Made by a program: the position numbers and the translations under genes. The notes under the pieces are model-generated. The model was given only the letters and a program-made list of their open reading frames with translations. It did no database searches and was not told where the DNA came from. DNA of 64,000 nucleotides from Romanomermis culicivorax (taxonomy: Eukaryota; Nematoda; Enoplea; Mermithida; Mermithidae), in NCBI GenBank assembly GCA_963922205.1, contig CAWUHX010000229.1, forward strand, positions 124,001 to 188,000. Direction: 5' to 3'. Of this stretch, positions 1-64,000 are shown in pieces (the stretch's first letter is position 1; the number at the start of each line of letters is the position of its first letter).

Positions 1-2518
1 CGATACAATTTTCCGCTACAGTATATTCTAAAAAAGATCCGAAGGAATTAACAGGAAATTTATCGATTTTTCGACAGGCAGAGTTTTCAAGCCCAAATGG
101 CCCCAGTGAAAACGCCGTGTGCAGACTCTAAAATGAGGAAACATTGAAAATTTTCTGGTGCTCGGCACCTAATTTCATTCTATAATTATTCGTATTAGCC
201 TATGTGATGTTTTTCTGAGAGTCAAAACTTTTTATGACAGTAATTTATAGAAAGCGGATATATATGTTGGCTTAACATGCAAAAAGTGACTTTTGGCGCA
301 TTTCAGGCTGGTAAAATCTCAATTTTTCCAACGTTTATGTAACTATAACTCAAACATGGAGCAACATCTATCAGGGAAGCTGTCTCCAGATATGTCAAGA
401 TTGATTTGAAGTTTTTCAAACATACGAAGATATCAGTTTTTTTAAATTACATAAGATAAAAACTCGTTTTTGCACAGAAAATTCGAATCTGATTGCTTAT
501 TGAATAAGTTATCCTTGAATTGATTTTTTTGGAATGTTTGAAAAGTGTTTTTCGGCGCCATGTGCTGGAAAGATTGAAGACAATGGGAGGAAAGCAAACG
601 GAAGCTGGATTTTACAATGTCTTGCACTTTTGTGTCAGAAGGGCATAAACTCAAGTGCTATATCTCAGAAAAAGGTTTCTGCAAAAATGCACGAAATATC
701 ATTGCTTTTGGCATACAAAAAAATTTCTTTGTACAAAGATTTTTCCTGATCTTTATACATGTAGGAAGTGGCATGTACCAGAAAGACATTGGTTGTGAGT
801 AAAATTTTGGACAGTAAGTTCTTTGAAAATCCGATTTTGTATCAAAAGATTGAATTCTACAGCATGTTACAAGCCTATTTTTCAATTACAAATTTTTGGG
901 AAAGCCAGGAAAAACCCGGTTATTGCATTTTGGGAAACTGCTGGCCACTCTGAATTTGTTGCTCTATCAGAACATAACTTTAACATAAACTTTGAATATG
1001 TAGAATCAACCGTTGTCTGGACGAGCCAGCTATGCAATAGTTGCGAATCGGATCATTGCCGCGAATGTTCATTGCTGAAACTTGGAACTTGCTATTGATG
1101 CAGATCAGATCAGCATATGCTGTCTGACTTCCCAATTCCCCTACATGATCAATGAAATCAAACATCATGGAAACTACAGAAAGAACTGCCACGTTTATGC
1201 ATAGCGAGTTTGGAACCTGTGATCCCAAAAAGTCAACTGTGGGCGGCCAAGATACCTGTCTCAGTTCACAATTTTAATACCCACATTTTGCAGGATCACA
1301 GTAAACAAGGAGTGAATGCTTTGTTATTATTGAAGATCTGCTTTCAAGCTTCCAGTAGCCTGCAGCAAAAGTGGTTCTTGGACAATATGCCTTACCTGGT
1401 GATAAACAAAAGGCTGATATCAACAAATCACAGTTTTGGAATTTCTACTTTTGGTAGCAACCTCTATTGGCACATAATTTCTATGCATATGTAAAAAAGC
1501 TGCTTTGCAAGCATAAGGACAATGGAAAGGCCTCAATCGAGGAATAAATATAAAAAAATTTAATTAGGTAGAGTGATTAAAAAATTAAAGATTTGATCAG
1601 ATAGTGGAGGGAATGATCAGCTTGTTATTAAAAAAATATCCTTTTTATTGGGCTCCAGGCATTTTAGGGTTGCCATTTTCCTTAGAAAATATAGTATTAT
1701 TTACTATTTTTTTAGTCTACTTTCATGTAATTTTGTACAGTTTGTAGATTACTTAATTTTATAGAATGCCAATTTTCTGAATGCCAGTAGGTGTTTTCCC
1801 CTCATCCAGTCTGTAGTCATGCAAATATTGAGCCTTGATTGGCATTTGTTTTTCATTGAAATATCAGACTGATATTTCTAGTTCATCAAGCAGGTATTTT
1901 TACTTTCATTACTTTTGTGTTGTATTTTTATGAATTCCACTTGTCGATTTGCATTCATTTGTTTCGAAGTTCTAATAGGTTTTATGACTATGCTTCCATA
2001 TTTTGTCATTATTGGCGTATTTTTGATTTTCTTCCATTTTTGCTGTACATGGAATAAATGTACAATTTTACATAATCTGGCAAATGACAATATCGAAAAT
2101 CACTCTTTATAAGTTGAACAGTGGCTGAAAAGAAGTACAGTGTTTTCCTAAGTAATTTGCAACATATTATCTCCAAATACCTCATAAATCAGTGTTCATG
2201 TTCCTTTGGGCACATCATAATTAGTCTTGGGAACCTGACAGCAGCCAAACTACATGGTGGATGAATGACTCCTGTGATGTTATTAGATTTTCGAATAAAC
2301 TAGTCCAACTCTTTTTAGTGGGCCTCAACCATGCATGAAAACCTTCATAGAAGTACAATGAAGTTTAAGATATGGCCATCTTCACATCAAAGAAACAATA
2401 AAAAACAATCACCAAGCTACGATATCTTTCTCTCAGGTAAAGTGAAAGATGTGTAAACTGCATTGTACTTGGACCCCATTGTAGTGTGAAGTGACCATAT
2501 CCATATCACATGATCAAG
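1..2518. other. No supported gene
   Basis: AT-rich DNA with only short frames on both strands. Positions 800-1500 are somewhat richer in GC and contain interrupted frames that might be old coding sequence, but no domain could be named. No RNA gene was recognised. Confidence 0.5.
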
Positions 2519-2880
2519 ATCCCCTCCTTCCAAAAAATCCCCGAAATACCTCTGCTCAAACTCAGGTCAATTTTTTTTGCGTAAAGTGACTGCATCCACT
2601 GAATTCCCCATGGTTGAAAACCCTTAAACCAAAAAATTACAGAAATACATTTGTTTACACATGGAATAATTTTTTGTGTATAGTTATCACCTTCATTGAA
2701 TTCTCTGTGGTGGAAAACCCGTTTCTCCAAAAAATCAAGAAAATACGCTTGTTTACACCTGGGATATTTTTTTAATATAAATTAACAATTTCCTAATTTC
2801 AAACATTCTTTTCCCCTAACATTATGGAAACCCCATTTCTCACAGGAATCAGGAATTAGCATGTTTTTCTTTAGAAAATT
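2519..2880. repeat. Degenerate tandem repeat, about 100-bp unit
   Basis: Three to four diverged units follow each other. Each starts with a C-rich block near 2520, 2620, 2718 and 2831, followed by a run of A, an 'aaatac' block, 'tgtttacac' and a T run, and ending in 'tggaaaa'. Spacing is 98-113 bp. The units are old and differ by many substitutions. Confidence 0.55.
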
Positions 2881-4712
2881 ATTTTTTTTGAACTCAAAAT
2901 ACACAATGCATGATTGTCAAATTCAGGGATCTCTCGGAATTTGGTCACTCATGTAATTTGAGTCGAGTCTGTATTTTCAAAAAACCTGAAAAAGTGTTCA
3001 ATAAATCACTTTAGATGTGTGTCTCAAAATATTGAACTTGCAGATCGAATACCCAATGTGGAACCCATAGGTAAAAATGCCCAAAAAGGCTGTCTTTTGC
3101 ATATTTTTGGCGCACCATTGAGCACCATTTGAATATGGAGCCCCAATGACCTTTGCCACCCCACGTTTGCACCTATGTGGGATATTCTGTAGCCGTATTG
3201 GCTCTAAGTTGGAAGAGCCTAAAATGGGTGGTCCATTTCTGCATGTCCACGCCACCATATGACAGTACTTGGGAGCCCGGTTTGCAATCTTATTCAACGT
3301 GTCTTGAGTTGATTCATGCAAGGTAATCCTGTAGGGCAATTTCCGAAATGAAAAAAGATTCTAATCAGGTACCATAAGATAATTGTACAATGATATAATG
3401 TAATGTAAGACTGAAATGCACCCCAAGAATATTTTGAGGGCAAGGTTAAGTGAGCAAAAACAAGAAGAGAGCTCCAAAAGCATGTTTATCATACATCATA
3501 TGCATAAGTTACAAACAATATTTTTTTGAAAAAGTTTGTCTCCAGGGTCTCTCTTGGGAAAGTTTAGGCCGAACTCCCTCCTATCTGCATGTATGGTGCA
3601 AGATGAAGCAGGATTTTCACAGTCATCATACAAGAAGGATTATGCTTTTATGTGATCTTGATGTGAAAGAAACGTCTTCCGGATACATTCCTACAAGATT
3701 GACGAGAAAACTGCACAGATCTAATGATTTCCTACTGTTTCACATAATGTTGATTGTCTCTCTTGATCACTGGGACTATGTCAAAACACTTAATGATTCC
3801 CCGACATAAATATTTTCGACTTGTATTGTTCAGATAAAATCAATTACTGAAACTATGAGGCTTTGGAAAGTCCAAACTTGTTCAGTTGACTATCACTGAG
3901 CAGAACATTATCAAATTGAAAAATGTCAGTCGAGATGTTCCCATCCCTATAGAAGTACTAAGTTCTCAACCATCATGACTATTGCTGAGTCTTCACTTCA
4001 ATCAAATTATTATGCACTCTGTTGATCAATTTGTCATACAAGTTGCGAAAGGAATTTGCAAAACAAATCGGGAAAGTCTCAATATGACTATCGAGTTTAT
4101 CATTATGTTCAACTAGCGTGTTCGAACCTAGTATGATTTTGATATACATTCAGCAGAGCTCCGAGGTTTTGGTGGGTAAAGCAAGCTTTTTGCAGGTAAG
4201 TCATCGATTGCTCCTGACTTTGGGGTGGATTTTGAAAAATTTAATTTTTTCTGCCTGGAAAGTCAGACATACGATGAAAAAAAATAATTTTGCCTGTATT
4301 AATTTGAGACAAGAAGCACCAACAAAAAATTGACTTTCTGTTTCAAAGGCAAACACTTTCTACCATAATATAGACATTTTCCCATTTTAGGATCAAAAGA
4401 ATGGTGTTGCCTTGGCTAACTCATTTCATCCATATAATTCATAAATCTTATGAGTCACCATTAATATGGCCCTCGATTTCTAAGGGGGGTTTATGCCACC
4501 TCCATAATTATTACATGTTCGGTCGAGGATCTTCATGATTATATGAGTTACATCTTCTGAGTGTGAAGTGATAAGTTTCTCATACAATGTCAACTGTTAA
4601 TTCTTCTTGTACACATTTTATTGGCAAAACTTCTGATAGTGAAGTGCAGCAGCACCACTGGAAGTGCTCAAAGTAAGTTTCACCCTTCAAAGTTGCAACA
4701 TAAGATTTCTTA
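2881..4712. other. No recognised gene
   Basis: The longest frame is 119 codons (3450-3809, plus, opening with GTG). A 113-codon minus frame lies at 2998-3339. Neither shows a known motif, a convincing start or a conserved neighbour, so neither is called. The rest is AT-rich sequence. Confidence 0.5.
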
Positions 4713-5889
4713 TCATCTATAAATTTCTTCATTGTTAACACTGAATTGGACTACAAAGTTGATTTGCAGAAGCCATTGTCCAGCTTCTGCTTGGAATTGG
4801 ATGGCAATATAGCCTGAGTCTCCATTGAAATTGGCATTGAAAATTTGTATTAGAAGTGCCACATCATTGCACATCAAGTGAATCCCCTGATCTTCATATC
4901 CTAATGATTCTGGGAAATTGAACAGAAAATTTGGCGTTCCATGTGGCCTAATAGTACGATGTTGTGAATGGATATAATGTGTGTCAGTGTACTCTATGAC
5001 GTCTTTCAAGTCAGAACAGATAATTGGCATGTAAATAAATAGCAGACAATTTTTGTCCAGTTCCATTCCTCCAAATACACCATAAATTTTGAAAGTGCTA
5101 AACTTCTCCATCCAATATTGAGCAGACTGATGACGCAGTTGATGCCAATATGACTCAATCGTCACCTTCTGCATTGAATAATCCCAGTGATGATGAATAC
5201 TCAGATCACCATCATTGTGATATAATAGGATCTCTCATTCAGCTATGTGCCGTGCTTCAAATCCCACATCAGAAACAGTCATGAATGGCACAACTAAAAT
5301 ACAGCAATCATGTAAGTAGAGAATAAAATGATGTCACATGAATGAGAATAATGTAGAACTCTACTGTGTGAAATAGACTCAGAAGTTGAAACTAATGTAA
5401 TTATCTTGATTAGAATCAGGGGAAGATTATCTTGATTACAATCAGTGGAACTTTTTTTGCTTTCCTTGCATCTATCATTTTAAATAAATGGGCTACAGCT
5501 ATAATTTACCTTTGAATTTCTATAATGTCGCTAAATAGTATGGCATCACATGATGTGATAGACAATTGCTGTTGTGAGCTTCTAGCCAGACAATGTTTTG
5601 ACTGAATTCATCAATGCAGCCGTGAACTTTAAATTCCGTATGATTTCAACCTGTCAGACCCATTTAAGCACCACCTGAAGTTAAGGCCCTTAATTGAAAT
5701 GCTTCTGACTGGGCTGAAGAAAATTCGTCTGGTCCAATTGTTTCACAATCTTTGTTGATCAGCATCTGGATTCATAACCAGAGCAACAGCAGCAACTTGC
5801 TGACATGTCACACATATACTGTGAGTCGATCTTAATGCATAATGCAAATATCTAATTCCAAGGTTTCTCTGAGGACCTTGACGTTCAAT
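4713..5889 (-). pseudogene. Integrase-core (DDE) gene, two exons, decayed
   Basis: This resembles the integrase-core family common in cnidarian and fish genomes, a retroviral-type DDE fold of unclear cellular role. Exon a (5889-5510) starts after a TTTCAG acceptor. It holds a decayed helical N-terminal part, a piece like the family's 'DGYDKLKPYG' segment, and HGCIDEFSQNIVWLEA with the first catalytic Asp. It ends at a CAAAG/GTAAAT donor. Exon b (5293-4713) starts after TATTTTAG and keeps the split codon in frame. It contains SDVGFEARHIAE with the probable second Asp, then TIESYWHQLRHQ with the expected Glu, then DLKDVIEYTDTHYI and PHGTPNFLFNFPE near the C-terminus. Breaks are TAG at 5520-5522, TGA at 5235-5237 and at least one frameshift in exon a. 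More 5' exons may be missing. Homology is recognised by motif order. Confidence 0.72.
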
Positions 5890-6855
5890 CTGAAACAAGT
5901 GTTAATTTTATGTAGTACTTTGAGCAGATTCTGCTTTTGAACAAATAAGTTAGCATATCACATAATTGAGAAAAGAGTGAAATGAATGTTATCTGGCAAA
6001 AAAAATTGATGAACTTTTGTTCATTTAGCATCCATTCTTATTGAGCAGTATATATAGAATGAATATTGTATGGAAAATTTGGCCAAGGAAAATATCAATT
6101 TTGACAAGTATCTTAAGGAATACCACTAAAGGCATATAATGATTAAACATGGTTGAACATTAAAGCACCATCAAGCAGGCTAATTAACAGTTCACAGAAC
6201 TGCTCAAAGGTCATATCTACTGATTTAAAGCATAATTGATGAGTACATACATGAGCAATCACAGCTTCGTGATCACTTTGATCCGAAGTTTTGTCATAGT
6301 GGTCTGCAACATGATGATATCAAAAACGATCTTGTTAGAGACTTGGATCAAATGGATCATTTTGGATTTGTTGATGATCAACAATTTATCATGTGTTTTG
6401 CATTGCTCATGGGATAAAAAACTGTGTCCACTCGAAAATTTGATTCACTACTTTTAGCAGAAAGAAACTATTTCCTAGATTGCTGAATTTGACCCTGATG
6501 AGCAGTATACCCCCCCTCCATCGACATGTTTGACAGAGCAACAAAAATCACCACGGCAGCAGCCAGCAAGATCAGTGACCAGACAATTTTTTTTTGAATT
6601 GAATTAATTTTTGAATTAATTCTAAAGAGAAAGATTTTAGACAGTGTTCCTTATTCTTGATTGGCTAAATTACTTTTTCAGTACAATCTGGAAGGGCTAA
6701 TGGCTTCTTGGTTTTTTTGCTGGCTCGTTTCTTGTTTCATTTTTTTTAACGGATTCATTGTTGTTCATTCATTGCACATACATTATAAGGAGTGTAATAT
6801 TAAAAACATACTTGCATCACTTTCTATGATTCCTTCAGCTCACCATGAATATTCT
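5890..6855. other. No recognised gene
   Basis: AT-rich DNA. A 73-codon frame at 6236-6457 and a parallel frame rich in Asp, His and Gln over the same DNA appear to come from repeated 'gatcat' words rather than a conserved protein. Confidence 0.45.
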
Positions 6856-6957
6856 TTGTATGTGTCATGGTGCTTCAATTGAAAAAGTTTTTGCAATAGG
6901 CTGGTGCTGCTGCCCTTAAGCAATGAAAGTAAGGCTGAACACAAATTGCATTTTGCT
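6856..6957. repeat. Direct repeat, copy 1
   Basis: About 100 bp beginning 'ttgtatgtgtcatggtgctt' and ending 'acaaattgcattttgc'. It recurs in the same orientation at 7806-7888 with an internal deletion of roughly 18 bp. The pair flanks a minisatellite and its inverted partner. Confidence 0.7.
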
Positions 6958-7084
6958 AGAAAAAACCCTTCTTTCTCATTGTTCATGAGTAGGGAACCTT
7001 GTTTCTTTTAGCCTTTGATGACAAGGTACAGTATGAAAGTAAAAATGATGATCAACACTAAAGGGAAAGAAACAAAGGCATAAT

Positions 7085-7370
7085 AGCTCATGAGCACTTG
7101 ACAATAGAGCACCAGAGAGCACACAGACATTAGAGCCTGGATATTAGAGCACAGAGACATAAGAACACAGGACAATAGAGCACAGGGACAATAGAGTGCA
7201 GGGACATTAGAATGCAGAACAATAGAGCACAGGGACACTAGAGCCCTGGGACATTAGAGTGCAGGGGCATTAGAGCTCAGGACTAGAGCGTGAATATCGG
7301 CGCATGGACATTAGGGTGCAGGGCAGTAGAGCATAAGGACAATAGAGTGCAGGGACACTAGGTCGCATCT
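7085..7370. repeat. Minisatellite of 'acattagagcacaggg' type
   Basis: Short degenerate units built from 'gagcacaggg', 'acaatagag' and 'acattagagtgcagg' repeat through the interval. The same words appear in reverse complement at 7741-7800, so two arms face each other about 370 bp apart. Confidence 0.8.
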
Positions 7371-7740
7371 ATTGGTTCAAAAAAAATTTTAACAAACTTT
7401 TGGTGATCTGCAATGAATGGGAATTTTAAATTGCTTTTGAACATGAAAAAAGAATACTGAGCAAGCCGCTTTATTCCAAAAGCTGATAAAAGACTGTGTG
7501 TGTGGTTCTGAATGTGAGTTAGAAATTCAAGATAAATTCGAAATTAACAACATCAAACAATTTTATTCAAAAGCTCAAAGGTCAAATATCTGTGATTTTT
7601 TTGCAACTTTTGACAAAGCACTCCATGACCTGAACTTCTTCAGACACAAAAAAATTAAAGAAAGCATTTTTGTGCTAAAATGTAGTTATTTCTCAATTAT
7701 TTTATTTTCATTTTTTTATTTTGCTCCGATCTAATTTTTC

Positions 7741-7800
7741 TGTGCTCTATTATCCTTGACTTTAATGTCTCTGTGCACTACTATCAATGCTCTACCCTCC
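7741..7800. repeat. Inverted partner of the 7.1-kb minisatellite
   Basis: Reads 'gtgctctattatccttgac' and 'aatgtctctgtgcact', the reverse complement of the units at 7085-7370. Only about three units remain. Confidence 0.65.
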
Positions 7801-7805
7801 TGCAC

Positions 7806-7931
7806 TTGTATGTGTTATGGTGCTTCAATTACAAATGTTTTAGCAATATGCTTGTGCTGCCACCCCCGAGCACAAATTGCATTTTGCCTTAAATTGCATT
7901 TTGCCTTACACAAATTGCCTTTTGCCTTATG
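7806..7931. repeat. Direct repeat copy 2 with short tandem tail
   Basis: Positions 7806-7888 repeat the 6856-6957 sequence. It runs into three tandem copies of an 18-bp word 'aaattgcattttgcctta' up to about 7931. Confidence 0.65.
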
Positions 7932-8208
7932 CTCAATTTTTGTCAAATAATCCCACTACAAGCTGCCAACATGTCGTTGCATTTAAATTTAGATATTTAT
8001 CCCTGATAGCAATCTAAAAATCAAAAAGGAACTCATGAAGGTGCCCAATTAAACCTGCTTTAATCAATGAAAAGTTATTATTCAAAAATTCAAAAAAACC
8101 TAGGAAGGTGACTGAAAAATCAATGTGGATGAAATAAGACATGTTCTATGTGAAAATAGATAAATTTTTTAGCTACATCAACCAAATGTTTTAACTGGTC
8201 ATGAGAAA

Positions 8209-9839
8209 TCAGCTAGCAGCTAACATGCTAATTAACGTCCGATTAAATCTTTCCACAAGTCCATCAGTTTGGGGATGGTACGGGATTGTCATAATCTTTT
8301 TCATGTTCAATAATTTGCAGAGCTCCACAACTACGGCAGATGTAAACTGTTTCCCTTGATCAGACAATATGGATTTAGGGGCTCTGTGTTGCAAAACAAC
8401 TTCCTCTAACAAAAATTCAGCTATAGTTTCAGCTGGACTATCTGATAATGCTTGACAATAACCCACTTGGATAAATATTCCGTGCACACTACTACATACT
8501 GATTATTGCTTTCAGTCTTTGGTAATTGCAAAATAACAATAGCAATAAGTTCGAATAAGCCCTCAACTGGAATATTCTGTATGGGTGACTTTGTTGCTGG
8601 ACCTCGCTTGACTGCTTGGCAAATTTCACAGCTTCAAACATAATCCTGAACATGCAGCCACAGGAATGGCCACGAATACTGTTCTTGAATCTTTTGCAAT
8701 GTCTCTTCAGCTCCCAGATGACAAGCAAATGCTGAATCATGAAAATACTGTAATATTAAGGGCTGCTTTGATAGTGGCACAACTAATTGCCTTCACTCGC
8801 CTCCTGGATTTGGTTTCCAATATAGCTGCTTGTCTTCCCCCACAATAAAGAATTTTGAATCTTTGATCACCTGTGCCCATGTAGAATCTGTGGGGGTCTG
8901 TCCGAATACTAAATATCGACACATGTTCAGGCTGAAGGGATCTTTCCACTGTTCAATGCTCCAATCTGAAGGCTACTCCTGCTCAAATTTCTGCTGCAAT
9001 TTATCATCCTGTAACTCTTCCCTTATTGTGGCTGCATTAGCTGTAGTAATGATTGTCCCCACCAGGGCACCATCTTCCCTTATTGGTCCAGCACAGCAAG
9101 ACTTTGAGAGACCAGGCTAAGACATGTGGTCTCTCTCCAGGAACTCTTCAAAGCTTAATGGCTTTTCCTCCTGTGGTTCCTCCAAGCACACTAGTGCCGG
9201 CTCTGCAGCCTTCTGTGACAGACCATCTGCATTACTGTTGGCAGTCCTTATTGATGGAATAGCTGGAATGTGTAAGATGCCAAGTCCTGCTGCCATCTAT
9301 GAATCCGCCCATTATTTTCTTTATGAGTCTTCAGGGCCATAACTGCTGAGCTATCTGAGACTAAATCAAATTGCTGACCAAACACATAAGGTCGAAACAC
9401 TTGCATTATAGCCCAATGCACTGCCAGCATTTCCTTGTCATTAATATGGCATCCTCGCTCACCCTCTGATAAAATTCTGCTGGCATAAGCCACTGCCCAC
9501 TCTTTCCCATCCTCCTGCTGAGCTAGGACAGCTCCTATTCCACGATCGCAAGCATCAGTACAGACAATAAAAGGCTTCGCTAACGTAATGTAGGATAATT
9601 AACAGCTTCTAATTTCAGCTCTTGAAATACATCTTCACACTCTGATGTCTATTTGAACTCATTCGGGGGTCGCTTTGCATCCAGCAGTGGTGCCGCTCTT
9701 TGTGTAAAATTGTATATGAATCGCCGATAGTATTGGATAAAGCCCAAAAAGCGGGCTAATTCTTTTTTGTTCTTCAGGGTGGGCCAATTCAAAATGGCTC
9801 GAATTTTCTCTTCATTTGGCTTAATTCCTTCTGCTCATC
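8209..9839 (-). pseudogene. Ty3/gypsy pol remnant: RT end, RNase H, integrase
   Basis: Read from 9839 downward, the order is the normal Ty3/gypsy one. First comes the RT thumb (frames containing ELARFLGFIQYYRRFI). RNase H follows at 9537-9248 with AYASRILSEGE, NDKEMLAVHWAI, FDLVSDSSAV and RWQQDLASYTF. The integrase zinc-binding region is near 8850-8740 (FHDSAFACHLG). The integrase core lies at 8700-8209, with SDQGKQF carrying the second catalytic Asp and the segment YHPQTDGLVERFN carrying the Glu. Stops and frameshifts interrupt every domain, and RT palm motifs, protease and gag are not visible. The LTR and leader at 10497-11716 lie upstream on the same strand, so this is probably one element with gag and most of RT lost. 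Confidence 0.85.
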
Positions 9840-10496
9840 TTTTTATGTTCCAAGTTCATTTTCAATTAAATTTTCCATGCAGTTTGCTTATGTTTTTCGA
9901 TATATTCTTTCTTGCTTCTTCTTCAAACCTACCCTTTTAGTTTCATGCACATTTTTCTTCTGAAATTGACGCCATATTTCTTTTGCATCTACTTGTTTAC
10001 ATTCTTATTTCTTTTTCTCTATTTTTTATTTTGTAACTTCCATGAATCTGGTGTTTTATTCTGTCTATCTGGAGATTAAGTAAGCTAATTTTGTCTGCCG
10101 CAGATTTCTCTGTATTGGTAATCATGGTGACCACCAGAATGTAGACTCAACCTCACATGAGACCTTTCTGGAGTTCAAAGCTTTATATAAAAGTAAAAAT
10201 ACCTAGTTCCCCAAGGCGCATTTACCTTGAGTGGGGTGTTACTCTGTTGACAACCAAATGCACTACTTGAATAATTTCCAACATCCAATCAGATTTTCAA
10301 GTAAATCATTAGCTAGTTTGCTTGCCACAACACAAAAAACTTTTTGTCATCAACTATAGTAATTGAGATATTTTTTTGTGATAAATTCATCATTACATCA
10401 TATCTTCAAAATTTCATCAGCCAGTGCAGCTGTTATTTCAAAATTAATATTCTATAGTAGTCAAAATTATTTAGACCCACTACAATAGGGATTCAA
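9840..10496. other. Gap between leader and pol of the minus-strand element
   Basis: No gag motifs were found. A lysine-rich frame reads on the minus strand from about 10125 to 9995 but shows nothing recognisable. A TATA-like 'tttatataaaag' sits near 10181 on the plus strand. Confidence 0.4.
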
Positions 10497-11230
10497 TATA
10501 CATATGACGAGCTCTTGTATGTTGCTTTTGTCCCATTTACTGAAATTGGGAGCCATGTCACATTAACAAATTGGTGATCAGTCACATTGATGGGAAAACC
10601 CATACCATATTCCATGGAAAATAGGGCCATGACACAGTGAGTGACATGCTGTGACCCGGTTGGGTGGCTCCGTGAGGTATTCAGTTTGTGGTGTACCTCC
10701 GCCTTGTTCAGTTTGTGGTGTACCTCGGCCTTGTAACCTATGGTGTACCTCGGCCTTGTCCTAGGGTTCAGCTGTAGAATAATGGACAACATGGCTGGGT
10801 CAGGGGTGGCAATCCCTAGTCCTCATTCACTGAGAATGAGGAACTGTGCCACTCATGGAATAGCTTACTGTAGGGGACCTTATTGTCAACTGAAATCCCC
10901 TTATTGGCTCTGACCTTAAGGGTTCAAGGGCTTTTCTAGCTGAGGGTATTCTCAAGAGAAAACTGGCATAATGAGGATTCTCACCAATATACCCTCAACA
11001 TTAATAACCCCTGAGAAGACTCACTTGACCCTCTTCTCAAAGTACTCGGCCGTGGGTGATGGGTTTGAGGGTTAAATGGGGGTCCTAGGGACAGCGGGGA
11101 AGCGGGTACAGTAATCCCAAAGCGATTCCGCGTGGAGGGTTGGTGAGCAACGATACAAAATTTTCCTCGGGGAGGCGACAGGGTTCTTGATCAACAGGGG
11201 AGGGGTTGAGCTCCTAAGGTCGGGTTACAG
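10497..11230 (-). mobile_element. 5' leader of the minus-strand LTR element
   Basis: This aligns by eye over its whole length with 20687-21430 in opposite orientation. Shared blocks include a 'tctcaggggttattaatgttgaggg' type block, a 'cagggattgccacccctgacc' type block, a 'ggagccacccaa..gggtcacagcatgtcactcac' block, and a tail of repeated 'aatgtgacatgg' words. Three 27-bp tandem units around 'gtggtgtacctcggcc' (10681-10762) occur only in this copy. An interrupted frame at its end encodes several Asn-Val-Thr sites. No gag domain was seen. Confidence 0.65.
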
Positions 11231-11716
11231 TATCAAGTAACGCAAGGGAGACTGAAGGCAAATATGTAAATTTATTAAGAAAGATGACAGATGCAGGCAC
11301 AAAATGTAAATTTATAATAAAATGAGGCAGGCAAATGCAGGAATGCAAGCTGTAAAAGCAAAGACAATTGGGCCCAAAAATGAGTGTGAAATTAAAGATA
11401 CAAGCCCTTTTAAAAGGCCCCCTAATTTACAGTATGTGTTGGGCGGAGCTAAGACACACCCAAGCCAACTTCTGCATGCTGCAGAAGATGCCTATGGTCA
11501 CATAGACATTTTCCAGTTCACTACGTTAAGCATTGGGGTGAGTTTCTCTCTCCATGCTAAACATATAAACGTCATCTAGTGAGAATCTCCAAACTAGTCG
11601 TTTCATGTTGTGAAATGTCGCTATTTTTTACTGATAAGAGGTGCACGTTGTGTTCCAATTACAGGGATGAGCTCGGAGAGCTTATCTTTAACAGAAATTC
11701 TGACTAGCGGGTTACA
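11231..11716 (-). mobile_element. LTR (minus orientation)
   Basis: Read on the minus strand it starts TGTAACCC at 11716, has a TATA-like 'ccttttaaaagg' near 11410-11421 and AATAAA at 11276-11271, and ends near 11231. It is the diverged counterpart of the LTR at 20204-20686, matching in length and in the order of shared blocks such as 'gtctatgtgaccatagg' and 'cagaagtt.gcttggg'. The primer-binding site following it is degraded. Confidence 0.75.
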
Positions 11717-14600
11717 TACTGTAGTCTACGTGCACAACAGAAAAATAACAAGTTATAATGGAAATAAAAGTGTGAAACTGAAACCGAAACAAAACAGAAA
11801 AAGTACACACAGAAAATGCATGTAAAAATATAAAAAACGGAATGCAAAGTTAATCGTATGTTACTGCAAAACAAAAAGTGGCAAAAAACATGATGTGAAT
11901 CACGTGACGTTGGGCCAAATTCATCAGCACATGACACTTTTTAATCAATAATTTTCTTAGCTTGTGTACTTTGCCACTCCTTCTTGTCTTAAATTTTACT
12001 TCAAATCTCGCCTGTATGAAATACGAAATAAGCCACTTGAAAAAAATGGTTACCACTTGAAAAATGTGTCACAACCTGAAAAATTGTTACCTTCAAGCAT
12101 GCATTGCAAAACTTGAGTCCACTTTACAAAGATTTCAAGATGCATCAGAAAAAAATCAAGACATAAGATTTTTTTTTGGATATTGGACTTTTTTTCAAGT
12201 GCTTCACAATTTTTCAACTGTATCTCAAGTGTATTTTTTCAAGATTAACTTGGTGTTTGTCAGTCATAGCAGACGGGGGAGATTATTCTGTATCAGGAAC
12301 CCCATTGACACGTTGTTTTTTTCATGAAAAATTCTATTTTTAGAGGTTTTTCGAAGAAAACCTCAAAAATGCTTGTTTTTTCACCAAAAATGCACAAATT
12401 CTGGAAAATTATCAAAATTTTGGTTTTTATCAGCTGTTCTCTGAAGCCCATTTGTTCAAAAACTTGACAAAAAATGAAAATTTGGATTCTTTTCCGCACT
12501 CACTGCATTTTAGTTAATGAAAAACATTTTGATTGATAAAAAACATTTTTGATGTTTTTTTAAATAATCTCGAAAAATGAAAAATTTCTATGAAATGCCT
12601 AAATTCCCACGAGATTCGCCCTACAAAATAATTTCGAATCCTCTGCCAGGCAGGTTTTTTTCTGTACATGACCCATTTGTACATGTACAAACAGTAGCCA
12701 ATATTTCATTTGTACAATTTGTACATAGCAAAAATACATAAAATAAGTAACCTGTGTTCCTCTATGTCATGGCCAAAGACTAATAACCTAATCAGTGTAA
12801 TTTTCAAATTTTATTTATAAATTAAAAAATGCTGTTAATTAATTAAAGTTTAGAGAAAAATTGAAATTTTCGAGTTTCAATTCTAATTTACAAGCATTGT
12901 GGAACAAATTTAGTAGAAAACTATCCAATTGCATAATGAGTTTGCATTAGATGATAAACTGATGGTCAAGTCCTCTATGATGAGAAATGAAAGCTCAAAA
13001 AAGACGTAAATCTTTCCAGTGCTTCTTTTCGGCGACGCTGGAAAATTAATTTTCCAAACAATTATTTCAAGAGTTAGATCCGAATTTAGTGTTCGAAAGT
13101 CGTAAATTTTATAATTTTATCGTCTTAAAAATTTTGAAAACAGTAATTTATTCATTAACTCTCATTACCTTGGCCAAAAAGATATGAGTGGAAGAGTAAA
13201 AACTTCCAAAGGCTTTTCCCATGAAGCTTTCGAACTGATTTTATGTTAAGAAAGGAATAGTCACTCTGAAAAGTTTAAAGACTTGACATATTGATCTTTC
13301 TTAAAAAATGTTTCAAGGAAAAACTACGAATCTTCATCAAATATCAAGATAAAATATTGGAGATTACCAATTTAAAAATTAGATGATACGTTTGAGATGA
13401 TGAAAACTATTATACATTAAATGATAGGTGGAGGTAGACATTCTGAAAGTCGCTCCTGAGCTAGGTAATACACAATAATGATTGAGATTATGAACTTCTA
13501 AAACGCACCAAAATGCATATTTTCTGTACCTTATCCCCAAAATTTTCTTCCCTAAATGGGAAAGAGCCGTTTGTACATGTACAAATGACTACTCCAATTT
13601 CGTTTGGCCAAAAAATTTTCATTTGCCTCTGGCAAAAAAAGCCTGCTGCCAGCACACGTGAAAATCAAGGTGCTCTCCAACAACAAGCCATGACCTTAGA
13701 AATCCACTTTGAAAGGTTCCCAAGCTTGCATGTAACTGGAGCGGATCTGCTACAGGAAACCCCAAAAATTGTCGGTCATATGGCTGGCCATTGGATGACG
13801 TCTTACAGGATTTTCCAATCCTATGGCTTGCCATATGGTAGTCACAGGACCCCCATACTTCTGGTTGGAAAAATACTGAAAAATTTCAATTTTTTTATGA
13901 AAAAAGTCAATTTTTGAACGAAACATGGTCAAAAACGTCAATTTTCTCAGCACTTCGTGCCATGGATACATTTTTTACGTTTTTTTAAAACAAAAATTAT
14001 TATTTTCGATCTATTTTCCGGACTTTTTTGGTGGAAAAAACGAAATTTTCTTCCTCCTGGGACCCCTGCCACCAAAATTTTGGGTAATTAGGGACCTCCA
14101 GGCCCAGAAAAATCGTCTAATGCCCCAGACCTCGAGACCCATTTACATGTGTGTTCACGAGATAGGGCAACGCCTTCGATAGGCTAGTCTTAGTTTTATT
14201 ACATTTTCGATCCGAATCGCCCAGTTGGGAATTGGCTCACATGAGAAAATCCCGTGCAGGGTCTCAGGTAGACGGGTTTTACCGCATATATGCTTGGTCA
14301 GTTAGATATGCGGACATATGTCATGATTTTATTTTTATCCAATTCTGACGAAAAATTTTATTCTGGAATTCTGACAATTTCGGACTCAAGATGGACAAAT
14401 AATCCATCGATGGGAAGAAAAGGGAAATGTGCAACAGGAATTCGTGAAAAAGTGAACTGAGAATAGATAGTGAGAGGAAAACAAAAGAAAAGTGAATGAA
14501 TTAATTAAGATGAAAATGCTACCTGGCTCCTGCTGAGACCTTCTGATGTTTCTGTCAAGTTCCATCATCAATCTTAAATCGATGCCTAGTTAGGAACTTA
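11717..14600. other. No recognised gene; two copies of a 16-bp palindrome
   Basis: Poly-T/poly-A rich DNA. The perfect palindrome 'tttgtacatgtacaaa' occurs at 12676-12691 and 13570-13585, with inverted flanks ('catttg..' left of one, '..caaatg' right of the other). A 134-codon frame at 13513-13917 has no recognised motif and is probably chance. Confidence 0.5.
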
Positions 14601-14604
14601 GGGC

Positions 14605-14710
14605 CGTATGCACGAAGGCGAGTTAGGCTTAATCCGTGTTAAAAACGACATTTTAAGCGGTGTTAAAGTTAAGCAGTATGCCCAAAGGCGAGTTAAGCTA
14701 ATCCGTGTTA
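14605..14710. repeat. Left subterminal repeats of Harbinger
   Basis: A 37-bp segment at 14605-14641 is repeated at 14674-14710 with few changes. Each copy contains 'gtatgc', 'aaggcgagtta' and 'taatccgtgtta'. Inverted versions lie at the right end. Such repeats are plausible binding sites for the transposase or the Myb-like protein; that is inference. Confidence 0.75.
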
Positions 14711-14841
14711 AGTTAACTCGCGATTTTAATCCTGCTCTCCCCCAAGATTAGCGGCGTGTTTAGTGTGTTTTTTTATAAAATTTAGAGCAGGTACGGTTTT
14801 CCTTTTTGTGTGTCATAAATGTTTTGGATGTTCTGGATGAT

Positions 14842-17502
14842 ATGGATGAAGAAATTATCGAGAATTATGCTAGAATCAGGATATTTTCTAATCGTACAAA
14901 TCCTTTGGAAAGATATTCAGATATTCAGTTTTGATCTAGATATAAATTAACGAAAAACAACGCGATTCATTTGATATCCTTGCTAGAGGACAATTTAAAG
15001 CCAAAGACAAAACGTAGTTGCGCAGTTGAAGCATCTTTACAGGTATGACCAAAGACAAAATTTATTATGCAAATGAGCCAGCATTACAAATCAGTGAATG
15101 TATGGTACTGGGTAAATATAGGGGCTGGAGCAGGGGGTGGATTGCCCAACGAAAATATCTTTTTTGTATAATATTCAAGTTTAGCCGCTGGGGCTTCTTT
15201 TTCGATCATTGCAGTATCTTTTTTGATCTTAATGAGTTCCATTTTTGCTTGGTGTTCGCATTGCAAACATTCTTTCTGCAATGGGACAAATTCCAATCGG
15301 GCTTTGTTTTCATCATCACGGCCTGTTATAGTGCAGGCCAAACGGCGGATTTTCAGAGGATGAAGTTCGTTTGGGGGAGAGGGACTAGATAACGGCGTCG
15401 AGGAAAAAGGATCACATGACGTTTCTTAAAAAGAAGAGCAACAAGCTTTTGTGAGCTTCAAGGGCATCACACAGGGTGTCACAAGAGTTTCAGGATGGTC
15501 AGGCGGGTATGGTCGGCCACCCGGCATGACAAGAAGAGTGCTCTACTCATTTTGAGATTTCTCAGCAATGGAGGTTGATCCAGAAAGTTTTATGCCAATT
15601 GGGAAGATCATACTTTATTCTATGCATGTCCAATGCCAATGTCTGTACCAGCAAAAAATTTCTGGGTGGAGGGGACCAAATTGTAGCCCAAACATAGAAA
15701 ATTTTCGAAGAAAAATTGAAAGGCTCAGCTCGTAAAGTGCCTAAGTCAAATGTTAAAAGATACGGACTTAGGCACCTTTCGAACTGAGCCCTTCAATTGG
15801 TCTTTTGAAATTTTTGAAAAAAAACCATCGCTACCTTATATTTTTCTCTGACTTTAAGAATTTTAGGGGATCATTTGGGGGTCTGGAGGGGACGACCCAA
15901 CCTTGGGTGTGGTGTTCCCCTATCCCATTGTGCATGCATGCCAGGGCCTACCTACACCAACCCACGGCTCAGTAGATGACAGTATATATTATGCATGAAA
16001 TCTGGGAGGCATAACGCAGGGCGCAGACCCCATTGAGGTCAATTTTTTCTAAAACTAGCATGTTTGCATAAAGTGATATGCGGCAGAGGAATCTGATCAC
16101 TTAGCAATCTGCATGAATAAATTCACAAAATGCACGCATATGTATATGACTTTTTGTAGGTACACAATTCTTATTTCCAAATACATCTCTTGATAAAATT
16201 GACCTTGTGTTAAAGACAAAAAATATTTGTGGAACCGCAGGAAGCAGATTTATGTTCCGTGGTGACACCCTGTATACCCTTTACCTTGTTGCCCCTGATC
16301 ACTTGTTTGCATTTGTTGAATTTTTCCGCTAGCTTTTTCTTGATTAGAAGCTTGTGAAACGAAGGCAGCATCGCTATCAAATGTGCATGGTATTCGTTCG
16401 AATTGATTGGGAAGTAGTTCGAAAATTTTCCAGTAGACCGACAGAGGTTTTGGGGGTTCCGGACCACCACCTGCTGCCAAGGTCACTCTTTTATAATTAG
16501 CTATTGCTTTCTTAGCGTTCTAATAAAATCAAGCAAAAATTGGAGATGTAGTAAGTGAAACCATGCTAGTGCTGATTAGTTGTTTTGTGCACAAAAATTA
16601 TGCAAATTATTGCCAGTTTATCAGTGGTGGTTCATTTGCATGTAATCGTGTGGAATGTTCACTGTTTCTGCACAGGTTCCTCTTAGGTTCTGCTGGCCTT
16701 GCGGTATTTGGGCGCAGGATGCTTCCAAAGAGAGGATGGCGATCTGCACGGTCTGCATCAGTCGACTGTATCTCGAATTGTGCATCGAGTGATTTGTTTG
16801 ATTGCTGAACTTCGAGAAAGATTTGTCACTTTTCCCAAGCCAGAAGAGTTTGCAGAAATTACGCATGGTTTTGAACAAAAACAAGGGTTCCCCGGTGTAA
16901 TCGGATCATTGGACTGCACCCATGTCGAAATTTTGAATCCTGGTGGAACTGATTCTGAGTTATTTCGCAACTGCAAAGGGTGGTTTTCCATTAATGTGCA
17001 AATTCTTTGCGACCATAAGCTATTTATTAGAGACATTGTTGCGAGCCACAAAAGTAGCACACATGATTCACGAATTTTTAATGAGTCGGCTCTACGTACA
17101 AAACTGGAAGCCCTACCCAGACCCTTCCACGTGATTGCAGATCGTGGATACGCTTGCCATCGATTTTTAATGACCCCAGTTGTCAATCCCAGAACTCCTG
17201 ACGAATTCCGTTATAATTTTGTGCAGTCTTCCACGAGGATGACCATCGAAAGAACTTTCGGCATTTTAAAACGACGTTTCCCCTGCTTGTCAAAATGCAT
17301 TAACTTCAAGCCGGAAAAATGTTCAGCTGTGATCGTCGCTTGCGCTGTTTTGTATAACTTTGCAAAAATCAATGACGATATTTTTGATGAAAATGTTGAA
17401 AATCAGATTTTTGAGGATGAAGATCAACAACGGAAAAAGGATGATGATAATGCTCAGGGAGTAGCTAAACGACGTGCTATTATAGTTAACTACTTCAGCT
17501 AA
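14842..17502 (+). pseudogene. PIF/Harbinger transposase (DDE), two exons, one nonsense codon
   Basis: Exon 1 (14842-15042) starts at an ATG in an acidic N-terminus and contains RYKLTKNNAIHLISLL, the usual helical N-terminal region. It ends CAG/GTATGA. Exon 2 (16687-17502) follows CCTCTTAG and continues in phase: SLQ joins VLLALRYLGAG, the conserved family segment. The predicted 338-residue product matches the expected length. The catalytic triad is present: Asp in GSLDCTHVE (about 143), Asp in VIADRGYACH (about 219) and Glu in TIERTFGILKRRFP (about 255). The C-terminus is acidic. The only disruption seen is TGA at 14932-14934 in exon 1, which could be a true inactivating change, a sequencing error or recoding. 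The intron (15043-16686) contains two antisense exons of the Myb-like gene. Confidence 0.9.
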
Positions 17503-17882
17503 GTGGAATGCCATTGAATTACTCTAAATCTTTGGGTTACCTCTAATTTGCATAATTTTTGTGCTGCTCTCAAAAACTGCAGAACGCATGATTTTCCTTT
17601 AAGCTGCACTAAACTAAAAAGATGCTAACTTCAAATTATTACCACTTTTAGGTTCCTCCATTTGTCGAACAATTGCTCTTTGGAGCGCTTTTTAACATTC
17701 GGATTAATACTGAACGCTTCCTCAATGGCATTCCACGATGAACTTTTTGCGTGCATCGACTTTAAATCCGTTTTTTTATTTTCTATTGTGTCCACACGTT
17801 CGGAAATGCATTGCAATAAAAATTCAGTTTCTTCCACATCAAAATTAAAATTTTGCTCTCGATTTTTGGCCGAAATTTCCAT
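15084..17882 (-). CDS. Myb/SANT-like Harbinger accessory protein, three exons
   Basis: In Harbinger elements this partner binds DNA and helps bring the transposase to the nucleus and the ends. Exon 1 (17882-17643) encodes a trihelix Myb/SANT-like domain, residues about 13-80: FDVEETEFLLQCI, the NKKTD segment, SWNAIEEAF and KWRNLK. It ends GTG/GTAATA. Exon 2 (16519-16285) begins after TTATTAG and has the GGGPEPP motif (about 97-103); donor CAACAAG/GTAAAG. Exon 3 (15424-15084) begins after a pyrimidine-rich TTTTTAAG and gives a charged, coiled-coil-like helix (MELIKIKKDTAMIEKEA). Phases fit at both junctions and yield 271 codons without a stop. The transposase's second exon lies inside intron 1. 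Exon 3's acceptor is the least certain boundary. Confidence 0.85.
15714..15798. repeat. Imperfect 34-bp inverted repeat (hairpin)
   Basis: The arms 15714-15747 and 15765-15798 pair with four mismatches around a 17-nt loop. The hairpin lies inside the transposase intron and also inside intron 2 of the antisense Myb-like gene, so primary transcripts from either strand would contain it. Confidence 0.8.
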
Positions 17883-18036
17883 TTTTTACGAAGAAAGAAC
17901 AGACGCAGACCGAGATATGTTCGAAAAAATGAACTGTCGAAAGTTTTCTGTGTTTTTGTGTTTTGTTGTTTGTTTTTTTTGAGCAAGTCTACTCTTGCCC
18001 AAAGGTCAGATTGGATTTTAACACGAGTTAAATTTT

Positions 18037-18174
18037 TTAACACGTGTTAAGAGAACTTAACACGGATTAGCCAAGCGGCCGCTAATCTGCGTTTGTGCAT
18101 ACCGCTTAACTTTAATCCGTGTTAGCAATTTAACACCTGTTAACTAACATGGATTATGTCCCTAACACGTGTTA
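18037..18174. repeat. Right subterminal repeats of Harbinger
   Basis: Contains the palindrome 'ttaacacgtgttaa' (18037-18050), 'taacacgtgtta' again (18163-18174), 'taatccgtgtta' (18113-18124), its inverse near 18059-18070, and an inverted match to the left-end 'gtatgc..aaggcgagtta' unit (18081-18102). Confidence 0.75.
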
Positions 18175-18205
18175 AAGTTAGCGGCCTTCGCGCATACGGG
18201 CCTTA

Positions 18206-20203
18206 AAAAATAAAAATTATTGACCTCCAAATAAATTTTCCTTAGGGATTATATACAGCAAAAAGTAATGTCCATAGCACTTTATGAATCAATCATGTTT
18301 GCTGAATGAATCAATCATGTTTGCTGCATGTCAAACTAGATGCATCCGGAATGGTATTGAGTACATTCCACTTGGTCTCAGAGAAACAGAACAAATTTAT
18401 GATAAGGATTTTGTAGAGAATAGTGTCTCAAATTAAAGAGTTCAGCAAAAATTACTCCATCACACCCTAATTAGTCCCATGGGTGAGCAAATAACGTGAA
18501 CTTCCTGTCTTCCTGTTCAACATCAAAACTTAAAAAATATCAGGAATAGACGTTGTGATGGAGAAACGTAAAATAATTTTGCAGGCGAAAAACTGTCATC
18601 ATGCTTAGTAAAGCTAAAAGCACAAAACATCTCTAATGTATTCTTGGTAGGTTCTCCTATTATGCCCACGACAAAACATGAGGCAACTTTAATAAATTCA
18701 TGAAACTCGCCATCTGTGAGGCGCCTTTCTGAAAAAAACTAAAAATAGAAGAATACCTATCTACTTGTCCAAAAATTCACATTGATGTTTTTGTAGTTAA
18801 TTGATCTTCAAATTTTTGATAATCTTGATACAAGTCTGTCTCTATTTGATTTTTTGTTTTGTTCTTGATATCTGTCATGATAAAAACTGATTTTAATTAT
18901 CATTTTTTCATGATTATTGATCATATTTGAAACTCATATGATTTCCTCCTTGTACTCCAGTGTACATGAGGGCTTTGATATTCACCTTGGCCTGAACAAA
19001 TATTTGGTGAAATCAGTATTTCATTGATCGCTATTTTGATTTTTGCTGAGTCTATAGAATATATTGTGATATGGAATTACTGTCCAAGTTTTAGATTTAA
19101 GCTTCCTGAATTGCTGATTCACACGTACATACAATTTTTATCAGCGACTTTCAATTCCAGTCACATTGTATGTGTCTGAGAATGATCATTATCCCTGATT
19201 GTGTCACAACTTGGTGACTGTCTCACTTTGGGGCCATCTTACTTTAGCGTCCAGTATGTGTGTTTTTGTATATGCAAATTTTACAAGCACTTCTAGATTT
19301 TACATTTTGCATTATCCTATAAAAAATCTTCTTAACTTTCTTGTATAAAAATTATGTACTTTGCTGATTCACTACCTTTCAATGAATTGCTTTTTTGTGC
19401 TGATCACCTTTAAATTAATTTAAACCATGAAGTCAACAGTAAGTGATGTGACAACTGTGTGTCAATTTTACATTAGAGACGACTTAGACAGTAAAAAATC
19501 ACTTTCTTGATCTTTTTCCTTCTGTATCACATGATTTCACTTTTTTTCATTTTTTGCTTTGTTTCAGTTTCTTCCATTCTTTCCTCATCATTTTGAGTCA
19601 CACAATTCTATTTGCCACTGCATTATTGTGTTGTTCTGCTTGTTTCTCCATTTTCGTTTTCACACATTTCTTTTATTTCATTTTATTTTCATTTTATGCA
19701 TCCTTTCCAGTGCGTGTACCATTCATTCCTATGACAATCTTCTGAAAAAATGGATTCCGGAACTATTGAAAATTCGTTCTTGCAATTGAATTATATAATA
19801 ATTTTGTCTTAAACCAAAATTTTGATTTTTTGTTTTTGATTTGTTTCGAATTTTTTATCAGAATTTTTTTTTAATTTTCGACCCACTGTATTGCTGAAAT
19901 GAAAAACGAGCTTTTGATTTGTTTTATTTTATGCTTTAACGAAAGAAAACACTAAGTTTTTTATTTGGACTTGGTTGTGAAATGGTAGCTGCATCATATG
20001 CTTATACAAAACAGTAGTGTCACCTGCCGATCAATTTTGCCCAACATCAGGTGATTTCCATCATGTTGATATTTTATGTTTTTCGCAACTTTTTGTTTGA
20101 CAGTTACTTACTTTTATTTCATTTCATTCATTATGTTTTACCTGCATTCTGTGTGTCATTTTTGTTGCATTTTAATGTTTTCTGTTCCTCACATAAGCAA
20201 CAG
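18206..20203. other. No recognised gene
   Basis: AT-rich DNA with T-rich frames at 19554-19789 and 20051-20236 that read as hydrophobic low-complexity peptides. A 22-bp word containing 'aatcaatcatgtttgctg' is duplicated in tandem near 18285-18325. Confidence 0.5.
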
Positions 20204-20686
20204 TGTGACCCATTAATCAGAATTTCCGCCAGATAAGCTCTATGAGCTCATGGCCATAATTGGAGCATCACATGCACCTCTTATCAGTAAAAACAAGGGA
20301 CGTTCTGCTACGCAAAATGACTAGTTAGGAAGTTCTCATTGAAAGACCTTCTTATGTTTAGCATGGTGATGTGACTCGTCTCCAACACCAAATGTATTCG
20401 AACTGGGAAATATCTATGTGACCATAGGTATCTTCTGCATCAATTTCCCCTGCAGAAGTTAGCTTGGGCGTCATAAGCTCCACCCAGGCTATACTGTAGG
20501 CCTAGGAGGTCCTTATAAGGGCCTGTTGTGTTAGTTTTGTGCTCATTCTCCAGGTTCTAGCTCATGTCCGACTTTATAATTTAGTCCGCTTCCATCATCG
20601 TCTTATTGTATTTTGATAATAAATTTGAATATTTGCGTTTGACTTGTGTTCATTGTCGAATTTGCATATTCGTTGCATTCACTGCA
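20204..20686 (+). mobile_element. LTR (plus orientation)
   Basis: Starts TGTGACCC, ends in CA near 20686. It has a TATA-like 'ccttataagg' at 20511-20520 and AATAAA at 20618-20623, in promoter-then-poly(A) order. It matches the LTR at 11231-11716 in reverse orientation, though both have diverged. No second LTR was found downstream. Confidence 0.8.
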
Positions 20687-20688
20687 TC

Positions 20689-20706
20689 TGGCGCCCAGCC
20701 TGTGTA
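20689..20706 (+). promoter_or_regulatory. Candidate primer-binding site
   Basis: TGGCGCCCAG starts two bases after the LTR end. TGG at this position complements the CCA tail of a tRNA, and TGGCGCC is a common primer-site start in Ty3/gypsy elements and retroviruses. The priming tRNA was not determined. Confidence 0.65.
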
Positions 20707-21430
20707 TAGAGAACACTTGTCACCCTTTGCGCCTGGTTACTCCCATCACCCATCCATCAGATACTGGAGCGTCACCTCAACCTCCCAAGTACCCATTGCC
20801 AAACCGCGTGGACTGTTTCCCTGTTTGCTGACTGATATCTGAAAATCAACTGGGACCCGTCACCCTCACATCGAATTATACTTGAGAAACAGGACTAGGT
20901 AAGTTGTCTCAGGGGATTATTATTGTTGAGGGTGTATTTTGGGGAACCCTTCCCTAAACCAGTCTTCCCTTGAGTCTCCCCTGAGCCAGAGGGGCCCTTG
21001 TTCCCTTTGGGTTAGGGCTAATAATGGGATTTTGGTTTACAATTGGGTACCCTATATAAGGTCATTCCTAGAGTGACCTTATCCATCTTTCATACTGAAT
21101 GGGACCAGGGATTGCCACTCCTGACCTGGTGGCGTTGTCCACTACTCTACAGCAGAAACCCAGGACAGCACCAGAGTACCCTATAGGCCTTCTTATAGCC
21201 AGTACTAGCTGGGTCAGGTTCCTGAGATGAAAACCCCAGGGAGCCACCCAATTGGGTCACAGCATGTCACTCACAGTGACATGGCTGTATTTTTCTATCA
21301 ATATGACATGGATTTTCTCCATCAATGTGATTTTCCACATTTCATTTAATGTGACATGGCCCCAGTTTTTGTCCAATGTGACAGTAGCTGCATATGCTGT
21401 GATGTCAGCAAATAAAGTTGATATAGGATA
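20707..21430 (+). mobile_element. Leader of the plus-strand LTR element, truncated
   Basis: Homologous to 10497-11230. It ends in a run of 'atcaatgtgacatgg' words whose frame (21252-21464) encodes repeated Asn-X-Thr and Thr-Trp pairs. Both copies stop resembling each other at about the same place, so either the family has an internal boundary here or both were cut by similar deletions. No gag or pol follows. Confidence 0.6.
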
Positions 21431-22620
21431 TACCTGTCAGAGTACCAAAAATATGAAGTTTTGAGGTAGAGGATCAACGAGCAAAAAAAAATCTATCTTT
21501 GATGAAAAATATCAATTTTTCCCCTTCCTTACTGTGCTGCTGCCAACAAGAGTTGCAGCTATAATGTTTCTTTCATGTTGAATAATTGGAAAACATATGG
21601 TGAAATTTGACGATTTATCAAAATCGAATATAATATTTTTCTAATTATCTCCAAGTTTTTGGTAATAGAAAATAACATTGCATCAAATTTTCCAGTAAAA
21701 GCAGATGATTTGTTGTGACAATTACAAATTTCAACTCCTTTACATGGTAACTTTTTTAAAAGAATCATTGGAACAAATAAATTGATACGTGTACAATCAG
21801 TGTATCTTTCTACAGTTTGCATTGTAATCAAAAACTGTAATGATGAGATGTACTATGAACTATGAATATGACTAAATTTTTTGTGGCATAATTATTAGAT
21901 TTTAACCAATACAAATAAAGTTTGCAAGAAATGCTTGAGCATGACTGACTTTACAATTAGACTGTGCTGTGACTCTGGTACCATAAGTTCATCAACTAGT
22001 TTTAAGAAGGAATGATCATGTAAGTTATCTTTCAAATTCATGAGTAGGCATTCTGGAATAAAATTATCGTGTAAGTTATCTTGATATTTGTACTCCATCA
22101 TAAGTTATCTTCCAAGCTGTGAACAGTAAGATCTTCTAACATGTCCGACACATCAACAGAATAAGTTTTTTGTTCTTCTTACAATCAATCTTACGTGAAA
22201 ATTTCATAATTTAAAAAATCTTGTGAGAACTATGACAAATATTTCTCTGAACTTCTTCCTGATATGATCTTATAAGATCAGCAAGAGTTGTGCATAAAAT
22301 CTTGCGTGATTCTTCATAGTCTTAGACATTCTTATAAGTTATTAAGATTCTGGTAAGTTTTACCCATATTCTCAGTCATCTTACAAGATTTTCTGAGATC
22401 TAAGAAAGTTTTGATAGGACGAGAAACACACCACAAAGCATGGGGAAAATTGATATTTTTTTGTTCAAAAAATAAAATTGCCTTAAAAAAATTGACCAAG
22501 TGTTTGGGTCCCTATGACTGTCATAATTTGAAAAACATTGATGAGAATGCTAAATTTAGATTTTTTGTGAGACTGTCACAATATACCAGAAGCCATGCCA
22601 TAATGAGGGAATTGTGGGCG
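21431..22620. other. No recognised gene
   Basis: AT-rich; the minus frames at 21559-21831 and 21895-22101 have no recognised motif. Several copies of 'gtaagttatctt' cluster at 22020-22100. Confidence 0.45.
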
Positions 22621-23450
22621 TGAGGTCATGGGGTAGTACCTAAGCATACATAACTGGCCCTATGGATGGCAGCCAGTCGGGTACTGTAGGTAGAGGATAA
22701 CCTTATACTCGACCTTTGCATCTATTGTGAGCAAGAGAGGTGCATGTGCAGCTGTGCATATCTAAATAGTCAACAGGTTGCCTTATGGACATATTCCATA
22801 TGGAATTTATCATGAGATATGTGCCTGTTGTTCGAGTCAGGCGTTTCTATGTGATAGAAGTCACTTGGGTTATCAACAGGTTATCTGGAAGAGGTGACCC
22901 TGTTTGAAGCTCAACATTGAGGAAAACATGTGGATGACACAGGAGGTCACTCTAAGCTGTTAGAAGTTGATCTGAGAGGATGAGTAAACATGATGTTCAT
23001 GGATTTTGAATACAAAAGGTTACTTAGAGTATATGAGAGTCAAATTTATTCAATAGGAAGATGCGGCTGAGGTGAAGTAGAATAGATATAAAAATGAGGC
23101 AACAGAGGGGATACATTAGAATATGCAAAGTATGTATTATGAAATGAGGTGCAGAGTTAAAGTAAAAAACACTGACTTGATGGCATTAAGGTGGAAGAAT
23201 GACTGACTCAAGAGAGGAGGTTTATATGCTCTGTGAGTTGATGACAAATGGTGATGCACTAGCTTGATGTTGGCCAAAAGTAGAACATGTAAGACTGTGT
23301 ATAACACTAGCCTGTGAATGTAGGCATCAACTGCATTGGGCCTGAAGGGAGAAAAGCAGAACCGCAAAAGTGCCAAAAATAGGTGACTGATTAGTCACGC
23401 CAAAGGGCAGAAAAATGTGATCAAATGACTAAAAATACAATTAGAATGAT
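22621..23450 (-). mobile_element. Possible LTR and leader, minus strand
   Basis: This block is richer in GC than its surroundings. On the minus strand it has a TATA box at 23229-23221 followed about 175 bp later by AATAAA at 23050-23045, then a leader-like stretch with some overall resemblance to the two leaders described here. Terminal TG/CA ends and a primer site could not be fixed, so this is a suggestion only. Confidence 0.3.
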
Positions 23451-26400
23451 AGCAAAACACAAAAACTTAATGAAAGAGTAATCATTGATGTAATGGAAGC
23501 ATGAACATTGATGTAAGGCAAAAGACAAGATAAATGGCTACAAAATGCCCTAATTAATTATTTTCTGTAAAAAACTCATCAAAGTTTAGGGGTTCGATTC
23601 CTTTGTGAAATTGTCTATAATGTTCTTTGGAAGATAATAATTCTGGATCTGTGTTTTGAAAGAGTTTTTTAAGCCATTGTTAGCAAAGAATTAATCTACT
23701 TATGAGAATCAACAAGATTTTATTGCTTGCTTGAAACAAAATACATTTTTATATAACAATTCAAAAATCACAAAATCAGAAACTTTCTGAATTAAAGTAC
23801 TAAAATAATTTAATTTTTGAAACAAGAATGCTTATTCTTCAATTGAATCTACATTTGGATAACAATGTTTGCTAAATTACTTACAAATCACAATATATAC
23901 GAAATTTATCTAAAATTAATTAATTAAGGCAATGATTGAAAATCATTCGATGATTTCTGATCAATTTCGTTGATTGTTCAACAATTCCATCCATATGAAA
24001 TCTCAATGATCAACCTAGAAAGGAGCTTCAAAATATCGTTTAAATGAGACTTGGTGTTAATAAATAATGAGAATGAGAGAACCTAATCAACAACATGCTA
24101 ATTCACCCAATCAGGCTGAAAACTGCAACAGTTCAGTCAATCCAATCTGCACAAAATGATCAGCTGCTTTTGTTCCAGAAAACTACAGATGATATGATAA
24201 CTCTCCGAGCTCAGGTAACTTCCAATCAACAGGCAAATTTGAGAAGTCAGGCTGAGAATTGAGTTGTAAATGTAGACTTCCATGCAGGGTGGTACTCCAG
24301 AAATCTGGGTCCTAACCTGTGTTCCCTCTGCTCTGAGAATATTGTAAAATGGCCAGGTGAAGTATGCTGTATTAGGGCAAAATATGTCCACACAAATAAT
24401 ATAGTTTAGAATACGTTAGGCCAGCCAGGCCTCGGATTATCTTCTCTACTAATACAAACAAACACAATGACTAAAAACAAGGAGGAAAAGCCTTTTAATG
24501 CATGTTGTCAAAGCAAATCAGCATCTATACAATTTGTGTCCACTTTGGCTAATTCGCACCACCAAGAAATAGACTATGTTCATCCCCAAAAAAGTGATAT
24601 CAAGATTTCTATGGTAAATTTCCCAGGCTTTCAAATTTCCACACTAAAACTAGTCAGAGAGAGGGCCCTTGATACTCACTGGTCTGGAAAAACCAAATCT
24701 GAATGTAGCATCAAACTATGGTACTGATTATATCAGCACCAGAAAGATTCAATATCGACCAGATTTAAATCAAAATATTGAGCAAACTGGCAATACACCT
24801 TGAGGTGCTTCTGCACAAACTGTTGCTTTGAAAATGAGAGTATTGTCTTTGATGAAGGCTTTTTTGAGGTCACAAATCATTCATGGAATAAAATTTGCAT
24901 AAGTTTTATTCAAAAAATGTGTAAAGATGAATTTTTTACATCGCAGGTTAGCAATAACTTGAAATCGCAGTAGTTTTCCTGTGGACCCGAAGAATTTCAT
25001 GTTCATAATGTTTGGGAGGCTCTTTTTGAAAATTCAATTTTAATGTCTCCCAAGCATAGCACGGCCACCATATTGATGGGAGAACATAATAATTAGTAAT
25101 TGTGCCTACAAAACCTTATGCAAAACTTTCGTCCACTGCAAACTGGAATCAGTTTTAGGACATAGAATAAATTGATCACTTTTTTTTGACTGTCATTCAA
25201 GGCATAATCATAATTTTCCTGAAAAATAAAATTCCTCTTGTTTACATTTCTTGAAAACTTTTCCACCAAAAGTCCTCACCATAGTAAACAAAAATTTAAG
25301 CTATGTTTGCACAAGATATGTGCTAGGTTCCCCAAGATTTTACCTTTGTCATCCGAGGATGTGTCATGACTTTTCCAAGACGATTAGGATACTGTTTAGC
25401 AGTTCATTTTTCGGTCAAAAAAGCTTAAAAGAAACAAAAGTAGATTATTTAGAATCATCATTGTTTTTGCCATCATTTGTCCACAGATGACTTTTTTGCA
25501 TAATTTCCAAGATATTTCGTGGAAGTTCTGAAATTTCCCACTGTGCTACTTGGCCAAAGTGGTGCTTTGACAGTAAAACCAGCTCAATCCTTTAATAATT
25601 TTCCCAAATTCTTTTATGAGAGCAATGATAATTTGTCCATTATAGATCTTGTGGTGAACCGATTTTTGGCTGAGGAGAACTAGAAAATGGTTAACAAAAG
25701 TTCCCCATACCAAGGTTACCCTAATTGTACCTGTTCAACTTCTGACCTCCTGGCCTGAGTGGGCAGGTGGCAGGTGGTGGACCCAGGGAAAAATGGGGAA
25801 AAGAAGAAGATAAATTTACATAGATATGTGATGCTACTGTTCCCCCTTTTTCTGATATTTTCATTGTGTGTTTTTGGGAAGTATTATAGAATGCATGGTC
25901 CATAGCCCTTTCTACATTTTTATTTTTTCTGTTATATTAGTGTTAATGTTCTTTTCACCCAATACAAGCTGGACACCATAATTCTTTTGTTTTTTTGAGC
26001 ATAGGGGAAGCTTCAATAAGGTCAGGATTGGAGACAAGGGTAGGAACTTCTGAAGCAGCGGTCACAGTGTTCTGCCTGAGGCTTAGGAAAGTACTAGTGA
26101 AGGTATCTGAGAGTCGAGTGAAAAAGTTTTGGTCATGCTTGAATTCTGTTAGCCTGTGGTTGAACTGTTGCGACTTGCTTTGTTAAAATCGAAAGGTCAG
26201 TCACATCATTCAACATCTACAGCAACCTAACATCTATGGTCGAAATTTTGAGTTACATCCAATTTTTCTATCCTACAAAAAATTCGAGAATTAGAACACT
26301 AAGATATGAAAAACTAAATTATTTCTCCAGTTTCTCGGAAAAAATCACAAAATTTAGCCTTCAAAATAGGGAATTTGACAAACGAAATGGAGTAATCCTC

Positions 26401-29400
26401 CAGGAAAAACGTAGTTCAGAAAACAAATTAGGCGATTCTGGGCAATATATTAATGAAATTTAAGACTAATGACAAAAATATGACAAGATTCTGTCAGTTT
26501 TACAAAATGACTCCAGTTTGAAATTTCAAAAAAACTATGGTGATAGATGTTCCATAGATATGACTATCACTAAGTGTTCAAAACTTTTGGATTGTCATAA
26601 AAACTAACCAGAAGTTGCATTAATCGATCCATGAGTCAATCAAGTAAACTTCATCAAAAGATTGAGAGGACCATGATTGTGGAATGCCTAAAATAAAATG
26701 AACATCCTAGGAAATTATTGAACAAACTTTTTTGAACCTTGCATATTAGACATTTTAAGAGAGAAGATTTGACCAAAAATAATGGTTCGAATGATTGCAG
26801 TCAAAAATTTTCATCATTTGGTTTACATGAAACGTATCATTTTTGAGCCCAGAAAAGTTTCAACAATGATGAGATGAACCAGTTTTCTCGATCATGTAAA
26901 ATTCAGATCGAGTGAAAACATTAAACAAACTCATTAACAGCATAAAAACTTGGTCAGAGAAAGTTACAGTCGAAAAGTGTCGTAGTTTTGGAGTTTTTGT
27001 TTTTGGACAATAGGGGTGGCCCAACATTGTCCTGAACATCAAATTTCTTTCTGTGTTTAACAAATTTTCAAAAATAAGCCACTGATTTTTTTTCACTTTT
27101 GTTCAATGCATGCCAGAATAAGATGGTCTTTTTATCATCACTTACTTTGTTTGGAGCATTTCATGCATTTGTCTTCTTGATTTTTTGCTGGCAAAATTTG
27201 ATTTCAGACAGAACATTTATTGATATTATAGAGTATTTGTAATCTGCTCCTTTCATTTCAAAATGATCAATGCATTTTGACAAATACAAGTTAATTAGAC
27301 ATTTTAAAATTAATGAATGATCTTGAAATGATTGGAAAGAGTGATTGTGAAGAGGTCAGTACTATGGAGAAAAAATTTATTAAATAGAGCCAGCAGCCTC
27401 CCATAATTTTTGATGATAGTTTGACTGCTTTGCTGCATCAATCATTTCAGAATGAATTAAGTATAACTCAAGCATTCAGTTAAGTAAACTTTTTATTAAT
27501 TGGGGATCTGCAAAGTTGACAATTACAGTATGAAACCTGGTTGCAATTCTTCACTTAAAATATTGGATGTCTAGATGTTTTAGTGCAGGTACACACGTAT
27601 GATAGATATCAAATTTTCATATAAAAATACAGTAATCCACAGTTTGGCCACTCTGTTTGTGTAGAGCAATAATTTTGTAGTAAATATATATATGTTTTTC
27701 AATAAAGGAATGCCCACACAAATTAGTATAACCTTTGGCATAACCAGACATGCTGGGCAAGAATTTTCTAGGGGGGAGGGTCGATGAACCTTATGTCCAG
27801 GGGTAGGGTAGTCGGTGAGCAAAAAATCAAAAAAAAAGTTCTAAAATCTTGTTTTTCATACAAAATATGCGCAATTTTCCACCCCAAATAAAGATCGAAG
27901 AATAATTTCAGTATAAAGTTCAGGATGTGATAACATAAACACAGCAAATGTATTCAGAAGAAATGTTGTCCATAACCCACCAGACCAATCCAGAGAAATT
28001 TTTCCTGGCTGTCTTTTCCAAAATGTAAGCTACATTCTGTAAACTATATTTTAAAATATTGATGGCTAATTAACTTCCTGTAGTAAAATGGCAATTTAGG
28101 ACCAAATTTGCAGGATAGGTGCATAGCCCGCACCAATGCGCCTTTGCTCACATCCATCCAGAGCTACCCTTCGCCTCTAAGCCTAAGCCCAAGGAATAGT
28201 ATAACTGTATGTCAGTCGCTGTATTTTGCAAGTATTGGCTTTAGCTTACTATGATGGAATGAACTTGTAACTATTGTAATGTCTCAGAGAAAAATGAGCA
28301 TCCAAAATCGAATTTCTTGTCTTTTCTGGATTTCTCGCTAGGAATTTTCTCCTAGGATTTTGGTAGTAGCACATGACAACTTGATTGTGAACCACATTCT
28401 GCATTCCACCTGAAATCTGCAAATACATTGTAGAGTTAATGAAATAAACTTTTTGATAATCAGGGGACAGAAAGCTTACTGTAGCATGTCCTTCTTACTG
28501 TAAATGGTTTCAAGTCTCAGAACTTGGGTGTAACTTTGTATTTTACTAGGTTTCTTCACTTTGAATCTACTTTCAGACGTACAAAATTATATGTTCCTGT
28601 TCAAAAATAGAACATGTGTTTGTTAATTCAGTCACAAATGATTGGTTGCTCTGATTTATCTCTTTTCATCTATTATTATTCTGATGTGTACCTTGGGCGC
28701 CTCTTTTTTATTATCTGAAAAATGTTTTGTTTTAGAGAAGGGTATATAAAGAGTAAGTTTTATGAATAAATACTTGCTAAAAAAATCATTTTATCCTAGT
28801 TTTGATATGTGTTTTCTAGCCTGAATAGTATTAGTCTGGTATTTCTTGAGGGGCAAGATTTCTTCTTGAGTGGCAAGATCTTTGACTTCTCACCCGTGGC
28901 TGAGAAGTCATTCCAAATTTTGACGCAAGTATAATAGAGCACTGGCAATAATGTCAAATCCTTGTTTTGATATTATGGTCTCTACTGCCGACAATTCCCA
29001 CTACTGATTTCATCATTTTTCTTCAACTCCACTGATTGAAAAAACACTTGTTTTTCTAATCAGCCTTTTAAGTTTCCCCATGAAGAATCAAAAAGAGCAT
29101 TTGAATTTGTGGGTACAAACTTATTGCATTGTGCCTGATGAATTTTTTGAATTTTCCTATCTAAATGAATTCAAAAAGTTTTGATCCTTACAGTGTGGAA
29201 ATGCATTTGAAAAGAATTGGCTTGTACAGCTTTAGAATGGGTCCATTCCACCAGGCATGACTGCCAGGCTCAATTGTGGTTAACAATAATGTTTCAGAAC
29301 AGGACTATTTTCATTAAATTTTGGTAAAACGATGGCGAATATTTCATTTACATTTCATTTTTTCCTCTATATACTTAGAATACTTCCTGAATATTCTGAT

Positions 29401-31500
29401 TATAACACAATGGTCAGCACTCCACTTCAGATTTTCAATCTGCTATTTAAACTTTGCTCCACAAATGCAGCCAATCTCATTGGCCATCTTTGGCCATATG
29501 TGCCTCACACTATCATTTATAGAATTCTATGAATTGCTTCACAATAGGAATGTCTGATGGTTGACGTGGGTTTCCACAACTTCAATTATTCCTATGAACT
29601 AATGTGTTTGCAGGTGCACAATATGCCATTTATCATTTTTTCCACAAGATATCCATGTTCATTGAAAACACTGATTTTCCACAAATCGATGATTTTTAAG
29701 ACAGGCAAGCTAATGTTCATTTTGCATTTTTAAAGTTATAGAAAAAGTCAAATGGATAGTCTTGTCATATACCCTGGACTGTGTGGATAAGACAACACAG
29801 TGTCAGCAAGTTGGAATCCTTTAAGTGAGATTTTATGACAGGGATAAGTGATTACAATAAACAAGACCATAAAGAGAGGAAAAATACATTCAACAAGCCC
29901 TTTTATATTAATGGTTCTTCATTACTATTCTGAGTTTAGTTTGGTATATTTAATTATCTTGTTAATAATATAATTTAGAGAAACACTAACTTTCTCTATC
30001 TATTTAAGTTTATTTCAACAGGTTTAGCTACCTTATTGATAATAGGATTCCAAAATCATTGGGTGCTGTCCTAATGTTTGAGTTTTGCCCAAGGGAAATA
30101 AGGCTGAAAAAAATTGATAATGATCTGAAGTGAGTTAAGTTCTTGTCATATCACTGTGTGTAAAGGGAGTGTCATGTAATATTAGAACAATGTTTGCCCT
30201 GAAGGAATGTCTTTCCATCAGATCAGAAACATGACACAAAGTACTGTGATTTCATAATTCCAATGTATTTGCACGGTTGGGCATTATTGGTGTTTAGATT
30301 TTGCACTTTTCAATTTGGGTCAAATATCACAAGACTTGATTGAAAGATGTATAAAGGCATTACATGTTGCAATGATTTTCGGCATGAAAATTCTGCTTGT
30401 TGCAAGGAGCTTCAATTGATATCCAACTTGCATTCAGGAAGAGAAAAATTTTCATGGCATCCAAATGTCTGATAAAATACTTGGTTGGTAGGGTTTCATA
30501 TGCCAATGCATTTCCTGCATACCCAGTACTCATTTTCTCTCTGGTTGTTTGGATTCCAAGCAAAACTTTGTCATGTAATACAGTTTTAATTTATATTTGC
30601 ATATTTAAAATTAGTTTAGTACTATTATTCATCTTGTATTCACATATAAAATGTCAAGAAATAATATTTGTTTGATTAATTGTTTCATTTTTATTCTCAA
30701 AATCTACATTTTGCTCCACATAATCAATCATGCCAAAATTTGAGATTTCTAAATTCTTAAACCATTGAACAGCTTTGCCAATTCATTAACCTAACTGCAG
30801 AAAAAGTTCGTCCAAGTCTCTATCAAAAGTGCATAATTACACAGAAAATATGATCAAAAGAGGAATTATAGAAATGAACTTATCTTTTTGAAAAGCAGCA
30901 TAACCTCAACAAAAAAAACAAGAAAGGGCAAATAGGTAAATCTCTAGAACTTTCCTTTATCAATTCTCTCCCAGCTATAGTGAACAGTTGTAAAGACAAA
31001 TTTAAGCAGGTACCCTCAGGCATGGACACCAAATCTGGAAGGAATAAAAAGGGAAAAGGCAGAGTTTTGCGTTCAGTGTCGGGTAATTTAGCAGAGTTCT
31101 TGGAATACACATTTTCATTTTTTGATCATTTTATTCCACCAGGTTACTCTTCAACATCAGGATAATCAGTATTAATATAATGCTGGATTATATTTTTGGG
31201 CAGTCATTAAATAAAGAAATTATGACTCCCATCCCACGCAATGAAAAGAAAGGTATATGTTAATTATAGTTTTCTGGTTGTTTGTTTATTAAAAACGAAA
31301 AATACTGAAATTTAATTTTATTGTCAAATGCCCCTTTGACAAAATGGCAAGGCTGGCCAATATTTCTTTTTACAACTTGCAAGGTCGATAAGGCACTATA
31401 TTTTCTACTAACATGAGCTGCATATTTGTATAACGTTTGCTATTCCACTTTCACCCAACATTTTTGTCTTTGTGTGATGATGAATTAGCATTAAAATTTT
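23451..31500. other. Long stretch with no recognised gene
   Basis: Eight kilobases of AT-rich DNA with frames of at most 92 codons and no identifiable protein. A TATA box ('gtatataaag', about 28742) followed closely by AATAAA (about 28766) looks promoter- or LTR-like in isolation. No satellite, RNA gene or complete transposon was found by eye. Confidence 0.5.
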
Positions 31501-31518
31501 GTGAATTTCCTACTACAA

Positions 31519-32214
31519 ATGACTATAAAAGCTGCTGCATATGCAGAATCTCAAGTTTTTAGGGACGGAATTTATAATATGACCAGTACCTCCCATGCTG
31601 ATGTTATTTCTATTGTAGCTAATGACCACAAGGTCGAAAAATTGGAAGAAGCTGTTGTGCAGCTGGAAAATCTGCTGAAAAGAAATGGAAATTCGTCTAA
31701 ATGGTGCAATGTGTGCGAATCAAGCACACACTTTATGCAAAATTGCTACTGCAACAATGAAATGACAAATCCCAACAATAACAATCGCCCGAATCCAATT
31801 TGTTGGATTTGTAATCGATGGCATCCCACAGCACTGTGCTGATCGCCTTGCTGGAATTGTGGCCGAACAGGCCACAAAACATTAAACTGAAATTAACAAG
31901 TATCATGATTATTATCAATATCAACAAAATAATCGTAATTTTCGACCACATCAGCAAAATAATCATAACTCTCAACCTAGTCATCAACAGATTTCTTGAA
32001 ATTTTTCAAATTGCTCACACATTTATAGAAATCATACTCAAAATTCGGTTTTAGAGAATGCAAATCAGCGAAATTCTGCCATAAATTCAATTGATTTTGC
32101 AGATGATGGTCTTTCTTTATTTTATCCAGAAATGCATCAACCACATCAAATAATTTCATGCATTTTAGATCGGCTTTGCACCTGCATGTTTTGTCCTACA
32201 CACAGCAAGAAAAT
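31519..32214 (+). pseudogene. Copy A gag remnant: zinc knuckles and Q/N-rich tail
   Basis: Gag packages RNA and builds the particle. The frame from 31519 matches the end of copy B's capsid region (a similar 'E..VFRD' helix) and then carries CNVCESSTHFMQNC and CWICNRWHPTALC. A TGA at 31840-31842 precedes a third knuckle beginning CWNCGRTGHK. After a frame change the sequence runs into a Gln/Asn/His-rich tail (about 31892-32100) with one TGA. The capsid N-terminus is missing, so the copy is 5'-truncated or rearranged. It lies about 0.4 kb upstream of the glycoprotein gene. Confidence 0.75.
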
Positions 32215-32620
32215 CAATACTAAGCCATCGGAAAAGATGGGACCAAAGCAACCGAACCAGTGGACTGATGACCAAGCTATGGTCATCGAACCAGCAGAAA
32301 AAGAGCGTCAACAATCATCAATTAGGAATTGACAAGCTAATGTTTGCTTTAAATAGGATTGAAATGGAAGCAGATGAAGAATTGGATCAAACTGTAAAAC
32401 AGAAATTGAAAAAGCATGCCTCAGCCATCAAACTTCAAAGGGCTCAAGTTTTGACCAGTATATATTTTATTTTACTTCTCCAACTCATATTTTTTCCTAT
32501 CTTTCAACTTTTTAAGCTTAAAGGAGGCATGGAAAAACCACATTCTCGACTGATCAAATATTGAAAATCCATTAACGATGGAAATCAATTTTCTTTAATA
32601 AAATAATTTTTAATTTCACA
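32215..32620 (+). other. Copy A gag-env spacer
   Basis: The 32268-32564 frame contains a charged helix (QTVKQKLKKHASAIKLQRA) followed by a hydrophobic run. Copy B has a different, acidic frame at the equivalent place. No function can be given. Confidence 0.35.
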
Positions 32621-34302
32621 ATGATTTTCATACTATTTTTATGTTTTCTGATAATTGTGGCCAATAAATATCAAATTTGTGGATCTTCTAATGCAGGAAA
32701 TTCCTTAGAGATACCTAAATGTAACATGTAAGCCACATACAAAAATTTTGAAACTTTATGCCCTTAATACATCACTTTATGTTCCTGGAACGGATCCTCT
32801 TATCTCCAATGCATTTAAGTGCTCTGTTAGAACTCGAACTATTGGTACAAATATGGGGTTTTTTGGTTCTAAAGGATTGTGGCAGATAAAGTTTCTACGG
32901 TTCATGTAACACCATCGAATTGTATAAATAACCAAAGCCTGTCATGATCAAATTTTGGTAAAAATGCATGATGGCTTGTGGTCAACAAACAAATCCTTAA
33001 CAGTCGATTTTTCATGGTGCTGCAAAGATATTTGCCATACAATCGACAATTTTCTTATAGAGGAAGGTCAAGTGGCATCCTGGGATGGTGTACTATTAAG
33101 CAGTGACCTTGGAGATTTAGGGGGATGCATACCCAATGCTGGACAATGCATAAATGATGAAAGTACTGTAATTTGGAACCAAACTATTTTTTCAAATTTT
33201 TGCCCAGTAATTTATAAGGACACCTATAAAGCTAAAATTAGCAGCAGTTACATTATCATTGACCAAATTCAAGGAGCTTTTAAACTAAAATCTTGGTACT
33301 CAAATTGTCCTGAAATTCTTGATGCTGTGTTCACCCATCAAGGAGTAGTCTTTCAGATTGTAAATGAGTACAACATGCGAGAACATGATGAAAAAGTATC
33401 AAATAATTTTTCCTCTGATCCCACAAATGCTAAACTCAATTATCTGGAAAATAAAATCATACAAAGTTAAGTCGATAATTTTTGGTATGTTGGCTCAAAA
33501 TGTGGTGGCTCAAAAACATTTAAATATAATTTGGCAGTTACTCCTTTTTGATCCTACTCTTGGGATACGTGCTTCACTGCAAAGGCAAGACGTAATAGCT
33601 GATTTTACTGGTGAAGTCACAACCTTATGGCCCTGTAAGCCTGTAAAAGTGGACAAGATCTAAGACAATCATGAAATAAATTTAACATGCTTTAAATATT
33701 TGGCAGTTTTGATAGGAAACCAAACAATGTTTGTTGTCCCAGGTGGCTCTGATCTGACCAATTTCAGTCCAAAAGTTGACTGTGATCACCAACCTGTGGC
33801 TAATCTTAAGAAAAGAAAGCACTGGATGACCCAAACTGGACCTATTCACATTAGTAATATACCCATTGAACTTTTATGGAGAGGTCAGCACGAAATGTTC
33901 CATTTCAATACCCCATCAATTTTTCACGTCAAATTAAGCTGATCTCCCACCAGCTTTACATTTTTACGTCAGTATTTATTCAAGACACATAAATTAGAAT
34001 TGATCTTGAATAACTTAGTCAATTACACATCAACTAATTCACTTGATCCAAACTCAGTTTATAATGTACTTTCTGGAACCGGAAGTGAAATCAAAACTGC
34101 TGCAGAAGGTATTGGACAATCTTCTGAACATGTTTTTAAAATGGAAGGTGATATATTATCAAACTCATTTGGAAGTTTTGTAAAAGCCCCACTTCAACCT
34201 TTACTCAATATCCTTATCATACTGTGCATAATTTTAGCATTTGGATGTCTTGCTTATCTCATTATGTTACAATATCTAAGACAAGAAAAGGGAAAGCTAT
34301 AG
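32621..34302 (+). pseudogene. Copy A envelope glycoprotein (class III, chuvirus-like), decayed
   Basis: Starts at an ATG with a hydrophobic signal-like segment, then a Cys-rich ectodomain. Landmarks in order, shared with copy B: LEIPK near the N-terminus, GFFGSKG, WSTNKSL before a Cys pair, IEEGQVASWDG, LGDLGGC, a 'VIWN..C' segment, an 'IIIDQIQGAF' strand, IWQLL, LWPCKPV, and a C-terminal transmembrane helix (LLNILIILCIILAFGCLAYLI, broken here to segments) near 34200-34270. The motif order resembles chuvirus-type glycoproteins, which are known as captured env genes in some insect LTR elements; that assignment is from memory of the family. Breaks include TAA at 32729-32731 and at least three frame changes. 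The gene sits between gag and protease. Confidence 0.68.
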
Positions 34303-34685
34303 CTATTGATTTCTCAAATCATTCACCCAAAAATAATAATTTATTACATGCATTATTAGAAGCATCCAAGAAGAAAAAACAATCCAAACAAAAATTCATA
34401 TTTTTCAAACGAAAACCTAATTACGGTATACAATTTAACAGAAAATGTGATCCTGTAAATATTGAAGAGGAAAATGTTGCTAGTATTGATTTTCCACTAA
34501 AACGCACCCCTCATGTTATTTTTCTGATCAATAACTGCATCACAGCTAATGCTTTAATTGATACAGGTGCAGTTTGTTCATTAATGGATGTAAAAACTCC
34601 TAAAATGCTCCCCAATCCCCAATTTGTAATGCTTTCGCATCATTCCAAAGGCTATCTTCAATCGACATCATGCCTCGTGTACTGA
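34224..34685 (+). pseudogene. Copy A aspartic protease, truncated
   Basis: A lysine-rich N-terminal region (with LLHALLEAS, matched by QALLELAS in copy B) leads to the catalytic loop ALIDTGAVCSLMD. The frame overlaps the 3' end of the glycoprotein frame and is -1 relative to it. The protease is cut shortly after the active site. The frame runs directly into the RT catalytic region (SCLVY then TGA at 34683-34685 where YLDD is expected), so the protease C-terminus and RT fingers/palm appear deleted. In the intact family this enzyme would cleave the polyprotein. Confidence 0.8.
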
Positions 34686-35644
34686 AATGATATCCATATG
34701 TTTGGTAAAAATTTTAATGAAATGCTTGAAAGACTCCAAATCATCCTGGATCATTTACAAAATGGAGGCATGAAATTACGCTTGGATAACTGTGAATTTC
34801 CTCTTCAAAAAATAAGATATTTGGGTTACCATATTTCTGCCAAGGGAATTAACCCTGACAATGCCAAATTAGAAGCTATCAAATCAATCATGAAACTGAA
34901 AACACCAAAAGATGTAAAATCATTTTTGGGTCTAATATCCCACTACAGAAAATTCATGAAAAATTGTGCACAAATATCAAATCCCCTAACAAAATTGCTC
35001 AAAAAGGGAAAGAAATTTACATGGGGTGATGAACAACAAAAAGCATTTGAATTCCTAAAATCCAAACTCATTAATCCATCAATTCTGAGTCATCCCAATT
35101 TCTCAAAACCTCTCATCGTCCAGACAGATGTGTCTATTAATGGAATTGGAGCTGTCTTGAGCCAAATCAAAGATGACAATAAAGAGCATCCTATAGCATT
35201 CGCTAGCCGTACACTAAAATCTGCAGAAAAAAATTATCCAATAACAGAATCAGAAGCACTGGCTGTAGTCGAGTTCGTCAAGTATTTTGGACCATATCTT
35301 TATCAACATGAAGTCACTGTTCACACTGATCATACAGCTGTGAAATCAGTCCTTGGAGAACTGAATCCATGTATCGCATTGCAAGGTGGGGACTTGCATT
35401 AGCAGACACTAAAGTGAATATAATCCCAAGAAAAGGTAACAAAAATTTAAATGCAGATGCTCTATCGAGATTGCCTAATGAAAATGGCCGACAAATTTTC
35501 GACATTGAGCAAGATTTTGTATCTTTTCCGAATCAAAAAAATATAAAAAAGAGAGAAGTGTTGAAACATTGTATGTACAGGTTAATACAGAATAAAAGCA
35601 AGTATTTAATCAAAAATTTAGCCAAAACGTTTGATATGGAATAA
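34686..35644 (+). pseudogene. Copy A reverse transcriptase end and RNase H
   Basis: In frame with the protease remnant. It starts at the RT active-site loop (a decayed YLDD), then NGGMKLRLDNCEF, RYLGYHISAKGI and FLGLISHYRKFM of the thumb/connection. RNase H follows with IVQTDVSINGIGAVLSQ, AFASRTLKSAEKNYPITE and VTVHTDHTAV. A frameshift near 35375 moves the end (RWGLALADTKVNIIPRKG, NADALSRLP) to the 35369-35644 frame. These are canonical Ty3/gypsy motifs. No integrase follows; the element ends or is truncated near 35645. Confidence 0.88.
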
Positions 35645-37360
35645 ATGAATTTTTATTCTGTAAAGCTGCAAAAAGCTTGAACAACCTCCAGGTTTGAATG
35701 AACAACCAAATATTTAGGTAGACCATTTAAGGTCATTTTTGATAGAACAGTTATAAATGGTCGATAATCCTGTTTTGTTGGTGACCACATATCGGCCACA
35801 TGTATATAAAGATGAGAAAACTGTTGGAGCATCACATATACAGGTTGGCAGTGTGTGATAGGCGCTAATAGAAAATGTGTGTTAAAAACCAGATCGAAGA
35901 TAAGCAAGGGCAGTGCTAAAATCAATATTTATATCTTTCAATCTTAAAATAGCCTTTCAACCTGTGATTATTATGTTTCAACAGAAAAGTTGAAAATATG
36001 TACATAGTTGGTTTTCAGCTGGTACCATAGAACAGTAGTTAAATCATTGAAGACAATGCTTAGCCTGTTCTATTTTTGTATTTTTTCATCCTTTAAAAAA
36101 TACTTTTTTTTCAACAAAACAAAAAAAATTGTAATTTATTTAAGGTAATTTGAAAAAAATTGTGAAAATGCGGTCTAATGGCAGATAACTTCTGGTTCCT
36201 CTGTCATTAAACCACACAAACAAATTTAGACGAAATTTTTATATATATTGGTGTCAAGGAGTGTAAAAATTTGTATAATTTTTATGTAAATTTTTGCAAA
36301 AATATATATTCTATTTATTCCTCATTTTCTCGTCACATGTACCATATTAGTAATCCATTAGTACTCTTTATTGTTTTCGATAATCTGGGTTCCCAGTTGG
36401 AAACCAGACTATTTTTCAAGTACTTTGTTTTGACACATTTTTGCACTCGTAATTTACTCAGCATGAAATGGAAAGGTTGACACATTCTAAAACAAAAAAC
36501 ACATTTCTTCAAAATACAAAAATGAGTTCAAATGCTTTTGAACCCTCCAACAATTTCGAAAATAATTCACATGGCAGGTGCTACTGTACTCTAACGCACA
36601 GCAGGGTTTCCAGAACCACGCCCCAAGATGATGGATGTCGACTCAAAAAATGGAGAAGATTTGGGTCTTTGGGTTTTTACGTGATTACGCTCACTGCTTT
36701 TAGCAGTTTTTTCTTTACACGATTTTGCTCCCTTGCATCTTACAGTCTGTTGGACTTTGCAACAATTTGCGTCTCGTTTTGAGGCAATTGTGCTGCCTAT
36801 ATACTTTACAGGATTCAGGCTTCAAAACCAGCCATATACCTGCTTATCAAAAATTGTCATCCATTACCTGAAAACGTCCATTATTTTCAATTGATTTATT
36901 TGTGTCAACCTTATACATCAATTGCTACGCACCACCCTCGCATATCTTTGTCAGCCTTCATAAATATCGCCTTATCCACATTATTTACTGTAAGTTATCA
37001 AAAAAATCCCAAAAGCTCAAGAAAGGCTGTGACATAAATCTTGGTGACCTAATAACAGGGGTTAAATTGAGAAAAACAACGAACCTTTTCAAATTTTCGC
37101 AGGGACATATTTGATTGTCCCCCTTTTTCTCAAAAAACATATTTTTGTCTTTTTTCGATTTTCTGATAATTGGCGTGGAGAAATCAATTCGATTTCTCCC
37201 TTTGCAAAAGAAAGCAACTTTTCGATTCACATAAATATTTTTTTTCGGTATCATAGCTGGGTTTTCGTACCTACAAAATCTGGAAAACAAACATACAGAA
37301 ACCCTAAGTGGAACATTTTTGCGCATTGAACAAGAAGCTAAAAGTCAAATTATCGGAAAA
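35645..37360. other. Region between copies A and B, no LTR identified
   Basis: A 3' LTR of copy A and a 5' LTR of copy B would be expected here. No repeated pair with TG/CA ends was found by eye. The 35653-35925 minus frame (90 codons) has no recognised motif. The rest is AT-rich. Confidence 0.4.
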
Positions 37361-38484
37361 ATGCCTTTTCAAAATCCCGACCCACTTGGTCATGTTGTTC
37401 AGGATGCATTAGCTGCGGTCTTGGATCAAAGGCTTCGAAATCTTGAAGCCCCAATGAACAGAAAAGCAGCCAATACAGAATCAATCATGAATGAAATTCG
37501 AGTAAATCACTCGCGTGGTGACATGCTTTCTGCCAAAATTAATGATTTTCAGTTCTTTTCTGGGCTGCCCATGAAAACTTTACCGAATGGGCCAAAAAAC
37601 TCGAAAAACAGATGATTTTGAAAGGGATGAAAAACGAAGATGATCAGCTGGAAAGAATTTTTTTGGAGTTTCACCTTAAAGGTGACGCCCTAATGAAATT
37701 TGAAAATTTTTCAAGTTCCGAGGACCCACCCACTGACTACGAACAATATAATGTTGCTTTGGAACAGGCATTCCCCAACCAACGGGACGCCTTGTTTAAC
37801 AGACAAAGTTTAAAAGATCGAAAGCAAAAAAGAACAGAAACAGTAACGACCTATTCCAAAGAACTTGACAAAATGGGAAGGCTCGCCTACCCTACTCTTG
37901 ACACAAATGCAAAAAACACAGTTCTTGAATCAAGTTTTTTAGATGGGCTTCAGGCAGATGTCCGAAAAGCCCCAAAATTTAAACATTTCACTAATCTAAA
38001 CCATTTAATTTAAGAAGCAACTTTCATGGAACAGGAAATTTTGCGGGATGAGGCCAACGTGGTCTTTTCCCCTTCAGCCAGGTACAACGTTGGGTTGCAA
38101 GAGCTCGTTCTTGCTTTGCAACCCTCAGGAAGTCACACATATAAACAAATCCATGAAATAAATGAAAAATTAAATAAATTATGCATACAGATGCAGCAAA
38201 ACGTACAACCAAAGCAACATGCAAATAGAAAATCTGTCACCTGTCATACGTGTGGCAAGGTCGGTCATTTTGCCCGTGAGTGCAGGTCTAGACTGCAATG
38301 CGAAATTTGTGGGCAAAATGTTCACCCAAAAAAATGACTGCAGATCAAAATGCTTTCACTGTAAAAAACGGGGCACAAGAGCAAATTTCGTAGGCAGTTG
38401 AAAGATGTCGAATGCTACACATGTAAAGAAAAAGGGCATATGAGCAGCAATTGTCCCAAAAAAATCAAAAAACCAACAAAATAA
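37361..38484 (+). pseudogene. Copy B gag: capsid and four zinc knuckles
   Basis: Starts at ATG 37361 (MPFQNPDPLG). A capsid region of the retrotransposon-gag type follows (ENFTEWAKKLEKQ, FLEFHLKGDALMKF, DYEQYNVALEQAF, TYSKELDKMGR), then a basic linker and CCHC knuckles. CHTCGKVGHFAREC is perfect, CEICGQNVHPKKDC good, a third is broken, and CYTCKEKGHMSSNC is perfect near 38413-38454. Breaks are a frameshift near 37560, TAA at 38011-38013 and indels around 38335-38400. The last frame ends with TAA at 38482-38484. This is the fuller of the two gag copies and defines the family as Ty3/gypsy-like. Confidence 0.85.
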
Positions 38485-38584
38485 CATTCAAGGGTGCCCT
38501 CTTGATGGTGATGACCCTGATTTAATTGCAGAAGTCAATCATTCATCACAACATTGCTTTTTTGTAGGGTCCTTATTTTCGATA

Positions 38585-39130
38585 TTGTTTGACGAGGAGT
38601 CTGAATCGCTTGACTATGATGATTCACCTACACCAACGTGCAACTTAGACACCGGCCGTCCGGCAAGTCAATCCTCAGACAGCGGCCAACCAAGAACACC
38701 ACGCTCATCGTGTTCTGATGAGGAAATGAAAATAATACAAGTGGGCAAAAAAGAAAACTGTGCCCCACGATTGGAAACATCACAAGTTGACAGCAATTGG
38801 CACAATGACAAATCAAACGTGGCCCCACTGCTCGAAAAGTTTGGGATTCCAAGAATCAATAGACAACCCAGGGTTCCATTGTTGGCACCCAGCTCCTTGG
38901 AGCCAAACATGGCAGCATTTCAAGAGGAAACTCTCCCAAAACCTATTTGGGGATGGCTAGGTAAAATCAATCTGGACAAAAGAAGCTGGCATGCACATAT
39001 GATAAAACAAAAATTTTTTCAGAGTGTTGCAGAAGTGACCGTTATTGCCCTTGTAACCAATGCAAAAACAAATACATGCAGACCCACAAGGATCGATGAA
39101 AAGCTGCCAAGGCCAGAAAGGCTTGATTAA
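38585..39130 (+). CDS. Copy B acidic spacer frame between gag and env
   Basis: An uninterrupted 181-codon frame, opening with TTG rather than ATG as far as can be judged. It is rich in Ser, Asp, Glu and Pro in its first half and basic at the end, with no hydrophobic segment or known motif. It lies 100 bp after gag and ends just before a TTGCAG acceptor-like site. It could be a gag extension, a separate accessory protein, or part of a spliced leader. It is open while the neighbouring gag and env frames are broken, which argues for either chance or recent constraint. No homologue was recognised in copy A. Confidence 0.4.
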   Translation: MFDEESESLDYDDSPTPTCNLDTGRPASQSSDSGQPRTPRSSCSDEEMKIIQVGKKENCAPRLETSQVDSNWHNDKSNVAPLLEKFGIPRINRQPRVPLLAPSSLEPNMAAFQEETLPKPIWGWLGKINLDKRSWHAHMIKQKFFQSVAEVTVIALVTNAKTNTCRPTRIDEKLPRPERLD

Positions 39131-39148
39131 ATAAAAAAATTCTTGCAG

Positions 39149-40856
39149 GGATTTTTTTTCATTTGTGCATACTATTCTGTGTATTTTTGTGCCCCGTGGC
39201 AGGCGGACAAATAAAAACGTTTCAGTTTTGTGGAACTTTGACCAGTGGTCATGCCATAGAAATCCCAAAAACTGTTACACATGTTAGGCCACCTTCGAGT
39301 AAAAATCTGACTCTTGTCACAGGGCAGGTCTATACACCTTTGGCCAAACCCAAACATACAACAGAGTTCAAGTGTACCCTTCGGACACGAAAAATCTGTA
39401 CACAAGTTGGGTTTTTCGGCTCAAAAAGTATAACTCTTGACCAAATTTCCATAAAAATTTTGACCCCTTTTGAATGTAAAATAGCAATGGAAACAAAAAC
39501 CTTCCAGGGTCAGTCTGTGAATGAAACTACTTCTGACATTTGGTCAACAAACAATAAACTTGATCTACAGTATAAGTGGTGCTGTTTCGAATAACTGTCA
39601 AACAGTAGAAAAGTTGATTGTAGAAGAGGGACAAGTCGTCTCTTGGGACAGCAACAATGTTTTCAGCACCCTAGGAGATTTGGGTGGTTGTAAAGCAAAC
39701 ACCCACCATTGCATCAAGGCCGATGGTTTCATAGTGTGGGAAGAAACCCCTTTGGCAAAAATTTGCCCATTCCAACTCAAAAACTTGTACAAAATCAAAG
39801 TAAGTGGGTCCCACATGGTCATTGATGATATGCAAGCAGCATTTTTTGTTACAAGTAACTCGTTTGGGCACCCAAATTGCCCAGAACTCAAAAACGCGCT
39901 TTACACTGAGCAGGGCATCGTGGTTCGGTTCGACCCATCAAATTTTACATAAAGTGAATCCAGTAAACAAATAAGTGCTCTTTATACGTATAATAATGCA
40001 GAGTTTGACCCCATAAATTTAAAACTCAATTTTCTTAAAGAAAAAATACATAATTTCAAACTGCAAGGTTTTCAAAATGTGTGGAATGTACTTTGCCGCC
40101 AAAACCAGCGCCACCTGGACTTGATATGGCAGTTGTTGCACCTGGATGCAACCCTTGGAGCCAGAGCTTTTCTCCAATGAACTGACATCACAGCAGAATT
40201 TACAGGAGAGGCCATAACCCTATGGCCCTGTCATCAGATTAATGCCTCTGTGGTGTATAAAGATCACAAAAGTAATGGGACTTGCTTCAAAAATCTTCCG
40301 GTGGTGGTCAATAACAAACTCATGTTGTGACCCCAGGTGGCACTGACCTCATGGAAGAAAGTCAGAAGGTCGAATGCAACCATATGCACGTGCCCCTATT
40401 CAAAATTAATATCACTTGGTCAGTAAAACCGGAAAAACCCATGTTAGCAAGATCCCACTTGAAGTGATTTGGAACGGCAACTTCACAGTATTCCATTTCA
40501 ATGCACCACCCCTTTTTTATGACAAGCTGGTGGCGGTGTCGACCAGCTTGACTTTTTTGAAACAATACATGTACAAAACACACAACCTGGAACAAGTTGT
40601 GGACAGACTAATCAATTACATATCCGAAATGTCTCTTCACTCCAGTCCCATGTAAGAAGTTCTTTCAGGGAGCAACCATGCTCTTGGCCACACCCTTTCA
40701 GGGGCTGGTCAAGACCTAGAACATGTAACTGTGGGTACTCAACAAGGTATGACACAGGGTTTAAACAATTTGCTCAAAGGACCCCTTCAAATGTTAATTA
40801 ATTTGGTGGTCATAGTTGCAACTATAGTTGGACCCTCTATGTGTGCGTTTGGTTAA
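39149..40856 (+). pseudogene. Copy B envelope glycoprotein (class III, chuvirus-like), decayed
   Basis: Begins after CTTGCAG with a hydrophobic signal-like segment (CILFCVFLCPVAGG); no ATG starts the frame, so a spliced leader could supply it. Landmarks match copy A in order: AIEIPK, GFFGSKS, ECKIAMETK-like segment, WSTNNKL before a Cys pair, VEEGQVVSWDS, LGDLGGC, 'FIVWEE..C', VIDDMQAAFF, IWQLL, LWPC, a LPVVVNNKL segment, and a transmembrane helix (INLVVIVATIVGPSM) ending at TAA 40854-40856. Breaks include a frameshift near 39590, TGA near 40177-40180, and further frame changes around 40320-40420. A captured membrane-fusion protein is the likely origin; its position before protease-pol is unusual. 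Confidence 0.7.
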
Positions 40857-41464
40857 GGGGGTGCTTAAACTTTACAAGACAAACAAGAAACATCAAGTAT
40901 GAGGTACCAACAAGACATCAAAATCGATCACAAAGGCAACCCCTACCCCCCAGTTTGGGTCAAGCACTGTTAGAACTGGCAAGTATGCAAAGTCCCCATA
41001 CTAGCCACAGATACATTGCGATACTGGATCACCAAGCTCCTTCAGCCCCGAAATTGGAATATATAAACAGCATGAAACTTCATGATCAGAGCACCCCTAA
41101 TGTAATTGTAAATAAGCAGGTTCTAGCTAATGCTATGGTTGATTATGGAGCTACTTACATGATAATCGACAAGAAAATCACAGATAAGATTGAATATATT
41201 GAAATTAAACCAACAACTGTTGTACCCATAGCAGCCAATAATTTAGGTGTGGAACTTGTCGGTTCGACTTTCATCACTGTGCAAGCGGGCGCAGAAAGTC
41301 AAACCCTGTTAGCATATGTACAAGAAAATTGTGCTGCTGACCTACTTCTGGGTTCAAACTTTTTGTTTCGGTTTAGAGAATGGTCAATAAACAATGAAAA
41401 AAGTTTTGTGCGACTTGGAAACATGACCATCCCATGCACTGGCGTACGGTATCATCCCTTATGA
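40841..41464 (+). pseudogene. Copy B aspartic protease
   Basis: A 207-codon open frame. The active site is altered: the expected DTGA is VDYGATYMIID, so Thr is replaced by Tyr. The flap region has PIAANNLGVEL, and the C-terminal family motif DLLLGSNFL is intact, giving a complete retropepsin-like domain of normal size. The frame overlaps the glycoprotein end and is -1 to it, as in copy A. A short Pro/Gln-rich linker precedes the domain. Presumably it once processed a Gag-Env-Pol or Pol precursor. Confidence 0.8.
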
Positions 41465-41524
41465 AGACGTGGTGGTATTCATGTGGATCAAAATCTCATT
41501 TTGCCGCCCCATTCAGTTACCTAA

Positions 41525-42001
41525 TTGTCCGTTCCCGTTTTGGACATGTATAAAGGCATGCCTCTGGTTCAGTTTGAACCCAATGACACCCTAGTTGGAA
41601 AAGCAGGAGCTTGTTTTGCAGCTTCATTCTCGCCAAATATTGAGGGCAGAATTCGAATTTCGGTTATGAATCGTCTAGCGGATGAAATAAAGCTTTTTCA
41701 AAATACTTGTGTGGGCAGCGAAAAAAATTTCGTTCCAAAAACATAAAAAATTCATAGCATACAGCTTGAAGAAGCAAAAACCGAAAACATAAATGAAAAG
41801 CAAGATTTCAAGATATGGTTGGTTGATAATATCAATTTGACCAATACTGACCTCAATGGAGAAGAGAAAAACATGATTGTGGAAATTCTAGCCCAATATC
41901 CCAACCTGTATGCTACCAATAAGTCTAATGCGGGTCGTACTTTGTTAGTTATACACACAATTGATACACAGGGTAATACACCAGTGAAACGACCCCTTTA
42001 A
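41525..42001 (+). pseudogene. Copy B protease-RT linker, truncated before RT
   Basis: Two frames (41525-41746 and 41819-42001) carry segments typical of the region between protease and RT in Ty3/gypsy: EEKNMIVEILAQYPNLYATNKSNAGRT and HTIDTQGNTPVKRPL. The expected RT start does not follow; sequence similarity is lost at about 42000. Copy B therefore lacks RT, RNase H and integrase. Confidence 0.75.
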
Positions 42002-43849
42002 TGCTAATAGTCAGAAACCACATGAAACGTGCTTGAAGACAGACAGATCATCCAATTTTTATTGAATCACAGGACTCCTATTAGTATACATATATACAAA
42101 TTTTCATTTTCATCTTATCAAACAACTATGTATGAAGAATATAATAAAAGTAAAGTGAAACAATAATAGAGAAAGAATATAAAATTAGAAGAAAACCAAA
42201 ATAAAAAAAAACAAAATCCAAAAGAAAAAATAACTAAGAAAAGCCAAAACCCAAAAACGAAAGAAAGAATATAAAGTTAAAACAAATAACAATGAAAACA
42301 GAAGACAAAATTGAAGAGGAAAATAAGACGGATTATGAACAATTACAATACAAACACAACACATTAAAAATGATAAAATTATAACAATGAATAATAGGCA
42401 AAATAGAATTTGAAACTGGCTAGATGAAATTTGAAAAAATTGCATGAAAATATGCAGGAGGTACCAAAATCAGTAAATACATGAACAGTATGAAAAATTC
42501 AACAGAACATGTACACTTAATAAACTTCAAAACTTTAAATATACAAAGTTGAAACAAACAATTAAAAATATTACTTAATTGTCTAAAAATACAAGGCATA
42601 TTGTAGAAGATGATCTCTTTTAATACCTTGTTACCTGTTCCATTCTTTCTTGTAAATCCTTGCAAAAATAATCCTCTTTTGTCGCAGTCACCAGTGGAAT
42701 AAGGATGCGTGTGAAGTAGAAGTTGAGATGTATGATAACTGACAAAAGATATAGAGTGTAAAAAATACCAAAATCCAACACCAGTTTGTTTTTACCATCG
42801 TCAATTATACATCAATTCTGTCAGCAAATCAAAAAAGTCATTGAATGGCTCCCTGCATAAGTATACGAGTGAGTGGCAGCATGACTAGCTGTCACATTGT
42901 TAAGGTTGGTGGGAATTGAGCTCTTATTACCCGCATTTGCCCGATCCATTTTCATACTTTTTTCCACATATTTTCTTCTGTTCATGCAGTTTTTTATTCG
43001 CAAAATTTTCCATCCTTTTTCCTTTTAGCCTAGACAAACTTAAACTGTAAACTTGGAAGTTGGAACACACATTTTGACTTGGCAAAATGGGTTATCCATG
43101 GCTAAGTGATTCTGACAGATAATCCTATTTTCAACCTCAAAAGATTTAAACACTTTTGGAAACTTCTTCGCATCACTTCACGACATCAGTGGAACACTTA
43201 GAAAACAAAATTTTAAAATTTTAAAATTTTTCCAAATTAAAAACACAAGTTCAAATTTGTTTCAAATCAAATTAGAATTGGAAATTTAGCTGTTTCTGTT
43301 GTGCTTAAAAATGCTTAAAAACGTTGGAAAACAATTTTCCTAAACTCTGAACGCACTTTCTGATTTAAAACAAATTGATGATCCAAGGCGAAGTGATCTG
43401 GGTTTTAGTCATTTTAGTTGAACAAATCAGGGTTCACCCTCATCCAATTACAGGTATGCAATATTTGGAAAAAATCGTAGAAATCATCCTGATGTTTGAG
43501 AATCTTACAATCCCCACACCTTAGGAGCAACACATTGAAGTAATATTGAAAGGGTTTTCAAATTACATAAAATTGTCAATGTAACTGCAGTGAGTTAAGG
43601 AAATTTAAATTTTCACATTTTCCCCTTTGGAGTAAAAAATGATGTGATGAAATTTTCAGATTTTGGAATTATTTCATAGTTTTGGTTCGAAAAAATAAAA
43701 CTTGGCTGCTGTACATTCACACCATATTCAATATATATCAACAAAATTCGATTACTTCATTTAAATGTCAGCCAAATTTCCACTTTACATAATCCTGCTG
43801 AAACTATGCTCTTTAAAGGCTTATGCACACCCTTTTTGTTTTATTCTAA
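42002..43849. other. No recognised gene
   Basis: A-rich on the plus strand at 42090-42460 (long 'aaaataaaaa' runs) and otherwise AT-rich. Minus frames at 42185-42665 are low-complexity, hydrophobic translations of that tract. Confidence 0.5.
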
Positions 43850-44571
43850 ACCATTTTATAAAACTGTATGGAACGGTTGTAAAGTCAGCACAAAGTAAAG
43901 GGTTGTTATAAACAATTCTGTAATCTTTTCTACATTGCTTTATCCATCATATGGCTTCAACAACCTCATTGCTTCTTAAGCAATATTCGAAGACCACACT
44001 GCATAGTTCTTCAAAATTCACAGTTTTGCCTGTGTTGAATGACAGGGATACTTCTGACTTTGAAATCTTCACCAAGGAGATCACCCTTATTGTTGGTAAC
44101 ATGGTACCCATAGTCCTTGGGGCCTCCAGCAAAAAATTCACCAATGAAGGCATCATCTCCATACATTTTTAATTTGTTTGTCATTTCTCCGAGGAAACAT
44201 CCTGTGGGTACCCTGTGCCTATTGCCCATATAGGTTATATACACAATAGAAATTAAAATAGAAAGTCAGAGAATTTAACAAACCATTTTGTGTTGTTTAC
44301 CCGTATCAAAATACAGCTCACGACAATTCAATTTCTCAATGCATGTATATAGTTTCAGATGTGCTTGTGATGTAAGAAAGCATGCAATCACTGGGTTTGT
44401 GTTGTTTAGCACCTCCGAAAATTCATCTTGGAGACTGTAAGTTACACAAGCCAAGGAATCCCCATAGAAATTGAAGGCTGAAATGTCTGCTTCTGAACAA
44501 AGTGGATACAAAATTTGAGAATTTTCCAATTTTTTTTTGGGGAATATATATCTGATCTTATAAGTGGGCAC
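43850..44571 (-). pseudogene. Polinton/Maverick-type DNA polymerase B, C-terminal part
   Basis: A protein-primed family B polymerase would copy the element's DNA. From 44571 downward the conserved blocks are in the right order: PLCSEADISAFNFYGDSL, then ACFLTSQAHLKLYTCIEKL and LYFDTG (motif C, where YxDTDS is expected, near 44304). After a frameshift come GCFLGEMTNKL and FIGEFFAGGPKDYGY, then TVNFEEL after another shift, then the terminal segment DYRIVYNN..PYSF near 43860-43920. The 'GGPK.Y.Y' block is a hallmark of Polinton and related virus polymerases. Palm motifs A and B and the exonuclease were not found. Several indels make it a pseudogene. Confidence 0.82.
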
Positions 44572-44600
44572 TTGGCTTGCAGGCTCCAGGCTTCTTCAGA

Positions 44601-45700
44601 TTATCGAGTTTGGCCAAGCAGTAAAGGCATGGAAATGATGATGCAGGCCCTTGATGTCCATTGAAATACAATAGAAACATTATATGACCAATGTGGAACA
44701 ATTTGATTGTTTTTTTGCTCTGTGAATCTGCTCTTCAGTGGGTAAGGCAGGTCAATAAGTTTTGAATGTGTTGAACTTGGTCCGCCAATCATGAAAAAGT
44801 TGCACATAAATTTTCGGCTTATTCTGCACCTTTGTGAAATTCGATAATACACACATTGTGAACACTGCTCAGCTTGACAACATTCACAAAACTGAGGTTC
44901 AGCCTGGTGCTTTTCTCTCCATTGTCACTGCCAATAGAAATCCAGATTTCATTGTTGAATCTTGGACATCATTCATCATTTGGCCACTCTAAGAGGTGTC
45001 TAGCCAGATTCCTCAATAAAATCAGACAAATTAGAAATGACCAAAAGAGGCTTTTCTGATTTTTGATCTTTTTCAGTCAAGTTCAAGAAGGAGAAGTTCA
45101 ATTCTGATTGGAGCTTTCCATTGCATGTTTCATCAATAGCCTTGTTGGTTGAAGCCAGAAAATCATGGTCATATTTCGACATGAAGCATTTGATCTTGTG
45201 ATAGTCACTCCACAAGAGTCCTGATAAAATATATCAACAATTTCATTGGTTTGAGTAAAACACCCATCTGACATATGCTGGAGAGTATCACAAACCAAGC
45301 CTATCTATTCTTACCCGAAGCCGGCTTGAAATCTAGTGAGTCTGAGGCACTAAGATGAAATCTTGTTTGCTCATGACAATATCGAAAGACATTTTGTGCA
45401 ACAGATGGATTTCAAAGCAAAAAATCTCCTAAAAAGAGGACAAGAGTCATTCGAGTTGGAAATTCATATACAGACAGAGTAGCATGACATTGCACCTGAA
45501 ATGAACTACATAAAGCATAAGATAGCTTAATTATAGAAATCATGTCTTCATCTAGAGAACTTCTTTGAGCAATGAGTAGCAACTGATTTGCACCAGTGCA
45601 GTAGAAAGAATATCTATTCATATAGAAGACTGCAATAAAGTAGCTCACCCAAACACTTTCTAACACCTGTCCCAGCATCATCTCATGCCAAATGCCTCAC
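44601..45700 (-). other. Possible upstream part of the polymerase B pseudogene
   Basis: Overlapping minus frames at 44601-44852, 45000-45298 and 45412-45681 continue the strand of the polymerase remnant and look more protein-like than background, but no polymerase motif could be placed with confidence. Confidence 0.25.
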
Positions 45701-46184
45701 AGAATCTGTCAGGATATGAAGACCTGGAATTTTGTCATGCTGGTGAGTAAATGGTGCATACAATGTGACTGATTTTATGGTCCCAAAAAATGTCTGCTTC
45801 CATGTTGAGATTGAGATTGACAGCCAATTGGTTTTTTTCTCGGATGAGGCAGAGACGAGTTTTTCCTCTTTCTTTCAGGGGGGGGGGACATGTTCTTTTA
45901 TTTGAATTGTCACTGGGCTCAAAGTGTTCCCAAATACAGATTTTCTAGGCATACTTTATAATTAAATCTGAAATCAATTAAATTTCTAATTCTCGAATCT
46001 AATGGTAATAAAACATACTAATCAAATTGTCAGGACTTACATCTCCAGTGTTCAAGTCCAGTAATGAATAAAAACAAACTGAAAACTTATCTATTCAATA
46101 GAACAAGTGGGCAATGGTTTGCAGATGTGTGAATTTGGGTTCCCTGATTTCATTGAAAAATGTCAAATTAGCCGAATGTAGTAT
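45701..46184. other. No recognised gene
   Basis: AT-rich sequence with a ten-base G run at about 45881-45890. No coding signal was recognised. Confidence 0.45.
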
Positions 46185-46795
46185 CTCCATTCATCCCATC
46201 CAAGGTCAGGCCCCCTATATCTCACCCCCAGCTGAGGACAAATGGAGAATAATCGTGCCAAACAGGGCATCACAGTTAACATTACTAGAACTTTATTCAT
46301 CCCATCCAAGGTCTGGGGCCGTCTATATATCACCCTTAGTTAAAAACAAACGGAGAATAGTTGTGGCAATCAGGGTATCACAGTTGACATTACTAGAACT
46401 TCATTCATCTCATCCAAGGTTTGGGACCCTATATTGTACCCTCAATCAAGGACAAATGGAAAATAGACATGCCAAACAGGGCATCACAGTTGACATTATT
46501 AGAACTCCATTTATCCCATGGCCCTGTATATCTCACCCCCAGTTAAGAACAAATGGAGAATAGTCCTGCCAAACAGGGCTTCATATTTGACATTACTAGA
46601 ACTCCATTTAATCCATCCAAAGTCTGGCCTTTTATATCTCACCCTCAGTTAAGGACAAGTGGAAAATAGTCATCCCAAACACTGCATCACAGTTAACATG
46701 ACTAGAACTCCATTTATCCCACCCAAAGTCTGGCTCCCTATGCTTCACCCCCCAGTTAAGCATCAATGAAGATTAGTTGCACCAAAGGTTAGTAA
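46185..46795. repeat. Minisatellite, six units of about 106 bp
   Basis: Units begin 'ctccat' or close variants at 46185, 46291, 46399, 46505, 46602 and 46708. Each contains 'atcccatccaaggtctgg', 'tatatctcaccc', 'aatggagaatagt', 'aaacagggcatcacagtt' and 'acattactagaact'. Spacings are 106, 108, 106, 97 and 106 bp, the short one owing to a small deletion. The 149-codon frame across it is a by-product. Confidence 0.92.
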
Positions 46796-47294
46796 CATCA
46801 ATACCTAGTATACAAAATGAAGTACACAATAGTTTACCCTATGAAAAAAAACTGAACAGCCATTGTAAACCTCGACCTTATTAATGAAAAATAAAACTAA
46901 CCCCAGATACAATCCCATACAATAGAAAACTCGAGAATATGAAGCAAAATGACTTCATTGAAAATTCAGAATATGATTAACATCAGAATCATATGAAGAT
47001 TCATTTCCATATTCTTCCTCACATCATTGACAGCAGGTGTGAGCAAAATTTAAATATACAATTATTTCTTCTGATTAAAAATTCTAGTAACAGATTCTTT
47101 AATATTCATTTTTGGCAAACGTCAGATTTGCAAGTGATTAATAATTCATTCTTGTTCTGGTTAGTATTCCAGAATATCTTATAATATATTTGAATATATA
47201 TATTTTTTGTAGTCTCAGAAACTTGCAGATGTTCGCAACACTCAGGTGGAATGAGAAAAAAAATTCAAAATTTATTTAAGGAGACATTTTTCAA
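46796..47294. other. No recognised gene
   Basis: AT-rich, with no motif or repeat of note. Confidence 0.45.
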
Positions 47295-47560
47295 TGTTAT
47301 TCAATCGTCTTGATCATCACTCATAATTTCATTTTCTGCTTTATCATTTCCCACATCTTCACATTCAATGTTCTGATCATTTAGCTTCCTTTTCTTGCTT
47401 GGTGTATCTATCTACTCCTTTGAAGTCTTTATGATGTCTTTGAAATGACATGTCACATTGAAATGATATCTTCTTCTACAAATACTGCAAGAAGGTTGTC
47501 TCTTTCTATGCCAACATAGATTAAAGTAATGACCTTATTTTTTGCATATTATGCAATATT
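47295..47560 (-). pseudogene. Gag nucleocapsid remnant: tandem CCHC knuckles
   Basis: Reading downward from about 47560, one frame gives C-I-I-C-x4-H-x4-C with a TAA inside the first knuckle, then CSICRRRYHFNVTC as a second, well-formed CCHC knuckle. A basic stretch (PSKKRKL) and an acidic tail ending in DDQDD and a stop near 47306 follow. One more in-frame stop precedes the basic stretch. Spacing and order fit the nucleocapsid end of a gag protein. It lies on the same strand as the class II fusogen pseudogene, about 1.6 kb downstream of it. Confidence 0.65.
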
Positions 47561-48356
47561 TGTTCTAAGAAATTTCCAATAGTTCACAGTATATATTAAC
47601 CAGGCTAGATTTAATATTACTCTTCGCCTTAAATTAATTGTTTTGAACTTTTTGTTTAAACGACAATTCTTGCATATGTGTCCCATACATTTACAAATAT
47701 AATATTGCATGAACAAGAAATCCACATTTCTTGTTCATGCTAAAAATAAACTTCAAGATTTATAAAATTAGACATGGTATCAATTTAAAATATAAATTGA
47801 AGATCAATCACTAAAAGATTGCAAATCATGTTTCCAAATATTTATTCTTAAAAATTCAGACAACTTGACAAATGTTAATGTATTGTTTTTAACTAACACT
47901 CATTACCATAATGAAACAAGTTTCTACAACCATTCCAGTGATGTCCTGAGTTCTAGAACTACCAAAGTTCTGAAGTGTCAATACTGAGAATTTTAAATTA
48001 TTTCAAATGGCTAATGGTTGATCAAACAACCATAGTTTGTTCTATCTAACAAATTAATACATCAATGAGTACATTGTACTGCCAAATTTTATTTGGCTGC
48101 TGGCTGAAAATATCTGTTCATGAGTTATTTACATTAGCAAAAGATGCAATTCTCTCCTTTATTAACAAATTTAATTACCATGGTCAAGCCTCCATGTTGC
48201 TGTGATAGAAGCCATCACTGTGGGTTTCCTAATCATCACTGGTATCATTATCGTTTTTGCTCTGCAATAATTTTATTGATTCAGTTAACACTACAACTGA
48301 ACCACTAGTTGATTGAAGCTGGCTTAAGGTAAGGGAAAAAGCAAATTGCTGCCTCA

Positions 48357-48608
48357 TCAATGGGACTCCATTGTTGGTAATATGTTCCATAGGTATGTCT
48401 CCATCATTTCACGAGCAGCAGTTTGAGTAGTGGCTGTAAATCTCTGTTGAAATTCATCTTCCAGCATAGGTAACAGTCTTTCCATAATGACAGGAGCAGT
48501 GACTGATTCATTCATGTCATTGATCGATTGCAATATATTAGTATATATCATTAAATGATATTTGAAAATTTTAACTTTATCTATACATACATTGTACATC
48601 CCATCCAT
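48357..48608 (-). CDS. Unidentified 83-codon frame
   Basis: Starts at ATG and has a helical, mixed-charge C-terminal half (MERLLPMLEDEFQQRFTATT). No family was recognised. Position between a fusogen pseudogene and a zinc-knuckle remnant on the same strand suggests it could be part of the same element, for example a gag piece. Confidence 0.3.
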   Translation of the reverse strand: MDGMYNVCIDKVKIFKYHLMIYTNILQSINDMNESVTAPVIMERLLPMLEDEFQQRFTATTQTAAREMMETYLWNILPTMESH

Positions 48609-48689
48609 TTCGATTTATTCCTGAAATAACAGATATAAAAACAATGTCACACTTTGCTAATCAAAAAATATAATAACAAAAAATAAAAA

Positions 48690-49050
48690 TTAACTCATTT
48701 ATAACACATTTTCGTGTCTAAATGTTTGTTCATTAATTCATAATTCAATTGGTCAATGACTATCTGCAATATTTCTGAATTATCATCAACTTCAACATTA
48801 TATATGATTTGTCCTGTAAATTTGTGAATGTCCTTCTTGCTGAATGAGTACCAGCATTATCTGGCTTTCCTTTCCAGAATTTCAAACAGATCTAAAGCAA
48901 CACACATAGTGATTTGTTGTGGTTAGTTATCGATTTCCACAAATATCTGTCTTTATTTACAACATTAATTCCATCCATTGTTTTTAAGTAGCTACATAAT
49001 ATTCTCACGAAGTATTGTAAATTTTCAACAACCTTTTCATTGCCGTACTT
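48690..49050 (-). pseudogene. Unidentified decayed coding segment
   Basis: From an ATG near 49050 the frame reads through residues such as ENLQYFVRILCSYLKTMDGI and RYLWKSITNHN. It meets one TAG, then continues as KFWKGKPDNAGTHSARRTF. A second frame gives DNSEILQIVIDQLNYELMNK. The sequence looks like real protein with two disruptions. I could not name it; a gag capsid or an unknown element protein are options. Confidence 0.35.
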
Positions 49051-49149
49051 CATTTTACCTATAATTAAATGATACTTTAAAAAATATCACATTATAAATT
49101 AATCTGTTACTCCATTTACAACTTTAAGACATTCATGATTATGTGATCA

Positions 49150-51690
49150 ATATTGCTTCTTACTATTTTTTAGTCTCATTTGCTTTTTTCCCAAAAATAA
49201 ACGCATATTCAAACATTGGCATAAAACTGGGACCAACATCATTGTTAGAAAAACTACAAAAATTGCAATGGTCACTGATATCAGAGTTTTATCCAGTCCA
49301 TTTTTAAAAAAAGCACTGAATATATCACTAGCTATATTATATTCTAATGACTCAGTTCTATTAGTTCTAGTATGTTCTATTAGTTCTATTAGTTCTAGTT
49401 ATTTAAGTGATCTTTCTGTACATAAATCAATGTACCAGCAATTATGACAACAGAGTCACTTGCTGGACATTTCACATTACAGCTCTCATATATGACTGAC
49501 CTGCCAAATATAGGGGAAACAGTATAAGTTTTGCCCTCTGGTAAACATAAACTTGTAAAACTTATATCACTACATGAAATATGGGCTAGACCTTCTCCAA
49601 AATCAGTCTTACAGACATGTTCCAATTTGGCTCCATTCAGACAATTGTAGCATCCTTCAAACATTATCACCTTGATTCCACACTTGTTTTCAAGTATTTT
49701 AATAACTAAATTGAAACCTTTCAAGTCTAGCTGTAGTTGCAGTGATGCTATACTATTTAAATCTCCTGAGACATCAGTACCTTCTCCTATCAATGTAAAA
49801 CCATGCATCTTTAATCACAAAGGATACTTTTTTCTTTCTCAAACTTCTTCTAATGAATGATCATCACAAGTACACGCCACTTGGGTCTCTCTCCCTTGAC
49901 ATTGACATGGATTAGGTGGAAGGTAACAGTCAAAATTTTTAGCCTTCACCTGATTAGCACATTGAAATTGACATATACTTCCTGATATAGGTCCACAAGC
50001 TGCTGATGCTTTGACAATAGCTGTCCTTTTTTTATCAGTTAAAAACTGACTTGCTAGTAATCGTGTCTGTGGAGAAGTTACAGTAGGTATGCTCATTTCC
50101 AAGTTCTTCCATTCTGCTGATGTCCCAGGTCTTAATGTGAAACTTTCGTGAGCCTGATTGTTATTACATTTTTATCTCGATGTTTTCTTTATTTGATAGT
50201 CCATTTTGGACAGGAAAACACTGGATAAATTCTTTTTGACAAGGGCTTAGCATAAATTTGATAGAAAAGACATAAAGATAAACAAGAAAAAACAAGCTGC
50301 ACATTCGCATGATTCTATGCAGTAAGTATACTCTGGATACGAATTCTTCTTCATCAAGTTCTGATATTTTTGTGTCAATTTGAGTATCCACACAGATGTC
50401 ACCTGTACATGATCCCATTGAAGGACATCTTCTTGAGCTTTTAACATGCATCTTTACTGATCTAATTAAATAATCACTATGCACACTACAATGTAGCTTA
50501 ATCAGAACAACAGAAACAGCTAAATTTCCAATTGAGTTATTTTTGTGGTCTTTGATCAAAAGACACAAATCTTGTCCTTGAGGTACTGGAGATAATCTTG
50601 TTGTTTCTGTCGAAGTACAATCAAGTTTTTTATCTTTTGCTTCACTACAAACTGATTTTTCAGCCCTCAAGCTTACTACAGTGCTCAGAAAGTATTAAAA
50701 ATACCACAAATAAGCTTATGATGAACATTGTCTATATGTAAATATTGGTCTTGACCTCAATTTTCTTTTTATACAACAATACTTTAGAATAAATCAGGTA
50801 AATTTAACTGTGATTTCAATACATTCAACAAAACTTTCAGCATTAGAAAGATAATCTTTAGAATAAAATATAGTGCTCTGGAAAATATCTATGTTATTAA
50901 ACAAATCAACAATAAATATTCAGTAGGACTGCACTGGGGATTATGAAGTAACTTTAAACAAAATATGCATTTCACATGCTCACAAAAGCGTTGAGCTTCA
51001 CAGGATTCACTAATCGTCTTCTGCATTACTCCATTCACCCATATTCCTAGTACAAATTCATTTTTGTACAGATCAACATCTGATGGAAAGAGCACAACTT
51101 GCTGCTTCTTAGGGAAACTTGTCTCATAGCAATAGGGTTTTGAACAAATTTCTATCGCATTGATATCCTCTTCCAACTCAACTAATGCACCTACTTGAGT
51201 GCTTTTCACTGAACAGGAAGCAGAGTTGGGATGGCTGAACAACGAATCATTTGATTTGTATGCAAAATAAGTTATCTTAATGCTTCCCCACACTCTTAGA
51301 GAAACTGTTCCATCTTCATTCACAAATTTCACTGTCACCACTGAATCAAAATAATGAAAAGTTTTTCCTTTTCCCTGAACAGTACAATAGAATTGTTTGC
51401 CAAACTCAAGGGTACCCACAATATGTGGGTCCTCCACCACCCAAACCTAATGTCCTTGTGGTCCTGTTTCATAAACTAACTGAAATCTTTAATCAAATAC
51501 CTTTCACCATTTGCCAATTCGATTTGATTGGACTCATCTATAGACTTTATATCTGATCATTTATCAGTTTTATCAAATGAACATACATTTGGAGCTGATC
51601 TTTCCAAAACCTGCTTATAATTTTTTGGAAATATAATATTAACATTTTCCAATACAGCATTGCTATTTTGCGCCCTCTTGCACCAGAGGC
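49150..51690 (-). pseudogene. Fusogen of the phlebovirus Gc (class II) type, decayed
   Basis: In order on the minus strand: an N-terminal piece near 51690-51450; a Cys-rich segment (KPYCYE, then CEAQRFCEHVKCIFCLKLL) to 50889; VKSSRRCPSMGSCTGDIC and, after a frameshift, YPEYTYCIESCECAAC, which matches the fusion-loop region of phlebovirus Gc; a CQCQGRETQVACTC segment (50102-49839); then GCYNCLNGAKLEHVC (49808-49395), the Cys pattern of the C-terminal ectodomain. A final frame encodes a transmembrane helix (TLISVTIAIFVVFLTMMLV) and a basic tail near 49300-49150. At least four frame changes separate the pieces, one at a 'ttctattag' repeat (49350-49400). Such genes occur as env in BEL/Pao and other LTR elements. 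The carrier element here is unknown. Confidence 0.78.
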
Positions 51691-52943
51691 AATCAAGGAT
51701 CCAAAGGATCATGATCAAGAAGGATTAATAGAAGAAGGGAAGCAAAAAAAAAGTAGGACAATTTGTAAAGAGTGAAAGTTGGTAACACTAGGATCAGTTT
51801 TTAACAGCTCTTTTGGAGCTGAGAACTCTAATCTTACACAGTTACATGGATGTCCCCTTTATTTACTTCAGGACTTCTAAATTGTAATGAAAACTTTCCT
51901 ATCCAGAATTAAATGAAATTTCATACAGAGCCAGAATGATTTGATTCCAATGCAGCCATGTACTCCCCAGAAACAAGATAGAGAATATTGTTTAATGCAG
52001 CCATGTACTCCCCAGAAACAAGATCAGAGAATATTATTTTCAAAGATTTGAATAGATTTAAAGTTTTTTAGTATAAATAGCTGTCCCCTTTCTCCAATTC
52101 TGATTGTCATAACAATTTTTGGCCCATGTGAAAATTTCCTTTGTTTCTCCATTAGGTCTTGAAACCCGAATGTTTACTTTGAAAATGTAGTGTTTTCTTA
52201 ATGACCCAACATATGCAATCATCCTAACACATGCATCAATGATTTTTCATACTGGCTTCGAAACACTTTTCACTAATTCTTATTCTTGACAAAAAAAAAC
52301 TTATTGTATCCCTCGTTTTGAAGATTCTAGACTTTTTTAGATATCTGCACACCCACTTCTGTTAGGGTTTTAATCTTAGTCTACTGAGTTGACCAAGTAT
52401 ATATTCAAAATCAAAGTAATACTTTTTCATAATTTAGTTTTGAATTCAATTATGTGCATTAGTAAGCTGTAGCTCTTACTCAGATTGATCTGCTGGAAAA
52501 TGATGTTTTTTTAAAGAATTTCGGAGAGATCTAGTTAGCTTATTGACTTCACGTTTTCTATTCATTTTGTTGCTAGGTTTTGTTATTATCTTTTTTGTAT
52601 AGCAATAACAATTTTTGGAGTTTTCTAGGCTTCATTTTGAGCATAATTTCAGTGCTATATCAATATTCAGTTGAGAATAAAATTGTGAGTTAATGAAAGT
52701 AGTATTCACAGAACAAATTTATTGATGAAAAAGACATACATTACGTGATGATACAGCATATTTAGGTGCACAATAATTGATATCTAGAAAAACAGAACCA
52801 TAGTAGCAATAGTAGATAAGCTCAGCATAGTTTATGCATAACATACAAAAACTCATAAAATCTCGAAATTCTTCAGGATTCAAAAAATCAAGACCATGAG
52901 TTGAGAAATCAACAGTCAAATTTTTCTTCATGATATATTTTCT
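51691..52943. other. No recognised gene; a 44-bp tandem duplication
   Basis: 'aatgcagccatgtactcccc' begins at 51949 and again at 51993, each followed by 'agaaacaagat' and 'agagaatatt'. A 79-codon minus frame at 52719-52958 ends against the inverted repeat at 52944 and has no known motif. Confidence 0.55.
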
Positions 52944-53061
52944 GGACAGGGCTCCCAATGTTCTTTGTTGCTAAATTCAGTCGAAGGATGATGTAACCCA
53001 GGAAGGAGTTACATCATCCTTCGACTGAATTTAGCAACAAAGAACATTGGGAGCCCTGTCC
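52944..53061. repeat. Perfect 54-bp inverted repeat with 10-nt loop
   Basis: The left arm 52944-52997 and right arm 53008-53061 are exact reverse complements and the spacer is ten bases. Pairing stops at the next base on each side. Confidence 0.97.
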
Positions 53062-54878
53062 CCTTGCTAAATGACACAAAATCTCATAGAATGTCTGACA
53101 TAGATCTGTATAGTCAAATGACACATGTTGTGTCATTTAATGTCAGACACTGCACAGTCTGTTAAAGAGACTTGCCGCGGCCTTCTGTCAGACACTGTAT
53201 GGAACATCATGTGATCATATTCCGATCAGCACACTACATAGATCTTCTGCAGACATTCCAATGATCCAGAGAGGATCACGCACATTGTGCAGATTGTGCA
53301 AAAACCAGTCTGAGACAAACTAAAGGATCTTGGGATGATCTGCTATTTTACTAACTCTACTTTTACATGATATTGCTTCCTTTTTATTCAACTATAAAGT
53401 ACAAAAACGACCATTAAAAAATAAAGCATAAAAATTATTACTCTAAAACATTTTGAAAAATAAAGTTCTTTGAATATTGCATAAAACAGTCGAGATTACT
53501 TGACTAATTGAAATATAGAAGTGATGAATGGATGGCACAAGAATTACACTATTGCCTATTTTGGTTTTACCTCGATCTTCATTCTTGTCTTGTATATCAC
53601 CATTTTTTGAACGTTTATCTTTCAGCATTGATTGGGCAAGCATTCATTTCTGCTTGTTTGTTGGCTGAGGCATTCTTATTTTGTTAAATTTGAGCTTCAA
53701 GAGAAATAGATGAACTAATGAACAAGTAAATCACATGCAGGCAAGATAAACTGTAAACTGTAAGAGTGCTGCTCTGATGTTTGAAGTCTAAGCTCATCTG
53801 ATAAGATGATTCAAAATCTGTTGTGAATTTGTTTTTGATGCTACAATTCTTTTCTCCTCTCATTTCTTGTATTTTCATTTTTCCACCATTTTTATTCTCT
53901 TCTCTATTTTTTCTTTATTCTCTTTTTTTCTCATTCCATATCCCCTTCTATTCTTATTCCTATTTCCTGTTCATTTCATTATTTTCTGTTCCTTTTCTTC
54001 TGTTTTTCTTTTCTATTCTTCTTTCCACTTATGTCTACCAATAGCTAATACAATTGTCTATGCAACAGAGAATAGAAAGACATCTTAGCATCCTGGCTGA
54101 AAGTATTTTGATCTGAGAAGAGTAAGCAAGCTATTTACATCCTCCATGTTTTCTGGTGTAAAATTCGTCTTCAGAACATAATTTTGACAAATCCCATAAT
54201 TCCAAAAGTCACAGTCGATAATTGGATTTCTAAGAAAGTTCACCAGTAGCATATTGAAATAAGTTGAGAATTAGAATTAGCTCACTTTCAGCCACCCCAC
54301 ATAATTGAATCCAAACTGAAAACATCAATTGTATAGCGACTTGGAGAAAAAATACATTTTCTCCAATTTTTTTTTCTGTGTAGCTTCATCAATAACACAA
54401 TGTGTTTTGTAATACTGCTTTGATTATCTGAAAAAACATCAGTTTTGGATATCTGCATGAGTATGATTCAAGAATAACTTACTTTTGATAATTCCAACAC
54501 CTGTTGGATCCAAAGATGACAAACAAGGTCAAGTTTGATTTTTTGATCCTTGATATTCACGCTGTGTATGAAATTTGTGAAAAGTGATCAAGTCCCCATA
54601 CATGCGTGAAACAATTTGTCGAATAAACTAGGCTGGCTGAAATCCGAATTCGGTATAAATTTCGTTAACAGTGGGTGTCAAATCAATTTGTCATCCCACA
54701 AACCACATGATCTGAAAAATTTTAAATAAATATTGAATGAGCTGAATTTATAGTGATTTTTTGTCAAGTAAATGAACAATCTTTACCCTCATATCATCAC
54801 TTTAGAATAACTGATTATTTGTTTCAACTTGCTCGAAATTTACTCTACCACCCTGTAATCAATGAAAAAACTTACTTA
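53062..54878. other. No recognised gene; small palindromes
   Basis: A short palindrome 'aaatgacacatgttgtgtcattt' lies at about 53116-53138, and 'gtcagacactg' occurs twice near 53143 and 53188. Positions 53840-54040 are pyrimidine-rich and give hydrophobic low-complexity frames. Confidence 0.5.
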
Positions 54879-55229
54879 TCAATATTTCACACTCAAAATA
54901 TTGTTTTCAAAAAATCGTTTTTTTCGAATTGTTGACAAATTTTTGTCTGTCTTCATTGCACCAGCTTGCAACTGATCAAAGGAGCTGCACATTATTCGGA
55001 ACCTTCCTTTCAGCTCAACTCTGCACTGTTGGACAGAGTATGAAACTTCTCTGAGGTAATCAGTGATCACTGGAATATCTTCCACAAGTGAACAATGGCT
55101 GTTAAACTTAACTTGAGCTGATTTCTTTGGTAGATTGTTCAATGACTTTGTGACTTTTTTCATGGATTGGCTCATAGACTTTTCTAGATCACTATGAGCC
55201 ACATCTTCAGCTAAATAATTGTTTTCCAT
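54879..55229 (-). CDS. Unidentified 116-codon frame
   Basis: Starts with ATG and encodes a mixed-charge, probably helical protein (KSMSQSMKKVTKSLNNLPKK, then CRVELKGRFRIMCSSFDQL). No family was recognised. Frames at 55432-55662 and 55716-55901 on the same strand have similar composition and may be parts of one decayed or spliced gene, but no consistent splice junction was found between them. Confidence 0.3.
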   Translation of the reverse strand: MENNYLAEDVAHSDLEKSMSQSMKKVTKSLNNLPKKSAQVKFNSHCSLVEDIPVITDYLREVSYSVQQCRVELKGRFRIMCSSFDQLQAGAMKTDKNLSTIRKKRFFENNILSVKY

Positions 55230-55431
55230 GCTTTGAATAGTGCTTTCACTATCACCTCAAAACACATTAACTACATAATTTAGAGCTTTGCAAAGGTTTT
55301 TGACATCATGCAAAGTTTCTGACTTCTTCCAGACAAGTGTTTGATAATGAAGCAGCGGCTTTGAGACTGCTGAAAACATTCTGATTCAAAAATGATACAT
55401 GCATCAATATTCGATAGTCAATAGGCTTACT

Positions 55432-55662
55432 TCAATTTTGTGGCATTGTGAATTGCTGCAATACACTACTTGGTGTTCTAGAAACCACAGTCCGAGCATT
55501 GTATTGGATGAATTCTTCAGAGGCTATGTGAACTTGCTTTTCTGCTTCTAGAACAGTTTTTGCTAGAAATATTGAGGAGCAATTTGGTATGAGTTGTACA
55601 TTATTGCTTTTGTTTTCACTAAACATGTCACTTTGTCTTGAAATTGAGCAACTAGTGCTCAA
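55432..55662 (-). CDS. Unidentified 76-codon frame
   Basis: A Ser/Asn-rich start and a helical middle (KTVLEAEKQVHIASEEF) ending in a short tail. Its stop lies just before a GTAAGC donor-like site at about 55431. It is grouped by strand and spacing with 54879-55229. No known domain. Confidence 0.25.
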   Translation of the reverse strand: MSTSCSISRQSDMFSENKSNNVQLIPNCSSIFLAKTVLEAEKQVHIASEEFIQYNARTVVSRTPSSVLQQFTMPQN

Positions 55663-55901
55663 TTTTTAAGACATTAGGCAGGGGTAATACCCCCCTCCCT
55701 ATGAGGTAGTCTGATCTACAGCAATGTTCGAAATATATGTCCAGGAATAATTTTTTTAAATTTCCTTTGGATGTAAGATTTTTTTACTGATGCTGTTTCC
55801 AAGTCAGTATGAGCATTTTTTACTCCTACAGTCAGCAATACAGCGTTTGAGCAGTAGTTCCCTAGAATTGAAGTGGTGGGTTGCATTTCCACTTGTAACA
55901 A

Positions 55902-56560
55902 AATGTGTGGCCGAGTTCAAAATGAAAGCTTGCAGCTAAAGTTTATCGGACTGAGAAATGATCAATTTTGAACGAAAATTTGTGAAAAATCTCAACACTG
56001 GCAATTAGCAAATTAATATTTTTTCAAGTTTGTAATGATGATGTTATAATCCCCAGAAACCATGCCAAATTTTAACTGATGGCGTGAATAGCTCGGAGAA
56101 TTTACGCAGAACTTTAATTCCTAACATGGATATCATGGGCAGAATTACGAGTCATTTATGTTCTTCAATCTCCATTTGTTTTTTGTTCCTTTTTTGTTTA
56201 ATTTTTTTCTTATATTCTTTTTTTTGTCCTTCATCTTTCTTGTTTAGTTTCTTCTATAGTTTTTTGATTACTTTTTACTCACTCTCCTTTTCTGATTTTT
56301 TGCCTTATAATTTACTTCTGTTTTTTATATTCTTATTCTTTTTGTTTTTGGTACATCAAAAAGTTCTCACAAAAAAGATAGTGAAGAACAGGATAGAGTC
56401 ACACATAGAATAATTGTGATACTTTTTCATAATCTTAATTGCTCTCCATAGATCCCGATGAAAAGTTACAAGATATAAAGCTGGAAAAAGAAAATCAGGA
56501 GATATAATACACAACATATCATGGAGTCGCTTTTAAATCTAAAACCAGGTAAGTATAGTA
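55902..56560. other. No recognised gene
   Basis: A T-rich tract at 56160-56350 gives a hydrophobic frame on the plus strand (56084-56413). This looks like base composition rather than a membrane protein. Confidence 0.45.
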
Positions 56561-56564
56561 CCAG

Positions 56565-56700
56565 GGGCGAAATACTGAGGGCCAAATGCTAAATGGTGAA
56601 TTGTGTTGGGTGTGAGTTGTCTGGAGGCGAACAGCTGTGGGGGCAAATTACCAGGGGCGAATTGTGGGGGATGAATTGCTGTGGGGCGAATTGTCCTAAA
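56565..56700. repeat. Degenerate 'ggggcgaatt' minisatellite
   Basis: Variants of 'ggggcgaattgt' recur about every 18-25 bases ('aggggcgaaatactg', 'gaggcgaacagctg', 'aggggcgaattgtgg', 'tggggcgaattgtcc'). It is much richer in G than its flanks. Similar repeats occur in many marine invertebrate genomes, a recollection rather than a search result. Confidence 0.7.
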
Positions 56701-58937
56701 ACCCAGTTAAGCATGCTTATCAGTTTTTAAAAGCTTTCTACAATGGTATAGCTACATAATGAGGTAATGCTGACACATGATTATTGCTGACACATGATTA
56801 TTAATCAACAGAAATAGTTGGTGTGCAACCTGCATTAGATATTTCCATCATCACACATAATTGAATCTGAATAATAAAGCAATATATGCTTGTATTTCAG
56901 AATAACATCAAAATCATACTTGCTGTCAATTGAATTCATGCAAAGCTTTTACTCTGCATTTTAAAACCAAAGAGTTGCAAGAGCTTAGTTGGGAGTGCTT
57001 ATGAATTTTCAGTTCAATGTGTCATGTTTCTGCAGGAAATAATAAAAATATAAAATAGTGCTATCCTCATTATTTCAGATTATTTAGAGGCAAAAAAATC
57101 TAAATCCAAATCTGGTAGTCAAACAGTGATTTTTCATACAAGTGGAGGTCTAAGGAAGAAGCAACCTTATTGCACATATTTTTGTCATCTACTTCTTTAT
57201 ATGTTTGTATATTTTTTCATGTTGTTACTTATGGAGAATTCCTTTCTGCCGAAACTTCAACTGGAAATAACTGTTATAAACTCCATCCAAATTTTTGTAG
57301 GCAATATGAAAAATATTTTTCTGTGAACAAGTAGATAGATTGAAGCAAGGCCCTTTGTCTACAAACCCCATGGAACACCTGATGACATCATTCATAGATG
57401 ATTACATGCTGCATTCATTGAAACTGATGCAATTGTTGTTTCAAGAAGTAAAATTGCATTATTATTTCACCTGCACTATTTAATTTCCTTATGGTACAAC
57501 ATTATTTGATACATAAAAATTTGACAAAATATTTTCTGTGTAACCACAAAACAAGTGACTTGATTTATCTCCAGTCTGATTCAAAATATTTCACGTAATG
57601 TCTTGGAATGGGGCATTTCGTGGACAATTTTCCTTGTCTGGAAAAAAGCAATACATATAATTTCTGATAATATTGCATTGAATGTTGAAAAATGGGTAGA
57701 AAGCATCAAAGCAGAACTTAGCTTTATTGCGTTCATCATGCTATTCCCAGAATTGGAAAAATTACCCCACTCAATCATCTTCATCTTATTTAAATTTTTT
57801 GTACTGAGCTCATTGATGCTTGATTGCAATGCAAACATTTTCCAATGATAGCTTTGTGTGTTCATATTTAACTCAATTATTATTAGATATATATCTTCTT
57901 TTCCAAGTTTCTGTGATGTCTCATTCTTTTTTCTATCCATAACCTTTCTAATGGCTTTTTTTCGATTTTTCTAGTCATTTTTTTCATAAGCCTGGAATTG
58001 AATTTCAACACCTTTTATTGACGTGTCTGCTTGCTTCTTTAAAAATTTCCATCAACTCAGGACTCTGTATTTGTTGAAGCATGTGGTCATATCTGATGTA
58101 GTCACGAGTGATTTTCCAAGTATGTCTGGCATTTGTTCAGTTGAACTCTTGAATAAAAGAGGATGTATTCTAATGATTGTAATCACTAAAGCTAGTCTAA
58201 TAGCTAACTTCAGACATAGTATCAATTTCACAAATGAGATTTTAGTCACAGTATTTTGATTCTCATTCAATTGTATAGGCAGTTGTTGATGACTCCCTCT
58301 CCCAACTTCTAGTTGTTGACATGCCAGGAATTTGTTTGGAACTTTGCCCTGGAATGATGCTCATGATGATTTTTAAAGTAAAAATCCATTGATCAAGGGC
58401 ATAATTTGTCAATTTTGGTTGAAAGACGCATTTTTGACCAATGGCTGACCTTCTACCCTTGACTCCGTTATGTTGTCTACTTCCTCCTCATAAGAATGCC
58501 TTTTATTGTGTATTCAATGGCCCAGAATTATTGCAGGTATGCAAACAAGAAGATGAATTCACTGGTAGATATGTTAACCTTTGAAGAAAAAAATCAACTA
58601 AAATTTAAATTCTTTAGGGGGTAAGTTGTGGAAAAACAGTCGGAATTGTTAAAGTTGTGTTTTCTATAGCAAAAAATGGTCAAAAAGGCCAATTTTTTTG
58701 GTCATCATTTTTTCATAGTTTTGTAGATAAAAACTACTTTTTGAAGAGACACGCAAAATTTTCAGTCCCAAAAAATCACTTTTTTCTTCATTGTACCCCC
58801 TCCTGAAATAATTTTTGGCTTTTGATGACATCTAATATAGAAAATGTTGTTTTACTGTGTCTTGATGTCAATGACAATGTCAATTTTCGGATCTGAAATG
58901 CTAAATAAAAAAACTATTTATAAAACTTAGGTTTAGA
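56701..58937. other. No recognised gene
   Basis: The longest frame is 119 codons on the minus strand (57581-57940), starting MDRKKNETSQKLGKED. It is open and has a protein-like composition, but no motif was recognised and it overlaps an 81-codon plus frame. AT-rich elsewhere. Confidence 0.4.
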
Positions 58938-58980
58938 ATTGTAATACTGGCGAAACAATGCTGAAGAGAGGAGCTGTGAA
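58938..58980. repeat. Left terminal inverted repeat of the Tc1-like element
   Basis: Contains 'actggcgaaacaatgctgaa' and 'gagaggagctgtgaa'. It may extend further left, but the partner lies at the window edge. Confidence 0.88.
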
Positions 58981-59025
58981 TTCTGTGGGCAAGGAAGGAA
59001 ATCAAGGAACTTTTTCTATGTTTCA

Positions 59026-61781
59026 GAAAGAATCCAGTGGACATCTGCAAATGCAGAAATGCCGACCAGAGAAATGCAAAACGTTTTGGGCAATCATGTT
59101 TACTCTTCCCATTTAAGGACAATTATTAGAGCATGCCATAAACTAGGTCAAGTTAATTAGAGTCATGCATTGGCGTATCATACTATAATCTTTTTTATAA
59201 AATGCTTCAGAGATGAAAAACTACACAAATATCACATGATTCGACAATCTCTACCCCTACATGATGCTTTTGCTGTAGAATTTTTACTGGAAAAAGTTTT
59301 GAGTCTTAAGGATCATTTGTACTCGCCTTTTTTGACGGAACAGAATGGAACCAATCCCCAACAGTTTGAAATGTTCAGCCTGAAAATCAAATTTTGATCA
59401 GAAAGGATAACTGCAATTTTCTAGAGTGACTGATGGTCAAGCCCCAACTGAAACAAATGGAACAGAATTTTCCCTTTCATTCCACAACTTTGTGTAGATA
59501 GCATTCCATTCCCTTCCATTCCACCAGAAATAGCAAGTGTAAATAAACCTTCAATTGTGTGATGACCATACATGCACAGTATAGAAATTCTGCTAGAGGT
59601 CAGCCACATGTGGTGGAATGAAAATTTTGTTTCATTCTTGATAATGAAAACAAAGGTCATCTAACATGGGAACAGCATATTATCCCACCTATATTAGTCA
59701 GATATGTGAAATTATTTGCATAGACAACACTTTTCAGAGTTCCTTGAAATCAAGTATGCATTGTATAAAAAATTGTAATGCTACAGCATTATTTGGATTT
59801 TAATGATGACTTTTTCTCCTTTATCCTCCCAATCATTGTTGAGGCCATCAAATCTGCTGGGAGTCAATCCGAATCTGCTGGGAATCGAACCCCTCCTAAC
59901 CCTCATCTGCATGTATGGTATTCAGAGGTTTTCAATTCTATTAGAACTAAGGTTCTAATATGTTTTTTGATACTTTCGTTCAGGATGATGATAAATTTTA
60001 TAAGTTTTCCTACATTTGAAATTGCCTTTTTCACCAAGCAAAAAAATGCAGATAAAATCATAAAAAGAATGAAAATCAGAAACTCTTCTTTGAATATCAA
60101 TGTTTAGTGAACATAACAGATGCCTTGAAACAATTAAAAATTGATTGAGAAACGGTGCTTGAATTTGTGAGAGCTGGGCTGAATTTATGATGACAACTAT
60201 AGTCTGTTTTTTAAAAAAATGCTTCTAAGATAAAGAATGAAAAAAATATGTAGTATCATCAAAACCATTCACACAAAGCTTTTGCAGTATGATTTTTTGG
60301 AATGATTAGTTGAGTAAGCTCATGAATTTGCAGTTTGTTATGAAATATGGTTCAGAACAAAATCGTAAAAATATGGAATAGTACTTGCTTTCCACTTTTA
60401 TTATTCAGAAGCATTTCAGGAAAACACATTATAGTGTCTGGAACCACCATGCAGCACTGATATCCAGTGAACATGGCTAATCACAAATATGATATAATTT
60501 CTTCATCTGGATTTTAATTATGTGAGTTAGAAGCAAGAATTTTATTCTACAATATGTTGTAAAAGATGACCTTAATCATTGGAATCATTGCATTCTTGTT
60601 GAACAAGTCAAGAAGAATATCAGGTCCTTACTGTATATCACCTTGTAAGACACATTTTTTGACTGAAAAGAACCTTACTACCATTTGATAACTTTGACCG
60701 TTAACCTTTAAATAACTTGGACCTTCAGCCTGCAGCCAGTTTTTCTTCCAATGCATTGGAGAATCTTTTTTACCTTTTGAAGTTTATTGCATTTTTTGTA
60801 CATAAATGCTTTGAGTCGCAGTTTCAATGCATTTTTTGAGAATGTCTTATGGATTTTGTCATCAAAATTTTTCTATATCAAGGTTAAAAATTGAGATTTA
60901 CATAATTTGTACGAATTTGTTTGTGTATGCCCTGTGGAATGAATGTTACTTCTGTTTATTTGGTTGACTGTAGTCAGTTAGGTGGAGAAATTGAGAAACA
61001 AAGATGTATCTGCTCGATTCAGGTTTACTGTCTCCTCATAGATTTCTACAGATTATTTAGCATTCTGAGGCTCATTGGAAAATGATCAGACTTTAAAAAC
61101 TATTCAAAATTTTCAGGAATTAATTAAATGTTGACATGGGGGAACAGTATTCGACTATGCCTGGGTACACAGGACATACAGTAAGATGGGGTGAACGAAA
61201 TTTCACAATGAGAAAAAACAGCAGATTGGCTAACTAGGAGCTAATACAATAGTCGAGGAAATGCTACAATCTAGCAGACTTTATCTTTGGCCACCCAGTC
61301 TATGATAATAAAAAAGTGGGAATAAAACAAAAAAAAAAATTTCTCAATAATTTTTGTAATATTTAGGATGGCTATATTATAATGCCAGGTATACAGGCCG
61401 CCAGATCGCAATGGGCCATAAAAATTTAGGAAGGCATGAAAAATGACTTGAACTTTGATGATGTCATTTTTACCTTGAAACTAAGATTCAGCTTGAATCT
61501 AACACAAAAAAATGTTATCGACATTCTTGTTTTCCTGTGAGAAAAAGCTCACATGATCACAAGCCAAACTAACAGTTTTCAGGCCGAACTGAAGGGAAAA
61601 CTTAAGCACCCCTAATCAGTTTTAGTATGGGGTGAAATCTGGCAACAAGGCCTATCAAAAATTTTAATTTTTAGTGGCTTAATGGATGCGGATTTTTATG
61701 TCAATGAACTTTTAATGAAAGGCCTATTGGAGTTCAGAACTTGTGAATATGATGGACAATATAAACTTATGCAAGATAGCC
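59026..61781 (+). pseudogene. Tc1-like transposase, N-terminal and middle exons
   Basis: An N-terminal frame (59026-59160) reads EMPTREMQNVLGNHVYSSHL followed by RTIIRACHKLGQ, like the second helix-turn-helix of Tc1 transposases. The middle exon runs from an ATACAG acceptor (exon start 61397) to a GCC/GTAAGT donor (exon end 61781). It has NDLNFDDVIFT, LVWGEIWQQGLSKILIFSG and DADFYVNELLMKGLLEF, then KLMQDS with the second catalytic Asp. The first catalytic Asp, expected right after VIFT, is not visible. Stops are TAG at 61427-61429, then TGA and TAA further on. Exons between 59160 and 61397 were not found. The gene continues at 62471. Confidence 0.75.
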
Positions 61782-62470
61782 GTAAGTTGTTGCACCTATT
61801 AGAATTATGTTAGATTCAAAAACTATATTGCTAAAATATAAAACTGAGTGCACAATGAACAACACAAAGAAATCATGTCTTAAAGAAGAATGATGTTTCC
61901 ACGTGGGCATTGAAGCTGCACTTATTTGCTATGCTCAGAAAAAATAAACAGCTAAACGTTTACCCACTGCAATATGATTCTCCAGGACCACACCAGTAAA
62001 ATTTTGACATGAGTTGCCTCTGTTGATAAGTTTTCTTCTCGAAAAATTTATCTTAATAAAGACTAGCATCCACGAATAATCCTTCTTGCAAAGTTCGAGT
62101 GTGCAGCACCTTTATTGATAAAAAATTGATCAATTTTTAATAGTTCGAATCAGACATGCATGGCAATGATTTTCTGTTGGATGAGGGTCCTTGTGCTTTC
62201 CATTGAAAAGGAACAAGATGAGTAAGTGAAGAAACAATACAAAGCTCCACAGGTGCATTTACCATGCATGCATAAAAATGAAAAAAAATTCATCAAAACA
62301 GTTAAAGACAGTGTTTGAGATTTTTTCCGGCCAAACAGGTCTCTTAGGGATCTCAGCTGGCTGGATTTACTCATTATGTGCATTTTGTTGTTTTTTTACA
62401 TTTCCACTTGCTGCTCGATATTAGTTTTGCTTCATTTTGTTTTAATTCTGCAACATGTTATAATTTATAG

Positions 62471-62740
62471 ACCCAAAGCATACTTCAAGGAAGGCCCAAG
62501 AAGTCTACAATCAGATGGGCATAAATTGGTGGAAAACGCTGGCTGAAAGCCCAGATATAAATCCGGTTGAGAATTTATGGACTGAATTGAAAAACATTTT
62601 GCCAAAAAAATCAACTTGTTCCCGGATGCTAGAAATTATGGGAAACTGTGGAAGACACCAAATGCAACCGTTATGTCGACCATTTAGAGCGAGTGATACC
62701 AGCTGTAATCAAAGTTAACTGTTACCCAACCGGATATTGA
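62471..62740 (+). pseudogene. Tc1-like transposase, last exon
   Basis: Starts after TTTATAG. The split codon joins the middle exon to give the family's QDxDPKHTS-like motif (HPKHTSRKA here). GINWWKTLAESPDINPVENLW follows, shown here in overlapping pieces: NWWKTLAESPD and DINPVENLW. The Glu is the last member of the DDE triad. A small deletion and frameshift near 62620 leads to ETVEDTKCNRYVDHLERVIP and a terminal PTGY before TGA at 62738-62740, the usual family ending. The C-terminal half is therefore nearly complete but out of frame internally. Confidence 0.88.
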
Positions 62741-63957
62741 TGTTTACAAATTAAAGAAAAAATGAATGTTTTATTATCCGGAAATTGCATGAATGTGCCT
62801 TAGAGCATGTTTCCATATGATTCAGGAAAGGGAAAGAGGAACAGACTTCAGAAAGCTCAGAATATTTTCAAAAATTTTTGATACATGGAAAAAAAATTTC
62901 TTATGTCATTTCAGTGGCACATTACACATGAAAGACAACTTTGCCTCATAAATTTTTTGCCGAGACAAAAGGATGTGGGAAACAGTGAAAAAACAAATGA
63001 TTTTGTCAGTACATTCAAATGCTATAGAGGAATACAAGCTGAATGCTGACCCCAAACACATTCCATCCACCAGTGGACTTGTGAGTTGCCAATTTTTTTT
63101 TAATGTAAGATGTTTTTGATGTAATTTTTAATGTAAGCTAATGTTTTTAATGTAAGCTTTAATTTTTTACATTGTATACAGGGTTGCTGACCATGCCATG
63201 TGATCCACTGCAGCACATGGTTGACCATACCATGTGGCGGTTTGAGTAGCACATTTGCTACCTAGTGCACATCCATTATCATAGTCAGATTTGCTATTAG
63301 ACAGCAAAAAATGTCCCTAAAGAATAAAAATGAGTAATACAACCATAAACATGACTATGCAAGCATGTTTTGAAAATAAAGAAAAAATATTGTTGGGTCC
63401 TATAGATCAAGGATGAATTATTTCCTGCACATATGGATCCATGGAATGGCCCATAAAAATTTTGTATTTTTATGTGTAGTCATTCGGAAAATAAATATTC
63501 CCATGCACTATCACTTTCAAGTTTTTTTGTTAGCTTCTATGGAGAAATAATTTTAGTTGTTATCCATGCACTTTTTTTATTTCAACTGTGACAAGACTGT
63601 TAAAGTAGTCTAATTTTATCAAATTTCCTCTTGCTTACTCTGTTCTTTTTTCAGAGAGAATGTATACTACAACTAGCCTAGGCTACAAACAGCAAAAATT
63701 CGATATCGACACTACCAAGTATGCATACAGAGCATATAGCTATAGTTTATAACGTTCACCTAGAAGCAAGAACCAACATAAAATTCAATACCTACTCTGT
63801 TGAAAATGTACATCAGGCTCGTGGGAGCAAGAGCAGAGCCAAAAGTTGATGGCCTGCTAGGGGCTGGCTTATGACTGACTCTGTTTTGTCTCTCTGATTT
63901 TTACTATATATTAAGCCACAAATTAAGGCTGCATCATGCTGTAGAGTAATTTAGTTG

Positions 63958-64000
63958 TTCATAGCTCCTCTCTTCAGCATTGTTTCGCCAGTATGACAAT
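63958..64000. repeat. Right terminal inverted repeat of the Tc1-like element
   Basis: Reverse complement of 58938-58980 with two differences. It runs to the window edge. Confidence 0.88.

What the first reader, a model, noticed from the sequence alone, without database searches (positions are those of the whole stretch)
31519..42001. LTR-element lineage with env between gag and protease-pol
Two diverged copies (31.5-35.6 and 37.4-42.0 kb) share the order gag zinc knuckles, glycoprotein with C-terminal transmembrane helix, aspartic protease, then protease-RT linker or RT-RNase H. Retroviruses and errantiviruses place env after pol. Because two independently decayed copies show the same order, a local rearrangement of one copy is unlikely. 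If real, it implies an unusual strategy for expressing pol and may mark an undescribed retrotransposon or retrovirus-like group.
Basis: partly seen in the sequence, partly recalled or inferred. Interest (0 to 1): 0.88.

Follow-up and report, generated by a model that had tools for sequence, protein, structure and literature searches.

The report
Worm retroelements with envelope gene mid-polyprotein
A worm that parasitises mosquito larvae appears to carry many young retrovirus-like elements whose envelope gene lies between the shell and enzyme genes in one long reading frame, a layout reported before in flatworm elements.

Summary
The window lies in an assembly whose size fits the mermithid nematode Romanomermis culicivorax. 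Both decayed copies read gag-env-protease-RT; their env pieces share 30-58% amino-acid identity, so they are no segmental duplication.

Nine copies from four families, chosen for long frames, each have one open frame gag-linker-env-PR-RT-RNaseH-integrase between LTRs 99.55-100% identical; four-base target duplications flank 8 of 9. In 20 of 150 protease matches taken at even steps, 18 show gag-env-PR-RT and env lies 5' of PR in 20. Env of all four families matches Pfam Monjiviricetes_fusion.

The order has a precedent: planarian Burro elements (PMC6431247). Different here are the phylum, a compact 9.2-10.1 kb form without Pfam-detectable accessory domains, and several young families.

Most likely one polyprotein threads the ER membrane, with Gag and Pol in the cytosol and Env in the lumen. 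This is inferred from hydrophobic segments at the Env borders, found at the threshold used on both sides in two of four families; nothing about expression is shown.

The parts
31522..31893 (+). copy A: gag C-terminal part with CCHC zinc knuckles (broken)
   Evidence: 31798-31893 is 78% identical to R. culicivorax protein P0037
32144..32456 (+). copy A: gag-env linker
   Evidence: 46-75% identical to P0037/P0034 in pieces
32603..34299 (+). copy A: env, signal peptide to TM and short tail (broken by indels)
   Evidence: middle piece 41-45% identical to env of six copies of three other families; of four window env pieces sent to Pfam (two of copy A, two of copy B) one, 33664-33939, hits PF24664 at 2.2e-4, under the curated cut-off; the two copy B pieces do not
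34470..34595 (+). copy A: aspartic protease remnant
   Evidence: 36% identical to copy B protease
34656..35476 (+). copy A: end of RT plus RNase H
   Evidence: RT_RNaseH_2 7.8e-38; Ty3 RT in PDB 1.4e-33; extent
36252..37014 (+). copy B: 5' LTR (aligned extent), followed by primer-site-like TTGGTGACC at about 37041
   Evidence: 77-79% identical to LTRs of three intact B-family copies
37361..38334 (+). copy B: gag with zinc knuckles (one frame change inside)
   Evidence: zf-CCHC 5.8e-7; first and last parts 86-90% identical to three B-family copies
38444..39127 (+). copy B: gag-env linker
   Evidence: 67-68% identical to the linker of three B-family copies
39133..40850 (+). copy B: env, signal peptide to TM helix (broken by indels)
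   Evidence: env of an intact B-family copy hits PF24664 at 5e-20
41057..41461 (+). copy B: aspartic protease
   Evidence: gag-asp_proteas 2e-5, under the curated cut-off; 90% identical to B-family copies; protease of a related copy (L036) is over the cut-off at 2.6e-8
41747..41998 (+). copy B: protease-RT linker and start of RT; the copy is cut off here
   Evidence: 83-87% identical to six B-family copies over the whole piece

Best explanation
The two stretches are old, broken members of a recently active lineage of Ty3/Gypsy LTR elements, in what fits the Romanomermis culicivorax genome, that acquired a fusion glycoprotein of the chuvirus/mononegavirus kind lying in frame between gag and protease-pol. 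Shown: the well-preserved copies examined are 9.2-10.1 kb, with LTRs of 0.8-1.0 kb and one open frame Gag(capsid, four CCHC knuckles)-linker-Env-PR-RT-RH-IN, whose stop lies between 31 bases before and about 15 bases inside the 3' LTR, so no env follows integrase. Inferred: one mRNA gives one polyprotein. Gag is made in the cytosol; the hydrophobic segment at the Gag/Env border acts as an internal signal peptide and threads Env into the ER lumen; the hydrophobic segment at the end of Env stops transfer, so that PR-RT-IN is made in the cytosol. Signal peptidase frees Env on the lumenal side and the element's own protease frees Gag and Pol on the cytosolic side, as in flavivirus-like polyproteins (analogy recalled, apart from the HCV core-E1 abstract). 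Enveloped particles could then pass between cells. Each step after 'one open frame' is untested.
For: Env, PR and RT in one frame without a stop in 4 of 8 loci around the best PR matches (L003, L005, L007, L008; L001 is copy B itself, the other three are broken). Nine of nine copies chosen for long frames: open frames of 2,514-2,687 aa through PR with gag, linker and env upstream and RT-RNase H-integrase downstream. Pfam, one copy per family: zf-CCHC and Retrotrans_gag in 4 of 4 gag-linker pieces (Retrotrans_gag over its cut-off in 3), RNase H and both integrase domains in 4 of 4 pol pieces; the other five copies were placed by tblastn only. Env: PF24664 at 4.6e-20, 1.3e-16, 6.3e-19 and 5e-20 for the four families; 68 genomic matches, all over the cut-off, 0 of 14 control genomes. 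LTRs 99.55-100% identical, 4-bp TSD in 8 of 9. Sample of 20: 18 complete orders. Twenty open frames that I matched by hand between the env and RT lists have RT 3' of env, 20 of 20. Env differs between families at pN 0.25-0.28 against pS 0.75-0.81, like integrase. In C10 two segments pass the hydrophobicity threshold, at the Gag/Env border and the Env end; in C230 also both; none in the gag-linker and pol pieces scanned apart from the border segment itself.
Against: No expression, protein or particle data. Equal molar Gag, Env and Pol would be odd for a virus, so a splice or an internal start could exist. R. culicivorax gene models P0034, P0037 and P0038 skip the start of env as if by an intron; the sequence before the join is not an AG in the three families printed, but splicing is not excluded. 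At the threshold used the scan found only the terminal segment in C115 and neither in C23; the C23 piece is cut inside its helix, and its signal-like stretch is visible only by eye. Protease stretches of C230, C23 and C115 were not fetched and so not scanned. C230 has no TSD. Synonymous change is saturated, so no reliable dN/dS could be given. PF24664 is matched only in its central part.
Confidence: 0.8

Rival explanations
1. Env is expressed separately, from a spliced message or an internal start, and pol is joined to it or to gag by a -1 ribosomal frameshift.
For: In copy A the env frame ends at a stop just after a slippery-looking heptamer and protease continues in the -1 frame. Gene models in R. 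culicivorax join the linker to mid-env.
Against: In the intact copies gag, env and pol are in one frame with no stop between them, so no frameshift is needed; the heptamer is not kept in copy B; the RNA after it folds no better than shuffles, z 0.14; no AG stands directly before the join in the three families printed.
Confidence: 0.15
2. The order is a local accident: a rearranged element, or a segmental duplication of one.
For: Both copies lie within 11 kb of each other and both are broken.
Against: 30-58% amino-acid identity between the env pieces of the copies; the same order in nine of nine intact copies on nine contigs and in 18 of 20 sampled matches.
Confidence: 0.01
3. The elements are a nematode branch of Burro itself, not an independent case of the same layout.
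For: Same place of env, same in-frame fusion, env of a similar viral kind according to the Burro paper.
Against: No MATH, BIR, ankyrin, BCL2 or dUTPase domain in the eight gag-linker and pol pieces scanned, and about a third of the size. RT kinship to Burro could not be tested, as no Burro sequence was at hand.
Confidence: 0.35

Closest known systems
Burro / GYPSM1 giant Gypsy-like elements of planarians (PMC6431247, section 7 read in full)
   Same: Gypsy-like, Gag with CCHC knuckles at the N-terminus, env in frame between gag and protease-pol in one ORF, env with hits to fusion glycoproteins of arthropod and fish mononegaviruses
   Different: Burro exceeds 30 kb with LTRs and has a 4,873-aa ORF1 with accessory domains (MATH, BIR, ankyrin, BCL2, SUMO-like, dUTPase). 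Here 9.2-10.1 kb, open frames of about 2,400-2,765 aa, no accessory domain found by Pfam in the pieces scanned, a nematode host. RT kinship untested.
Anakin-type BEL/Pao elements with a chuvirus glycoprotein in mosquitoes (PMC7642597, passages; name from PMC10084718)
   Same: LTR element that captured a glycoprotein of the chuvirus kind
   Different: BEL/Pao pol, not Ty3/Gypsy; the passages seen place other BEL/Pao envelope genes (Roo, Tas, Cer-7) downstream of the polyprotein. PMC10084718 (passages) reports no clear capture by Gypsy, and two Jingchuvirales glycoprotein insertions in Nematoda flanked by simple repeats.
Errantiviruses (gypsy of Drosophila) and retroviruses
   Same: LTRs, gag, pol and an envelope gene
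   Different: env lies after pol as its own ORF (recalled; PMC6431247 states that other gypsy-like elements express env as a separate ORF)
Pfam PF24664 Monjiviricetes_fusion
   Same: env of four families scores 60-72 bits against a cut-off of 27
   Different: only about profile positions 292-469 of 653 are matched; searches of PDB sequences gave nothing below E 1
HCV/flavivirus polyprotein (PMC5402940, abstract in the search listing only)
   Same: works like: core protein ends in the envelope signal peptide inside one polyprotein
   Different: no kinship claimed; topology here is inferred only

Membership tests
Ty3/Gypsy LTR retrotransposon | pol order PR-RT-RNaseH-IN with Ty3-type RT | tested here: met
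   (Ty3 RT in PDB 1.4e-33)
Ty3/Gypsy LTR retrotransposon | LTR pair TG...CA, primer site, purine tract, short target duplication | tested here: met
   LTR pairs, primer-site-like and purine-rich stretches in 9 of 9; 4-bp TSD in 8 of 9
Ty3/Gypsy LTR retrotransposon | gag with capsid domain and CCHC knuckles | tested here: met
   zf-CCHC in 4 of 4 families, Retrotrans_gag in 4 of 4 (3 over the curated cut-off)
Burro | env in frame between gag and protease | tested here: met
Burro | giant size and accessory domains (MATH, BIR, ankyrin, BCL2, dUTPase) | tested here: not met
   element span 9.2-10.1 kb in 9 of 9; no such Pfam domain in 8 gag-linker and pol pieces of four copies
Burro | RT within the Burro clade | not testable with these tools
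   no Burro sequence at hand; the RT tree holds hardly any named relatives
Errantivirus / Retroviridae | env as separate ORF 3' of pol | tested here: not met
   the ORF ends from 31 bases before to about 15 bases inside the 3' LTR in nine of nine copies
BEL/Pao with chuvirus glycoprotein (Anakin) | BEL/Pao-type pol | tested here: not met
   Ty3-type RT and RNase H
Monjiviricetes-type fusion glycoprotein | score over the curated Pfam cut-off | tested here: met
   the window's own broken pieces stay under the cut-off
Monjiviricetes-type fusion glycoprotein | class III fold | tested here: inconclusive
   AlphaFold model of a window piece had mean pLDDT 39; weak gB profile hits only

The most novel reading that the evidence does not exclude
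These are endogenous copies of a lineage of enveloped, possibly cell-to-cell infectious retroviruses of nematodes that abandoned separate env expression: a single membrane-threading polyprotein delivers Gag, Env and Pol together, with Pol made as an extension of the Env cytoplasmic tail, so that enzyme packaging could be tied to Env instead of to Gag.
Probability: 0.3. Interest if true: 0.82.

Novelty: new variant of a known kind. Interest (0 to 1): 0.66.

Why it matters
Retroviral logic is usually taken to need env last and on its own message. A second animal phylum with env inside the gag-pol frame, in compact and very young elements, shows that the Burro layout is not a quirk of giant planarian elements and that an envelope gene can be carried, and conserved as a protein, inside the main polyprotein. 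Because many near-identical copies exist in one worm, how a membrane glycoprotein is released from the middle of a retroelement polyprotein becomes directly observable in RNA and protein data.

Tried and rejected
Frameshift between env and protease, suggested by copy A: rejected, since the intact copies are in one frame. Splicing into mid-env, suggested by gene models P0034, P0037 and P0038: not supported by the acceptor context, not excluded. Integrase remnant on the minus strand at 35653-35928: no Pfam hit and no hit there by integrases of four intact relatives. LTR pairs in the window by direct repeats: none. Relatives in IMG/VR: three scans, none confirmed. Env N-terminal piece in the protein database: no hit. 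Env against PDB sequences: nothing below E 1. AlphaFold of the window's env piece: mean pLDDT 39, so no fold search was run. Ten literature searches: as far as titles, abstract starts and the passages I opened show, none describes such elements in Romanomermis or other nematodes; PMC10989877 (another mermithid genome) has no 'Gypsy' or 'envelope' in its text. My own slips: one gag query and two linker slices were out of frame; the gag query was dropped and the linkers redone. In one search the stop count of L006 was made on the wrong strand and is not used.
Full report
What is in the window. Two diverged Ty3/Gypsy-like copies lie head to tail on the plus strand. Copy A (about 31.5-35.5 kb) keeps gag zinc knuckles, a linker, a glycoprotein gene with signal peptide and C-terminal helix, a protease remnant and the end of RT with RNase H (RT_RNaseH_2 7.8e-38; Ty3 RT 1.4e-33). 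Copy B (36.25-42.0 kb) keeps a 5' LTR, gag, linker, env, protease and the start of RT. The env genes are colinear at 30-58% amino-acid identity per piece. They are therefore separate old insertions and not a duplicated rearrangement.

Where the window comes from. A profile search of mid-env (which admits only proteins of similar length) returned five proteins, all from Romanomermis culicivorax; a search with the env N-terminal piece returned none. The window's own assembly has 359,112,060 bases in 595 contigs, which matches the published R. culicivorax v2 statistics of 359.1 Mb and 595 scaffolds (PMC10879605, passages). One of the five proteins, P0037, holds gag knuckles, linker and env of an A-type copy that differs from the one in the window.

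Intact copies. A search of the genome with the copy B protease gave 150 scored matches of 2,671 first-look candidates. By my count 37 of the 150 lie in an open frame of 2,400 aa or more. I fetched 5' and 3' pieces of nine copies chosen for long frames: three of the B family (C10, C175, C130) and two each of families whose protease is about 58% (C230, C32), 52% (C23, C110) and 42% (C115, C6) identical to copy B. In nine of nine the frame of the protease (2,514-2,687 aa, no stop) continues upstream through env and linker to gag and downstream through RT and RNase H to integrase. The stop lies 31 bases before the 3' LTR in C115 and C6, 9 bases before it in the B family, and 5 to 15 bases inside it in the other four. 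In one copy per family, Pfam finds zinc knuckles and a gag match in 4 of 4 gag-linker pieces (one gag match under its cut-off) and RNase H and both integrase domains in 4 of 4 pol pieces, plus RT in the three that hold it. Nothing else appears at E 0.01 apart from related gag, capsid, knuckle and integrase models. In the other five copies the parts were placed by tblastn only.

They are LTR elements in good order. LTRs are 808-1,033 bp, begin TGT and end ACA, and are 99.55-100% identical within a copy. A four-base target duplication flanks 8 of 9; C230 has none. A primer-site-like TGGTGACC and a purine-rich tract sit where expected. The span is 9.2-10.1 kb. The lineage was thus active recently.

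How general the order is. I took 20 of the 150 protease matches at nearly even steps down the list (rows named; one step was moved by a row because that copy was already in hand), broken copies included. Eighteen have gag, env, PR and RT in that order on one strand; one (L041) lacks gag and one (L037) lacks RT within the stretch; env is 5' of PR in 20 of 20, although in L032 most of env is deleted. The sample was drawn with copy B protease, so it speaks for relatives of that protease only. Searches with copy A env and copy A RT gave 150 scored matches each. I matched by hand 20 open frames present in both lists by contig, strand and frame length; RT is 3' of env in 20 of 20. These include A-like families with frames of 2,405-2,765 aa (C357, C49, C23, C202, C52).

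What the envelope is. Env of all four families hits Pfam PF24664, Monjiviricetes_fusion, at E 4.6e-20, 1.3e-16, 6.3e-19 and 5e-20, over the cut-off. Weak matches to Borna G (one of three, 9e-4, under its cut-off) and herpesvirus gB (0.0095 to 0.085 in three, under the cut-off) point the same way. This is the class III fusion kind of chuviruses and mononegaviruses (class recalled). Of the window's own broken env, four pieces were tried: one of copy A hits PF24664 at 2.2e-4, under the cut-off, and the others do not. A genome search with the family gave 68 matches, all over the cut-off, and 0 of 14 control genomes. No usable fold was obtained.

Is env kept by selection? Between families env is 58-62% identical, integrase 56-62%, gag 37-53% and RT-RNase H 69-79%. 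Silent sites are saturated (pS 0.75-0.81 in env) while replacement sites differ at 0.25-0.28, like integrase. Because silent change is saturated, no ratio is given. The pattern still says that env was conserved as a protein through the split of the families.

Kinship. In an RT-RNase H tree of 38 rows, the four families, copy A and five database proteins without a name (P0001-P0004, P0025) form one group with support 100/99; P0003 falls among the four families (97/46) and P0001 beside them (95/89). This suggests that the lineage exists outside this one genome, but the sources of those proteins are unknown and whether they carry env could not be seen.

Mechanism. The open frame leaves two requirements: Env must reach the ER, and Pol must not. 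In C10 two stretches pass the hydrophobicity threshold, one at the Gag/Env border and one at the end of Env, and the same holds in C230. In C115 only the terminal one passes and in C23 neither does, partly because that piece ends inside the helix. No other segment passes in the gag-linker and pol pieces scanned; the protease stretches of C230, C23 and C115 were not at hand. This arrangement would place Gag and Pol in the cytosol and Env in the lumen, as in HCV, where core ends in the E1 signal peptide (PMC5402940, abstract in listing). Cleavage by signal peptidase and by the element's protease is inference. Copy A suggested a -1 frameshift between env and protease, but intact copies are in one frame, and the RNA there folds no better than shuffles.

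Compared with what is known. [quoted passage not shown] The present elements share that defining feature but lack the accessory domains and the size. Chuvirus-type glycoproteins in BEL/Pao elements are known from mosquitoes (PMC7642597, passages); PMC10084718 (passages) reports no clear capture by Gypsy elements and two Jingchuvirales glycoprotein insertions in Nematoda flanked by simple repeats. Ten literature searches (listed under Tried and rejected) showed no paper describing the layout in nematodes, as far as titles, abstract starts and opened passages tell; papers outside the held library and Repbase were not searched.

Verdict. I rate it a new variant of a known kind: the compact, multi-family, recently active nematode form of the Burro layout.

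Noticed in passing
window 49395-51446, minus strand: Broken gene for a bunyavirus-like glycoprotein: Phlebovirus_G2 4.7e-24 in 50164-50694 and a weak Phlebo_G2_C hit (0.0074, under cut-off) in 49395-49814; no such hit in 50889-51446. Perhaps the envelope of another retroelement.
   Followed up: partly
window 8221-9834, minus strand: A third Ty3/Gypsy element: RT-RNase H and integrase pieces 28-45% identical to the env-carrying families and their relatives.
   Followed up: no
window 16687-17502, plus strand: 271-aa open frame of a DDE_Tnp_4 (Harbinger-like, name recalled) transposase, 2.3e-32; inverted repeat arms at 10594-10683/21228-21317 and 11549-11687/20231-20369 surround it.
   Followed up: no
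window 46185-46733: Five head-to-tail copies of a repeat with a spacing of 97-108 bases.
   Followed up: no
G000:C180 (404, 8769, 17134), C283 (177561, 186155, 194753), C2 (2953080, 2961481), C81 (874129, 882521): Env or protease matches repeat at regular spacings of about 8.4-8.6 kb, about one element minus one LTR: tandem proviruses sharing LTRs, or an assembly artefact.
   Followed up: no
   Followed up: partly
locus L032 (G000:C211): A deletion form: gag runs directly into the end of env, with most of env missing, in an open frame of 1,374 aa.
   Followed up: no
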